A DNA stretch of 54,433 nucleotides from contig JANXSX010000149.1 in the NCBI GenBank assembly GCA_025356475.1, positions 1 to 54,433 on the forward strand. The letters are read 5' to 3'. Under the pieces are notes generated by a model. It worked only from the letters and a program-made list of their open reading frames with translations, ran no database searches and was not told the origin of the DNA. Made by a program: the position numbers and the translations under genes. Every line of letters begins with the position of its first letter. Within the stretch, counting starts at the first letter, position 1. The DNA comes from Isosphaeraceae bacterium (GTDB lineage Bacteria > Planctomycetota > Planctomycetia > Isosphaerales > Isosphaeraceae). Shown piece by piece: positions 1 to 54,433 of this stretch.

Positions 1-819
1 GACTCAATCCTCGAATTCGAGCTTGATCTGGCGGTCTCCGCCTCGCTCAAGATCGAACACAGCCAGAGCTGCGAGACCATCCGCCGGATCGAACTTGCCG
101 AGATCGCCTCGGACCCAAGTGATACGTGGGATCAGGATCGCCGCGCCGAAGCCGCTCGCCTGGGCCGATCCCTCAAGCGGGACCCAGTCGATGTCAGCTT
201 GCAACTACGCAGGACTCCCGCCGGTCGTGAATGGCTCCTGGCCGAGTGGCGACAACTCCTCAAGGGGGCTCGCGAGCGCGATCGCTGCAACTGGGATTTG
301 GCTGAGTCGAATCACGCCCTCGACTTGCTGGGAACACCCAGTACGAGCCGCCCTCCGATGATGCCGTTCGCGGGTCAGTTCGACAATCCGACTCTGGAAA
401 TGCATCGGGAGATCGCCCTCAAAGAGATCGCCGCTCTCGAAGCGCTTCAGGCGAATGCAGACGCTGAGAATGATAAACTTCGCCAGGAACACATCCTGGG
501 CCTGATCACGAATTCCGACGCAAAGCTCAAGCTGATCCGACGTTACGAATCCTCCGCCTTACGGCAGTTTCGCAAGTCGATCACGATCCTTCGCCAGTCA
601 AAAGCCCCGATCAGCAGGCCAACCCAGGCTGCCCCGACCCCCCAGTCTAAGTGCGAAACGAACCCAATCCCGGTCGTCGCCAAGCCCCCAATCGTGGTCG
701 CCCCGGCTGTTGCGGCTGCTCTCGAGGTCAAGAAAGAGCCAACGGGGAATCGCCTTTACCGTCGCGAGCGTCAAAAAGCGGAGCGTCACGAGGCCTACCT
801 GGCTCGCAAGTCCGCCTGA
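1..819 (+). CDS. Hypothetical protein, 5' end cut by window edge
   Basis: Frame 1 is open from the first base to the TGA at 817-819, so the true start lies outside the window; the internal ATG at 199 is not the start. At least 272 residues are visible. The middle is charged and helical, with a leucine-rich stretch around the LTxEMHREIALKEIAALEAL segment. The C-terminus is basic with many Arg/Lys (RLYRRERQKAERHEAYLARK). It resembles a poorly characterised family of planctomycete proteins with a basic, Pro-rich tail, but I cannot name a function. No catalytic motif, signal peptide or membrane segment is seen in the visible part. It is followed by a 250-bp intergenic region with a large inverted repeat. 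Confidence 0.6.
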   Translation, partial: DSILEFELDLAVSASLKIEHSQSCETIRRIELAEIASDPSDTWDQDRRAEAARLGRSLKRDPVDVSLQLRRTPAGREWLLAEWRQLLKGARERDRCNWDLAESNHALDLLGTPSTSRPPMMPFAGQFDNPTLEMHREIALKEIAALEALQANADAENDKLRQEHILGLITNSDAKLKLIRRYESSALRQFRKSITILRQSKAPISRPTQAAPTPQSKCETNPIPVVAKPPIVVAPAVAAALEVKKEPTGNRLYRRERQKAERHEAYLARKSA

Positions 820-898
820 CCTGCGCTACGAATCGAACCCAATTTGGCAATTCGGAAGCATCAGGACCCAGGGCTGTTTTCCTTGCCGTCGGGCAGGT

Positions 899-1030
899 AT
901 CGGGGACTGGCTCAACGCGTACTCGCGTGGTGCCTGTCCCCCTTACTTGGCCCAGCTTGACTTTGGAACAGGGACAGCCTCCGAAAGGGGGACAAGCACC
1001 GGTCGAGTACGTCCGGAGCCAGTCCCCGAT
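899..1030. repeat. Imperfect 47-bp inverted repeat around a 38-bp centre
   Basis: The left arm (899-945) and right arm (984-1030) are close reverse complements. The outer 15 bases (ATCGGGGACTGGCTC and its complement) match exactly. The inner part is conserved around GTACTCG and the segment GGTGCxTGTCCCCCTT. Transcribed, this would form one long hairpin between the hypothetical gene and the convergent amidase gene. It could serve as a bidirectional terminator or be a MITE/REP-like interspersed element. No transposase is nearby. Confidence 0.8.
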
Positions 1031-1070
1031 TCGAAGGCGAAACGACCATGAAACCTCCCTGCGAGAATCC

Positions 1071-2087
1071 CTATTTGCCCATCAATTGTCGGGTGCCGTC
1101 GATCAAACGGTCCCACTGGAAGGCTGGACCCGGATCGACCTTGTTCGTTTGCACGTGATAGTGGCCGAGAATCCCTTGATAACGCAGATAGAGTTCGTCG
1201 TCGATCTTCTTGGGGAGTAGCTTCCCAGCCTCATCGCGCGGATAGTCAGGCTTGATCTTGGGGAAGACGGTGCAGAGGGTCGCGGTCAGCTTGATCAACG
1301 ACTCGTATTGAGCCTTGGTCAGGTCGTACTGCTGGAGGTCTTCGCCTTGGATGTTGCCCACGATCGGGTTTGGTCGGTCGGGTGCAAGTTCAACGGTCGG
1401 ATTTCGGGGCTTTTCGGCGTCGGGGACCGAGATCGTCACCTTGCCGTCGGGCCCTTTGACGTACCACTTATCGAATCGGGCGCTATTACCAACCTTACTG
1501 GTTCCGATATTAGCAATCTCGATCCCGATCGACCGGCTATTCGCCTTGGTCGCGTGCGAGGCCCCTTCCTTGAGGTCGAGCGTCTGATAGATCGTGCCGT
1601 CAAGGTCGAGCATGAAATGGACCGAGAGCCCTCGCTCGTCGTGAAGGACCTGGAAACACTTCTTGCTCGTCCCGCAAGCGTCGAAATGGATCACAAACTG
1701 ATCCACAACCCCTTGCAGCATCGGCAGTTCCCAACCTCCACCGCGAACCGTCTCGATCTGAGCGGGAGTGAGGACTCCCTTGCGGACGCTGAAACGGTTT
1801 GGATTCTTCATCTTCCCGGTCTCCTTGGTCATCTCCCAAGAAGCCTCAGCCCATGGTACGAACCGACGCTCGACCCGGTAGGCGTCATACCCACCGGGAT
1901 CGGACCAAAGCACGACCGGAGTCGTTGTGTGGATCAACTGCCCACAGACCATGATCTCATCGCCGAGCCGCTCGACCTTCTGACCGATCTTGGGGGCGGG
2001 GAGATCGGCACCCAAGATCAGTAAGGGGACAACAACAAAGGTCATCGCCCGAAGGCGTTTCAGCGTCATTCTTTGTGACGAGGCCAT
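1071..2087 (-). CDS. Secreted N-acetylmuramoyl-L-alanine amidase (Amidase_2/AmpD-like)
   Basis: 338 residues with an N-terminal hydrophobic segment (TFVVVPLLILGADL) typical of a signal peptide or anchor. The Amidase_2 fold occupies about residues 125-335. VIHFDACG supplies the first zinc-ligand His, GASHA and SIGIEI follow, and GHYHVQTNKVDPGPAF near the C-terminus gives the second His and the Asp that complete the Zn site. By family knowledge it cleaves the lactyl amide between MurNAc and L-Ala in peptidoglycan, here probably in the periplasm. Its ATG overlaps the stop of the upstream dsbD-like gene by one base (TAATG), indicating translational coupling. The roughly 120-residue N-terminal part before the catalytic domain has no family I recognise. 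Confidence 0.82.
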   Translation of the reverse strand: MASSQRMTLKRLRAMTFVVVPLLILGADLPAPKIGQKVERLGDEIMVCGQLIHTTTPVVLWSDPGGYDAYRVERRFVPWAEASWEMTKETGKMKNPNRFSVRKGVLTPAQIETVRGGGWELPMLQGVVDQFVIHFDACGTSKKCFQVLHDERGLSVHFMLDLDGTIYQTLDLKEGASHATKANSRSIGIEIANIGTSKVGNSARFDKWYVKGPDGKVTISVPDAEKPRNPTVELAPDRPNPIVGNIQGEDLQQYDLTKAQYESLIKLTATLCTVFPKIKPDYPRDEAGKLLPKKIDDELYLRYQGILGHYHVQTNKVDPGPAFQWDRLIDGTRQLMGK

Positions 2088-4249
2088 TAGTTGCCACCTG
2101 CCTGAACTTGGGCAACCTTGCGGGGCCCTTGATGTTTTTCGAGGGCTGTTTTCAAGAAATCGATAAAGACGGGGGCTGGTCGGTAGCCCCCCATGGTCTC
2201 AAGAACTTGGCCGTCGGGGTTGACCACGACATAATAGGGGTTCACGGCCGCGTTGGTCATGGCGATCTCTCGATCCATGTTCTTTTCCGCGAGGGAGGTT
2301 CGCTGTTCGGCCGTGATCGATTCCAGGGGAACGAAGTCGGTGTAGAGCTGGACGGTAACGAACTGCTCGAGCAGCCGGACGACATCGCCTCTGGGCAAAA
2401 CCTCAACCTCCATGGCGCGACAATTGGCACAGTTGACCCCGGTGAAGTCGATCAGGACCGGCTTGCCGCTTGCCTTCGCCTTTTCGAGCGCTGTCTCGTA
2501 GCTAAAGCCCCAAGTTACGCCGTGAAATGCGACCTTTTCGGTCTCAGCAACCTTGGGGTCGGGGGACGTCGACCTCATTTCCTGACTTCGTTCCGCACCC
2601 CCTCCACCGGTTGGCGCGGCGAGCTTGGCAGCGTCCGCAGGAAGCAGCCCAGCCACCAAGAACCAGATCTTCCCCTGCGGAGGACGACCAAAAAGAGCTG
2701 GTGCCAGATAGAGGGCCATGCTCAGAAAGACCGCACCGAAGATCAGCCGAGCAGGCCCCGCTTGGACGGCTTCATGGTCGTGATCGGTCCTAAAGAGCCC
2801 CAGTAGATAAATTCCACAGATCAGGATAAGTACCACCCAGATCGAGAGCACTACCGGTGCATTGAACCAGGCATCCTCGGGCACGACAAAGGCACACTCC
2901 GCCGTATTCAAGAACTTGAACGCAGCCCCGATCTCGACCAACCCGCCCACAACCTTCACTGCGTTCATCCAGTCACCACTCTTGGGCATCTTCGAGAGCA
3001 AGCCCGGGGCGAGTGCCAGCAGCAGGAACGGAAACGCGATCACACTTGCGAATGTGGCCAACCCGAGCACCGGGTAAAAGTACTGGCCACCAGCCGCCAT
3101 CACCAGGAGCCCACCCACGACCGGAAACGTACAGGTGAAAGATGTGATGGTTAAGGTTAATGCCATAAACATAACACCAACCATACCTCCCTTGCCCTCG
3201 CCACTCACGGACGCATTGAGCAAGAAGTTGGGCAGGCGAATCTCGAAAAGCCCTAATAGGCTCAGGCCGAACGCGATGAAGAGCCCCGCGACCGCGAAGT
3301 TGAGCCAGGGGTTATTCGCCAGCTTCGAGAGTGAGGCGGCCCCGAAGAACACGGAAAAGAGGAGACCCACAAGTGTGAATATGCCAATGATCGCTGCGCA
3401 ATACGCAAAGGCCAATCCGGTGGGGTTCCCCCCCTTCTTCTGCCCCTGCTTGACGAAAAAGTTGACAGTGACCGGAACCATCGGCCAGACGCAAGGCATG
3501 ACCAACGCCAACAATCCGCCGCCGGCGGAGAGCAGCAGGAAGGGGATGATCCCACCCTGAAGCGTCTTCTCCACGTCGCTCACTGCCACCCGAGGAGCGA
3601 TCGCTGTATCCTCCGCGATCTCGGCAACATCGGAGGGAGCCGGGGGGGCCTTGACGATTTCAGCCGAGGCTGGTTCTGCCTCGGCAACTCCACCGGGAAG
3701 GATCGTCAACTCGGTTGGAGCCAGAGTCCATTGGCCGGGCGTATAGCAGAACTTGTCGTTACAGATCTGATATCCCATCTGGCAGACGATCGACCTCTTG
3801 CCGGGCATTGCTCCGCCAGGGACCTTGAGTTCAGTGGAGAACTCGACTTCGTCCTCAAAAAACTCGACGAACGGGATCTCTTCAAAAACTTTGAAATGGA
3901 CTTTGGTCGGCTCTTTCGATGACTTCCATTCCCCAGTTGGTTTGAGGCCGGCGGGGTCGAAGAGGTCGAACGATGTCGGGACTGGACCGCCGGCGACTGG
4001 TTTGGCTTTGCTGTATTGGAAGATGTGGAAGCCTGGGTCGAGCTTCACCTTCACCTTGAGCGTGACCGTGTCGCCTGCTTTCGCCTCAGTCGGGGTCATT
4101 TCGGTAGTGACCGTAGCCGTCTTCGCTCGGATGCGGGCTGAGCTGTCCTTCAGAGCGGGCTTGGCTTCCTGGGCCGATGCGTCCGGTCCTACGACCATCA
4201 GTGCCGCGACCACGACACAAAATTGACTCAGAAATGATCGAATTCGCAT
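2087..4249 (-). CDS. dsbD: Thiol:disulfide interchange protein DsbD-like
   Basis: 720 residues. A signal peptide is followed by an N-terminal periplasmic domain with Cys163 and Cys168 (GYQICNDKFCYTP). A multi-pass membrane domain comes next (about residues 230-520, opening PFLLLSAGGGLLALVMPCVWPM, which includes the PCVWPM cysteine). The C-terminal thioredoxin-like domain carries a CANC motif at about residues 605-608 (DFTGVNCANCRAM). This three-part order is that of DsbD, which passes electrons from cytoplasmic thioredoxin across the membrane to periplasmic thiols. It is cotranscribed with the downstream amidase. The active-site dipeptide (Ala-Asn) differs from the enterobacterial Val-Ala, as in many distant homologues. 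Confidence 0.9.
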   Translation of the reverse strand: MRIRSFLSQFCVVVAALMVVGPDASAQEAKPALKDSSARIRAKTATVTTEMTPTEAKAGDTVTLKVKVKLDPGFHIFQYSKAKPVAGGPVPTSFDLFDPAGLKPTGEWKSSKEPTKVHFKVFEEIPFVEFFEDEVEFSTELKVPGGAMPGKRSIVCQMGYQICNDKFCYTPGQWTLAPTELTILPGGVAEAEPASAEIVKAPPAPSDVAEIAEDTAIAPRVAVSDVEKTLQGGIIPFLLLSAGGGLLALVMPCVWPMVPVTVNFFVKQGQKKGGNPTGLAFAYCAAIIGIFTLVGLLFSVFFGAASLSKLANNPWLNFAVAGLFIAFGLSLLGLFEIRLPNFLLNASVSGEGKGGMVGVMFMALTLTITSFTCTFPVVGGLLVMAAGGQYFYPVLGLATFASVIAFPFLLLALAPGLLSKMPKSGDWMNAVKVVGGLVEIGAAFKFLNTAECAFVVPEDAWFNAPVVLSIWVVLILICGIYLLGLFRTDHDHEAVQAGPARLIFGAVFLSMALYLAPALFGRPPQGKIWFLVAGLLPADAAKLAAPTGGGGAERSQEMRSTSPDPKVAETEKVAFHGVTWGFSYETALEKAKASGKPVLIDFTGVNCANCRAMEVEVLPRGDVVRLLEQFVTVQLYTDFVPLESITAEQRTSLAEKNMDREIAMTNAAVNPYYVVVNPDGQVLETMGGYRPAPVFIDFLKTALEKHQGPRKVAQVQAGGN

Positions 4250-4460
4250 GGGAGAAGATCCTTAGCCACAGTCAGCGCAGCGTGATTCCGCCGCGCTCAG
4301 GGACGCTCTCATGGTAATCCCAAGCGATTCCCTGGACAAGTGGCCAAGTGACGACGACCCATCCCATCGAGACTTTCTGTATATTCGGATTGTGTTTGAT
4401 AACATATGTCAATTTATATATGCTTTGAGGCTTCAGGCAAGTTGCCTGATCATAATCCCT

Positions 4461-4482
4461 CCCTTCTCCTTCGGGAGAAGGG
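4461..4482. repeat. Perfect 9-bp hairpin with TTCG tetraloop
   Basis: CCCTTCTCC (4461-4469), TTCG (4470-4473), GGAGAAGGG (4474-4482). A C-TTCG-G closing tetraloop is exceptionally stable in RNA. There is no U-tract, so it is better described as a REP-like palindrome than an intrinsic terminator. Confidence 0.75.
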
Positions 4483-4509
4483 TCCGCGTGCAACGGTCAA
4501 ACGAACATA

Positions 4510-4552
4510 ACCTCATCTGGCCTTCAGCCATCTTCTCCTCTGGGAGAAGACA
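4510..4552. repeat. REP-like palindromic element
   Basis: The segment contains CTCATCTGGCCTTCAGCCAT followed by a short hairpin formed by TTCTCC and GGGAGAA. It resembles a dispersed bacterial repeat type that pairs a GGCCTTCxGCC palindrome with a CTTCTCC/GGAGAAG palindrome. It sits 28 bp after the TTCG hairpin and shares the same arm sequence. Confidence 0.5.
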
Positions 4553-4731
4553 GGGACTCACGCAATCGCGCTGGCTTGACCTTGCAGGACGATTGCAAAG
4601 TCCGATGCTTCTCCCTTTGAGAACAGGTCTCTACGCATCCTTTGTAGGTGGTGTCAGGTGCCTGGCACACTCGAATCAAGCTTCCAATTGTCTTGTCGTG
4701 GAGATCACAATCCTTGCCCCAAAGGGGCGTG

Positions 4732-4836
4732 ACAAATCAGTCCAGGGCACCGCCCCGGGGAGAAGGGCAACGGCTCTCCAAAGCCCAAACGGTCCCTCGC
4801 CGCCATTTCCCAGGGCGGTGCCCTGGGCTGATTTGT
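4732..4836. repeat. Inverted repeat, 24-bp arms
   Basis: The left arm 4732-4755 (starts ACAAATCAG, ends GGGCACCGCCC) and the right arm 4813-4836 are reverse complements with one mismatch. The outer flanks also hold small hairpins (GCCCCAAAGGGGC on the left, GCCGTCC/GGACGGC on the right). The 57-bp centre has no gene. The structure fits a miniature inverted-repeat or structured-RNA element. Confidence 0.7.
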
Positions 4837-5103
4837 GGCCGTCCTTCCAGGACGGCAAAACTCATGAGGACAAGGTGTTACGTCAGAATTACCCCTTCGA
4901 TTCCCCTACGAGCCAAGACATGTAGGCCAGGCACATTGCTCTGAGATGAGTGACCAATACACAATGGGAGAACGAAGGGATGAGGACTTTGAAACTCTTC
5001 TGGCTTGACCTTGACCATTCTGGGGTGATCCCCTACGATCGCGAGCATCAGGAATCCTCGGTAGACTCGCACCTAATCCCGCTCCGATTCCACATAGGCA
5101 TGG

Positions 5104-5745
5104 ATGCCTTACATGCGAATACTCCTAGCCTTGATTTTGACGGCCCTCCTAGGGGGAGCCATCGGCTGGCTGATCATTGAGGACCGCTCTAACCGGCTGG
5201 TCTGGGACCACTTTGACGCCGTCAAGCATGGCAGGCTCTATCGCAGCGGTCAGCTTACTTCCGACCAGTTGACCGAGGCCATTGCAAGTCTACGCCTCCG
5301 TACGATCGTGAGCTTCCAGACCCCAAGCCCCCAGGTCGACCGAGAACGCGAGATCTGCAAAGGGCTCGGAGTGGACTTCCTCAACTTGCCCATGCCGGGC
5401 GACGGCTTCGGTCAAGAAGCCCAGTTCCGCGCGGTTCTCAAAGCCGTTGACGACATCGACCGGCGGCCGGTCTTGGTCCACTGCGCACGCGGGACCTGCC
5501 GGACCGGAGCCGCTGTCGCTCTCTATCGATTCGAACGCGACGGATGGACGATTGATGATGTCTCAGCAGAGATGAAGCGGCAAACCTATCGACAGGGTTG
5601 GCTACCCGGCTATGTGTTCAACATGGTCAGGACCCGACCGAACGCCGATCTGTTCGAGCCGCAGGTCGTCTACGACCAGAACCTTCCCAAGCCGGAACCC
5701 ACCCACGCGTCAGCGGCGGAGATCATTGACCATGCCCACCACTGA
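5104..5745 (+). CDS. Membrane-anchored dual-specificity/tyrosine phosphatase-like protein
   Basis: 213 residues. One N-terminal hydrophobic helix (ILLALILTALLGGAIGWLII) anchors the protein. The catalytic signature HCARGTCRTG (Cys-X5-Arg) sits near residue 124, in the Cys-based phosphatase family. An upstream Asp-containing loop (NLPMPGDGF) could supply the general acid. A second ATG at 5113 is equally possible as start. The last 14 bases overlap the downstream glycosyltransferase gene, so the two are likely coexpressed. The substrate cannot be inferred: protein phosphotyrosine, a nucleotide or a lipid phosphate are all possible. Confidence 0.8.
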   Translation: MPYMRILLALILTALLGGAIGWLIIEDRSNRLVWDHFDAVKHGRLYRSGQLTSDQLTEAIASLRLRTIVSFQTPSPQVDREREICKGLGVDFLNLPMPGDGFGQEAQFRAVLKAVDDIDRRPVLVHCARGTCRTGAAVALYRFERDGWTIDDVSAEMKRQTYRQGWLPGYVFNMVRTRPNADLFEPQVVYDQNLPKPEPTHASAAEIIDHAHH

Positions 5746-7387
5746 GCCCGCCTTGGCGTCGACCGACCTGCCCCGCTCGCAGCACTCGTGGAGCGGGTTT
5801 GCCGTTCCCCAACTGGTGGGCGGGACACTCCTCTGGTGGTCAATCCTCGGTGTGATGGCGATCGGCTTCCTCTTTGTGGGTGTGAACTCGCTCGACCTCT
5901 CGCCGACCGAAGCTCGACTGGGATTAGCCGTTGGGGCAGGAATGGGCCCGTTCGGCAAGGTCTACGGAGGTTGGGCCACCGACGTCTGGCCCCTGCCATT
6001 GGCCCTCGGTCGGATCTGGGCGATGTTCGAGGGGACCTGGGCATCGGCGGGAGTTGTCCGCTGGCCAGGTGCATTCGCGGCGCTCCTGCTTGTTGCCATT
6101 CTCGCCCGGCGATCCGCAGAAGTGCTCGGGGGCAGAGCTGGACTATTAACCGGCCTGACCACGTTGGGAAGCCTGGCACTGATCGACCGATCTTCACTTC
6201 TTGGTCTCGACGTGTTGGCAGCTCTCGGAGTCGTCGCTGCCCTCGATCGAATCATTGCCAAGGGGCCAGACACCCGCGCGGGACTCTGGTTAAGCCTGGC
6301 GTTCCTGTCGGCAGGCTGGCCCCCCGTGGCGCTGGTTGGATTGACACTTTTGATCCTTCAGCGGAAGGACGCCGGTGTGCCGTTCCGCTTCGTAATCCCC
6401 GTCGTCCTGACCGTGGCCAGTTGGTCGATCTGGGCCTGTGTCACGGTCTCTCCCGAGGCCTGGTTGACCGCCCTCGGTATGCCTCTGACCCAGAAGTCTG
6501 CCTGGGGATTGGTGCCGAACGTGATCACTCTGGGTCTGCCGTGGGCACCGATCGCGCTCCTTCTGGCATGGCCCTCCGTCCGAGCCCAGTTCGGATCAAC
6601 GACAGGGACACCTTGGGTCATGGCCTGGATTCAGGCCCTCGTCGTGTGTCTGGTCGTGGGAACGGTCATTCCCGGACTGGCTATGGCCGCTCGGCTCCCT
6701 GCGGTGCTTGCCTTGTGCGTTCTGTCGGCAGCCTGTCTGGACTGTGCCTGGGTTGATCTTGCAGCTTGGCCAGCGTCAGCCCGTCGAGTCTTTGCGGGCC
6801 TGCTGCTCCTGGTTGTGGCGTTGTGGGCTGCGATTGTGGTTGGGTACTTTGGGTATCTCTCACTCGCTGTGACCTACTATCGACCGCTAGCCATTGTCCT
6901 CTTTGCCTTGGTCGGTCCCACCCTGTTCGTGGCGATCTTGGCGGCCTCGTCGGGTCAAGGACGTCGAGCGGTGATTGCGCTTGGACTCGTGGCATGTGGG
7001 CTCAAGATCGCATATGTCGGCTTCTTTGCACCTGAGTGGAACTACAAGACCGGACAAGGGCCCTGGGGCCGAGCCATCGGCCAATGGGTTCCCGCCCGAC
7101 GGTTGATCTACACAAGTCACGTCTGGCAGCCCGACCTGGCATTCGCAACCGAACGCCAGTTCCACCAGCTCGTCAATCCCCGGGTCCTGGAGTACCAGCG
7201 CGACCCTTTGCCTCGCTTCGTCCTCCTGCACGATCAGGAGTTCGCCCACTGGCCCGAAGACGCGATGCCACTGGTGAAGATGGCCGAATTCGAGGATGCG
7301 TATGGCTCGAAGCGCGTCCTCGCCAGGACCGCCGGCCCGTTCTCTTGGCGTCAGGCCTCGATCGATGCGAGAGCCTATAAAGAGTAA
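5732..7387 (+). CDS. GT39/ArnT-like integral membrane glycosyltransferase
   Basis: 551 residues from ATG 5732; the longer open frame to 5612 overlaps the phosphatase gene and adds a non-hydrophobic Arg/Ser-rich tail typical of a shadow frame. About ten or more hydrophobic helices are visible. The first extracytoplasmic loop holds LDLSPTEARLGLA, matching the acidic-residue loop of GT-C (PMT/ArnT) enzymes, which use polyprenyl-phosphate sugar donors. The C-terminal 100 residues are soluble. Start overlap with the phosphatase gene suggests an operon. The acceptor (protein, lipid or polymer) is unknown. Confidence 0.72.
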   Translation: MPTTEPALASTDLPRSQHSWSGFAVPQLVGGTLLWWSILGVMAIGFLFVGVNSLDLSPTEARLGLAVGAGMGPFGKVYGGWATDVWPLPLALGRIWAMFEGTWASAGVVRWPGAFAALLLVAILARRSAEVLGGRAGLLTGLTTLGSLALIDRSSLLGLDVLAALGVVAALDRIIAKGPDTRAGLWLSLAFLSAGWPPVALVGLTLLILQRKDAGVPFRFVIPVVLTVASWSIWACVTVSPEAWLTALGMPLTQKSAWGLVPNVITLGLPWAPIALLLAWPSVRAQFGSTTGTPWVMAWIQALVVCLVVGTVIPGLAMAARLPAVLALCVLSAACLDCAWVDLAAWPASARRVFAGLLLLVVALWAAIVVGYFGYLSLAVTYYRPLAIVLFALVGPTLFVAILAASSGQGRRAVIALGLVACGLKIAYVGFFAPEWNYKTGQGPWGRAIGQWVPARRLIYTSHVWQPDLAFATERQFHQLVNPRVLEYQRDPLPRFVLLHDQEFAHWPEDAMPLVKMAEFEDAYGSKRVLARTAGPFSWRQASIDARAYKE

Positions 7388-7388
7388 G

Positions 7389-7736
7389 CTACTTCGCCTT
7401 TGGCCCCCTCGATTCCTTCTCGACGATCCCCCCCAGGCCGAACCGCCGTCCCAGCTCGGCTTCGACGGCGGCCCAGTTCAGGTCGCGGTAGCCGAGCATC
7501 ACCATGCTATGGAACACCAGATCCGCGACCTCACGGATCAGGTGGGCCTCGCCCTCCCGGCCAGGTTCGGCGGCGGCCTCAACCACCTCGGCAGCCTCCT
7601 CGGTAATCTTGGCCCCGATCTTGGGGACACCCGCTTGGAGGAGTGACACGACATACGATCGCTCGGCGGGAGGGTTTCGCTTCCGCTCGATGATCACGTC
7701 CATCAACGCATTCAGAATCGAAGCTTGATCAGGCAT
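7389..7736 (-). CDS. hisE: Phosphoribosyl-ATP pyrophosphatase HisE
   Basis: 115 residues, the normal length of stand-alone HisE. An all-alpha MazG-type NTP pyrophosphohydrolase, it carries GAKITEEAAEVVEAA and HLIREVADLVFHSMVML, which provide the metal-binding Glu/Asp residues. It hydrolyses phosphoribosyl-ATP to phosphoribosyl-AMP, the second step of histidine synthesis. It is encoded alone, convergent with the glycosyltransferase and divergent from fhcC (143 bp between starts). No other standard his gene is in the window, although a HisA-like gene lies 8 kb away in the C1 cluster. Confidence 0.92.
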   Translation of the reverse strand: MPDQASILNALMDVIIERKRNPPAERSYVVSLLQAGVPKIGAKITEEAAEVVEAAAEPGREGEAHLIREVADLVFHSMVMLGYRDLNWAAVEAELGRRFGLGGIVEKESRGPKAK

Positions 7737-7879
7737 AGCACTTTTCGGGGTTGGAACTCGATCTCACTGGGTCGTAGTCAGACGCTAACAGCCCGACCCG
7801 GGGCGGTCAAGCATAGGAATCCGAGGTCAGGCGTGTCAAAATCGATCTGGATTCCATTTCTCCGGGAACGCATCACGAT

Positions 7880-8692
7880 ATGCCACTTTGCTTGACCTGG
7901 CTCGAACAAACGTATCTGGCGGTCGAGATCGAAGAACTCACTCCAGAGGCGTTCCGTGGCTGCACGGCCCAGGAAGTCGCCAATCGACCCGCGCGCGTCG
8001 GGAACGCGAGTGGCTCGATCGGGGACCTGTTCCGAGTGGAGGGAGAAGCAGATGGCTCCCTCGTGCTTGAAGGCGATCTCTGCCACGTTCGAGGCATCGG
8101 CCAAGGGATGTCGACCGGGTCGATCGTCGTCCGAGGCAACGCGGGGCCTCGACTTGGTATGAAGATGACCGGGGGGACGATCGACGTTTATGGGGATGTC
8201 GATGTCTGGGCCTGCGCTGAGATGGCGGGAGGTCTCGTTACAGTTCAGGGCCGCGCGGGTGATTACCTCGGGGCGGCTTTGCCGGGGAGTCGGTCGGGGA
8301 TGCGTGAGGGTGTTATCATTGTTCATGGGAACGTGGGTGATGATCTCGGCCTGGCGATGCGGCGGGGCCTGATCGCGGTGGGGGGCAAGGCAGGAGCGGG
8401 CTTCGGGCGGGCCATGATCGCCGGGACAGCCGTCGCCATGGGCGGGGTTGGGCCAGGGGCGGGCTCGGGGATGAAGCGCGGAACCCTTGCCTTGCGGGGT
8501 GTCGACCCCAGCGAACTCCTTCCCACGTTTATCGGGGCGGGGCCCTATCGGCCACCGTTTTGGGCTATTTACGCCCGCAAACTCGAGCAGTTGGGCCTGA
8601 GCCTGCCCCCCCAGGTTATCAGCGGCACGCCCTATCGCTACAATGGCGATCTAGCGGAAGGAGGGCAAGGCGAAGTCTTGCTCTGGGACTGA
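7880..8692 (+). CDS. fhcC: Formyltransferase/hydrolase complex subunit C (formylmethanofuran dehydrogenase C family)
   Basis: 270 residues. The body is a run of glycine-rich beta-helix repeats of the GxxGxxxGxxM type (GMSTGSIVVRGNAGPRLGMK, then MTGGTIDVYGDVDVW, and so on to about residue 215), the hallmark of FwdC/FhcC and of the glutamate synthase C-terminal domain. In bacteria FhcC joins FhcA, FhcB and FhcD to convert formyl-H4MPT through formyl-methanofuran to formate. It begins a plus-strand set fhcC-mch-SDR and is separated from fhcDAB, which lies 3.5 kb away on the other strand. Confidence 0.93.
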   Translation: MPLCLTWLEQTYLAVEIEELTPEAFRGCTAQEVANRPARVGNASGSIGDLFRVEGEADGSLVLEGDLCHVRGIGQGMSTGSIVVRGNAGPRLGMKMTGGTIDVYGDVDVWACAEMAGGLVTVQGRAGDYLGAALPGSRSGMREGVIIVHGNVGDDLGLAMRRGLIAVGGKAGAGFGRAMIAGTAVAMGGVGPGAGSGMKRGTLALRGVDPSELLPTFIGAGPYRPPFWAIYARKLEQLGLSLPPQVISGTPYRYNGDLAEGGQGEVLLWD

Positions 8693-8720
8693 GACTGAGC
8701 GCGACTGCAAAGGCCGAACT

Positions 8721-9680
8721 ATGACGATATCACTCAACACCCGAGCCCAACGGGCGGTCGAGTCCTTGCTTGCCAACGCCGAGGAACGTCGGGTCACGGC
8801 TCACTCCGTCGAGAAGGGGGGCCGATGCATCGATTGCGGGGTCACTTCACGAGGAAGCCTACAGGCCGGTCTCGACCTCGCTCGGATCTGTCTGGCCGAT
8901 CTGGCCCAAGTCACGATCGTGCCCGGCGATGTTGGCGGGGTCGCGTGTCCAATCGTTCAAGTCTTCACCGATCACCCCGTGAAAGCGTGTCTGGCTAGCC
9001 AATACGCAGGCTGGGCGATCAGCGAAGAGAAGTACTTCGCGATGGGGAGTGGCCCGATGCGGGCGGCGTATTGCGGCGAAGCCATCTACACAAAACTCGG
9101 GTTCAGGCGTGAAGAAGCGCACATTGTTGTTGGGGTACTGGAGTCGCGGAAACTCCCTACGCCGGCAGTCATCGCCAAGATTGCCAAAGCCTGTGCGGTC
9201 CCCCCTTCCTGCGTGACACTCTTGGTCGCGCCCACGGCGAGTCTTGCAGGTACGGTCCAGATTGTTGCTCGGTCGGTCGAAACCGCCTTGCACAAACTGG
9301 TTGAGCTCGGGTTCGACATGAGCCGAGTCCTCACAGGTTATGGGACCGCCCCTTTGCCGCCAATCGCCAAGAATGATTTGGCAGCCATCGGCCGCACCAA
9401 TGACGCCATCCTTTATGGAGCAAGGGTCGTCCTCCAAGTGACAGGTGATGATGAGATCATCAAGTCGATCGGCCCCAAGGTCCCCTCGTCTGCGTCTCAT
9501 GATCATGGGGAACCGTTTGCAGCGATCTTTGCTCGCTATGGCAACGACTTCTACAAGGTCGACCCCCACTTGTTTAGCCCGGCTGAGGTCGTGTTCCAGA
9601 ATATTGAGACGGGGCGCACCCACTGCTTCGGGAAGCTGGCCCCGGACATCCTGAGCCGATCGTTCTACGGCGAAGCTTAA
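8721..9680 (+). CDS. mch: Methenyltetrahydromethanopterin cyclohydrolase
   Basis: 319 residues, full length for Mch. Family segments include VEKGGRCIDCGV near residue 32, DHPVKACLASQYAGW, AMGSGPMRA and NDAILYGARVVLQV. The enzyme interconverts 5,10-methenyl-H4MPT and 5-formyl-H4MPT in the cytoplasm. It starts 28 bp after fhcC stops, so they are likely cotranscribed. An AAAGG motif precedes the ATG. Confidence 0.95.
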   Translation: MTISLNTRAQRAVESLLANAEERRVTAHSVEKGGRCIDCGVTSRGSLQAGLDLARICLADLAQVTIVPGDVGGVACPIVQVFTDHPVKACLASQYAGWAISEEKYFAMGSGPMRAAYCGEAIYTKLGFRREEAHIVVGVLESRKLPTPAVIAKIAKACAVPPSCVTLLVAPTASLAGTVQIVARSVETALHKLVELGFDMSRVLTGYGTAPLPPIAKNDLAAIGRTNDAILYGARVVLQVTGDDEIIKSIGPKVPSSASHDHGEPFAAIFARYGNDFYKVDPHLFSPAEVVFQNIETGRTHCFGKLAPDILSRSFYGEA

Positions 9681-9750
9681 GATCGGCATCGCCGGTCGGT
9701 CGTAAGATGGTTCAGCACGCGAACAATTCGAGAGTTAGGATTCTCATCAT

Positions 9751-10551
9751 ATGATCGTCGAGCGTTCGAAGACTGCGTTGATCACTGGAGCGTCGACCGG
9801 CATCGGCGCGGCCTTCGCCCGTCAACTTGCCGCTGACGGCATGAACCTGATCCTAGTCGCACGATCGGAAGACAAGCTCAAAGCACTTGCGCAAGAGCTT
9901 GCCAATGCTCATCAGATTCGAGCCGACGTGATCGCCGCCGACCTGGCGAAGCTGGAGGAAGTCGCCCGAGTCATCGCGGAAACACGAGGAATGGGGAGCG
10001 AGATTCATCTCCTGATCAACAACGCAGGGTTCGGCACGTCAGGGAAGTTTGAGGATCAAGACCCAGCCCGCGAGCAGGAAGAGATTCTACTCAACGTCGC
10101 GGCACTCGTTTCCCTCACCCATGCGTTTCTCCCTGGTATGCTTGCCCGAAGGGCTGGGGGCATCATCCAGGTCGCTTCGATCGCTGGTTTTCAGCCAGTT
10201 CCCTACATGGCGATCTATGGCGCGACCAAAGCCTTTGTCCTCTCGTTCAGCGAGGCCCTTTGGGCCGAATACCGAGGGCGCGGTGTCAAGGTTCTGGCCC
10301 TTTGCCCGGGACCGGTCGATACGCCGTTCTTCGAGATCGCCAAGGCGCATGACATGGCGCTCGGCAAGATGGATACGGCAGAGAATGTCGTCGCGACCGC
10401 ACTCAAGGCGATTGAGCGCGGAAAGAGTTATGTCATTCCCGGTCCGATCTCAAACCGAATTCTGACCTTCCTCACGAGACTCGGCAGTCGAGCCAATGTT
10501 GCCCGACTGACCGAGCGGATGATGCGGCCTAAAGCCAAAGGTCAAGGGTAG
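9751..10551 (+). CDS. Short-chain dehydrogenase/reductase (SDR)
   Basis: 266 residues, classical SDR. The cofactor motif TGASTGIGAAFA lies near residue 11, NNAGFG near 90, and the catalytic Ser with YxxxK in YMAIYGATKAF near 150; CPGPVDTPFF follows. The motif spacing matches NADP-preferring SDRs of the DltE/YqjQ type that act on carbonyls or alcohols. The gene follows mch by 70 bp on the same strand. There is no direct evidence that it acts in C1 metabolism, and the family is too broad for a substrate call. Confidence 0.85.
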   Translation: MIVERSKTALITGASTGIGAAFARQLAADGMNLILVARSEDKLKALAQELANAHQIRADVIAADLAKLEEVARVIAETRGMGSEIHLLINNAGFGTSGKFEDQDPAREQEEILLNVAALVSLTHAFLPGMLARRAGGIIQVASIAGFQPVPYMAIYGATKAFVLSFSEALWAEYRGRGVKVLALCPGPVDTPFFEIAKAHDMALGKMDTAENVVATALKAIERGKSYVIPGPISNRILTFLTRLGSRANVARLTERMMRPKAKGQG

Positions 10552-10708
10552 GGACAACCAGCGAGTCATTCTTATTTTCCGGGCGTTTCAGCTCGAATTT
10601 AACCTGAGCAGGAGCAACAACCGTGAGCCCCATCAGAATCATGAGGGGCCTCCGAATTTGTTCGAGTCGTTTGTCTGGCAAGCATTCTCCGAAGAAATTA
10701 CGGGTTGA

Positions 10709-10737
10709 GGGGGACTCGCCCGCAGGCGAGAACCCCC
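10709..10737. terminator. GC-rich hairpin between convergent genes
   Basis: GGGGG-A-CTCGCC-CGCA-GGCGAG-AA-CCCCC folds into a strong stem with a 4-base loop and small internal bulges. It sits between the convergent SDR and PhoPQ-related genes, 158 bp and 20 bp from their stops, so a bidirectional terminator is plausible. A U-tract is absent, so it may instead be a dispersed palindrome. Confidence 0.45.
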
Positions 10738-10756
10738 CGTTATCCGTGGGCTCGGA

Positions 10757-12067
10757 TCATTCGGCGATGGCCTTGGCACCGGCTTGGGCGATCTGGGTGG
10801 TTAGCTTATACTTGAATCCGTCGACATCGTAGCTCAGCTCGACCAACATGGCTTCGTAGCCGGTCGTGGGTCGTGGGGTCGTGAACGAGGACTTCGTTCC
10901 GTCCATCGACTCCGACGCGGTCCATTTCGCTTCTCGGAAGTCACGAGTCGGTGCCTGAGTGCTCCACACACGTGTTGACTTAGGGGCGGGGTTGGCCGTC
11001 AGCTTGATTTCCAGGGTGTCCGAATTGGTGACGAACTGCCAGTCGACTTTGGGAAGGGTCTGACCCTTTACCGCAAGTCGATACAACGCACCAACACCGC
11101 CGATGGCGAAGTCCCGATTCTGGTCGAGGCCATGCCCCGCGTTCGGCAGGAAGACGATGTTCTTGGGTCCCTTGAGATCGCCGAAGTAGAGGCTCGACGC
11201 GTCGAGAGTCCAGTAGCGGTCATTGGTGCCATGAATCAAAAGCTTGGGCTTGGCGAGACGCTCGCGGTCGCGATAGCTGTAGGGGTCAACCATTGCCCAG
11301 AGGGCCTGAAGTTCGGGAGCGTCGGGGCGCTGGATGAGATCACGACTGACGTAATCGTTGATCTGTTCGCTATACGCGCCCCAAACCTTGAGCTGGTGGG
11401 GACCTTGTTCCTTCATGTTTAACGTATCGATCACCATCGGAGCCAAGGCAATCACCCGATCGTCGACCGCCGAAGTGAGCCAGGTGGTCCAGCCCCGCTT
11501 CGAGGCCCCGGTCACCACGAATTTGGAGACTTCAATCTTGTACTTCTCTTTGGCGAACGCCTGAACGGCATCCATCGCCTTCACAGCGCTCTTGGCCATC
11601 GGGAACAGCAGGGGCCAGCTCTCGTCCTTGGTTTCGAGGTAGCGAACGAAGGTCTCAGCGATCAACGTGTCTTCGGTCTTGTTACCAAGCAGAGGCTGGT
11701 TTGGGACTTGTGCGAGGATCGCCACGCGAGCCTTGCAGCTCTCGGCCATGGCAAAACCGAGCAGGGTATCCCCACCGCGAACTTCGTCGAGATTGTTATT
11801 GCCACCACCAGTGATGAACAAGATCATCGCTTCAGGATTGGTAACGGTCTTGGGTTCAAAGATCCGAAGTTGGTGCTTCCAGGTGATACCCTGCCAGACC
11901 TGAGAGGTCAGCGTGATCCGGTGGAAACTGCCGGCTGGGGTTGTTGTCGTCTCTTCAAATTTCCAGGCAAATGCCGAGTCGGGCCGCTTGACATATTCAT
12001 CAAGGCCAGCCTGAGCGGAATGGGCGAAAGCGAATAGGGCTGCAAATCCGAGACAGAGCCTGGACAT
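10757..12067 (-). CDS. PhoPQ-activated pathogenicity-related family protein (secreted alpha/beta hydrolase)
   Basis: 436 residues from ATG 12067, which begins a clear signal peptide (MSRLCLGFAALFAFAHSAQA); the open frame runs 15 codons further upstream but that adds nothing hydrophobic. Family landmarks are MILFITGGGN near residue 80, the VTGASKRGWTTW nucleophile-elbow-like motif near 190, and PKLLIHGTNDRYW. The family includes PqaA of Salmonella; the biochemical activity is not established. Despite the family name there is no sign of virulence here, and members are common in environmental planctomycetes. The gene sits just downstream of fhcD on the same strand with a 76-bp gap. Confidence 0.88.
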   Translation of the reverse strand: MSRLCLGFAALFAFAHSAQAGLDEYVKRPDSAFAWKFEETTTTPAGSFHRITLTSQVWQGITWKHQLRIFEPKTVTNPEAMILFITGGGNNNLDEVRGGDTLLGFAMAESCKARVAILAQVPNQPLLGNKTEDTLIAETFVRYLETKDESWPLLFPMAKSAVKAMDAVQAFAKEKYKIEVSKFVVTGASKRGWTTWLTSAVDDRVIALAPMVIDTLNMKEQGPHQLKVWGAYSEQINDYVSRDLIQRPDAPELQALWAMVDPYSYRDRERLAKPKLLIHGTNDRYWTLDASSLYFGDLKGPKNIVFLPNAGHGLDQNRDFAIGGVGALYRLAVKGQTLPKVDWQFVTNSDTLEIKLTANPAPKSTRVWSTQAPTRDFREAKWTASESMDGTKSSFTTPRPTTGYEAMLVELSYDVDGFKYKLTTQIAQAGAKAIAE

Positions 12068-12143
12068 GAAGAGTTCTCCGGGATCTCGAGCAACGTAGGA
12101 TCGAAGAGGCATTGAAACATGGTCGAACCCGCAGTGCCAGCCC

Positions 12144-13064
12144 CTATTGCGAGTTCGTTACACCGGCCTCATGCACGCGACGCATGACCTCATGCAGCTT
12201 GATATGAAAAGGGCCGAGTTTGCCACCATAGTTTCCGGCAGTAATCTGGAAAATGCCTGGCAACGCCCCAGCTTCGATCCCCACCCGGGTCGCCTCCTCA
12301 ACGGCCCCGAGCGTGAGCCCATCAATGACGATCTCGTAAGCGGCACCCGCCTTGATGGGTAGCTCGGAGTTGACCAATCCTCGAAGGGTTGGTGCGTAAG
12401 CGGCGTTGGTACTGGCACGTAGGAACTTGTACTTGCTACCCACCTTAGAGCCCGATCGTGCGATCCCACCTGGAAATGGCATGATGACACCGGCAACCTT
12501 ACGCATTGCGAGCAGCGATGCTTCGGCAGCCGCCAGAGTGCAAGGGCCGTCCTTCCCGACGAAAATCAAGTTCCCCCCAGCAACCCCTTTCGTCGTTCCG
12601 AACGTCTCCTCGCAGGTAAATTCGCCGTCCATGACCGGGATTCGCCAGTACCGCTGATCTCCTAGCTTCTTGCTGATCTGCCAGCCGTCGCCGAAATAGC
12701 GGAGCCGCCCACCCACGGTGATGGTCTTCTCACCGATCGGCAGACCGTTATAACAAGCCGTCGTCGGACAAGTCATGACACACTGGCCAACCCGGTTTGC
12801 CACCGCTTTTTCGAGGGCATCCCGGCTGAATGCGAACAGTAGCACAGAGACCCCGGGGCGACCGTCCGGAGCTTCGTTGGGACTCAGAATTCGCTCAATC
12901 GCCGCCTCGGCGTCGCAACCGATCACACTGGTTGCATAACCCGACATGGTTCGACCGGCGATCTCAGCCCAGTTTAGCGAGTCCGCTGTGATAATCACCC
13001 GAGCAGCGGTCATCGGAAAGGCTTCGGCGAATGTGTCGAGAACCTCGACTCCTCGAATGTTCAC
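12144..13064 (-). CDS. fhcD: Formylmethanofuran-tetrahydromethanopterin N-formyltransferase
   Basis: 306 residues from a GTG at 13064. A strong Shine-Dalgarno AAAGGAGGT lies six bases upstream, and the resulting N-terminus (NIRGVEVLDTFAEAF) matches the family start; the ATG at 13091 lies inside fhcA without such a site. Family segments include CVMTCPTTACYNGL and GNLIFVGKDGPCTLAAAEA. The enzyme transfers the formyl group from formyl-H4MPT to methanofuran. The GTG overlaps the fhcA stop (GTGA), so translation is coupled within fhcB-fhcA-fhcD. Confidence 0.95.
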   Translation of the reverse strand: MNIRGVEVLDTFAEAFPMTAARVIITADSLNWAEIAGRTMSGYATSVIGCDAEAAIERILSPNEAPDGRPGVSVLLFAFSRDALEKAVANRVGQCVMTCPTTACYNGLPIGEKTITVGGRLRYFGDGWQISKKLGDQRYWRIPVMDGEFTCEETFGTTKGVAGGNLIFVGKDGPCTLAAAEASLLAMRKVAGVIMPFPGGIARSGSKVGSKYKFLRASTNAAYAPTLRGLVNSELPIKAGAAYEIVIDGLTLGAVEEATRVGIEAGALPGIFQITAGNYGGKLGPFHIKLHEVMRRVHEAGVTNSQ

Positions 13065-14734
13065 GACTGCACCTCCTTTTGACCGTCGCAAGGCACCGTG
13101 ATCCCAGGGCCGATCTCTTCGGGATCGACCCCGAAGTGGGAAAAATGGATCGAAGCACTCCGATGATATTGCTCTTCAATCGACCGGACGACATCCGGAT
13201 CGGTCTCGAACGCCAGATGCATGGTCCGGCCTGCGGGGATGGCCCTGAGTTCGCCACCGTCAAGAACGACATCCCCTCGAATGATCAGATACCGAGGTAA
13301 GGAAAACATCCGAGTTTTGTCATCATCGGGGGCGTAGAGGGTGACGTCGCCATCCGCACCAATCCCAAGATGCCCTTTGTGTTTCAATCCCAGGATTCGG
13401 GCTGGAGCGGCGCGTGTAATGATGGCGATCTCGGCCAAGGAATACTCGCGAGGCAGATCCACCAGCGCCGTCTTCGTCCGAACCGCTTCAGGAAGGCTCG
13501 CGAGCACGTCGCGCCTCAGGCCCCGATCCATCAATAGAGCAATCACTTGCGGATATGCCAGGAAAGAACCACCGTTAGGATGGTCAGTACTCATCGCAAT
13601 CCGCCAAGGATCGTCCATCCGCAGATACCACTCGAGGCCAATCGCCCATTGCCAGGCGTGAACGACATTTTTGTCTCGGTACTCGATCGGAACGATACCG
13701 CAACCGGTCTCCATCTCGATGTCATTCGACACCCATTTCCGTTTGGTCACCCTCTGCAGAAACTGCCCGACCGGTCCGTCCGCCGTCATGCTCGTGGTTT
13801 CGCCGAACAGGATCTGACCGACGTCGACCGTCAAGTTCGGGTGCGCGTTCACGTAATCGACTAGGGGACCCACGCTCGAACCGAAGGAATCGAGATCGGT
13901 CGGTGTTCCTCCATACGAATGGAACTGGATGTGGGCCATGTGCGTTCGATGCCCATCGATCGCACGCATTGACTCCTCACAGATCGCCGCATTCCCAGGT
14001 ACACCTAGGTTCAATCCATGGAGATGCATCGGATGAGGCAAACCAAGCTGATCGACCGCCTGGGCAAGTTCGGTCATGATCTGACGTGGCGTGACATCAA
14101 ATCCGGGAACCTGCTGGTCCAGAGTTGCGAGATTACCGTGGCCTTGCTTCCAGGTCTCGACTCCGCCGGGGTTGACCACCTTGACTCCCAAGGCCCCCGT
14201 CGCGTTCAGGAGCCAGCTCATATACTCACGTAATCGTCCGGGATTTTGCTCCCGGATGGCATCCATCACTTGATGATTATTGCCCATCAGTGCCAGGAAG
14301 CCTTTATCGATAATCGGCGTATCTTGAAACTCATGGTGGGCATGCCTCGCGCCGAGGGGGGCGATCGCGGCATCGACCGCAGTCCCATAGCCAAGCCCCG
14401 CATATTGGTATCCCGTCACGAACGAGGTGGGGACGGTCGAGGTCGTTCCCGATCGGGTGAGTTCAGAACGTGACCACCCTTTCGACTCTCGCGCCTGTTC
14501 GGGCCGGAGTCCCCTCGCGGCATTGACCTTCGACCCGGCGATATGGCAATGCATGTCAACCCCGGCCGGCATGACCACGTAGCCACGCGCGTCAATTGTC
14601 CGATCGGCCTTGAATCCTGGATCCCCTGGAGGAGCAATAATCGACCCATCGCCGATCCAGACGTCGGCCACCACTCCGTCAAGACCGTTGGCGGGGTCTA
14701 CCACGAATCCGCCCCGGATGTGCAATGTCCTCAT
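13061..14734 (-). CDS. fhcA: Formyltransferase/hydrolase complex subunit A (formylmethanofuran dehydrogenase A family)
   Basis: 557 residues from ATG 14734, where the amidohydrolase beta-sandwich opens (MRTLHIRGGFVVDPANG). A longer open frame to 14956 is read out of frame over fhcB and is rejected. Metal-site landmarks of the amidohydrolase superfamily are DMHCHIAG (HxH) near residue 58, MHLHGLN, HIQFHSYGG and the late Asp in STDHPNGG. FhcA hydrolyses the formyl group of formyl-methanofuran to formate. It lies between fhcB (52-bp gap) and fhcD (4-bp overlap). Confidence 0.94.
   Translation of the reverse strand: MRTLHIRGGFVVDPANGLDGVVADVWIGDGSIIAPPGDPGFKADRTIDARGYVVMPAGVDMHCHIAGSKVNAARGLRPEQARESKGWSRSELTRSGTTSTVPTSFVTGYQYAGLGYGTAVDAAIAPLGARHAHHEFQDTPIIDKGFLALMGNNHQVMDAIREQNPGRLREYMSWLLNATGALGVKVVNPGGVETWKQGHGNLATLDQQVPGFDVTPRQIMTELAQAVDQLGLPHPMHLHGLNLGVPGNAAICEESMRAIDGHRTHMAHIQFHSYGGTPTDLDSFGSSVGPLVDYVNAHPNLTVDVGQILFGETTSMTADGPVGQFLQRVTKRKWVSNDIEMETGCGIVPIEYRDKNVVHAWQWAIGLEWYLRMDDPWRIAMSTDHPNGGSFLAYPQVIALLMDRGLRRDVLASLPEAVRTKTALVDLPREYSLAEIAIITRAAPARILGLKHKGHLGIGADGDVTLYAPDDDKTRMFSLPRYLIIRGDVVLDGGELRAIPAGRTMHLAFETDPDVVRSIEEQYHRSASIHFSHFGVDPEEIGPGITVPCDGQKEVQS
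13071..13079 (-). promoter_or_regulatory. Strong ribosome-binding site fixing the fhcD GTG start
   Basis: Reading the minus strand, AAAGGAGGT is followed by a six-base spacer and GTG at 13064-13062. It lies inside the last codons of fhcA. Confidence 0.8.
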
Positions 14735-14786
14735 AGGTCGATGGTCTCGATAATCGTCCAGGTCGCGCTCGACTTCGATCCAGATC

Positions 14787-16022
14787 CTATCGCCTTCGAG
14801 CTTGAAGTTCGACCACTCGCCCAAGCAGATCTCTGAGTAGAGACTCCTCGGTCCGGTAACTTGACTCTTGGATCGCTCGGAGAGGCAGCATGACTCCGTC
14901 GACGCGAGCGACACTCCCCCGTGCTTCGATTCCAGGCCTAGCCCCCTCAATCCCAACCGCGAGGCCTAGCCTTCTCGTTGCCTGGAACCCAATCGCCAAG
15001 GTCGGAATGTTGGTCCCAAAGTGTTGATCGGATTGACCCAAGATGAGTAACACATCCCCTTCCGAGCGGGCCAACCGAGCATCGACCGACGTATCGCCCA
15101 CCAGCGAATGAGGGACTCCCGAGGAGAAGTCGATCGCGGACGGATAGCCAGCCTGCCAGGTGAGGACGGATTCCGCCCCTGCGAGGTTGCCGGCTTGACC
15201 GAGGCCGATCGCCACGAATCGCGTCCGCTCGTTCAGTTCCCGGACCAGTAAGAGCAGACTTTCGATTGAGGCCGCAGGGAGGTCCGACCCAAAGAAACAT
15301 GCCCCATACGAGGCAGTCATCATCGTCGAGGCCCAACCCTGAATCGCCTCAAAGCTCAATCCAGTCGCCGTTTCAACTCGTGCGCGATCGAGCCAAGCGT
15401 TCCGCAAGATCGCTCGCAAGGTCGCAAGAACCGCCAACTGGGAGCAAGGGTCAACACGGTGGGTTACGTCCGCCGGCGTTTTCGAGTTGGACCTAGCCAC
15501 GATCACAGTCCGGGCTCGAGTGAGAAATCGACCCTCGGGCACAGCCGAGTAGCGTTCCATGTGCCTAGGGTGAGTCACCATCGGATCAACACCAAAGAAG
15601 ACGACCACATCAGCCCGGGCCTTCACCTCGCCCAGCGAGGCGGTCACAATCCCGACGCGGGCGAAAGCTTGCTGGCGAGCGAGATCCCACGACTTGCTGG
15701 AGTCGATCACCCCGCCAAGGGTGTCGGCCAGAGCAACGGCGAAGCGCTGGGCTTCGATCGTCAGGCCGCATAGGCCCGTGATCAGCGGAGCCTGGGCCGA
15801 AACCAGAATCTCGGCGGCTCGATCGAGAGCAGCATCGGCGGTCGATGTACTGCCATCGATGGTTGCCTCAAGCGTGGGCTGTCCTTCGTGAGAGAACCAA
15901 ATCCGACCCGGATCGCAAGCATGCCGAGGATCGAGGATTCCATCTTCATCCACGATCACTTCGATATCGTCACATAAGCAGCCGCATCCCAGACAGACCG
16001 AACGCCCTGCGGTGATGGGCAT
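14787..16022 (-). CDS. fhcB: Formyltransferase/hydrolase complex subunit B (formylmethanofuran dehydrogenase B family)
   Basis: 411 residues from ATG 16022 (MPITAGRSVCLGCGCLC); an upstream TTG at 16040 is possible. The N-terminus keeps a CxxCxxxC-type cysteine group and a further Cys (RHAC), as in the Fe-S region of the archaeal catalytic subunit. The segment VDPMVTHPRHMERYS is typical of the family. Where archaeal FwdB carries its molybdenum/tungsten-ligating Cys (a TASVCHGP-like region, recalled from memory), this protein reads SSKSWDLAR with no Cys. That would fit the known loss of dehydrogenase activity in bacterial Fhc, in which FhcB is thought structural. Confidence 0.92.
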   Translation of the reverse strand: MPITAGRSVCLGCGCLCDDIEVIVDEDGILDPRHACDPGRIWFSHEGQPTLEATIDGSTSTADAALDRAAEILVSAQAPLITGLCGLTIEAQRFAVALADTLGGVIDSSKSWDLARQQAFARVGIVTASLGEVKARADVVVFFGVDPMVTHPRHMERYSAVPEGRFLTRARTVIVARSNSKTPADVTHRVDPCSQLAVLATLRAILRNAWLDRARVETATGLSFEAIQGWASTMMTASYGACFFGSDLPAASIESLLLLVRELNERTRFVAIGLGQAGNLAGAESVLTWQAGYPSAIDFSSGVPHSLVGDTSVDARLARSEGDVLLILGQSDQHFGTNIPTLAIGFQATRRLGLAVGIEGARPGIEARGSVARVDGVMLPLRAIQESSYRTEESLLRDLLGRVVELQARRR

Positions 16023-16055
16023 GCTCTTGGTCCCTTTCAAAGAACGAAGCGTCTC

Positions 16056-16793
16056 TCAACCTTGAGGATCGATGATCCCGGCGAACCGCCCATCATGCAA
16101 GGCCGAGCCGACCAGGACGACCGAGGCTCCTGCATCTTCCAGGGCGGCCAGGTCCCCAGGTCGGTCGATACCGCCTCCCAGGGACCACTCAATCCCAGGG
16201 TGTTTGCTGGCCAGCTCGCGAAGTAAGGGGAGTGTTCCTGTCCCTTGCCCCATTCCAACCCGCGTGAGGTCGAGAATCAAGCATCGGCCAAATCCCGCTT
16301 TACAAACAATCTCTGCCACTTCCAACGGAGTGGAGCTTGACCATGCCGATCCGGGAGCAAAGATGGGCTTTCCCTCGCGAAGGTCCAAGCTGAACACGAC
16401 CCGATCCTTGCCGGCAAGAGCGACGATCGCGTTCAAATCATGTGGAGATCGCCAGGTCTCTAAGCCAACGACGACCGTTTCAACCCCGGCATCGAGCAAT
16501 CGTGTTAGATCATCGAGTGAACGAATTCCAGCGTCGACCCAGAGCCGGAATCCGCGACGGATCAACTCCTGACTGACCGGGCTCGAGGCCCCCCGACCCT
16601 CGATAGCGTCGAGATCCGCGAGATATAAGTCGGGATAGCCGAATGTCTCGCGGATCGCCTCAGCGAGCTTGATTGGATCGGAACCGGGTCGCAAGATCGA
16701 CTGAATCGGGCGATAATCCGACCGGTGTCCCCCCAAGGCACGTACTGCCTGCCCGAGACGGATATCGAGTACAGGGATGATCCGAAGAGCCAT
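16056..16793 (-). CDS. HisA/HisF-like TIM-barrel protein of the C1 cluster
   Basis: 245 residues from ATG 16793 (MALRIIPVLDIRLGQAV). HisA-like elements are the first-strand Asp in PVLDIRLG, a second Asp in VVFSLDLREG, and phosphate-binding loops SLGGGIDRPGDL and VLVGSALHDG. It ends 33 bp before fhcB starts on the same strand and is divergent from the MfnD-like gene. HisA homologues are found in C1 gene clusters of methylotrophs and planctomycetes, where their role is unproven. A function in methanofuran or methanopterin synthesis is inferred from context. A genuine histidine-pathway HisA cannot be excluded because both catalytic Asp positions look intact. Confidence 0.78.
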   Translation of the reverse strand: MALRIIPVLDIRLGQAVRALGGHRSDYRPIQSILRPGSDPIKLAEAIRETFGYPDLYLADLDAIEGRGASSPVSQELIRRGFRLWVDAGIRSLDDLTRLLDAGVETVVVGLETWRSPHDLNAIVALAGKDRVVFSLDLREGKPIFAPGSAWSSSTPLEVAEIVCKAGFGRCLILDLTRVGMGQGTGTLPLLRELASKHPGIEWSLGGGIDRPGDLAALEDAGASVVLVGSALHDGRFAGIIDPQG

Positions 16794-16823
16794 GGCGGAG
16801 AATCTCTCATCAGACGGCGAATC

Positions 16824-17825
16824 GTGATCCACGAATATATCACCGGTGGAGGCCTCGCGGGGCTGGATCTTCCGAACTCGCTCGCTGCCGAGGGCTCGGC
16901 AATGCGGAGGGCGTTAGCTCGCGACTTTAGTGCTTTACCCGACACCGAGGTCATCATGACATTCGACTCTCGCTTGGTTGCAACTGAGTCAGATGGCCTG
17001 TGGAAGACAGTTACGGTCGGGATCGGGGGGGAACTCGACACCTTCGAGAACTTGGCCTGTCGTGGAGACACTTGGACACTGGTGATTGCTCCCGAGACCG
17101 ACGGAATCTTAGGGGAGCGAGCTCGTCTCATCGAATCGTTGCAAGGGGCTCGCTCATTGGGCTCGAACTCCGAGGCGATCGGAGCCACGTCGGACAAGCT
17201 CGACCTCGCCCACCTCTGGGTGGAACATGGGATCAATACTCCAGAAACCTGGAGGGTCGAACCCAATCAGCCACTCCCACCTGACGCCAGTTATCCCGCC
17301 ATTCTCAAGCCGATCGACGGAGCAGGATGCCTGGACACGTTCCTTGTCCATTCCGCAAGTGAGGCCCCTGAGACGACATGCAAAGCCATCATTCAAGAGT
17401 ATATCTCTGGGATGCCGATGAGTGCGACCTTCTTGATTGATGCAACCGACCAAGCCCACTTGATCGCGGTCGGCACTCAGTTCATCGACTGTGAGGAAGG
17501 CCGATTGCGCTACCGGGGGGGTCGTCTTCCTGAGGATCGACGCCTCTGTGATGCGAATGTCCGAGCCGCCCTTACTGCGGTCAGTGGGCTTCGCGGATTG
17601 GTCGGCATTGATTTCATATCGACGGCCAGCGGAAGCGTGGTCATCGAGATTAACCCTCGTCCCACCACCTCAATCGTAGGTATCCTCTCAATCTTGGAGC
17701 CTGGGGTCCTGGCAAAGGCTTGGATCGATTCGATGGCTGGCCCCTATTGCGGACCAGACCTTGCGAATCTTGTGGATCAATTCGCCGTTAGAAACTTCCA
17801 TCCAAATGGAATTGTTGATCTATGA
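16824..17825 (+). CDS. ATP-grasp protein, MfnD-like (tyramine-glutamate ligase family)
   Basis: 333 residues from GTG 16824. ATP-grasp features are AILKPIDGAGCLDTF (ATP-binding Lys and Gly loop), IIQEYISGMPMSATF and the metal-binding VVIEINPRPTTS. The N-terminus HEYITGGGLAG is typical of the MfnD-like group, which in methanogens joins glutamate to tyramine during methanofuran synthesis. The start is uncertain. Homologues begin a few residues before the GTG, no canonical start exists there, and an ATC at 16809 has a GGAG nine bases upstream. The ATG at 16725 would overlap the divergent HisA-like gene. The stop overlaps the next start (ATGA). Confidence 0.75.
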   Translation: MIHEYITGGGLAGLDLPNSLAAEGSAMRRALARDFSALPDTEVIMTFDSRLVATESDGLWKTVTVGIGGELDTFENLACRGDTWTLVIAPETDGILGERARLIESLQGARSLGSNSEAIGATSDKLDLAHLWVEHGINTPETWRVEPNQPLPPDASYPAILKPIDGAGCLDTFLVHSASEAPETTCKAIIQEYISGMPMSATFLIDATDQAHLIAVGTQFIDCEEGRLRYRGGRLPEDRRLCDANVRAALTAVSGLRGLVGIDFISTASGSVVIEINPRPTTSIVGILSILEPGVLAKAWIDSMAGPYCGPDLANLVDQFAVRNFHPNGIVDL

Positions 17826-18838
17826 CGTCACAACCGACTCAGTGGCTTGGTCTCGACATCGGGGGTGCGAACCTCAAAGCGGCTCACTCTTCGGGTCAAG
17901 CCCGATCTGTCCCTTTTGAACTCTGGAAACGACCGTCTGAACTCCCCGAGGCGATCCGTCACCTGGTCGCCACTATGCCCAAGTTCGACGCGATTGCTCT
18001 GACCATGACCGCTGAACTTTGTGACTGTTACGAGACCAAAGCCGAGGGCGTCCAGAGCGTGCTGGACGCTGTTCCGAAACGTCAGGCGCACGTATGGGGG
18101 GTCGATGGGCGATTCTATACGCTTGAGGCGGCACGTATGATTCCGCTTGTGGTCTCAGCCTCAAACTGGATGGCGTTGGCCTCGGTGGTCGCCCGGCTGG
18201 GGGAGATCCGTATGCCAGCCCTCCTCATCGACATCGGCTCAACCACAACCGACTTGATCCCTCTCGATCGTCGTCAGGTTTTCGCTCAGGGAAGAACGGA
18301 TACCCAACGTCTACAGACAGGTGAACTTGTTTATGCCGGGGTTAAACGGACACCGTTGTGTGCTCTCGACACCCAACTCCCGTTCCGAGGGGTGTCGACA
18401 GGCTTGGCCGCAGAACTCTTTGCGACCACGCTCGATGTTTATCTGACGCTAGGCGAGATCCCGGAAGCACCTCATGATCACACAACCGCAGATGGGCGGT
18501 CAATGACAATCAACCGAGCCCGCGACCGGCTAGCCAGGATGGTCGGAGCTGATCGTGAGGGGTTCTCGAAACAGGACGCTTTCGACTTCAGTCAAGAGGC
18601 TGATCAATGCCTAGTGACCAGACTGGAGAAGGCAGCCCGCAAAACCTGTACGGCCACGATCGGAGAACCGAAAACGGTGATTGTCGCCGGCTCAGGCGAG
18701 TTCCTGGCGAGGAGGGTCGCGCTTCGACTCGTTCATGAGAACGACATGTTCAGCCTGGCAAGTCTCTGGGGATCGGCGGCCTCCGACGCAGCTTGTGCCC
18801 ACGCGGTCGTTCAGCTAGCCCAAGACTTGATCGGATGA
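17822..18838 (+). CDS. H4MPT-linked C1 pathway protein, hydantoinase/oxoprolinase-like (MfnF-like)
   Basis: 338 residues. It has two ASKHA-type phosphate loops, GLDIGGANLKAAH at residue 9 and LLIDIGSTTTDLIPL at about 140, plus TAELCDCYETKAEGV, which is characteristic of the uncharacterised H4MPT-linked family. The methanogen relative MfnF condenses the activated furan with gamma-glutamyl-tyramine to form the methanofuran core. ATGA overlaps on both sides place it in a strict three-gene operon with the MfnD-like and MfnE-like genes. Confidence 0.85.
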   Translation: MTSQPTQWLGLDIGGANLKAAHSSGQARSVPFELWKRPSELPEAIRHLVATMPKFDAIALTMTAELCDCYETKAEGVQSVLDAVPKRQAHVWGVDGRFYTLEAARMIPLVVSASNWMALASVVARLGEIRMPALLIDIGSTTTDLIPLDRRQVFAQGRTDTQRLQTGELVYAGVKRTPLCALDTQLPFRGVSTGLAAELFATTLDVYLTLGEIPEAPHDHTTADGRSMTINRARDRLARMVGADREGFSKQDAFDFSQEADQCLVTRLEKAARKTCTATIGEPKTVIVAGSGEFLARRVALRLVHENDMFSLASLWGSAASDAACAHAVVQLAQDLIG

Positions 18839-19431
18839 GCGAACTCGTCGTCGTAAAGGTCGGAGGAAGCTTGCTCAACTGGCCGGAACTGCCGATTCAA
18901 CTCAATCAATTTCTCGATCGGATGACATCGACTCAGATCCTTCTGATCGCGGGGGGAGGGAAGGCCGCCGACCTTGTCCGCGACTTTGACAGAATCCACA
19001 TGCTCGGCGAGGCACATGCACACATTCTTGCCTTGCATTCACTCGATTTGACGGCCCACTCTCTGGCGGCGGTGCTGCCTCGATTGCAGGTTGTGGAATT
19101 CGTCACCCAGCTCGACGATCTCTGGGCAAAGGGGGAAATCCCGCTGCTCAGCCCGCGCCTCTTTCTGGGGGAGGATGAAGCTTCAGCGAATCCGCTCCCT
19201 CATCGCTGGGAAGTGACGACGGATTCCATAGCCGCCCGAGTCGCAGTAAGGCTACACGCCCGTGAGCTGATCTTGCTCAAGAGCATCTCGGTAGAGCCAG
19301 GGACATCACGGATCGAGGCCGCTCGGCTCGGCCTCGTCGATCCGTTTTTTCCGGAGGCCGCTGCACAATTCGCAAGGGTCCTTTTCAAGAATCTCCGGGA
19401 GCCAGATTCGCCGGTTGTCCAACTCGCTTGA
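18835..19431 (+). CDS. Amino acid kinase family protein, MfnE-like (aminomethylfuran phosphate kinase)
   Basis: 198 residues from ATG 18835, which overlaps the preceding stop by four bases. Amino acid kinase motifs are VVKVGGSLLN at the N-terminus, LLIAGGGKAADLVRDFD for the second glycine loop, and TTDSIAARVAVRLHARELILLKS. The protein is shorter than aspartate or glutamate kinases and matches the compact archaeal MfnE, which phosphorylates aminomethyl-furanmethanol phosphate to the diphosphate used by MfnF. Position next to the MfnF-like gene supports this. It converges on the following gene with a two-base gap. Confidence 0.82.
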   Translation: MSELVVVKVGGSLLNWPELPIQLNQFLDRMTSTQILLIAGGGKAADLVRDFDRIHMLGEAHAHILALHSLDLTAHSLAAVLPRLQVVEFVTQLDDLWAKGEIPLLSPRLFLGEDEASANPLPHRWEVTTDSIAARVAVRLHARELILLKSISVEPGTSRIEAARLGLVDPFFPEAAAQFARVLFKNLREPDSPVVQLA

Positions 19432-19433
19432 GC

Positions 19434-22079
19434 TTATTTCTCGCATTCTGCGATAATGCGTTGGTATGCTTTGCGAGCATAGTCATAGTCGAGTTCCGCT
19501 TGAGCGAGTTCGTCGGATTTGTAGGTGCCCTTTTTCATGGTCCAGCACTGATCGACGCCCATCAGACACCATTGGGCGCTCGCTTTGCTGGCCCGGATTG
19601 GCTTATCTCCGACCAAGACAAAGAGCGGGTTCGTGTGCGCTGAGGGAAAGACTCGAACCGCGACCCAACAACTCGCTGGGATCTCAACATCAAACGTGAG
19701 AAGGCGAGGCTCGCCATCGCAGGGAAGGGCCTGGGTGGCGACAGGCAGGCCGTTGACGACGACTTCAACCGGGACAGTCGATTTCCCAGGATCACGCGCT
19801 GTCGCGTTCACAGTCAGGCGGATTCGACCCGATTTTGCGAGTTGAATTTCGCTCTCAGCAACACCGGGCTCATAGGTCCTCCCGCCGACCTCAGCTCGGA
19901 GGTCCATCAGATGTGTGAGCCCGTTGCTGACATACATTCGTCCGTCGGCGATCGCCTGGACATAGCGATCAAAGTCGGCTGGGCCATCAATCTTCGCATA
20001 TCCGCGACCCAGGCCAACGCGTTCACCCGTCAGACATGGGAAGTCGGTCTCGCCGCTCGCCCGAACCCGGAAACCACAGTTGAGCACATGATACCACATG
20101 TTCAGTTCTGTAATCCTATCGGTATCCATGGTGCTGATGAAGTCGACTGCGGGGACGAGCCGCCCATCCGGTCCTGGAACCTGATGTGGGACGTTCATGA
20201 TAAATTCATTAGCACCGATACCGTTATATGCAGGGATATTATAGTGGGGCAGACCGTTGGGCCCATCGACCGCCCCCGGAACACGTCCCACGGTACGTTC
20301 GAGCCCGATTGCCGAGTGGGCAGGCCCACAAATGGCCCCTTGTTTTTTGGCCCATCTCAACGTGTTCAGGCCCAGAGTCGGCCAGTGATTCTTCGACGTA
20401 CCCCCCGGATAGATCTGCTCCTTGAGACGAAGAAGGCAGAGATGGCCCGACGCATGGGAGCCGAACCCGGACACCTCGACATCGTACCTAAGGATGAACG
20501 GCGGCTTGGACACATCGTCCGGGCGACCACGGAAGAATTGCTTCTGGTAGTCGAAACATGGTCCCCACGTCAAACAACAGCCTATCTTCAGATCTTCGCC
20601 CATGATATGCCTCATCATATCCGATGGCTCAACACCCTCCGTGGGATTCTCATAGTGGAGACAACCTGCGGCATGGATGTGGTGATCACCACTCCACCAA
20701 CCTGCTTTGGAAGGATCAATCCAACGCTTGACTTGGTACCGGAACTCGACCGGTTTGTCAGCGACCAGGAGTTCTGTGACCTCAGGGATGGACTCCGGTC
20801 CATGTGTGCAAAGGACCTTATATCGGCCTGAAGGAAGGAGCACCTGCTCGCCTGAAGCACGGTAGACCTGACGCTGGAAGAAGAAATCCGGAGCAAGTCG
20901 CTTGGACTGGGCGGGATAGACGCGACCGGCCAGATCTGTGATCACGAACGCACCCGTTGCAGGCTGGCCATCCGCCTCGGTGACCTGAAACGTCACTGGG
21001 ATCGATGGCTGGGCAACGAAGTCGATCGAGACTTTTCCCGACGTATCAGGTTCGGTCTCGGATGCGAGCGTGATCCAATCGAAGCGAGTCAGCCCCTTAC
21101 CACTCCCAGGATCGAGCCGAATGGCGGTCAATTCGTCTTGTGCATTGATCCGAACCGTGTACTCGACGCCACGACCAGGCTCGACCTGGAAGTTGGACAC
21201 GGTCGAGCCGTCCGGTAACGACTTCTGTTTGGTTGACCAGAAGACCTGCCCTACACCAGGCTGATCGAACTTTGCCCAAAAACGGAGGACCATCCGTCCC
21301 TTTGGTGCCGACACGGGAGCGATCAGATAAGGGTCGATGCCTTCACTTGTGACCTGAAGCTGGTTGTCAGTCACCGCAATTGTGCAATCATGTGCAGCTT
21401 TCCAACCGTCGAGATCCTTCGTGAATCGCCACTCGCGGATGGTCGGCCCAGGCTTAGCCTTCTTGAGAGGCTGACCCTCTTCAAGAGTGAACACAAGTTC
21501 TCCGGTCTTCTCTCCTGCATCTCGGCTATAGAGTTGAACAATCGTATATTCGAGTTCTAGACCGCTGAGGTTGGGCAAGAGGGGCTGGCCCGTGTAAGGG
21601 AGGAGCCCCAACCAGCGTGAAGCAACCTCTTCTTTAGGGGAGTTCGCCAGGCTCCTCGCGTTTGGGCTGTCGGAACGGAGCGATCCCGTTGAGCCCCCTC
21701 GATTGGCAACCTTGACGAGAAAGCATCTCCATCCCTGCTCCACCAGTTCGGGCTTGGTGGAACCCCGGACGACTCGACTGATACCAGTCTCGTCGATCTC
21801 GATCGCCGCGACGCAGAACGGGTCAAGGATCCGCTGGACGCCGGTCGCAACCTGGGCATCCCCCAAACTCGCAGCAAGGGATTCAAGTGATTGCCGGGTC
21901 TCGTTGGGCAGCGGTTGCCCAAGCTGGTCGAGCGCCTGGCGAACTCGGTTTGCCTGCGCCAATAAGGGTTGAGCTTCAACCTTGGCCAGGATCGGCCAAC
22001 CTTGATCCGCAGCTCGAACCTGAACACCGGACACGAGAAACAGCAACATCCACTGTCGGAAATTGCCACACCGATTCAT
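19434..22079 (-). CDS. Secreted CehA/McbA family metallohydrolase (PHP-like domain)
   Basis: 881 residues with a signal peptide (WMLLFLVSGVQVRA). Residues 30-220 form a domain shared with the neighbouring gene at 22226. Next comes a beta-sandwich region (about 225-350), then a carboxypeptidase-regulatory-like segment. The catalytic part begins near residue 463 with WWSGDHHIHAAG, the HxH-type metal motif of PHP/CehA hydrolases. Further on, GPAHSAIGLE and ASGETDFPCL supply His and Asp candidates. Members cleave phosphoester or carbamate bonds; the substrate here is unknown. Secretion and domain layout suggest an extracytoplasmic scavenging role. Confidence 0.8.
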   Translation of the reverse strand: MNRCGNFRQWMLLFLVSGVQVRAADQGWPILAKVEAQPLLAQANRVRQALDQLGQPLPNETRQSLESLAASLGDAQVATGVQRILDPFCVAAIEIDETGISRVVRGSTKPELVEQGWRCFLVKVANRGGSTGSLRSDSPNARSLANSPKEEVASRWLGLLPYTGQPLLPNLSGLELEYTIVQLYSRDAGEKTGELVFTLEEGQPLKKAKPGPTIREWRFTKDLDGWKAAHDCTIAVTDNQLQVTSEGIDPYLIAPVSAPKGRMVLRFWAKFDQPGVGQVFWSTKQKSLPDGSTVSNFQVEPGRGVEYTVRINAQDELTAIRLDPGSGKGLTRFDWITLASETEPDTSGKVSIDFVAQPSIPVTFQVTEADGQPATGAFVITDLAGRVYPAQSKRLAPDFFFQRQVYRASGEQVLLPSGRYKVLCTHGPESIPEVTELLVADKPVEFRYQVKRWIDPSKAGWWSGDHHIHAAGCLHYENPTEGVEPSDMMRHIMGEDLKIGCCLTWGPCFDYQKQFFRGRPDDVSKPPFILRYDVEVSGFGSHASGHLCLLRLKEQIYPGGTSKNHWPTLGLNTLRWAKKQGAICGPAHSAIGLERTVGRVPGAVDGPNGLPHYNIPAYNGIGANEFIMNVPHQVPGPDGRLVPAVDFISTMDTDRITELNMWYHVLNCGFRVRASGETDFPCLTGERVGLGRGYAKIDGPADFDRYVQAIADGRMYVSNGLTHLMDLRAEVGGRTYEPGVAESEIQLAKSGRIRLTVNATARDPGKSTVPVEVVVNGLPVATQALPCDGEPRLLTFDVEIPASCWVAVRVFPSAHTNPLFVLVGDKPIRASKASAQWCLMGVDQCWTMKKGTYKSDELAQAELDYDYARKAYQRIIAECEK

Positions 22080-22225
22080 GTTGGACCTCGATTCAGGAAC
22101 GGGAAATTACGTGTTGAGGTCTATCGACTTTTTCCTGTGTGCATCATCGAATGTAAACGAGCCCCATCGCCTTTGGACCCAGTAGGGAGTAGGATAGGGT
22201 TCCGTGCAACTGGGAGACTCTGAGG

Positions 22226-22846
22226 ATGTTTCGATCGCCTTGGCCCACCATTGGGATAATGCTCGTTCTGGCTGGAACGTCTGCTGGGCAAACCTTGCCT
22301 GAGACCGTTCCCGTCGAGAATCCCACAGCCCTGCTCGCCAACGTGGGCATGATCCAAGGCACACTGAGCGAACTCGGTGCATCTCTCCCAAGTGCCAGTT
22401 TGGCCGCAATTCGGTCGGCGATCAAGGGGATGGAAGGGGAGAGCCTTCAAGAAGCGGTCGACCCACATGTCTTGCTGGTCGTGACTCTGAATCCTGAAGG
22501 GCGAGTCAAAGTCAGTCGTGGACCTAAAAAGCTTATTCTCACTCAAAATATGCCTGGATATGCAATTCTGAAAGTTGTCAATCAGAGTGGGGGCCAACAA
22601 CGGTTGCGTACCCTGTCTTCCTATACGGGCTCGATACGTTCACCTTTTCAGGTTGCTTTTTGGGATCAAGGCAAATATCGATCTGATCTGAGCGGGGAAC
22701 TCGTCGAGTATCGGCTCTTGCGGATATCGTGTGATGACGTTGGCAAGCGAGAACTGACGATTGGTTTTGATGCCGGTCAGGGGACGCAAGATCTCGGTTT
22801 TCGCGGCGAGACTCCTGTGCTGTTCGAAGTCCATTCCAAACAATAA
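22226..22846 (+). CDS. Secreted homologue of the CehA N-terminal domain
   Basis: 206 residues with a signal peptide (IGIMLVLAGTSAGQT). From residue 33 it follows the same pattern as residues 38-215 of the metallohydrolase encoded divergently 146 bp away: LLAN..., DPHVLLVVTLNPEGRVKVSRG against DPFCVAAIEIDETGISRVVRG, LKVVNQSGG against VKVANRGG, and LSGELVEYRLLRIS against LSGLELEYTIVQLY. The end (GQGTQDLGFRGETPVLFEV) is characteristic of this domain in planctomycete metallohydrolases. The catalytic domain is absent. It may be a binding partner, a paralogue or a gene-fission remnant; the intact start and stop argue against a simple pseudogene. Confidence 0.75.
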   Translation: MFRSPWPTIGIMLVLAGTSAGQTLPETVPVENPTALLANVGMIQGTLSELGASLPSASLAAIRSAIKGMEGESLQEAVDPHVLLVVTLNPEGRVKVSRGPKKLILTQNMPGYAILKVVNQSGGQQRLRTLSSYTGSIRSPFQVAFWDQGKYRSDLSGELVEYRLLRISCDDVGKRELTIGFDAGQGTQDLGFRGETPVLFEVHSKQ

Positions 22847-22875
22847 CCCTAGTCCGATAAGTTGGAGTTGGAGGG

Positions 22876-23640
22876 ATGATCGAGTACGAGTTTGATGTGC
22901 CGATTCCGGGCGAGATCCTCCCGGAAGATTGCTGGGCCAAGACGGCGATCAAGCGCCTACCACTCCCCGCTCCGCTCGATTTTGCGGCAATTTTCGGAAG
23001 AGTCGCCCCCCTCATTGTGGAGGTCGGCTGCGGCAACGGTCGGTACACCCTTCAGAGTGCTCTGGCGAGACCCGATTTTAACCACTTTGCAAGCGACCTT
23101 TTGCCCGTAGTGATCCGCTACGCAACTCGACGCGGCAACCAAAGGGGGCTGCACAACGTTCGCTTCGCCGTGAGAGATGCAGAGTCGATCATTGGTGAAT
23201 ACCTTGGCGAGGGGGTTGCCTCCGAGATCCACCTCTACCATCCTCAGCCTTATCATGATCCAAGGCAGGCGCATCGACGACTCGTCACGCCTCGATTTCT
23301 GGCCGATGTCCATCGGACTCTCGTGCCAGGGGGACTCTTCGTGATCCAGACCGATAACCCTGATTATTGGTCCTATTTCACGCAGGTCATCCCTACCTAC
23401 TTTGACTGGCACGAGCAGGACGAGCCCTGGCCGGATGCCCCTGAGGGCCGCTCCCGACGCGAGATTCTGGCGCGATCTCGCAATCTCAAGATCTTTCGAG
23501 GCTTTGGAACGCGACGCGATGACCTGGATCGAGGTGCCGCGTTCGCGGCGCTCCAATCGCTCCCCGCCCCTTCCTTCCGTTCGCGTGGCCCCTGGTGCGA
23601 CCTCGACGTCTGGGAAGAGCGTCAGCCACCACCGCGTTGA
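22876..23640 (+). CDS. trmB: tRNA (guanine-N7-)-methyltransferase
   Basis: 254 residues. The SAM-binding motif is LIVEVGCGNGRYTLQSA (about residue 50), followed by SDLLPVVIRYATRRGNQRGL and the tRNA-binding strand EIHLYHPQPYHDPRQAHRRL, in place of the usual FPDPWPKKRH. TrmB methylates G46 in the variable loop of tRNAs. GGAG at 22864 precedes the ATG by eight bases. The last 19 bases overlap the 3' end of the convergent membrane-protein gene. The altered PDPWPK motif is seen in divergent TrmB proteins but lowers certainty slightly. Confidence 0.86.
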   Translation: MIEYEFDVPIPGEILPEDCWAKTAIKRLPLPAPLDFAAIFGRVAPLIVEVGCGNGRYTLQSALARPDFNHFASDLLPVVIRYATRRGNQRGLHNVRFAVRDAESIIGEYLGEGVASEIHLYHPQPYHDPRQAHRRLVTPRFLADVHRTLVPGGLFVIQTDNPDYWSYFTQVIPTYFDWHEQDEPWPDAPEGRSRREILARSRNLKIFRGFGTRRDDLDRGAAFAALQSLPAPSFRSRGPWCDLDVWEERQPPPR

Positions 23641-24530
23641 ACGAACTCGTCTTCATCAGGAACGTTGGCTAGCAAGCTGTTCATATCTGGAACCGGCTCG
23701 GCAGTGACATGAATTGTCCGACTCTTTGTAACGGTGCGTGACCCCGAATGGAGGAACCGCTGCACGAGCATAATGACACGGATTCCTGCATAACACGAGA
23801 CGGCACCAATGGCATAGTGCATCCATGTCCATCCTTGCCTTGGGGCTGGACCGTTGAGCCCCCCCTGTGCGGTTGGCCGCCAACCAAGCTTCCCCACCAG
23901 CAAAGGCGCTCCACGTGGCTTGTCTCCGGCAATGTAGGCCATCTTCTTAAGGAAGTAGCCGTTGAATGAGACGAATTCCGAGACGTTGGAACCGATTGGG
24001 AAACCAGACGGCAGGTCCTCAAACAGACAGCAATATGGGAACCTTTGGCTCTCCGCCGTCGTGATCCAGGCTTCATAAAGCCTCTCCTTGGGACTGATCG
24101 CCGAGGAGACCTCGTAGGTGATCACACGCAAGGCAGTCCCTTCGAGATGGACCGGAACCCCACGATATTGCTCGGGGCGATCCCAAAGATGAGTGAAGAG
24201 CACATCTCGATGAGATTGGGCGTCCAGATCGTCAGCGGGGGTCGATCGTGCCCTCTCCAGTAGTAACTTCTTCGGGGCGTTGTCGTAAAGCGAGGTCTCG
24301 GTGAGATCTCTGACACCCAAGAATTCCTCGGAGCGATCGGGCTCGACGGGTTTCACGATCGGCTTGGTGACGACTCCTGGAGGAGGCGCTGGGTTGCGAT
24401 CGGCTTGAAACTGGACGAGGATCGCCAAGGAACCCGCAACGAGAACTCCCACCAAGACTAGGAGCTTGGGTAGCTCTCCACCCCGAAAGAACGAGGGCTT
24501 TCCGTCCTCTCCGCCGAGGTCAAAACTCAT
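23622..24530 (-). CDS. Bitopic/polytopic membrane protein of the ExbB-ExbD operon, unknown function
   Basis: 302 residues. A hydrophobic helix at 20-40 (PKLLVLVGVLVAGSLAILV) is followed by a Pro-rich stretch, a soluble domain of about 170 residues (RPEQYRGVPVHLEGTALRV onward), a second helix near 245-265 (YAIGAVSCYAGIRVIMLV) and an acidic C-terminal tail. The soluble part has an OB/NfeD-like beta pattern but I recognise no family. Its ATG overlaps the stop of the upstream exbD gene by four bases, so it is translated with the ExbB/ExbD proteins and probably acts with that proton channel. Confidence 0.65.
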   Translation of the reverse strand: MSFDLGGEDGKPSFFRGGELPKLLVLVGVLVAGSLAILVQFQADRNPAPPPGVVTKPIVKPVEPDRSEEFLGVRDLTETSLYDNAPKKLLLERARSTPADDLDAQSHRDVLFTHLWDRPEQYRGVPVHLEGTALRVITYEVSSAISPKERLYEAWITTAESQRFPYCCLFEDLPSGFPIGSNVSEFVSFNGYFLKKMAYIAGDKPRGAPLLVGKLGWRPTAQGGLNGPAPRQGWTWMHYAIGAVSCYAGIRVIMLVQRFLHSGSRTVTKSRTIHVTAEPVPDMNSLLANVPDEDEFVQRGGG

Positions 24531-25036
24531 TGGGGAGATCCTTCATCAGCACCCGTCATCTCTGAGAAACTAATTTTTGTGATCTTTAGTTTCGCATAAA
24601 TATCGATAACTTTCATCACTTCGGAGAAGTGCAGGCGTGGGTCCACGCGGATTAGCGCCTGGTCGAAGGCAAGATCTTTATCGCTTAGGATCGAGGTGAG
24701 TTCCTTCTCAAATGCGGCCATCCCATCGATCGCGTTTTCGCCGAGGGAAATGCGACCGAGCCGGCCCCCTTCAGCCGCACGGAGCCCGGTATCCAGGGTT
24801 CGGAGACTGGCGGGCAGATCGGCGTTCGACGCGGCATCACTTGACATTTGAGCATCGAGCTTGGTAGCCGCCTGGGCGGGAACCAAGTTCATTGCGAAGG
24901 AGGTCTCTTGGGGCGACGGAGTGTACGTGAGAATGAAAAACGTCAGGAGCTGGAAGGCCATGTCCAGCATTGGAGTAATCGGAATATCAACGTCGCTCGA
25001 CCTCTTCTGCTTTTTCTTTTTCTTGCCGAGGGACAT
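24527..25036 (-). CDS. ExbD/TolR family biopolymer transport protein (second copy)
   Basis: 169 residues. A Lys-rich cytoplasmic start (MSLGKKKKKQKR) leads to one transmembrane helix with the essential Asp (IPITPMLDMAFQLLTFFIL) and then a periplasmic domain ending LRVD-type strands (ALIRVDPRLHFSEVMKVIDI). ExbD/TolR couples proton flow through ExbB/TolQ to work at the envelope. It lies six bp after the first exbD gene and overlaps the downstream membrane protein gene. Confidence 0.88.
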   Translation of the reverse strand: MSLGKKKKKQKRSSDVDIPITPMLDMAFQLLTFFILTYTPSPQETSFAMNLVPAQAATKLDAQMSSDAASNADLPASLRTLDTGLRAAEGGRLGRISLGENAIDGMAAFEKELTSILSDKDLAFDQALIRVDPRLHFSEVMKVIDIYAKLKITKISFSEMTGADEGSPQ

Positions 25037-25042
25037 AGTTGA

Positions 25043-25513
25043 TCAGCTCCCTGTCATCGCCTTGAACTCGAACTTCTGGAACCCATTATTTTGACAGGCG
25101 TTCATCAATTGGTAGAGGGGCCCGAACGACATGTCTCGGTCGGCACGGATCACGATACGTGTCGGTAACGAGCCGGAAGGGTCGAGCTTGACACCGCCCG
25201 CCTTGACGTTGAGTCGCACGAGGGCAGCCTGAAGCTTGATCTGTTCGATCGCTTCATCGCTCGAATAGTTCTTGCCGTTGAAGAGCAATCGACCACTCGA
25301 GTCGATATTCAGGACCAGTCGATCCTCAGCAACTTTGCTCGCATCATCGACGGGTCGGGCGGATCCAGCCACTGGGAGCTTCACTCTTTGATCGAAATTA
25401 TCATTGGAGAAGTTGATAACAAGCATGAAGAAGGTAATCAACTGAAAGACGACGTCGAGCAACGGTGTCAAATTCGGCTCGGCGCGTGTCTCACTAGACA
25501 ACGACGCAGACAT
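25043..25513 (-). CDS. ExbD/TolR family biopolymer transport protein (first copy)
   Basis: 156 residues with a short cytoplasmic start, a single helix with the conserved Asp (LTPLLDVVFQLITFFMLV) and a periplasmic domain ending IVIRADRDMSFGPLYQLMNA. The Asp in the helix is needed for proton coupling. It follows the ExbB-like gene by 52 bp. Two different ExbD proteins behind one ExbB is common in planctomycetes and probably gives a heteromeric motor. No TonB or TolA gene is in view. Confidence 0.88.
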   Translation of the reverse strand: MSASLSSETRAEPNLTPLLDVVFQLITFFMLVINFSNDNFDQRVKLPVAGSARPVDDASKVAEDRLVLNIDSSGRLLFNGKNYSSDEAIEQIKLQAALVRLNVKAGGVKLDPSGSLPTRIVIRADRDMSFGPLYQLMNACQNNGFQKFEFKAMTGS

Positions 25514-25565
25514 CGATCGGCTCCTTCAGCAAGGTTCGAGGGTTCGGCGAAAGAAATCCCGATCC

Positions 25566-26405
25566 TCAAGCCTGCTTGGCCTGTTTGGCTGCCGCGAGGA
25601 GCGCGGTGATCGTTCGGTCGGCCACCTTGGAACTCTCAACCGCAAGGACGGCAATTCGATTCCGGAAGAAGGCAAAGAAGAAGATAGCGGGGACCGAGAG
25701 GGCTACACCCTCAAGCGTGATGAACAGGGCGGTCGAGATCCCGCGTGCGATCTCGTCAGGCTTCGCCTGGGCTCCCACGGAGGTCGCGATCGTCTGGAAA
25801 CTATCGATCATCCCCATGATTGTGCCAACAAGCCCGATCATCGGGCCGAGCTGACCGATAATCGCCAGGTAGCTCACCCTCGACTCCATTCCTGTGACAA
25901 TCTCGTCTTGGACATCGCTCATCGCCTCTTTGGCCTCTGCCCGACCGTTCGGCAGCGCGGCCACGCCCGTTCGGACGAGCTTGGCGAGAAACGACTCGCT
26001 CTCGCGACATGCGTCATAGGCCTCTTGGAACTTCTTGTCCTTGATGGCGACTTCCAACTTCTCGACGAGTGCGGGCGGAACGGCTTCGCTGACGCGAAAC
26101 TCAAGAAAGAGCTTCACAACGAGCGCCGACATGTAGATCGAAATCAAGAGCAGACAGAACCCAATCGGGCCGGAGGCTTCGATGACCCATCGGAGCATCG
26201 ACTTCGACTCAGGTGCTTTGGTTGCAGTCGGTTCTGGGACAGGGATGTCAGCTTTGGGCGCGTCGGCCGCCGGTGCCTCTGTTTTGGCGGCGGGAGCTGC
26301 CTCGGCGGCCTTGGGTTCCTGGGCTCTCGCATCACTCGCCAAAAGTCCGAGCGCGAGCACCCCCAGCGCCACCAAGCTCCACGAGACACGCGACAGCGTC
26401 GACAT
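25566..26405 (-). CDS. MotA/TolQ/ExbB proton channel family protein
   Basis: 279 residues from ATG 26405, preceded by GGGAGG; the frame is open to 26711 but that part is not protein-like. After a signal peptide (WSLVALGVLALGLLASDARA) comes an Ala/Pro/Glu-rich periplasmic linker of about 45 residues, then three hydrophobic helices: PIGFCLLLISIYMSALVV, YLAIIGQLGPMIGLVGTIMG and TALFITLEGVALSVPAIFFF. The last two are the conserved MotA_ExbB helices. It forms the pentameric proton channel with ExbD proteins. It heads the operon exbB-exbD-exbD-membrane protein. Confidence 0.9.
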   Translation of the reverse strand: MSTLSRVSWSLVALGVLALGLLASDARAQEPKAAEAAPAAKTEAPAADAPKADIPVPEPTATKAPESKSMLRWVIEASGPIGFCLLLISIYMSALVVKLFLEFRVSEAVPPALVEKLEVAIKDKKFQEAYDACRESESFLAKLVRTGVAALPNGRAEAKEAMSDVQDEIVTGMESRVSYLAIIGQLGPMIGLVGTIMGMIDSFQTIATSVGAQAKPDEIARGISTALFITLEGVALSVPAIFFFAFFRNRIAVLAVESSKVADRTITALLAAAKQAKQA

Positions 26406-26823
26406 CGGCGAACCTCCCTCGAACGAATAGTATGAGCACTCAACCCGGCGTAAAGCCGCCGAATTGAGCAAAGTCAGGCAGTGTTTGAAGCAAACAGATC
26501 GGGCGGAAGTGAGCCAACTCGCTTTGATGCATCCACTATCGGGCGCGCTCCGCAAACTGTCAACGGGCCGGTCGAAGGTTTGGCGACAAGAGGATTGACT
26601 CGGACTTAATAAAAATCCACATATCAATAGAAATGAGAATGATTTTTTCCCAAGCGTCCCCGTCCACCCCCAGAGGCTGGCAGTTCGACTTCGGTCCATT
26701 TCAGAAATCATCCACGATAGACGAGGACTTCCTCGCCCTTATTCACTCGAAGGGAAGAACCAATTCGGCAAGGCTTCGTGGCTTACGACCAGAATCCTCG
26801 TTGAATATCGATCTGGAAGCGTA
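26406..26823. other. Intergenic region upstream of the ExbB operon
   Basis: 418 bp between two minus-strand genes, so it should contain the ExbB-operon promoter. The middle (26600-26650) is AT-rich compared with its surroundings. I see no recognisable small RNA or gene. A TGAGAATGATTTT stretch at 26634-26646 weakly resembles half of a Fur box but the match is too poor to call. Confidence 0.5.
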
Positions 26824-27663
26824 TCAACGCTTATTTCCGAGAAGCGCCTGCGCGTAGGAAATTCGCTTATAGAGGACAACTTGGGTCGCGGCCAGACTCT
26901 TGGTGTTCATCGCGGTCGCACTGATGAAGACAACATCGCCGGGAGCGGCAATCCCCGTGTTGCCCAGAGTCACACGTGTCATTGAGATCCCAGCGTCATT
27001 CATTGGCTGGATCAACACCGAGTTGTTCGAGCCGATCGAAATCCTCAGTGGAGAGACGCTCTCCGCACGGCCGACGACGGTACGCACGCTTGGGAGTGTG
27101 AGTTCGCCAATCACGACAGGGTTCGTGATCATGTTCAAGCCCGATAGCACGTTTTGGACGGCAAAACTCGCGGGGTTTACGAAGGGAGTGAATCCGTAGT
27201 TTGACATGACGAACGGGGTCGAGACGAGGCTATACGCATCGCTCTCGAAGATGTCGATGTGATCGGTACTCATCGCATTCGGGTTGAGGTCATTACCACT
27301 AACCTCCAGCATCGACTGCGCACCGATCGAGGCCAGGTTGCTTGGCCAACGGACGAGGAACTGGCCAATCGCCTGGGAAGAGAGGGGATACTGTCGGCCC
27401 TCCTCATCTTGCAGGACGACCCACTTGGAGTTGGCCATGATGACCTGGCACCAAAACCCGGGTGGGGTTGGCTTCTGAGGTCCCGAGTTTACGAGGCCGG
27501 GATTCACAATCGGCTCGTTCCCGAGCGGGATTGGAACCTGACCAACAACCAGTTGGGCCTGGACTTGAGCCATCGCCATCAGCCCAAGGACCGACAAAAC
27601 CGAAAGGCCAACGAAGAGCCCTTGGAGGACTCGAAGCTGACGAAGGCAGCCCTTTGATCGCAT
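26824..27663 (-). CDS. Secreted hypothetical protein
   Basis: 279 residues with a signal peptide (FVGLSVLSVLGLMAMAQVQA). The mature part has a short Pro-rich stretch, then PPGFWCQVIMANSKWVVLQD, beta-rich segments and many Asn/Ser/Val residues. No catalytic motif, lipobox or repeat that I can name is present; it contains a single Cys after the signal peptide. It resembles secreted planctomycete proteins of unknown function. It stands alone, with its own divergent promoter region towards the dehydrogenase gene at 27810. Confidence 0.6.
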   Translation of the reverse strand: MRSKGCLRQLRVLQGLFVGLSVLSVLGLMAMAQVQAQLVVGQVPIPLGNEPIVNPGLVNSGPQKPTPPGFWCQVIMANSKWVVLQDEEGRQYPLSSQAIGQFLVRWPSNLASIGAQSMLEVSGNDLNPNAMSTDHIDIFESDAYSLVSTPFVMSNYGFTPFVNPASFAVQNVLSGLNMITNPVVIGELTLPSVRTVVGRAESVSPLRISIGSNNSVLIQPMNDAGISMTRVTLGNTGIAAPGDVVFISATAMNTKSLAATQVVLYKRISYAQALLGNKR

Positions 27664-27809
27664 GGTGATCTCCAGCCGCAGTAATCCACCCTGATCTCAC
27701 TATAGACTGTAACGCGCGCAGCGTGTGACTCAAATGCGTTTCCCCAGTTGGCTTCAGTTTGGTACGCTTGGCACCTTCGTCTGCGAATCGCGAGTCGTAC
27801 GAGGTTGTC

Positions 27810-28832
27810 ATGGTTGATCGTCCGATCGTTTTGTCATTGACCAAGATGCATGAGGCCGGGTTATCGATCCTCCGGTCGGAGAGTCAGCTTAGGATGGCCT
27901 CCGGCACAGCTCCCGAGATCCTCCAAAAAGAGATCGTCGGAGTCGATGGGCTCATCATCCGTACGGGAGGTCTGGTCGACGTGGCGCTGTTGGACGTGGG
28001 CAATCGGCTCAAAGTCGTTGGCCGCCATGGTGTTGGGTACGACGCGATCGACATCGAAGCCGCGACCGCCCGGGGTGTTCAGGTGGTCTACACGCCTGGG
28101 GCGAATACCCAGAGTGTCGTTGAGCACGTCTTCGCGATGATGATCAGCCTGTCAAAGCTCTTCCCCAAGGTCACAGCGGCCCTTGCCGCCGGCGACTACA
28201 TGTGTCGGACCCGATGGACTGGTCGGGAAATCCACGGTAAGACCTTGGGGATCATAGGTTTCGGTCGAATCGGCCGACGCGTCGGCGAGGTCGCCCACGT
28301 CGGGTTTGGGATGAAGGTCCTTTACCACGACATCTTGCAGGCTCCCGACGACGTTGAGGCCAAGGCTGGCGCTCAACGGGTCGGACTCGATGAACTGCTG
28401 GCCACTTCGGAATACGTGACCTTACACGTGCCGCTCGATAAAACTACTCGACGGATGATCAACGCGAGTTCCCTTTCGAGGATGCGTTCCGACGCAGTCC
28501 TGATCAATGCCTGCCGTGGCCCCGTCGTTGACGAGGCCGCCGTCGCCGGGGCACTCAATGAAGGAAGGCTCTGGGGTTATGGGGCCGATGTGTTCGAGGT
28601 CGAACCCCCACCTCACGATCACCCCTTGATCGGTCGGTCCGACTGTCTGCTCACTCCTCACAGTGCCGCCCAGACTGAGGAGGGCCTTCGAAACATGGCT
28701 CACGGGGTCGCGATTGATGTCCTCGGGGTGCTCAGGGGGATCGCTCCCCTCAATCCGGTGAACGATCCGAGCGAAGTCGCGGCCCAACGTAAGCAATTGG
28801 GATTAGTGCCTTTGGGAACATTCGAACCCTGA
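27810..28832 (+). CDS. D-isomer-specific 2-hydroxyacid dehydrogenase (SerA/phosphoglycerate dehydrogenase-like)
   Basis: 340 residues from ATG 27810. NAD-binding motif LGIIGFGRIGRRVGEVA is near residue 150. Catalytic residues are visible as Arg in INACRGPVVDE, Glu in VFEVEPPPHDHPL and His in LLTPHSAAQTEEG. There is no C-terminal ACT domain, so this is the short form. It oxidises a 2-hydroxyacid or reduces a 2-ketoacid; 3-phosphoglycerate is one candidate but specificity cannot be read from sequence. It is a single gene with no obvious pathway partner. Confidence 0.86.
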   Translation: MVDRPIVLSLTKMHEAGLSILRSESQLRMASGTAPEILQKEIVGVDGLIIRTGGLVDVALLDVGNRLKVVGRHGVGYDAIDIEAATARGVQVVYTPGANTQSVVEHVFAMMISLSKLFPKVTAALAAGDYMCRTRWTGREIHGKTLGIIGFGRIGRRVGEVAHVGFGMKVLYHDILQAPDDVEAKAGAQRVGLDELLATSEYVTLHVPLDKTTRRMINASSLSRMRSDAVLINACRGPVVDEAAVAGALNEGRLWGYGADVFEVEPPPHDHPLIGRSDCLLTPHSAAQTEEGLRNMAHGVAIDVLGVLRGIAPLNPVNDPSEVAAQRKQLGLVPLGTFEP

Positions 28833-28965
28833 TCTGGCGGGATGGATCTGATCGATCGCCTCGTTTTTTCGAGCGGGACTTTGCTTGGCGAGTTCCGCTA
28901 CTACAATGGCAGACATTCGCACCTTGAACCGACTTGGTTCCCCACGGACGCGAGAACCCGACACG

Positions 28966-29958
28966 ATGCCGATCATTGAGGCTCAAGGCCTGACCAAGAC
29001 CTATAAGGTTTTTCAGAAGAAGGATGGACTGTTAGGAGCCTTGCGCGGCCTCTACCACCGGGAATACAAAGAGGTCAAAGCTGTGGACGACGTCAGCTTC
29101 ACCATTGAGCCCGGCGAGATGGTCGCCTTCCTCGGTCCCAATGGAGCGGGTAAGACGACAACTCTGAAGATGCTCTCAGGGCTGATCTACCCAACTTCTG
29201 GGACGGCCCAGGTTCTCGACTTCCTCCCCTGGAAGCGTGAGGACGAATTCCGGCGCAAGTTTGCACTCGTCATGGGGCAGAAGAATCAACTGTGGTGGGA
29301 CCTCCCCGCCGCAGATAGTTTTCAGCTCCACCGCGAAATCTATTCGCTTCCACTCGCGGATTTCGAGAAGACCCTGGCCGATCTGACCGAGTTGCTCGGG
29401 GTTCAGAAGTTGACGCGGCAGGCCGTCCGCGAACTATCGCTCGGCGAGCGAATGAAAATGGAGCTGATCGCCGCACTGCTGCATCAGCCCGAGGTCCTCC
29501 TGCTTGACGAGCCGACGATCGGTCTCGACGTCGTGGCACAGGTCGCCATTCAGAAGTGTCTGCGGGAGTATCATAGTCAGCGAGGCGTGACGATGCTCCT
29601 GACAAGTCACTATATGCGGGATATCGAAGCCCTTTGTGATCGAGTCCTGGTGATCACGCACGGCAAGCTGGTCTATGATGGCCCCCTTGTCGGTTTGACC
29701 GACCGGTTCGGGGCTGAGAAGCTGGTCAAGTTGTTGTTCGACGGACCCGCACCGAGCGACCTGGGGCGATTCGGCGAAGTGACGAAAGTCGAGGGTCCCA
29801 CGGTCGATCTGAAGGTGGAACGGACACGCGTCGCCGAGGTCCTAGGCGCGATCCTTGACGCTTACAATATCGTCGATGTCAGCGTTCAGGACCCGCCTTT
29901 GGAGCAGACGATCGCCAAGGTCTTCCAGCAAGCGGAGCCTGCCAATGTCGACGCTTGA
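28966..29958 (+). CDS. ABC-2 exporter ATP-binding protein
   Basis: 330 residues from ATG 28966 (MPIIEAQGLTKTYKVF). Walker A is FLGPNGAGKTTTLKM, the signature is LSLGERMKMELIAALL, and Walker B with the D-loop is EVLLLDEPTIGLD; the H-loop His lies in LLTSHYM. The C-terminal 80 residues form the accessory domain found in NatA/CcmA-type exporters. Its stop overlaps the first permease start by 14 bp. The partner permeases are of the ABC2_membrane_6 type, so the system is probably a lipid, antibiotic or ion exporter; the substrate is not known. Confidence 0.9.
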   Translation: MPIIEAQGLTKTYKVFQKKDGLLGALRGLYHREYKEVKAVDDVSFTIEPGEMVAFLGPNGAGKTTTLKMLSGLIYPTSGTAQVLDFLPWKREDEFRRKFALVMGQKNQLWWDLPAADSFQLHREIYSLPLADFEKTLADLTELLGVQKLTRQAVRELSLGERMKMELIAALLHQPEVLLLDEPTIGLDVVAQVAIQKCLREYHSQRGVTMLLTSHYMRDIEALCDRVLVITHGKLVYDGPLVGLTDRFGAEKLVKLLFDGPAPSDLGRFGEVTKVEGPTVDLKVERTRVAEVLGAILDAYNIVDVSVQDPPLEQTIAKVFQQAEPANVDA

Positions 29959-30796
29959 ACTGGGAGCGCCACGGTCGATGTACCGATCAGTTCGCAAGTA
30001 TGCCAAGATCTATCGAGCGTCGCTCGTTGAGCGAATGGCCTACCGGAGCGACTTCCTACTCGGTACTGTCCTGCGATTTCTGCCGATGATCACCACGATT
30101 TTGCTTTGGCAGGCGATCTACAAGGGGGGAGAGGACTCCACCCAGGCTGGCTTCCGGCTCAACGAGATGATTGCTTACTTGCTGCTCACCAACATCAGTC
30201 GGATCTTCTCAAGCATGCCGGGGCTTGCTGGCGGAATCGCTCGTGATATCCGCGAAGGAACGCTGAAGAAATACCTGATTCAACCGATCGACATGATCGG
30301 ATACCTTGTGTCTTACAGGATGGCCCATAAGACCGCTTATGTGGTCATCTCAGCCTTGCCGTATGCCCTGCTCTTTTATGTGTGTCGAGGTTTCTTCGAC
30401 ACCGGTTGGCCAGATCTGCTCACCTGGGTGGCGTACTTGGTCTCGCTGATTCTGGCTTTTTTTGTGGGGTTCTATTTTGAGGTCTGCGTGGGCATGGTTG
30501 GGTTTTGGTTCCTCGAAGTCACGTCGCTTCTCTATATTGTCATGACGTTAAACTTCTTCATTTCCGGCCACATGCTGCCGCTCGACTTCTTGCCGCCGTT
30601 CTGGGCCAGTTTTTTGAAGGCTTTGCCGTTTCAATATATGGCTTACTTTCCGGCTGTCGTTGTGCTTGGGAAAGTTCGTGGCCAAGACCTTGCGATCGGC
30701 CTACTCGGCGAGTTGTTCTGGGCGATCTTTTTCATGATGCTAGCGCGTACCCTCTATACCCGTGGCCTGCGGCGCTACAGTGCTTTTGGAGGATGA
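29945..30796 (+). CDS. ABC-2 family permease, first subunit
   Basis: 283 residues from ATG 29945, overlapping the ATPase gene. About six transmembrane helices are visible. The motif ARDIREGTLKKYLIQPIDMIGYLVSYRMAHK after the second pair of helices is characteristic of DUF990/ABC2_membrane_6 permeases, where the REGxLxxxLxxPI segment contacts the ATPase. It shares fold and motif pattern with the next gene (TGDLDFLLLKPIDEQFLIT), so the two form a heterodimer. Confidence 0.85.
   Translation: MSTLELGAPRSMYRSVRKYAKIYRASLVERMAYRSDFLLGTVLRFLPMITTILLWQAIYKGGEDSTQAGFRLNEMIAYLLLTNISRIFSSMPGLAGGIARDIREGTLKKYLIQPIDMIGYLVSYRMAHKTAYVVISALPYALLFYVCRGFFDTGWPDLLTWVAYLVSLILAFFVGFYFEVCVGMVGFWFLEVTSLLYIVMTLNFFISGHMLPLDFLPPFWASFLKALPFQYMAYFPAVVVLGKVRGQDLAIGLLGELFWAIFFMMLARTLYTRGLRRYSAFGG
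30788..30792 (+). promoter_or_regulatory. RBS selecting the second permease start
   Basis: GGAGG is directly followed by ATG 30793 (no spacer) but lies nine bases before ATG 30802. The second ATG is therefore the better start for the downstream permease gene. Confidence 0.6.
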
Positions 30797-30801
30797 GAGC
30801 G

Positions 30802-31614
30802 ATGGTCGCAAGCCTCATAAAGTACGCCCGGATGTGGGCTTCGCTGGGAAGATACACGCTCGCTCGTGAACTCTCGTTCCGAGGCAACTTCCTCGTCAAA
30901 ATCTCGGTTGAGATTCTCTGGCTGTTCATCCTGATCGCGTTCTTCAGCACCGTCTTTGGCCGAACGAAGTCGATCGCAGGCTGGGACGAATGGCAGTACA
31001 TGTTCTTTGTGGGCTGCTTTTTCGCACTTAACGGGCTGATTGAAACCCTCTTCCTTGATAACTGCAACGAGTTCGCCGAGCTTGTTCGTACGGGTGACCT
31101 CGACTTCCTCCTCCTCAAACCCATCGACGAGCAATTCCTGATCACCTGCCGACGGATTGATTGGGGATGTGCGCTCAATATCCCGATGGGATTCGGCGTG
31201 ATGGGATACTCGCTCTATAAGATAGGTGGACCGGTTGATCCCTTGTCGATCCCGATCTTTTTGATGACTTTCGTCTCAGGCGCAGCGATCGCTTACAGCT
31301 TCATGCTGACTTTGACCTCGCTCTCCGTCTGGATGGTTCGGAACCAGTCACTCATGGAGATGTGGTGGCTCTTTTCGAGCCTGGCACGGTATCCTAGGGA
31401 GATTTTTGTCGGCACATGGGCGAGCCCCATTGGCGTCTTCTTCACGTTCTTCTTGCCGATCCTGCTTGTCGTGAATGTCCCTTCACAAGCGATGGTCGGG
31501 CTTCTCGACTGGCGAATGGTCGGGTTCACCCTGATCGCGACCGTCCTCTGTCTCGGTGCAAGCCGAGCGTTTTTTCGTTTTGCCCTCAAGTCTTACCGCA
31601 GCGCGAGCAGTTGA
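30802..31614 (+). CDS. ABC-2 family permease, second subunit
   Basis: 270 residues from ATG 30802 (MVASLIKYARMW); ATG 30793, which overlaps the previous stop as ATGA, is the alternative. Six hydrophobic segments and the VRTGDLDFLLLKPIDEQF motif identify the same permease family as the preceding gene. Only six bases separate its stop from the RsmG-TrmH fusion gene, so the exporter operon continues into RNA modification. Confidence 0.85.
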   Translation: MVASLIKYARMWASLGRYTLARELSFRGNFLVKISVEILWLFILIAFFSTVFGRTKSIAGWDEWQYMFFVGCFFALNGLIETLFLDNCNEFAELVRTGDLDFLLLKPIDEQFLITCRRIDWGCALNIPMGFGVMGYSLYKIGGPVDPLSIPIFLMTFVSGAAIAYSFMLTLTSLSVWMVRNQSLMEMWWLFSSLARYPREIFVGTWASPIGVFFTFFLPILLVVNVPSQAMVGLLDWRMVGFTLIATVLCLGASRAFFRFALKSYRSASS

Positions 31615-31620
31615 ACCATC

Positions 31621-33087
31621 ATGACCCCCAGTAAAACCGCCTTGGGCACTATCCTTCGTCATTGCGGAATAGTTCTCCCCGCCGATCAGCTCGAAAAGCT
31701 CTGGGAATACCACGGAATTCTCCGCGCGGCGAATGCCGAACTGAATCTGACACGCATTCATAACTTCGAAAACATGGTGCTTAAGCACTATGTCGACAGC
31801 CTTCTTGTGCTCAAGTTCATCGAGCTCCCATCCCCCTTGGTTGATATGGGGAGCGGACCCGGCCTCCCGGGCATCCCCTTGAAAATCGTTCGGCCTGAGA
31901 TTTCGATGATCCTGGCGGAGCCGCGTGGAGCTCGCGCCGAGTTTCTTCAAGAGGTCGTGAATCGGCTGAATCTTCCCAATTGCGAAGTCTATGCAGGCAA
32001 GGTCGGAGCCCGTTTCCCTCGCCAGGTCAAAGGGGTGATCACTCGCGCAGTTGCGACAATTCCGGAGACCTTGGAGCGAGTTGCTGCCTGTCTGGAGCCA
32101 GGTGGTCAAATGATATTCATGAAAGGACCTGAGTGTAGTGACGAGGTCGAGGAGGCGAGTCGAACTCAAGGCGATTACTTCAAGTTCGTCGCCGACCACG
32201 CCTACTCGATCCCAGGGACCACTCACGACCGTCGCCTGGTGATCTACGAACGGCTCGACTCCCCTGCCCCCAATGCCCCCGTTGTTCCGCTTGGACCCGT
32301 CCGAGAAGTGACAAGTGATGCGAACCCGACGTTCAAGCTGGCCCGCGACCTGCTGACGGGACGGGGTATCCGTAAGCAAGGTCAAGCATTGATCTCAGGT
32401 TCACGGATTGTCGCGGAGGTTCTCGAACGCTATCGCGATCAGGTCGAGGCCTGGGTGACAAACTCGACGGGTCCGGCCCCGCCCGTCGAGGCAGGTTCGC
32501 TGACTTGGCTGCGGCTTTCGGACCCCCTCTTCGCAGAACTCGACGTCTCCGGAACAAAGTCACCCCTCCTGATGGTCCGGACCCCGGAGATGCTGGCGTG
32601 GGATCCGACCGACTGGCCGGAGGGTTGTACCCTTTTCGTCCCCTTCCAAGATCCTGAGAACGTCGGGGCTGTGATCCGCTCGGCGGCGGCGTTGGGGGCG
32701 GCTCAGGTCGTGCTCTTACGCGAAGCCGCCCACCCTTTTCATCCCAAGGCTGCGCGGGCGGCAGGGCCGGCTCTGTTTCAGATTCCTCTGCGTCAAGGTC
32801 CATCAATCCGGGACCTCGCTTCGGCTGAAGTCCCATTACTCGCGCTTGACGCCGATGGGGAAGATCTGACGAAGGCGAGCTTCCCCGATCGATTCGGACT
32901 GGTCGTTGGAGTCGAAGGACCTGGCCTTCCCGAGACGCTTCGGACCGGGCGAAGGCTGAGGATTCCCATCGATTCCAGGGTGGAATCACTCAACGCCGCG
33001 ACCTCGGCCGCCATCGCACTTTATGAGATGAGTCGAGCCCGGGTGCCGCTCACAAGCCCTTCCTCGCCTCTCGAACCAGATGCGTGA
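31621..33087 (+). CDS. Fusion of 16S rRNA m7G methyltransferase RsmG with a SpoU/TrmH rRNA/tRNA methyltransferase
   Basis: 488 residues, two enzymes in one chain. Residues 1-215 are RsmG (GidB): ELNLTRIHNFENMVLKHYVDS, SAM loop VDMGSGPGLPGIPLKIVRPE, VITRAVATIPETLE and MIFMKGPE. Residues 235-475 are a SpoU-family SPOUT enzyme: an N-terminal substrate domain (LTGRGIRKQGQALISGSRIV), motif 1 PENVGAVIRSAAALGA, motif 2 VGVEGPGLP and motif 3 RIPIDSRVESLNAATSAAIAL. RsmG makes m7G527 in 16S rRNA; SpoU enzymes methylate 2'-O positions. No stop or frameshift lies between them, and the linker (DSPAPNAPVVPLGPV) is Pro-rich. The 3' end overlaps convergent moaB by 38 bp. Confidence 0.88.
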   Translation: MTPSKTALGTILRHCGIVLPADQLEKLWEYHGILRAANAELNLTRIHNFENMVLKHYVDSLLVLKFIELPSPLVDMGSGPGLPGIPLKIVRPEISMILAEPRGARAEFLQEVVNRLNLPNCEVYAGKVGARFPRQVKGVITRAVATIPETLERVAACLEPGGQMIFMKGPECSDEVEEASRTQGDYFKFVADHAYSIPGTTHDRRLVIYERLDSPAPNAPVVPLGPVREVTSDANPTFKLARDLLTGRGIRKQGQALISGSRIVAEVLERYRDQVEAWVTNSTGPAPPVEAGSLTWLRLSDPLFAELDVSGTKSPLLMVRTPEMLAWDPTDWPEGCTLFVPFQDPENVGAVIRSAAALGAAQVVLLREAAHPFHPKAARAAGPALFQIPLRQGPSIRDLASAEVPLLALDADGEDLTKASFPDRFGLVVGVEGPGLPETLRTGRRLRIPIDSRVESLNAATSAAIALYEMSRARVPLTSPSSPLEPDA

Positions 33088-33565
33088 TCTCGGGCAAGAT
33101 GACCTTATTCATGGCGAGCTCGACCGCCGCTCGCGAGCCGGGCATCGTCAAGAGAATCAATGACCCCATCACTCCGCCGATAGCCCGGCTCAACATGCAC
33201 GCAGTACCGATCTCGGCATAGCTGAGCATTCGGAAGAGTTCTCCGTAGCCGGGCATCGTCTTGTCGAGCAGGGCCGCAACCGTCTCGTAAGTCTGGTCTC
33301 GCTGGGTGACGCCGGTCCCTCCCGTCATGAGGACTGCATGGAGATCGGTTCGGGCCCGGTAGGACTCCAGGAGTGGGGTCATCACTGCCGGCTCGTCGGG
33401 GACGATCGCCCGCTCCAAGATTACGTGGCCGGCCTGCTCGGCAAGCTTGATAATCAATGCCCCGGATGTATCCGTTTCGAGCGTCCGAGTATCGGAAACG
33501 GTGACCACGGCCAGGTTCAATGAGGACAGGGCCTCGGCGCGATGTTCAGCAACAGACTGACTCAT
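33050..33565 (-). CDS. moaB: Molybdopterin adenylyltransferase/MoaB-type protein
   Basis: 171 residues from ATG 33565. MoCF-domain landmarks are LAVVTVSDTRTLETDTSG, HAVLMTGGTGVTQRDQTYE and TMPGSRAAVELAMNKVILPE. MoaB/Mog activates molybdopterin by adenylation for molybdate insertion. Length and the SDTR motif favour MoaB over MogA. It is alone on the minus strand, converging on the RsmG-TrmH gene with a 38-bp overlap of the 3' ends. No other molybdenum-cofactor gene is near. Confidence 0.9.
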   Translation of the reverse strand: MSQSVAEHRAEALSSLNLAVVTVSDTRTLETDTSGALIIKLAEQAGHVILERAIVPDEPAVMTPLLESYRARTDLHAVLMTGGTGVTQRDQTYETVAALLDKTMPGYGELFRMLSYAEIGTACMLSRAIGGVMGSLILLTMPGSRAAVELAMNKVILPEITHLVREARKGL

Positions 33566-33730
33566 GTCCGTAAATACTCCAAGCTGCGTAAACGTCGCGG
33601 ATTGCAACTTCTACCAAATGGCCTGACCGCAGGGCGTTCGGCTTGCGGGGCGACGTCGCCCCATCCTACGATGAATAGTGCGCAGTTTGGGAGCGTCTTC
33701 TGTTTGGTGAGTTGACGTGGAGAAACCAAA

Positions 33731-35068
33731 ATGGCGGCCTGGCGAATTGCATGCGCAGCAGCGTTTTTCGTCCTCATGACGAGCGGTGTCGCCGTTGCCG
33801 ATCGGATTGTTCTCCGCAGTGGTGGCCAGATCAAAGGCAAGTTGCTCGCGAAGCCAGACGCCTCGGGAAAGCGGGTCGTGATCGGTGAACGGGGTAAGAT
33901 CCCCCTGACCTTCCGTCCCGAACAGATTGCCCAGGTCATTGAAGAGCCTGGACCACTCGATGCCTACGTTCTCAAGCGGAACTCGATCTCCGAGACTGCG
34001 GAAGATCATTACAACCTTGCTCTCTGGTGCGAGTCTACGAAACTCCGCGATCTCGCCGAGCTGCATCTAGAGAAGGCGATTGCTCTCGATTCCTCGTTTG
34101 GGCTGGCGCATCAGAAGCTCGGGCATGTCGAGCAAGACGGGAAATGGCTGACCTCCGACGAAGTGAAAGTGTCGCAGGGGATGGTCAAGATCAAGGGGCG
34201 CTGGGTGACACAGGAGGCTAAGTCCCAACTCGACGCCAAATCTGCATTCACTGCCGAGCAGTCATCCTGGATCAGGAGACTCAAGGTCATTCGGGCCAAC
34301 CTCTTCTCGGAGGACATCGACCGTCGACTGGATGCTGAGGGCCAACTCGCCCAGATTGAGGACACCGCCGCTGTCGGCCCGCTCGTTCGCACCTTTAGCG
34401 GTGATAGCTCACCCTATCGCTCGCTTCTGGCCCGAGTCCTCGGAAAGATTCCCGGACCGGAGTCCGCGTCGAGTCTCGTCGATCTCATGCTGGCCGAAGT
34501 CGATCAGGATGTCCGACAGGCGATCGCCACCGAACTGTCGAGCCGCACGGAAGTCGTGATTGCCGAGCGTCTAAAAGTGGCCTTGGCCTCCAAAAACCTA
34601 GCCGTGCTCAACCGAGCCGCGTGGACACTCGGACAGCTCCGGATGAAGAGCGCGGTGCCAAAGTTGGTTGCTGCACTCACTTCGACAGATTATGAGGTCA
34701 TTGAGGTCCCAACTACAGGGAACGGGTCAAGTTCAGGGAACGGTGGACAAGGCATGTCGATGGGCACGACCTACGTCGTCCCCATGGTAACCGCACGGTA
34801 CGTGGGCAGCGGCTTCTCCGGGACCCAAGTCACCCCCGTACCATTTTCGGGGAATGGCTCGTTCTCAACAGGTAACATGGGTTCAAATGGGGGAGGTCGC
34901 AGCACGATGCCTGTGACCGTACCCTATGTTCACCAGAACGTTGAAGTCCTCGCCGCCCTCCAGAAGTTGACGGGGCAGGATTTCGGTTACGATGCTGTTG
35001 CATGGAAGCGGTGGGTCGCGACACAATTCCATGCTCAAGAACCGACTCGACGCGTTCCGCAACCTTGA
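33731..35068 (+). CDS. Secreted HEAT-repeat protein
   Basis: 445 residues with a signal peptide (RIACAAAFFVLMTSGVAVA). After a short beta segment (DRIVLRSGGQIKGKLLAK), a TPR-like pair (HYNLALWCESTKLRDLAELH...AIALDSSFGLAHQKLGHVE) leads to HEAT-like helices from about residue 200 to 320 (AVGPLVRTFSGDSSPYRSLL, VLNRAAWTLGQLRMKSAVPKLV). A Gly/Ser/Asn-rich linker (330-400) follows and a final helix pair closes the protein. It is probably a periplasmic scaffold. GGAG precedes the ATG by nine bases. Confidence 0.68.
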   Translation: MAAWRIACAAAFFVLMTSGVAVADRIVLRSGGQIKGKLLAKPDASGKRVVIGERGKIPLTFRPEQIAQVIEEPGPLDAYVLKRNSISETAEDHYNLALWCESTKLRDLAELHLEKAIALDSSFGLAHQKLGHVEQDGKWLTSDEVKVSQGMVKIKGRWVTQEAKSQLDAKSAFTAEQSSWIRRLKVIRANLFSEDIDRRLDAEGQLAQIEDTAAVGPLVRTFSGDSSPYRSLLARVLGKIPGPESASSLVDLMLAEVDQDVRQAIATELSSRTEVVIAERLKVALASKNLAVLNRAAWTLGQLRMKSAVPKLVAALTSTDYEVIEVPTTGNGSSSGNGGQGMSMGTTYVVPMVTARYVGSGFSGTQVTPVPFSGNGSFSTGNMGSNGGGRSTMPVTVPYVHQNVEVLAALQKLTGQDFGYDAVAWKRWVATQFHAQEPTRRVPQP

Positions 35069-35096
35069 TCGGTCAGAGTCAGAGAAGGACGTGCCC

Positions 35097-35954
35097 GTGT
35101 CTGAGGAACTAGCCGAGCTGGCCCGAATCGTCCGCCAGCGTCTCGAATTCCTCAAACGGTCGGGGGTCGACTGGCTGCCGAAGTCCGATCTCGTGGTCCA
35201 GGCGATCCGCCGCCCTCCCACTGTCGCTCATATCGCGGCACCTGTCCCTCCTCCCGACGAACCTGCACCTCGCCCTGCGCCGCGTCCGATTCCAGCCCCT
35301 GTCGCAACCGCAGTCCAACCACCAGCTTCACTCTTTGCTGAGCCGATGCTGGAGGGGGGACCAGTCCCGATCTCTGAACGCTCTGCGCAACTTGAGCTGT
35401 TACGGGCTGAGGTGGCGGCGTGCGTGCGCTGCCCCTTGCTCGCCGAGACTCGGACCCAAACCGTCTTCGGTGAAGGAAACCCAGCCCCACGCCTGATGTT
35501 CATCGGCGAGGCTCCCGGGGCCGACGAAGATCGAACGGGGCGACCCTTTGTCGGTAAAGCCGGGCAGTTGCTTACCGACATGATCACGAAAGGCATGGGT
35601 CTTGCGCGTGAGGATGTCTACATTACGAACGTGCTGAAATCACGGCCACCGGAGAATCGAGATCCTGAGCCCGAAGAGATCGCTCATTGCCTTCCGTTCC
35701 TGGAGAGACAGCTTGCGATCGTGCGTCCCGAGTTTATTTGTCTATTGGGTCGAATCGCAGCTCAGAGCCTACTCGACACCTCACTACCGGTCGGCAGACT
35801 GAGAGGGAAATGGCACCGGGTCCGTGGTATCCCGGCCCTGGTCACCTATCACCCTTCCTACCTGTTACGAAATCCACCCGCCAAGAAGGACGCTTGGAAT
35901 GATCTTCAAATTCTAATGAAGGCGATGGGTATCTCTCAACCGGGACGCAAATAG
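35097..35954 (+). CDS. Family 4 uracil-DNA glycosylase (Fe-S type)
   Basis: 285 residues from GTG 35097, which has AGAAGGA seven bases upstream and starts 28 bp after the previous stop; ATG 35031 is the alternative. The N-terminal 95 residues contain a Pro-rich linker. The catalytic domain has CVRCPLL (first two Fe-S Cys), GEAPGADEDRTGRPFVGKAG (motif A), SRPPENRDPEPEEIAHC with the third Cys, FICLLG with the fourth, and VTYHPSYLLRN (motif B). It removes uracil from DNA in base excision repair and carries a 4Fe-4S cluster. Confidence 0.9.
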   Translation: MSEELAELARIVRQRLEFLKRSGVDWLPKSDLVVQAIRRPPTVAHIAAPVPPPDEPAPRPAPRPIPAPVATAVQPPASLFAEPMLEGGPVPISERSAQLELLRAEVAACVRCPLLAETRTQTVFGEGNPAPRLMFIGEAPGADEDRTGRPFVGKAGQLLTDMITKGMGLAREDVYITNVLKSRPPENRDPEPEEIAHCLPFLERQLAIVRPEFICLLGRIAAQSLLDTSLPVGRLRGKWHRVRGIPALVTYHPSYLLRNPPAKKDAWNDLQILMKAMGISQPGRK

Positions 35955-35960
35955 AGGATC

Positions 35961-36323
35961 CTACTGCTCGCCAGGATTTCCGTTGTTTTGGGCTCCCTCA
36001 GAAAGCTTCTTTGCTCGAGACTTACGTGTCTTCTTGTATGTTGATATTGGTTCAGGCTCGGCTGGTGTGGGGGCCATTTCTTCATCGAGCGACTCGGCGG
36101 ACTGTTCGAGTTGAGCGACAAGTAGAGCCAAGAAGTGAAGACGAGTCCCCTGGGTCTCTAGGAACTCATTGAAGGCGAACCCTCCTTCGACAAGGTCCTC
36201 AGCCTTATCAACAATGTCATCAGCCAGCGACTCGACCAGGAGATCCCGGCCCCGCTGAAGAATCTGGACCGCGTCTCTGTACTTGTTGGTCGGGTAGCCA
36301 GACATAACGTTCTTAGCCTCCAT
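35961..36323 (-). CDS. Small conserved hypothetical protein
   Basis: 120 residues from ATG 36323 (MEAKNVMSGYPTNKYRDA). The frame is open further upstream but that part looks non-coding. The core (YRDAVQILQRGRDLLVESLAD, GGFAFNEFLETQGTRLHFL, LLVAQLEQSAESLDEE) is helical and amphipathic, probably a coiled-coil or helical bundle. The tail is basic and Lys-rich. No membrane segment or enzyme motif. I do not recognise the function. It converges on the uracil-DNA glycosylase gene (6-bp gap) and follows the YheT gene on the same strand. Confidence 0.6.
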   Translation of the reverse strand: MEAKNVMSGYPTNKYRDAVQILQRGRDLLVESLADDIVDKAEDLVEGGFAFNEFLETQGTRLHFLALLVAQLEQSAESLDEEMAPTPAEPEPISTYKKTRKSRAKKLSEGAQNNGNPGEQ

Positions 36324-36392
36324 GTCGATCGTCTTGAGGTGAGTATGACGCGGTTTGCAGCGGGACCAAAGAATCGACAGGATGAACAATTC

Positions 36393-37415
36393 TCAAGTTC
36401 GCTTCCAGTGGTTCTCTAGCCAGGTGATCAGGCGGGAGTCGAGCCAGCGACTACCGCCTCCATCGATTCTACGGCTGACGTAACCGAGGTGACCTCCGAA
36501 GGGGACCAATTCCATCTCTAACGTCGAGGAAACTTCCAGATTGTCGAACGATTCCGCAGGAATAAATGGGTCGTCAAGGGCGTGAACAATCACTCCCGGC
36601 AAAGCGACGCGACCCAACATCGGCCCAGCGCTCGATTGAGCATAGTAGTCTTCCGCATCGCGGAAGCCGTTCCTAGGCGCAACATAGAGATTGTCGAACT
36701 CCCACAACGTTTTTACACCCGCCAGACCGGTAGGTCCCAGGTCGGGGAAATGTTGATGGAGCTTCTCCACCTGCCTCACCAAGCTCGATAAGAAGTTGCG
36801 ATGATAACGATGGTTCTCGGGTTTTAAGATCGCCTGGGAGCATAAGGAAAGGTCAACGGGAGGATTAGCGGCAAGAACGCAATCCAAACCGCGGACCGGA
36901 TCGCCGGCTGCCTCACTTGCAAGTTTGAGTGCAAGATTCGCGCCAATTGAGAAACCCACCAGAGCAATCGGTGAGGCCATAGCGCCTGCCGCAAGCGTTT
37001 CAATAACCCCTCTGACATCGTCAGTACTACCTGCGTGGTAGGTTTTCCTCGCGAGGCCGAACCCCTGACCTGCACTCCTGAGATTCATGCGAACGACGCG
37101 GACACCTCGCTCGTAGAGGCGCATTCCAAAGCGAACGACATAACTGGCTCGCGAGCAACCTCCGAGTCCATGCAGGAGGACTGCGGCTGGATCGCCCGGA
37201 TTCCATCCTGACGGAATCGAATCCTCCACGAGAATCGCATCGCCATCCGGCATGGGCACTTGCCAGGAACGCGACGGCAAGCGCAGCCATCCGCTCGGCC
37301 AATAGACACCAGCCAATGTCTGGGCATGTGGTCCAGGAAACCAAGGGTGTGGCTGGAATGGAGGGAACGAGCTCGGCTTTGCAGCATCGTGCGGTCGGAT
37401 CAGAGCACTCGACAT
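36393..37415 (-). CDS. YheT-family alpha/beta hydrolase
   Basis: 340 residues. The oxyanion/elbow region AVLLHGLGGCSRASYVVRFG leads to the nucleophile GFSIGANLALKLA near residue 180. The acid is in VIVHALDDPFIPA and the catalytic His in PFGGHLGYVSRR. Order and length match the YheT/ABHD1-3 esterase family, whose bacterial members are poorly characterised and may act on lipid or acyl substrates. It precedes the small hypothetical gene on the same strand. Confidence 0.88.
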   Translation of the reverse strand: MSSALIRPHDAAKPSSFPPFQPHPWFPGPHAQTLAGVYWPSGWLRLPSRSWQVPMPDGDAILVEDSIPSGWNPGDPAAVLLHGLGGCSRASYVVRFGMRLYERGVRVVRMNLRSAGQGFGLARKTYHAGSTDDVRGVIETLAAGAMASPIALVGFSIGANLALKLASEAAGDPVRGLDCVLAANPPVDLSLCSQAILKPENHRYHRNFLSSLVRQVEKLHQHFPDLGPTGLAGVKTLWEFDNLYVAPRNGFRDAEDYYAQSSAGPMLGRVALPGVIVHALDDPFIPAESFDNLEVSSTLEMELVPFGGHLGYVSRRIDGGGSRWLDSRLITWLENHWKRT

Positions 37416-37511
37416 AACGATGACACCAGATCACGCTGGATAACGGTCAAAATCAGCCACGTCAACTTGAATGTAACAAGGGTCCGCATTGCTGTCTATT
37501 TCTCATCGCCA

Positions 37512-38573
37512 TCAAGGGCGAACAGCACGGATGCGATGATTGTTGGTATCACCGATGACAATTGTCCCATCAGGAGCGACTGCGACTCCATGAGGTCGGT
37601 CGAGCTGGGCCTTTAGGGCCGATTCCCCATCACCCAAACCGCCACGTTGGCCAGAGCCAGCGACGGTCGTGATCATGTTTGTCTTCAGATCGATGTGGCG
37701 GATCGTCTGATTCTCCGTGTCTACGATCAGGATGTTGCCGAGCCGGTCAAGGCATAATTCCTTCGGGCCATCAAACGTCGCAGCCAAAGCTGGGCCTCCG
37801 TCCCCTGAATTCCCCTTCTTCCCGGTCCCGGCGATCGTTCGGATGATCCCGCTTGAAGGGTCAACCACTCGGAGCCGGTTCCCATTTCGTTCGAGGATAT
37901 AAACCGAGCCATCAGAGGCAGCTTCAACCGCTCTTGGCCCATTGATCGAGGCTTGCGACGCTGGACCGCCATCGCCCAAATCCTTGCTTTGGCCGTCGCC
38001 CGCGAACGTCGTGATCAAGCCTGAGCCCAGGTCTAGCTTCCGAATGCGATGCCCGGTGACATCGGCGACATACAGATTCTCACCCATGATCGCAATCCCG
38101 TTGGGTTCCGCCAGCCCGGCCTTCGGACCCGGCCCGTTATCACCTGACGTCAGCTTCGAGCCATCGCCCGCGACGGTGGTGATGACCCCAGTTGAGGCTT
38201 CAACCTTCCGGATCCTTCGATTCAGCCGATCCACGATATAGAGGTTGTTCAACCTGTCGAAAGCCAGGCCATAGGGCTCGTTGAGCTTGGCCTTGTTCGC
38301 CGGTCCTCCGTCACCATCGAACCCCTTCTGCCCAGAACCGGCGACCGTAATGATCAGCCCGGACTTGGCATCAACCTTCCGAATCCGATGGTTGAACGTG
38401 TCGGAGAGGTAAAGGTGGCCATCGCGATCGTAGGCAACGTCAAAGGGTTGGTCGAGCTCTGCCAAACGTGCAGGGCTGCCGTCGCCAGCTCCCCCCTGGC
38501 GGCCACTTCCCACGATCGTGGAGATCGTCGGGTCGGCGAACATCAGACAAAAAAGGGTCAGCCCGGCAAGCAT
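37512..38573 (-). CDS. Secreted NHL-repeat beta-propeller protein
   Basis: 353 residues with a short signal peptide (LAGLTLFCLMFADPT). Six NHL repeats of about 56 residues follow, each built on the pattern ITTVAGxGxxGxxGDGGPAxxAxLxxPxG with IxVADTxNHRIRKV, for example LYLSDTFNHRIRKVDAKSG and VIGDTNNHRIRAV at the C-terminus. This is a six-bladed propeller, probably a periplasmic or extracellular binding scaffold. No catalytic domain is attached. It is separated from lutC by 21 bp on the same strand, but there is no functional reason to group them. Confidence 0.86.
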   Translation of the reverse strand: MLAGLTLFCLMFADPTISTIVGSGRQGGAGDGSPARLAELDQPFDVAYDRDGHLYLSDTFNHRIRKVDAKSGLIITVAGSGQKGFDGDGGPANKAKLNEPYGLAFDRLNNLYIVDRLNRRIRKVEASTGVITTVAGDGSKLTSGDNGPGPKAGLAEPNGIAIMGENLYVADVTGHRIRKLDLGSGLITTFAGDGQSKDLGDGGPASQASINGPRAVEAASDGSVYILERNGNRLRVVDPSSGIIRTIAGTGKKGNSGDGGPALAATFDGPKELCLDRLGNILIVDTENQTIRHIDLKTNMITTVAGSGQRGGLGDGESALKAQLDRPHGVAVAPDGTIVIGDTNNHRIRAVRP

Positions 38574-38594
38574 AATCAGACTCCGTTACGGTGC

Positions 38595-39242
38595 TTACAC
38601 ATTATCGACCACCAAGACATGCAGTGTCCGAGGGCCGTGAACCCCCTCGACGCGGTTCAACTCAATGTCGGAGGTCGCTGAGGGGCCTGAGATGAACGTC
38701 ATTGGCCGGGTCGAGGTGGCACTTAGTGCGCGAAATGCCTCCGGGACCATGCCGACGACCTGATCCGCGAACACCACGCAGAGGTGATAGTCCGGGAGTA
38801 AGGTCAAGACTCGTCGCCCCTGAGCCACCCCGGCGTCGAGCACGATCGTACCCGTCTGAGCGATCGCCAGCGCGCAGCCGGTAAGGATGCCATCAACATG
38901 ATCTAACTGGTCATAAGTCAGCCCTGGATCACGAAGGATCTCAACGCCGGACGGAGGCCAGTCCGCAGGCAGGTCGGCTGGGACGGCCAATCGGGTCATG
39001 CCTCGCGAGTGGCACGCGTCCTTGATCGCTTCAACGAGCTCATTCTGATTGACCCGTCGGACGACCGCCTTGTATTCGGCGACCCGTTCCATGAACTGCT
39101 CGATGATCCCATGTCGCGAGGAGTCCGAGTTCGCGACCAAGTAGTTGCGATGGACCACCACATCTTCGGGTTGTTCCGACTCAGGAACATCGCGGATCGC
39201 CGATCGAATCCGCTCCAGGACCTGGTCGCGTGCGGTTGTCAT
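38595..39242 (-). CDS. lutC: Lactate utilization protein C (LUD domain)
   Basis: 215 residues from ATG 39242, overlapping the lutB stop (ATGA). LUD-domain features are GILTGCALAIAQTGTIVLDAG and LLPDYHLCVVFADQVV near the centre, with FISGPSATSDIELNRVEGVHG at the end, shared with LutB. With LutA and LutB it forms the iron-sulfur L-lactate dehydrogenase complex, feeding electrons to the respiratory chain. Confidence 0.93.
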   Translation of the reverse strand: MTTARDQVLERIRSAIRDVPESEQPEDVVVHRNYLVANSDSSRHGIIEQFMERVAEYKAVVRRVNQNELVEAIKDACHSRGMTRLAVPADLPADWPPSGVEILRDPGLTYDQLDHVDGILTGCALAIAQTGTIVLDAGVAQGRRVLTLLPDYHLCVVFADQVVGMVPEAFRALSATSTRPMTFISGPSATSDIELNRVEGVHGPRTLHVLVVDNV

Positions 39243-40675
39243 GTTCGAGTTCTCCACCACTCGCGGAAGCTCTGCTCGGGGACTGGCACGAGGTCACGCA
39301 TCGCCGACCAATCGGCCACGGGACCGGGTAGGTGCTCGATCGTGCCATTCTTAACGAGCGGCCACTGGCCGATTCGCCCCAAGCGTTGGGCAGTCTCAAA
39401 GCGACCTGGCTCGCGGAAGGTCCAAGCCAGTAATTTCATCGCAAGCCCTTCGGGGTCAAGTCTACCTCGCAGTCCCTCTTGATCTTGCTTGTGGCGGACG
39501 ACCTTACCACGGAGGTGGATCAGGATCTCAGGGATATTAATTTTGACTGGGCAGACCTCGTAGCAGGCCCCACAGAGCGAAGACGCATAGGGTAAGGAAG
39601 GGGCGTTCTGCTCGCCAACAAGCAGCGGAGTCAGGATCGCACCGATCGGCCCAGGGTAGACCGAGTTGTACGCATGGCCCCCTGTCCGTTCATAGACAGG
39701 ACAAATGTTCAAGCAAGCGCTACAGCGAATGCAATAGAGCGACTCCCGACCATGGGGATCGGCGAGGGCTCTGGTTCGTCCGTTATCGAGCAAGATCAGG
39801 TGGAATTCCTGGGGACCGTCGCCAGGAGTGACCCCGGTCCAGAACGACGTATACGGATTCATCCGTTCCGCAGTCGACGACCGAGGGAGGAGTTGCATGA
39901 AGACTTCAAGATCGTTCCACTCGGGAATGACCTTCTCAATGCCCATGACCGAGACGAGGACGTTCGGCAAAGTCAGGCACATCCTGCCGTTCCCTTCCGA
40001 CTCGACGACACAAACGGTTCCTGTCTCCGCAATGGCGAAATTCGCACCACTCACAGCCATCGTCGTCGTGAGGAACTTCTTGCGGAGATGTTCGCGGGCG
40101 ACTCGCGCGAGTTCCTTGGGCTCGTCAGACAGGTTCTCAGCCCCGAGTTTTTCGCGGAAAAGCTCGCGGATCTCGGACCGATTCTTGTGGATGGCCGGTA
40201 CGAGGATGTGGGATGAGCGATCTCCTGCCAGTTGAACGATCAGCTCGGCAAGGTCGGTCTCAGTGACTTCAATTCCCGCTGCCTCCAGCTCCGCGTTCAG
40301 GCCAATCTCATCCGTGGTGAGCGATTTCACCTTGATCACAGCCTTGACGTCATGACTCTTGGCGACGTCCGCGACGATTTTGCGAGCTTCCTCGGCATCC
40401 CGCGCCCAGTGGACTTGGCCTCCAGCCTGCTGGACCGAGGCTTCAAGCTGGATCAAGGCTCGGTCGAGGTGCCGGATCGTCCGCTCTTTGATCGCACGCC
40501 CCGCCTCTCGGAGCCCTTCCCAGTCCGGCATCTCGGCGACGACCAGCTCACGCTTGCCGCGAATGGTCCGAGTCGCTTTTCCCATGTTTCGTCGGAGCTG
40601 CGCATTGGCGAGCGAGACTTTGGCCGCATCTTGAAACGGGATCGGCGGTGCCGTCGGCAATCCTTCAGAGCCCAT
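39239..40675 (-). CDS. lutB: Lactate utilization iron-sulfur protein B
   Basis: 478 residues. The N-terminal LUD domain (to about 300) includes GANFAIAETGTVCVVESEGNG. Two 4Fe-4S motifs follow, CIRCSACLNICPVYERTGGH near 315 and LCGACYEVCPVKINIPE near 368. GGAGGA five bases upstream fixes the ATG at 40675, which overlaps lutA by 11 bp. It is the electron-transfer subunit of the LutABC lactate oxidase. Confidence 0.93.
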   Translation of the reverse strand: MGSEGLPTAPPIPFQDAAKVSLANAQLRRNMGKATRTIRGKRELVVAEMPDWEGLREAGRAIKERTIRHLDRALIQLEASVQQAGGQVHWARDAEEARKIVADVAKSHDVKAVIKVKSLTTDEIGLNAELEAAGIEVTETDLAELIVQLAGDRSSHILVPAIHKNRSEIRELFREKLGAENLSDEPKELARVAREHLRKKFLTTTMAVSGANFAIAETGTVCVVESEGNGRMCLTLPNVLVSVMGIEKVIPEWNDLEVFMQLLPRSSTAERMNPYTSFWTGVTPGDGPQEFHLILLDNGRTRALADPHGRESLYCIRCSACLNICPVYERTGGHAYNSVYPGPIGAILTPLLVGEQNAPSLPYASSLCGACYEVCPVKINIPEILIHLRGKVVRHKQDQEGLRGRLDPEGLAMKLLAWTFREPGRFETAQRLGRIGQWPLVKNGTIEHLPGPVADWSAMRDLVPVPEQSFREWWRTRT

Positions 40676-41420
40676 GGCGATCCTCCGTTTCCGTCCCTGT
40701 CGAGGCCAGAATTTCGGCGAGATGGATTGTCCCCACCCCTGCTCTCTGCCGATGCAAAGCTCCGCCGATATGCATCAAACACGAGTTGTCGGCCGAGCAA
40801 CAGACTTCCGCCTTCGTTTCCAAGACGCAACGGAGCTTGTCGCCTAGCATCGCCATGGAGGTGTCCGAATTCTTGACGGCGAAGGTCCCGCCAAAACCAC
40901 AGCACTCCGTGGCCTGGGGAAGCTCAACCAGGTCGATACCCCGGACTGCACGGAGCAACCTCAACGGGGCATCGCCCACCTTGAGCATCCGCAGGGAATG
41001 ACATGTCGGGTGATACGTAACCCTGTGTGGGTAATAGGCCCCAACGTCCTCGACTCCCAGTTTTCCGACCAGAAACTCCGAGAGTTCAAAGACACGAGGC
41101 CTAAGGGCCTCGACCTCTTCAGCGAGCTTGGGATCGTTGGCCAACTCTGCCGCCGCTGGGTAGAGGTGTCGAACCATCCCCACGCACGAGGCGGATGGAG
41201 AGACCACAACCTCCGCCTCGCGAAACACGTCGACAAAGTGACGGACCAGGGGGATCGCCTCCCGCTGGTAGCCGGTGTTGTAGTGCATCTGGCCACAGCA
41301 GGTCTGCCCCATCGGGAACTCAACCGTATGGCCGAGGCGCTCGAGCAGCCGCACGACCGCACGACCTGTCTCGGGGAACATCGTGTCGTTGAAACACGTA
41401 ATAAACAGCGAAATTCGCAT
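40665..41420 (-). CDS. lutA: Lactate utilization protein A (CCG-domain)
   Basis: 251 residues from ATG 41420 (MRISLFITCFNDTMFPETG); the open frame continues 19 codons upstream without homology. Two cysteine-rich CCG motifs are visible, GQTCCGQMHYN near 56 and ATECCGFGGTFAVK near 190, with extra Cys in SASCVGM and CCSADNSCLMHIGG. Such domains ligate a non-cubane or 4Fe-4S cluster and transfer electrons. First gene of lutA-lutB-lutC, divergent from the Ser/Thr kinase gene. Confidence 0.93.
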   Translation of the reverse strand: MRISLFITCFNDTMFPETGRAVVRLLERLGHTVEFPMGQTCCGQMHYNTGYQREAIPLVRHFVDVFREAEVVVSPSASCVGMVRHLYPAAAELANDPKLAEEVEALRPRVFELSEFLVGKLGVEDVGAYYPHRVTYHPTCHSLRMLKVGDAPLRLLRAVRGIDLVELPQATECCGFGGTFAVKNSDTSMAMLGDKLRCVLETKAEVCCSADNSCLMHIGGALHRQRAGVGTIHLAEILASTGTETEDRHGL

Positions 41421-41722
41421 AAATAACACTGGCTGGCTGAATACGTGACCGTCACTATCGGCAGCCAGAGCCGTCACAAGGCAACCGGCACCTCACTTCC
41501 TATATAGGGTAGCCGGAACTCAGAGCCGAGGCGACCCTCCCCTACCGAATCCATCCCGAAAGCGTTCCGACTCGTTCCAAACCCCGTCCCTTTGAGGTCT
41601 TCGGTTGCGTCGCCTTTCGGGGATGATAAGATAGGCTTCACGGGTCAGTCGTCCGGGCGGTGACCTCTCCTCTTCTCTCTCTCCCGAAACACACGCTAGC
41701 CGTTCCATCAGGACATCAATTC
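41421..41722. other. Divergent intergenic region, lutA to kinase
   Basis: 302 bp that must hold the promoters of lutABC (minus) and of the kinase gene (plus). A CCTATATAGGG stretch (41499-41509) is a short palindrome and the most AT-rich point. I recognise no LutR-type operator or riboswitch. Confidence 0.4.
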
Positions 41723-43228
41723 ATGTCGGATTTCGATGCCGAGATGCTGATCGAACAAGCAAGCTTGTTGGGCCTGATCACGCGTGAGCAAGCGCGGGAA
41801 GCGCGGGCTGGGGCAGATGATGGTTCGATTGATGCAATGAGTCGCTCGCTCGCCCGTAACGAGTTCATGACGAGCTGGCAGATGGACAAGATACGGAAGG
41901 GCGAAGTCGAAGGCTTCTTCTACGGCGGATGCAAAATTCTCTTCCACATCGCCGAGGGAACATTTGCCCGCGTGTACCGGGGCCGGAAGATGCCCGGGAA
42001 CCAATCGGTCGCGGTCAAGGTACTCCGCCAACGCTTCGTCTCCGAAGCGGGGGCGATCGAGCGGTTCAACCAGGAGGCCGAGCACGGCATCAAGCTCGTC
42101 CACCCGAATATTGTTCGCACGTACGAATACGGTAATGAAAATCAAAAGTATTACATGATCATGGAGTATGTCGAAGGGACGAACCTTCGTGAGTTCCTCC
42201 AAATTCGCGGTCGGCTCACAGAACAGGAAGCTCTCCCCCTGTTGGTAGGCCTTGCTGGGGCTCTGAAGTACGCCAACTCGCTGGGTGTGACCCACCGGGA
42301 TATCAAGGGAACGAATATTTTGATCAGTAATAATGGAGTGGCGAAGCTGGTCGACTTCGGTCTGGCGACCCTCCGAGTCGAGGGGGATAAGAAAGTCAAC
42401 GCTGCCCACGGCCAGCGAACCGTCGATTATTCCGCACTCGAACGGACCTGTGGAAGTCCCAAGGGCGACCCCCGATCGGATATCTTCTTTTTAGGTTGCG
42501 TCTTCTATCAGATGCTGACGGGCACCCTGCCGCTTCCTGAGGTGGAAACGAAGGACATGCTCGCCAAAATGCTCAAGCGGAGCTTTGGCGCAATCAAGCC
42601 ACTTTCGGAGCATCGCCAAGCCCCTTCGCCTGAGCTTTGCGAAATCATCGAAACGATGATGCGGATCGACGTCAAGCAACGCTACCAGAGCATGGATCAG
42701 GCGGCCGAAGCGCTAACCAAGCATCTGTCGTCTGCCTCATTCCAGAAACCGACGGCAGGCGCAGCCAAACAGAAACAAAAGGTGGTCGATGCGGTTGTTG
42801 ATACCGACTCCGATGATTTTGAACTCCAAGCGTTTGAGATGAAGGCTCACGGTGGTAAGAGCTTGCTGTGTGTTGAAATCCAACCGGACATCCAAGAGGC
42901 ATTTCGCAAATCTCTCTCGAAGCTAGGCTACCGCGTCTGGTTGGTTGGCGACCCAGAACGCGCTGCCGAGCGCTATCGCGAGTCCCCCTCCGACGCCGTG
43001 ATCTTCGACGCCGATGGACTTGGCGACGAGGCTCTCGACGCATTCCTCGACATGCACGAGAAAGCCCATGATGATGGGCATGACCTGGCCGCTCTCGTCT
43101 TGCTCGGGCCTCGTCAGCATTATCTCGCCGGCAAATTGCCTACCGACGATCGACTTGTTGTCCTCACCAAGCCGGTCAAAATGAAGCAAGTTCAGGACGC
43201 CATCTCCGAGCTTGTCCCCCTCGTTTGA
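41723..43228 (+). CDS. Ser/Thr protein kinase with C-terminal receiver-like domain
   Basis: 501 residues from ATG 41723. Residues 1-65 form the helical N-terminal segment common in planctomycete kinases (FMTSWQMDKIRKGEVEGFFY). The kinase domain spans about 70-335: glycine loop IAEGTFARVYRG, ATP Lys in VAVKVL, catalytic loop THRDIKGTN and DFGLATL. Residues 375-501 look like a CheY fold: CVEIQPD for the acidic strand, VIFDADG for the phospho-acceptor position and VVLTKPVKM for the conserved Lys. The acidic pair is incomplete (Glu...Asp), so it may be a pseudo-receiver. No membrane helix is present, so the protein is cytoplasmic. Confidence 0.82.
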   Translation: MSDFDAEMLIEQASLLGLITREQAREARAGADDGSIDAMSRSLARNEFMTSWQMDKIRKGEVEGFFYGGCKILFHIAEGTFARVYRGRKMPGNQSVAVKVLRQRFVSEAGAIERFNQEAEHGIKLVHPNIVRTYEYGNENQKYYMIMEYVEGTNLREFLQIRGRLTEQEALPLLVGLAGALKYANSLGVTHRDIKGTNILISNNGVAKLVDFGLATLRVEGDKKVNAAHGQRTVDYSALERTCGSPKGDPRSDIFFLGCVFYQMLTGTLPLPEVETKDMLAKMLKRSFGAIKPLSEHRQAPSPELCEIIETMMRIDVKQRYQSMDQAAEALTKHLSSASFQKPTAGAAKQKQKVVDAVVDTDSDDFELQAFEMKAHGGKSLLCVEIQPDIQEAFRKSLSKLGYRVWLVGDPERAAERYRESPSDAVIFDADGLGDEALDAFLDMHEKAHDDGHDLAALVLLGPRQHYLAGKLPTDDRLVVLTKPVKMKQVQDAISELVPLV

Positions 43229-43548
43229 GCAGGGTTCTTCCCCGTCGGACTGCAACGATTCTGGCAAGGAGACTCCCTGATTCGCATGATAGTGATCATT
43301 GGATGTTGTTGATGGCGATACTTCGGAATTGATTCGATCTGGTCTTTTTGACCTTGCTCGTTTATTCTTGCGAAAGCTTATCTCATGGCCTAGAAATCCG
43401 CACTCGGTTTAAGTGCGGGTTGAAAGCCAATCAACACCCTTCCCCTGCTTGACTCTCGTGAACGCGGCAGTTGTTGGAGTTCCCCAAGTTGAGCAGTCTG
43501 GAGTTCAGCCGACGGATACCTGCAGATCCGCCGGGTGATTTGAGCCTG

Positions 43549-45189
43549 ATGGTTGAACGGTGGATACGCATCACCACGCGATCCCTGCAGGTTTCAGGGG
43601 CTCAAGTTGACCTCTCACAAATGAAGGTAGACTCGCCCAGTCGATTCACGGATGACGCAGGAATTCTGCCCCCCGATCGCACACCAGCCAATTCAATTGT
43701 CACGGCCCTTGCTCAAATCGTGATGAACACGGGAGAGATTGTTCGCCTGGTCGATGTTCATGAGTTCGAGAAAACGTGTGATCTACCGCTCAATTCCCCA
43801 CACATGATCGCAAGCTACCTCGGGGCACCGTTAGTCGACTTGGACGGTAAAATCTTGGGGACGTTGAGCACATTCACCATTGAGAGCAGGGCTTGGAACG
43901 ATCACGACGTAGACCAACTTCGCGACCTTGCCGGCACCTTCATCGGTGAACTCGGTGGAACTGGCCGTCGATTCGGACACTCTCGGGATCATAGCGAGAG
44001 CTCACACACCGTCACAGCTAGCCTCCCAGCGACGGGTACGATGCTATCTCACCATCAGTGGGTTCATGAGCTAGCAAACCCTGAGTTTCTCTCGATACTC
44101 AGTCGAGAACTTCGTATTCCGCTCACCCCGATCGTTCTTGCGACGACCTCGCGCCTCGAAGAAGACGATTCGTCGCAACTTCGGCCCTTCCTTGAGCTGA
44201 TCACGAGGAATGTCGAGATCGAGACCGCGATGCTCAACGACCTCTCCGATTTGTCACGGATTGCGCAGGGTCAACTGACTCTCAATCTGGACGTTGTCGA
44301 TCTACATGCGTGTATTAGTTTAGCCCTCGAATCGTGTGGCAGAGCCATTCAGACCGCTCAAGTGGTACTCAAGCGTGACCTCGGTGCCGGTCATCATCAC
44401 GCTCAAGTCGATCATTCGCGGATCAAACAAGTGATCTGCAAGCTTCTCAAGAACGTGGTTGAACTCACACCAGTGGGGGGGGGAGTCTCCGTCCGCACCT
44501 CGAACCCCAGGGAGGGGTGGATCTGCATTGAGGTCACCGACACCGGAACGAGCATCGATCCTCAATCTCTCCCTCAAATCTTCGAACCGTTGCAACGAGC
44601 AGTAGTGGCACGAAAGTGTCGGACCAGAGGACTCGGACTTGATCTCATCATCTCCAAAGAGTTAGTCAGGGCGCAGGGCGGCACGCTAGTTGCGGACAGG
44701 TCAGGTCCGCAAGGTGCTCGCTTTCGGCTTGAACTTGAGACCGTGGCCCCCATTCTACCAATGCCCACTGTGACGATACTTCCCAAGCAAAGCATTGAAT
44801 CAACCGTTCCGCCTTTGAAAATTCTTCTGGTCGAAGACGATAGGGACACATTACGATATCTGTCGGAGATTCTGAGACGCCGTGGTCACGAGATCATTGG
44901 TGCTTCCACAATCGCAGAAGCGCTCAACCACGCGAAGGGGGCTCGCTTCGACTTGATGCTTTCCGATATCGAACTCTCCGATGGTAGCGGACTCGAGCTG
45001 ATGCGAGAATTGTCAGAGCAAGGCATGCGTGGGATCGCCATGAGTGGGTTCGGATCGGAAGATGATATCCTGCTCAGTCAAGCCGCCGGCTTCTCAGAAC
45101 ATCTGACAAAGCCGCTTGAGGTACGACGACTCGAAGCCTCGATTGCACGGGTAATAGCGGCACCGAGACAACAGGGTAGCCCAGACTGA
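43549..45189 (+). CDS. Hybrid histidine-kinase-like protein lacking the phospho-accepting His (GAF-HisKA-HATPase-REC)
   Basis: 546 residues from ATG 43549; a TTG at 43471 would add 26. A GAF domain covers about 20-140 (GAPLVDLDGKILGTLSTFTI). The H-box reads LSRELRIPLTP, with Arg186 (codon 44104-44106) where LSHELRTPL is usual. The ATP domain has KLLKNVVELTP (N-box), VTDTGTSID, FEPLQR and RGLGLDLIISKELV (G boxes). Residues 423-540 are a receiver: ILLVEDDRD, LMLSDIELSDGSG, AMSGFGSEDD and LTKPLE, with acceptor Asp and Lys intact. It may be a pseudokinase or phosphorylate in trans. Confidence 0.82.
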   Translation: MVERWIRITTRSLQVSGAQVDLSQMKVDSPSRFTDDAGILPPDRTPANSIVTALAQIVMNTGEIVRLVDVHEFEKTCDLPLNSPHMIASYLGAPLVDLDGKILGTLSTFTIESRAWNDHDVDQLRDLAGTFIGELGGTGRRFGHSRDHSESSHTVTASLPATGTMLSHHQWVHELANPEFLSILSRELRIPLTPIVLATTSRLEEDDSSQLRPFLELITRNVEIETAMLNDLSDLSRIAQGQLTLNLDVVDLHACISLALESCGRAIQTAQVVLKRDLGAGHHHAQVDHSRIKQVICKLLKNVVELTPVGGGVSVRTSNPREGWICIEVTDTGTSIDPQSLPQIFEPLQRAVVARKCRTRGLGLDLIISKELVRAQGGTLVADRSGPQGARFRLELETVAPILPMPTVTILPKQSIESTVPPLKILLVEDDRDTLRYLSEILRRRGHEIIGASTIAEALNHAKGARFDLMLSDIELSDGSGLELMRELSEQGMRGIAMSGFGSEDDILLSQAAGFSEHLTKPLEVRRLEASIARVIAAPRQQGSPD

Positions 45190-45227
45190 TGCACACTCGT
45201 GAGTCCGCTGAAGTCCAAAGCCTATTC

Positions 45228-45638
45228 TCAGATAGCCCCACGAGAGGCAGCACGGTCCAAAGCACATTCGAGCTGACGGACCTCCAATGGTTTGGTCAAA
45301 TGTTCCTGAAAACCTGCCTCCAGGCTCGACCGGATGTCGTCTTCGGACCCCAACCCACTCAGCGCAATGGCGGCTACACCACGAGGTGCCAGCTCTCGAA
45401 CCAGTTCGAGTCCACTGCCGTCCGGAAGCTCAATGTCCGAGAGCAGAACATCGAATTCAAACGCCGCAGCCACCTGGCGTGCGTCACGCAAACTTGCAGC
45501 CGGGTGAACAATATAACCGCGTGAGCGAAGCATTTCCCCGAGAAAACGAAGGGTGAACACATTGTCCTCGACCAGGAGAATCCGCAAGCCAAGTGATTGA
45601 CTCTGGAGCATGGTGGCCGGACCTTCATGAGAGGACAT
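45228..45638 (-). CDS. Stand-alone response regulator receiver protein
   Basis: 136 residues from ATG 45638 (MSSHEGPATMLQSQS); ATG 45611 is an alternative. One CheY-like domain: acidic pair in RILLVEDNVFTLRFLGEML, acceptor Asp in VLLSDIELPDGSGLELVREL, Thr/Ser switch in IALSGLGSEDDI and Lys in HLTKPLEVRQLECAL. It is very close to the receiver of the hybrid kinase encoded convergently 38 bp away (SDIELxDGSGLEL, GxGSEDDI, EHLTKPLEVRxLE shared), so one is a duplicate of the other. No output domain, as in CheY or Spo0F. Confidence 0.86.
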   Translation of the reverse strand: MSSHEGPATMLQSQSLGLRILLVEDNVFTLRFLGEMLRSRGYIVHPAASLRDARQVAAAFEFDVLLSDIELPDGSGLELVRELAPRGVAAIALSGLGSEDDIRSSLEAGFQEHLTKPLEVRQLECALDRAASRGAI

Positions 45639-46114
45639 CAAGAAGTCCGAGCTACTCGCAGACGCACACAGTCGGAAGGCTCTGTACTTGGGACAGGTGT
45701 AACCTCTGATACATATCGGTCGCCGTAGTTTCCGAGGCTGGGCAGGGTTTGTCCACTCTGAGATGGCTTTCCGGATCCCCTCTCCACAGAGCTTGCGATG
45801 CATGTTCCAACCTCTTGAAGATAACAGGACTCTCCCGAGACTGCTCTGCATGACAGCCGAACCAAGGCTCAACCCGATCGAACAGATGCTATATTTAGCT
45901 TCTCTCATCGATCTTGTAAAGCACACTCTCCTAAATCAGGCCGAATGAAGAACTTTGCGAGGGCTCGCGATCGCAGTTATGTGGAGACTTCCAAACCGAT
46001 GAACTTGTGTTGCCATGTTGCCAGAACGTCGACGGCCTCGTAGTTTCAGAGGACGCAGAATCGCCGTTCCTCCGATTTGGCGAACTGTCATGGGTCAGCA
46101 AAGGAGCCCCAGGG
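45639..46114. other. Intergenic region without recognised gene
   Basis: 476 bp between divergent genes. Frames on both strands here have no family resemblance and differ in composition from the neighbouring genes. An AT-rich point (ATGCTATATTTAGC, near 45890) could belong to a promoter. No RNA element or clear palindrome seen. Confidence 0.45.
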
Positions 46115-47068
46115 ATGACTCTGAATCAACGGCGAGCCTTTTTGAACTCATTGATCGTCGCCGGTGTTAGCCCACATGTCTTTGCGCAAAATCCAGGAGC
46201 GTGCGATCAGGATGACGAAACAAAGTCCGTCTACGAAATCGCGGCGAAAGCGAAGCTGAAGCCTTTTCATACGTTGGAGTCACCGAGATTTCGCATCTTT
46301 GGCGATGCCCAAGATGGCTTTCTCAGGCTTACTCTCAAAGACTGCGAAGCCATCGCGACCGACTTCTATCGGTTTTATGAGGGACATTCGTTCCCGATTA
46401 CTCCTCCTAAGAGTCGGCTCTCGGTGGTTGTCCTTTCTGATGACCGGGCGTTCTCGACGTTCCTAGGAATCCCTCGAAACCCAGGTCTGAACGGACTTTA
46501 CAACAAGTCGACCAATCGGCTTGTGGTCTACGACTTCCGCCCTTCCGGTCCTCAGGCCCCACTCCGACCGGGATACGCAAATCTGCGAACGCTGGGACAT
46601 GAGACGACCCATCAACTTTGTTTTAACTCGGGCTTATTGAATCGAGAGGGGGATGTCCCGCTGGCTCTCGTTGAAGGAATGGCGATGCTCGGCGAAGTGC
46701 GCAAATTCGACGCTCCGAGTCCGCCAGGTGGTGTAAATTCCCTCCGCCTGGAGAACCTGGCGATGCTGCGTCGTCGCAACGTCGCTTGGATTCCGCTGAA
46801 GTCGTTACTGACAGACGACGAGCTTCTTCGTGGGGTGAAAGGGACTCTCGTCCTGTTGCTCGGCTATGCCCAGGGCTGGCTGCTAGCCTATGCCCTTATG
46901 GCCGACCCCAAGCGCCGCGAAGGATTCAAAGCCTATCTCCAGGCTATCTACGGACGTCGCACCCCCGCGTCTCGGCTCGAAGATGCCCAGTCCCGTTGGG
47001 GGGATCTCGACGAATTTGATGCCGAGCTTAAGACCCTTGCGACTAAACTCCTCAAGACCAACTACTAA
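46115..47068 (+). CDS. DUF1570 family secreted metallopeptidase-like protein
   Basis: 317 residues from ATG 46115, with AAGGAG eight bases upstream. The N-terminus NQRRAFLNSLIVAGVSPHVFA resembles a Tat signal (RRxFL). The zinc motif HETTH (LGHETTHQLCFNSG) lies near residue 165, and an Glu in ALVEGMAML about 25 residues on could be the third ligand, as in gluzincins. DUF1570 proteins are abundant in planctomycetes and presumed peptidases; no substrate is known. The gene ends four bases before the convergent kinase-TPR stop. Confidence 0.78.
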   Translation: MTLNQRRAFLNSLIVAGVSPHVFAQNPGACDQDDETKSVYEIAAKAKLKPFHTLESPRFRIFGDAQDGFLRLTLKDCEAIATDFYRFYEGHSFPITPPKSRLSVVVLSDDRAFSTFLGIPRNPGLNGLYNKSTNRLVVYDFRPSGPQAPLRPGYANLRTLGHETTHQLCFNSGLLNREGDVPLALVEGMAMLGEVRKFDAPSPPGGVNSLRLENLAMLRRRNVAWIPLKSLLTDDELLRGVKGTLVLLLGYAQGWLLAYALMADPKRREGFKAYLQAIYGRRTPASRLEDAQSRWGDLDEFDAELKTLATKLLKTNY

Positions 47069-47072
47069 AACC

Positions 47073-50000
47073 TCAACGACCTGAAGGTTGATCCGTCCCA
47101 GCGATCGGCAGCGTCTTATAGGCCTCGCGATCTTTCAGCTTTGCGAAAGCCGAGTCCTCGACGAGCCTGGAAGCGTCGGTGTCGCCACGTTCGATGGACT
47201 CGCGAAGCAACCCGATCGCCCGATCGGCGTAAGTCGCCACCAGCGAACTCCGGCGCGTCTCTGAGAGCAACGCGTCGGTATCCGCGACTTGGATGCACTC
47301 AACAAGAATCCGCGCAGCATGTTCACATGCTTTTATCTCGGGAATTTCAGCCCCAAGACGCGAAAACTCGTCGGCTGCCTGGAACGCTGAAAGATGACCT
47401 CCAACTGTCAGTTGCGCTTTCGCAAGACTTTCCAGGTGGTTGCAAAGTTGGGGCTTGAAAAGCTTGGCGTTGTTCGGACTTGAGTCGGTGGCCGCCCGGT
47501 CCGCCCTGACAGCCCGTTCCAGTAGATCCCTGGCCTCATCATTTCGCTTGGCGACCGTTGCGAGTTTTGCCAGGTTATTCAAGACATATCCAAGATCGCC
47601 CTGGTAGGTCGAGTTCTTGGGGAACTCGCCGGCCAAACCTGTGAGGAGGTTGAGGCCTTCACGGCTAGTTCGTTCCGCGTCCGCCAGTCGGTCCTGACCT
47701 TCGAGCCACTCGCCGAGGTTGATCTTGACCGCCGCGAGCGACCTTCGATAAGAAGGAATCTTGGGAAATTCCGCCACCAGCTTGGTCTGGATCTCGATCG
47801 AACGATCGGCGGCTTGCTCGGCGCCTGAAAGTTTGGCCTGGGTTAAAAAGTCGGCCTGATTACTCAGACAGGTCGCAAGGTCAGCGAGGTCGGCGGGGCG
47901 GGACTTCGGCAAGGTTACCAGCGTTTCGTAGGCAGAAATTGCCTTCGAATACGTGAGGGATGCCGCTGGATCTTTTTCTTTAGCGAGTAACGTGCCAACA
48001 TTGCCAAGTACCCGAGCCAGGCCACGGACATAATCTGGGTTCTGGGAGTGCTGGCCAACGAGGTTATCGTAAAGGGCGACAGACTCTTGGTAGGTCGTCA
48101 GCCCCTCAGCGCGCCGGTCGGTCAAGCTCTGGAGCTGGCCGAGGTTGACCAAAGCGCCGGCTAGTGCCCCACGATATTCCGGCACTTCCGGAGCGTCGGC
48201 AACGAGTTTTCGGAACTCTGAGATGGCACGCTGATCAAACGCTTCCGCCTCCTTCATCTTCCGATTCGTAGCTGCAATCTCGCCGAGATTCGCGAGGCAT
48301 CGGGCACGGTCACGCCGGTAGTCAACAACAGACGTAAATTCATTACCAAGCGTCTCATCGATTTCGAGTGCGCGAAGATATCGTGCCTCGGCCTCGGGGA
48401 GCTTGTTCAACTGGCGGAGCACGGTCCCAAGGTTCATGGATGCTCGCGCAAGAGCCCGTCGATAGTCGGGACGATCGGGAAAGTCTTCGCTGAGCCGCTC
48501 GCCCAAGGCGATCTGGCGTTTGAGTAACGCCTCCGACTCGTCGGACGCCCCGGTTTCTCGCATGAGAAGTCCCAGGCTATTCGCAGAACGAGCCAATGCC
48601 TCACGATACTGAGGAGCTGTCGGGGCTCGCTTGACAAGCGACTCCAAAAGCGTGATCGCCTCGCGATGGGCGCGTTCTTCCTCCTCGACACGACCAGACT
48701 GCTTGAGCGTCAGCCCCAGTCCGTCGTAGGCCAGGGCCAAGTCCCGGCGCGTGTCGAAAGTCGCAGTCTTGAGATCCTCGGCTTGGAAGAGTTCGATCGC
48801 CTCCTTATAAGCGACTTCGGCCTCCTGAGCCTTGCCCGTAGTCCTGAGCAGATCGCCCAAGCGACGGTCGGCAAGCCCTTGAGCGGCCGTCAAATCGGCA
48901 TTCCCGCGCTGGGAACGGGCTCGCTGGATCACTTCGTCATAGTGGGATTTGGCCTTCTCATACTGACCGGATGCCAGCAGAGCATCTCCGTGTCCAATCT
49001 GAGCTCGAACGAGCGAGTAGATCGCCTTCGGTTCGGTTGCTGCGACCTGCTCCAGAATTGTAATCGCCTGTTCATATGACGTAGTTGCTTTGGCGGGATC
49101 ACCGAGTTTACGTTCAACGTCACCCAGGCGAGCGAACGCACGCCCCTTCTCAATCCGAGTCGCGACATCGTTGGCAGGGGCGTTTGCGAATCCAACATAG
49201 TAATCGCGAGCCTTGGTCAAGAATTCGCGCTGAAGCTGATCGTCGTTGTTCTCAAGCCAAGTTTCGGCGACACGTGTGTACATGTCATCGACTGCCTGGC
49301 GAGCAAGTTGACGTTGCGTGTTTGCCTGGTCTCGTTCGCGGCTTACGACAACACTGGTGATCGCCAGTGCCCCTGCCACGACGACGAGGACTGCCGCCGA
49401 GACTTGAACCGCATGCTTGTGACGCTTTGCCCATCGACCCAGACGAGTTGTCCAAGGGTCTGGATACGCGCTTACCGGTTCGTCGGCAAGGAATCGCTTG
49501 ATATCGTTGGCCAGGAGGATCGCCGTGTCGTAGCGCTCATCTTGACTCTTTGACATCGCCTTCAGACAGATTGCTTCAAGTGCGTGAGGGACCTGTGGGT
49601 CTTGGAGTCGGGGAGCGGGCGGCAGCTCCTCGCGAACCCGGCGTAAGAGATCTTGAGTATTCGAGCCTGTGAAGGGAGGCACACCGGTCAGGATCTCATA
49701 GAGGATCGCCCCTAAGCCATAAACATCCGTGCGGCGATCAAGAAGATCAAGACGACCTTGCGCTTGTTCCGGGGCCATATAGGCGGGAGTTCCCAGGACC
49801 TGCCCTTGCCGAGTTGCGTGGCGTCCGGCTTCGAAAATTGGGTCGATCGCGTCGGTGATTCCAGGGTCGTTTTCCGGCTGATCGAGAAACTTGGCAAGAC
49901 CCCAGTCAAGGACCATCACCTCGCCGAAATCGCCCAAGACAATGTTCTGGCCCTTGAGGTCGCGGTGGATCACACCACGAGCATGAGCATATCCCACTGC

Positions 50001-50789
50001 ATTACAAACGCTGATAAATGCGTTCAGGTGTGAGACACGATCGAGTTGGCTCGCAGTCCCAGCCTCACGTTGGTCATGATACTCCTGGATCGCTTCCGAC
50101 AAGGTGCGGCCCCTGACGAACCGCATGGTGTAAAACGGTCGTGTGCCGTCTGGACCTTTGGCCAGCTCATAAATCGGCACAATACCGGGATGTTCCAACT
50201 GGCCCGTGATCCGAGCTTCTTCCAGGAATCGCGCCGTGGCGTTGGCGCTGGCCTCACGTTCTGGCCGAAGCTCCTTGAGGGCAACCTCGCGACCGAGGTC
50301 AGAATCCTTAGCCAGCCAGACCTGACCGATCCCACCTCGTGCATGAAGTCTCGTGCGGCTGTATCGTTCCCGAGTCGCACTTGAACCGGTCGTCCCGATC
50401 GCCGTGATCCGCACGACGTGGCCATCCTGACCCTCATCCCGTGTGACCGCGTTTGCGGGTGCGTCGCCAAGATCGACGATGACCTGGGTCGATGCGCTTG
50501 ATCTGTTCCCTGGCACCCCGGCTGAGAGGGCGTTGAGACTGGACCCATCCCCGTTGCCAAACGTCGCATCAACAGTCGCGGCGACGTCGCCTCCGTGGTG
50601 CTTTATTGCAACATCGACCAACAGTTCGAGCACCGTCCGAGCGTGATCGTCGATCAAGCCCAAACGGACCAAGCGGTCTCCGAGCGGCTCTCCAATGGTC
50701 CCGCTCGACGTTTCCGCCAGTCGCGATGCCTCCAAAAGTCCATTCCGTGTGGCCAACAGGCCTAACAAGGTGTCGCGCTGTGAGTCCAT
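47073..50789 (-). CDS. Large Ser/Thr protein kinase with TPR array
   Basis: 1238 residues from ATG 50789. N-terminal segment LGDRLVRLGLIDDHARTVLE is typical of planctomycete kinases. Kinase domain about 140-425: glycine loop HARGGIGQVWLAKD, Lys in VALKEL, catalytic HRDLKGQNIVL, DWGLAK in place of DFG, then GTPAYMAPEQAQG. A single transmembrane helix lies near 463-485 (VSAAVLVVVAGALAITSVVV). Residues 500-1170 hold many TPR-like repeats of about 40-47 residues (for example DRARCLANLGEIAATNRKMK). Topology: kinase inside, TPR outside the membrane. The repeats probably bind protein partners. Confidence 0.88.
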   Translation of the reverse strand: MDSQRDTLLGLLATRNGLLEASRLAETSSGTIGEPLGDRLVRLGLIDDHARTVLELLVDVAIKHHGGDVAATVDATFGNGDGSSLNALSAGVPGNRSSASTQVIVDLGDAPANAVTRDEGQDGHVVRITAIGTTGSSATRERYSRTRLHARGGIGQVWLAKDSDLGREVALKELRPEREASANATARFLEEARITGQLEHPGIVPIYELAKGPDGTRPFYTMRFVRGRTLSEAIQEYHDQREAGTASQLDRVSHLNAFISVCNAVGYAHARGVIHRDLKGQNIVLGDFGEVMVLDWGLAKFLDQPENDPGITDAIDPIFEAGRHATRQGQVLGTPAYMAPEQAQGRLDLLDRRTDVYGLGAILYEILTGVPPFTGSNTQDLLRRVREELPPAPRLQDPQVPHALEAICLKAMSKSQDERYDTAILLANDIKRFLADEPVSAYPDPWTTRLGRWAKRHKHAVQVSAAVLVVVAGALAITSVVVSRERDQANTQRQLARQAVDDMYTRVAETWLENNDDQLQREFLTKARDYYVGFANAPANDVATRIEKGRAFARLGDVERKLGDPAKATTSYEQAITILEQVAATEPKAIYSLVRAQIGHGDALLASGQYEKAKSHYDEVIQRARSQRGNADLTAAQGLADRRLGDLLRTTGKAQEAEVAYKEAIELFQAEDLKTATFDTRRDLALAYDGLGLTLKQSGRVEEEERAHREAITLLESLVKRAPTAPQYREALARSANSLGLLMRETGASDESEALLKRQIALGERLSEDFPDRPDYRRALARASMNLGTVLRQLNKLPEAEARYLRALEIDETLGNEFTSVVDYRRDRARCLANLGEIAATNRKMKEAEAFDQRAISEFRKLVADAPEVPEYRGALAGALVNLGQLQSLTDRRAEGLTTYQESVALYDNLVGQHSQNPDYVRGLARVLGNVGTLLAKEKDPAASLTYSKAISAYETLVTLPKSRPADLADLATCLSNQADFLTQAKLSGAEQAADRSIEIQTKLVAEFPKIPSYRRSLAAVKINLGEWLEGQDRLADAERTSREGLNLLTGLAGEFPKNSTYQGDLGYVLNNLAKLATVAKRNDEARDLLERAVRADRAATDSSPNNAKLFKPQLCNHLESLAKAQLTVGGHLSAFQAADEFSRLGAEIPEIKACEHAARILVECIQVADTDALLSETRRSSLVATYADRAIGLLRESIERGDTDASRLVEDSAFAKLKDREAYKTLPIAGTDQPSGR

Positions 50790-51054
50790 GGACGCCCTCG
50801 CCGGGGAGCTAGCACACGGGTATGGAATCGTACCGAGCAAAATCGACACCGATGACCCTGCAATGTAGCCCACCCGACGCGGTTTCGCAACGCATCAGAG
50901 TTCGGCTTAATTCTGAACGAACACCGAGTTGGTCGAGAAGAGATTCCCCGAACTTGACGATCTGCCTTGACGACGAGGGCCCTAAAGACCGAACCTATCT
51001 CGTCCAGAGCATCGACATTCGGCTGGGATTCCATCGGCGACAACGAGAGCATTC

Positions 51055-52824
51055 ATGGCATTGTTGAGTCTTTCGGGTGTGACTTTGGCCTTTGGAGGCC
51101 CCCGCCTCCTGGATGGGGTTGACCTTCGGATCGAGCGGGGTGAACGTGTCTGTCTGCTTGGCCGTAATGGGGAGGGCAAGAGCACACTTCTGAAGTTGAT
51201 CCAAGGCGAACTCGAACCCGACGAAGGGGAGATCTTCCGCCAGCAGGGGCTACGGGTTGCTCACTTGCCGCAGCAGGTGCCTGATGGGGGCGATAAGACG
51301 GTCGTCCAATCCGTCGCGGAGGGGCTGACCGATGGCCACGGCGTGCATGACCATCGCGTCGATTCCATCTTGTCGCGGATGGGGCTCGAGCCCGAAGCCC
51401 GATTTAACGACCTCTCCTCCGGGATGAAACGCCGGGTGTTATTGGCGCAGGCCTTGGTCTCCGAGCCAGAGGTCCTGCTGCTCGACGAGCCCACGAACCA
51501 TCTTGACATCGACGCGATTAAATGGCTGGAAGAGACCCTGCTTCGTGAGTCGGCCACGCTCATCTTCGTCACGCACGATCGCGTCTTCTTGAGCAGACTC
51601 GCCACGAGAATCATCGAGCTTGACCGGGGACGGATCTTCGACTGGGACTGCGATTACCCCACCTTCCTGAGACGAAGAGATGAGTTACTCGCGGGAGAGG
51701 CGCGACAGCAGGCGCTCTTCGACAAGAGGCTGGCCCAAGAAGAAACCTGGATTCGCAAAGGGATCGAAGCTCGTCGGACCCGCAACGAGGGGCGAGTGCG
51801 TGCCCTCAAAGCGATGCGAGAGGTCCGCAGTGAGCGGCGGGATCGCCAAGGGACTGCCAAGATCCAGCTCCAAGAGGCAGAACGAAGTGGAGCGATGGTC
51901 CTTGAAGCCAAAGGTGTGGGTTTCGCATATGGCGACACGCCGGTCATCCGCGACTTGACGACGACCATCATTCGCGGTGAGAAGATCGGGATCATCGGCC
52001 CCAACGGCACCGGGAAATCGACCCTCCTGAAACTTCTCCTGGGCGAGCTGACTCCCACAGCCGGGACACTTCGACAAGGGACTCGCCTCGAAGTGGCTTA
52101 TTTCGACCAGCTCAAAGCGAATCTCGACGAAGAGAAAACGGTCCAGAAGAATGTGACCGAAAACGAGTCAATCGTCATCAATGGCCAGTCTCGGCACATT
52201 GTTGGCTACCTCCAAGACTTTCTCTTCCCGCCCGAACGGTCCCGGACCCTTGTGAAATTCCTGTCCGGAGGTGAACGGAGCCGACTTCTTCTGGCAAAGC
52301 TGTTCACCAGACCCTCGAACGTGCTGGTCCTTGATGAGCCGACTAACGACCTTGATGTCGAGACCTTGGAGCTTCTGGAAGGTCTCCTCGTCGAGTACCA
52401 GGGAACAGTCCTCGTGGTCAGCCACGACCGGGCGTTCTTGAACGATGTCGTGACCAGTACCTTGGCGGTTGAGGGCGACGGACTCGTCAAAGAATACGAC
52501 GGCGGCTACGACGATTACCTGAGGGCGAGGGGTGCGGAAACCTCATCCAAGCCGGATGTTGCCGAGTTGCCCAAGCAGGCGAACCCGGCCAAGGAGGCCT
52601 CGCGCAAGCGATCCTACAAGGAGGAACGCGAACTCGAAACGCTCCCTGCCCGCATTGAGACCCTGGAAAAGTCGCTCAGCGAGCTTCACGAGGCGATGGC
52701 CGATCCGTCGTTCTATCGTCAGGAGAGTTCCGAAATCGGCGCTGCCAATGCACGGCTCGAAGCCGTGCAACGCGAACTGACCGAAGCCTACGCCCGCTGG
52801 GAACTCCTGGAATCGAGTGCCTGA
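51055..52824 (+). CDS. uup: ABC-F family ATPase, Uup-like
   Basis: 589 residues with two ATPase domains. Domain 1: CLLGRNGEGKSTLLKL, signature LSSGMKRRVLLAQAL, VLLLDEPTNHLD. Domain 2: IIGPNGTGKSTLLKLL, LSGGERSRLLLAKL, VLVLDEPTNDLD. The linker between them is charged and helical (RKGIEARRTRNEGRV), and the C-terminal 80 residues form the coiled coil (EERELETLPARIETLEKSL) that defines Uup. ABC-F proteins act on ribosomes; Uup also has a reported link to DNA branch binding. No transmembrane segment, as expected. Confidence 0.92.
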   Translation: MALLSLSGVTLAFGGPRLLDGVDLRIERGERVCLLGRNGEGKSTLLKLIQGELEPDEGEIFRQQGLRVAHLPQQVPDGGDKTVVQSVAEGLTDGHGVHDHRVDSILSRMGLEPEARFNDLSSGMKRRVLLAQALVSEPEVLLLDEPTNHLDIDAIKWLEETLLRESATLIFVTHDRVFLSRLATRIIELDRGRIFDWDCDYPTFLRRRDELLAGEARQQALFDKRLAQEETWIRKGIEARRTRNEGRVRALKAMREVRSERRDRQGTAKIQLQEAERSGAMVLEAKGVGFAYGDTPVIRDLTTTIIRGEKIGIIGPNGTGKSTLLKLLLGELTPTAGTLRQGTRLEVAYFDQLKANLDEEKTVQKNVTENESIVINGQSRHIVGYLQDFLFPPERSRTLVKFLSGGERSRLLLAKLFTRPSNVLVLDEPTNDLDVETLELLEGLLVEYQGTVLVVSHDRAFLNDVVTSTLAVEGDGLVKEYDGGYDDYLRARGAETSSKPDVAELPKQANPAKEASRKRSYKEERELETLPARIETLEKSLSELHEAMADPSFYRQESSEIGAANARLEAVQRELTEAYARWELLESSA

Positions 52825-52835
52825 GTGGCACTCGA

Positions 52836-53807
52836 TCAGGCCATTGAGCCCTGGACCCATGAGAATTCGTGCAGTGGCTGCTTGGCCAGGCCAGCAGCGA
52901 TCTCGTCGGCGAAGAAATGATATCGTTCCGACTGGCGGCAGAGATAGTCCTGAGCCTTCGCCGCCTTCCCAGTCACTGACAACTTCGCAATGCCCCAGGT
53001 TTCGACCAGGTGTCCGATGATCTCAGAGTAGGTCTGAACGGTGTAGGCCCCTCGGCGTTGAGCGGCGGCGGCGAAGTGATCGAAAAGGTCTGGATCTTTG
53101 CCGTCGTACATCCGACTCCCAGGCATCGCAATGTTGCTCTTAAGCATGGCCCGGAACGCGAGGACACAGGCCTCGGGGTCTCGTAAGAGTACTTCGCTCA
53201 CAGCACGAGAGTAGAAGGTCTCATGCCGGGCTTCGTCGCCTGCAATCCGTCGACAGATCCGCGAAAGATTGTCCTCGCCATACTGAGTTGCCAGCTTCCC
53301 AACGTTCCCGTGGGTGATCCGCGTCGCCCGTTCCTGAAACGCGGCATAGATCATACCGCCGTAGTCGTCACCGCTACTCCTGGAGCTAAAGCCGTTCTTG
53401 ATCAGGTGATGGATCGTGAGCTCAACCTGTCGCATGTTGACTCGACCCGTTAAACGCAGGTATGCATTCAACAAGTCGCCATGCCGATTCTCCTCGGCCG
53501 TCCACCCACGCAACCATCTGGCCCAGGCGCTAGTCCCTGGCCCCGTGGCATCTCGAGCAATCTGGGTCAATGAGACTGCGTAGTTTGGCAGTGCTTCTTC
53601 GGTGATCATATTCCCGACGAGGATCACCAGCAGGTCGTCGGGTAAAGCGAGCGCTGAGGTTCGGAATGCGGAGAGCTGTTCCGACCAATCGTCACCGGTC
53701 AGGTCGGGCAAGAAATCGCTCGGTTGCCACGCTTGTTCGACAGGCGTCAACAATCCAAGGTTCTGTTCGACGAATCCTTCCAGATCCTGGATAACATCCG
53801 TGTCCAT
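52836..53807 (-). CDS. Plant-like acyl-[acyl carrier protein] desaturase
   Basis: 323 residues from ATG 53807. Soluble diiron desaturase with all six metal ligand positions visible: Glu in MITEEALPNY, TAEENRHGD (ExxH), Glu in AAFQERATRITHGN, and AGDEARHETFY (ExxH). The stretch MPGSRMYDGKDPDLF and EIIGHLVETWGI match the plant stearoyl-ACP desaturase pattern. It inserts a double bond in an acyl-ACP using O2 and ferredoxin. The frame is open to 53936 but the upstream part is not homologous. Confidence 0.9.
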   Translation of the reverse strand: MDTDVIQDLEGFVEQNLGLLTPVEQAWQPSDFLPDLTGDDWSEQLSAFRTSALALPDDLLVILVGNMITEEALPNYAVSLTQIARDATGPGTSAWARWLRGWTAEENRHGDLLNAYLRLTGRVNMRQVELTIHHLIKNGFSSRSSGDDYGGMIYAAFQERATRITHGNVGKLATQYGEDNLSRICRRIAGDEARHETFYSRAVSEVLLRDPEACVLAFRAMLKSNIAMPGSRMYDGKDPDLFDHFAAAAQRRGAYTVQTYSEIIGHLVETWGIAKLSVTGKAAKAQDYLCRQSERYHFFADEIAAGLAKQPLHEFSWVQGSMA

Positions 53808-54433
53808 ACGATCCTCGATCCGATCCGCGAAGTTCAAGATCCGTTGTAAATTAATTATACGCCAAGCCTGATGTTGACCGATAGTCGAACTGTGCTGATT
53901 ACAATGATTATCGACCCGAAGCCCACGAAAATCCACTGTGACGGGGCGGTCGCGAGCTGAGTCAAACCCCGAATCTCCTCGCTCGGGTTACAAATCTACC
54001 CAAGGAAGTGAGTCAAGCCAGGACGACCAACTGGGAAATCAGCCGAGGTACAAAGTCCTTATCCCGAATGGCATGAACTTAAGCCGCATCCTGCTTTTCC
54101 AGCAAGCGTTTACGGAGTACGGGTCGGGGCTCTGTCATCAAGGGAAACATCTTCATTCGACGCTTGATCACTCATGGCTCAATGCGGTTGGGACGGAGCG
54201 TCTCGTAGTCTCGATGAAGCCGGGGAACAGGTCCTCCTGGACCCTGTAGAGAAAAGGGGACGCCGCGTTGTGGGCTCGACGTCTGGAACCATGCGAGGGC
54301 ATAGGACCTCAAGAGCGTGTCCCGATCAGGGCGCCCCGGCCCTTCACCGGTTCATGACCCCTTCACCGGTTCCGGTTTGACGATCCATCCTGAGAAGACG
54401 CGATTGGTTCCGTTCGAGCGGCCGAATCTTTCT
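53808..54433. other. Intergenic/terminal region, no gene recognised
   Basis: 626 bp to the window edge. Open frames on plus (for example 53938-54249 and 54174-54380) have no recognisable domain and low coding quality. A CCCTTCACCGGTTC direct repeat occurs at 54340-54353 and 54359-54372. I cannot exclude a gene remnant or the promoter of a gene beyond the window. Confidence 0.4.
54340..54372. repeat. 14-bp direct repeat, 19-bp period
   Basis: CCCTTCACCGGTTC occurs twice (54340-54353 and 54359-54372) with a five-base spacer. The copies each contain the palindrome ACCGGT. Possible operator pair or simple duplication. Confidence 0.5.

Follow-up and report, generated by a model that had tools for sequence, protein, structure and literature searches.

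Does the gene described here encode two rRNA methyltransferases in one chain, and, if so, on what would they act? The question is raised by an open reading frame in the window, a stretch of 54,433 nucleotides from an Isosphaeraceae bacterium (Planctomycetota; assembly GCA_025356475.1, contig JANXSX010000149.1). The frame runs from ATG to stop on the forward strand (31621–33087), uninterrupted through 488 codons, and yields a 488-amino acid protein that the first-pass annotation, made from the sequence alone, described as a fusion of RsmG with a SpoU/TrmH methyltransferase.

Domain architecture and predicted structure

The protein, delineated as an RsmG–SPOUT fusion from the reading frame, Pfam, its family-wide conservation and the TIGR00138 match, consists of three domains and a linker, all on the forward strand. 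Residues 1–215 (31621–32265) form an RsmG-type Rossmann m7G methyltransferase domain, recognized by the Pfam GidB match, fold match and motif conservation; a linker of residues 216–226 (32266–32298) follows, with partly low pLDDT and a length that varies among relatives. The L30e-like RNA-binding domain (approximately residues 227–330; 32299–32610) is assigned from the fold alignment with RlmP and RlmR over residues 226–477, and the SPOUT (SpoU) 2'-O-methyltransferase domain (approximately residues 331–474; 32611–33042), with motifs 1–3 intact, from the Pfam SpoU_methylase match. Both Pfam matches are far above the cut-off (GidB, residues 23–181, E 4e-37; SpoU_methylase, residues 341–468, E 9e-25), and the protein also passes the RsmG model TIGR00138 (rsmG_gidB; 125.7 bits against a cut-off of 99.5). 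Among proteins of solved structure, the first 220 residues match the RsmG of Escherichia coli and Thermus thermophilus, and residues 220–474 match RlmR and RlmP, the 23S rRNA 2'-O-methyltransferases, whose N-terminal domain is L30-like (PMC12123411). The co-occurrence of RsmG and SpoU motifs in one 488-residue frame is thus borne out by the reading frame, the Pfam matches and the residue alignments alike. Of the label ‘SpoU/TrmH', the first part stands, all three SpoU motifs being present, and the second does not, given the L30e-like N-domain and the affinity to RlmP and RlmR.

The AlphaFold2 model, built from 25 fused sequences, has a mean pLDDT of 90.4, with values below 50 only at residues 219–223 and in the C-terminal tail, and a pTM of 0.57; it thus comprises two confidently predicted domains whose mutual placement is of low confidence. 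The predicted folds of the halves are of the RsmG and RlmP/RlmR types, respectively. The N-terminal domain of the model aligns with the RsmG structures 1xdz (Z 25.3, rmsd 2.8, 224 residues aligned), 3g8b (Z 24.7) and 1jsx (Z 22.8, rmsd 2.3, 192 residues aligned). Residues 226–477 align with RlmP 7qiu (Z 23.7, rmsd 3.0, 237 residues aligned), 5l0z (Z 23.2) and RlmR 9muj (Z 23.1, rmsd 3.3, 245 residues aligned), these three being tied, and with 9h1k from the same RlmP/RlmR set (Z approximately 23).

Two rRNA methyltransferases in one chain have a precedent in RlmKL, a fused enzyme responsible for 23S m7G2069 and m2G2445 (see the references listed in PMC4119055). Searches of the open-access literature yielded no account of an RsmG–SPOUT fusion, in agreement with the first-pass view of the architecture as unusual. 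In RlmKL, both enzymes are of the Rossmann type, whereas here a Rossmann N7-guanine enzyme is combined with a knotted ribose 2'-O enzyme.

Conservation of the fusion

A gene of this kind could arise as an artefact, two adjacent genes being joined by a frameshift or an assembly error. Such an origin gains some colour from two relatives in which the coding region is split between frames: in Singulisphaera sp. GP187 (L033/L085), the break lies inside the SPOUT half and, in Desulfosarcina cetonica JCM 12296 (L037), near the linker, each reflecting either a sequencing error or real decay. Against it stands the occurrence of one-frame, full-length matches in nearly all the genomes of the family and across three phyla, in isolates and metagenome-assembled genomes (MAGs) alike. 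The fusion is present in all 45 Isosphaeraceae genomes examined, with both halves in one frame in 44, some of which have a longer linker or a stop codon near the end of the match; in the remaining one (G331), it is divided between frames. A second planctomycete family also carries it (G215 and G251, loci L105 and L106), as do 18 of the 297 sampled genomes (∼6%) of Desulfobacterota, the phylum of Desulfosarcina widdelii, and 2 of the 240 genomes in the class of a Kiritimatiellae MAG (Kiritimatiellota). A scan of one genome per species recovers the fusion in Singulisphaera, Aquisphaera, Paludisphaera, Desulfacinum, Desulfosarcina and others; three further planctomycetes (G164, G025 and G153) have long RsmG frames, but BLAST detects only the RsmG half in them. 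Because the fusion is conserved across Isosphaeraceae and recurs in other phyla, an artefactual origin is so improbable that it can be set aside. Neither of the refuting observations named in the first-pass annotation is made: there is no frameshift joining two genes, and it is not the case that all close relatives have separate genes.

Downstream of a full fusion gene, one locus (L018:8424–9164; also G313:C66:53943–54203) contains a fragment that is approximately 60% identical to residues 375–459 of the SPOUT half and is apparently a truncated partial duplicate.

The RsmG half

The RsmG motifs of the fusion protein are D75xGxGxGxPG, R142-A143 and K168-G169. In nearly all of 48 fusion-type RsmG sequences, N38, N42-L-T44, D59, D75xG77xG79xG81xP83, R142-A143 and K168-G169 are retained. 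This conservation bears on the possibility that only the SPOUT half is catalytic, with the RsmG half acting as a module for RNA binding or targeting: D75, G77, G79, G81, P83, R142, K168 and G169 are invariant in the 48 sequences, which is unexpected in a decayed domain. The SPOUT half does occur on its own in several lineages and is, accordingly, the more independent part of the protein, but this possibility appears quite improbable.

The resemblance to RsmG (GidB; the 16S rRNA m7G527 enzyme) covers the fold, the SAM motif, the invariant residues and the score over the model cut-off. The fusion differs from RsmG in the attached SPOUT enzyme, in its frequent occurrence alongside an ordinary RsmG, in a distinct residue pattern and in its phylogeny. 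The fusion clade has near-invariant residues of its own (W28, H31, R35, R45, K55, Y57, R102, R105 and R204) and lacks K104, which occurs in 95% of the stand-alone RsmGs used for comparison (20 sequences). In the tree, the fused RsmG halves form a deep clade on a long stem (support 100/99, branch 1.43), and the ordinary RsmGs from Planctomycetota, Desulfobacterota and E. coli fall outside it; being separate from the stand-alone RsmGs of their own phyla, they do not behave as orthologues of these and, judging by the tree, constitute a deep paralogous clade. This position, together with the missing K104, would allow a changed target for the RsmG half. The clade includes a single stand-alone gene, that of genome G594, which encodes the fusion-type RsmG (L069:3110–3835) and the SPOUT protein (L070:2702–3616) as separate genes on different contigs, along with an ordinary RsmG (L071).

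The SPOUT half

The three SPOUT motifs of the fusion protein are represented by N347/G349/R353, G430/E432/G435 and S456-L457-N458, and none of these residues varies among 44 fused SPOUT halves. In RlmR, alanine mutants of N122, R128 and N238 have 0–10% activity (PMC12123411); by alignment, these residues would correspond to N347, R353 and N458 of the fusion protein. At R379-A380 and E455, the fusion follows the RlmP pattern more than that of RlmR.

In a careful 35-row tree, the SPOUT halves group with their stand-alone sister proteins in a clade of 100/100 support that excludes RlmB, RlmP and RlmR. Grouping with RlmP (p 0.20) or with RlmR (p 0.40) is not rejected by the AU test, but the free trees separate them. 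In the trees, the SPOUT half is thus a member of its own clade, which is nearest to RlmP and RlmR, the L30e-SPOUT enzymes of the 23S A-loop type, rather than to RlmB or TrmH. What it shares with RlmP (YsgA, Gm2553) and RlmR (Um2552) is the L30e-like N-domain in front of the SPOUT domain, and these are the nearest solved structures; it differs from them by an identity of only 25–27%, by the separate, well-supported clade and by the N-terminal RsmG domain. With RlmB (Gm2251) and TrmH (Gm18), it has in common membership of the SPOUT superfamily and the three SpoU motifs.

Three other identities were considered for this half and rejected: RlmB (TIGR00186, 58.8 bits against a cut-off of 160.15, with RlmB in another clade of the tree), TrmH (PRK11081, 17.5 against 227) and the TsnR/NshR thiostrepton-resistance methyltransferase (NF000477, 36.9 against 425).

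Fused and separate forms

The SPOUT half is encoded alone in eight Desulfobacterota relatives and in several Kiritimatiellota, so coupling of the two activities is not obligatory. When stand-alone members are added to the SPOUT tree, genes from Desulfobacterota, Kiritimatiellota and Azospirillum interleave with the fused ones, and the alternation between the fused and unfused states involves at least six changes on a poorly resolved backbone; constraining all the fused halves to one clade gives a borderline p-AU of 0.046. This pattern may equally reflect fission, several losses of the RsmG half or the halves having been joined more than once.

Gene neighborhood

The fusion gene is preceded by an ABC-2 exporter, an ATPase with two ABC2_membrane_6 permeases (28885–31614, forward strand); the stop codon of the adjacent permease ends at 31614 and the fusion starts at 31621, which confirms the six-base spacing noted in the first-pass annotation. 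On the opposite strand, a convergent MoCF_biosynth (MogA-like) frame (33050–33607) shares 38 bases with the 3' end of the fusion gene and adjoins it in most Isosphaeraceae loci with enough flanking sequence. A matching permease ends within approximately 200 bases upstream of the fusion in five loci (L005, L006, L009, L019 and L020), lies 2–6 kb away in three (L007, L013 and L033) and was not found within the available flanks of L008, L010–L012 and L016–L018. A general functional link with the exporter is not supported, as several relatives show no matching permease in the available upstream flank, and the adjacency is probably incidental.

Other methyltransferases and the candidate targets

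The two sites of the fusion protein are predicted to be active, and the protein is probably a bifunctional rRNA methyltransferase that introduces both m7G and a 2'-O-methyl group. The N-terminal Rossmann domain would transfer a methyl group from SAM to the N7 of guanine, and the C-terminal L30e-SPOUT domain would methylate a ribose 2'-OH of 23S rRNA. Dimerization would proceed via the SPOUT knot, and the assembly predicted is a homodimer of the SPOUT domain with two tethered RsmG domains.

The complement of other methyltransferases in the carrier genomes bears on the choice of targets. A search of the source genome, along the lines suggested in the first-pass annotation, finds no second GidB match and only one other SpoU protein, which is TrmL-like; no RlmB exceeds the cut-off and nothing RlmE-like scores above 23 bits. 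The same picture extends to the family: no second RsmG was found in Isosphaeraceae, leaving the fusion as the only RsmG-type protein, and an RlmE-like protein above the weak background is absent from all 13 genomes tested, the FtsJ matches in the family being likewise weak. Because of homology and because the usual enzymes are absent, the default, and likeliest, targets in Isosphaeraceae would be G527 of 16S rRNA for the RsmG half and a 23S A-loop nucleotide around 2552/2553 for the SPOUT half, although this exact pair is offered tentatively, the balance being somewhat against its holding in both parts.

The situation is different in Desulfobacterota, where at least 13 genomes contain the fusion together with an ordinary RsmG (G338, G340, G341, G342, G537, G636, G617, G494, G577, G597, G514, G438 and G563). 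All 11 of these that were tested also have RlmE, and RlmB exceeds the cut-off in all four tested (G338, G340, G617 and G537). Since an ordinary RsmG and RlmE are present, the canonical targets would be redundant in those Desulfobacterota. Elsewhere, seven carriers outside Isosphaeraceae lack both RsmG and RlmE (G339, G468, G423, G389, G352, G215 and G251), and three have RlmE but no ordinary RsmG (G583, G543 and G623). The carrier genomes are mutually related, which makes these counts non-independent.

In the class of the source genome, 15 of the 27 sampled genomes, most of them near complete, are without any RsmG match, although RsmG counts among the highly conserved rRNA methyltransferases (PMC4119055); m7G527 may therefore be dispensable there.

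These observations allow another assignment, under which the RsmG half is retargeted and both halves modify neighboring 23S nucleotides in the manner of RlmKL, with m7G527 left to an ordinary RsmG and absent in Isosphaeraceae. The coexistence with ordinary RsmG and the deep separate clade with its near-invariant W28, H31, R35, R45, Y57, R102, R105 and R204 are in line with such a change, as is the loss of m7G527 that appears to be tolerated in related genomes; however, the RsmG invariants are kept, the protein scores above the RsmG equivalog cut-off and the sole RsmG of Isosphaeraceae is the fusion itself. On balance, retargeting is rather unlikely, and the bifunctional enzyme described above, with G527 and the A-loop as its tentative default substrates in Isosphaeraceae, is the preferred reading.

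Implications

Because the RsmG model cut-off is passed, the protein is likely to be annotated as plain ‘RsmG', a label that conceals both the presence of another enzyme and the status of the RsmG half as a paralogue. It is rare for rRNA methyltransferases to be fused, and such cases offer hints as to which modification steps co-occur in ribosome assembly. In this one, two unrelated folds and chemistries are joined, and the arrangement, fixed across Isosphaeraceae, is met again in two further phyla at least. The coordinated action of the two putative activities on the ribosome, which the first-pass annotation proposed, is plausible. It is conceivable, if not likely, that the fusions make up a two-headed family in which a retargeted RsmG paralogue introduces a new m7G, for instance close to the SPOUT site in 23S rRNA, so that N7 and ribose 2'-O methylation would be coupled in one step of ribosome assembly. 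In the culturable Singulisphaera and Desulfosarcina, the fusion leads to a testable prediction, namely, linked rRNA modifications.
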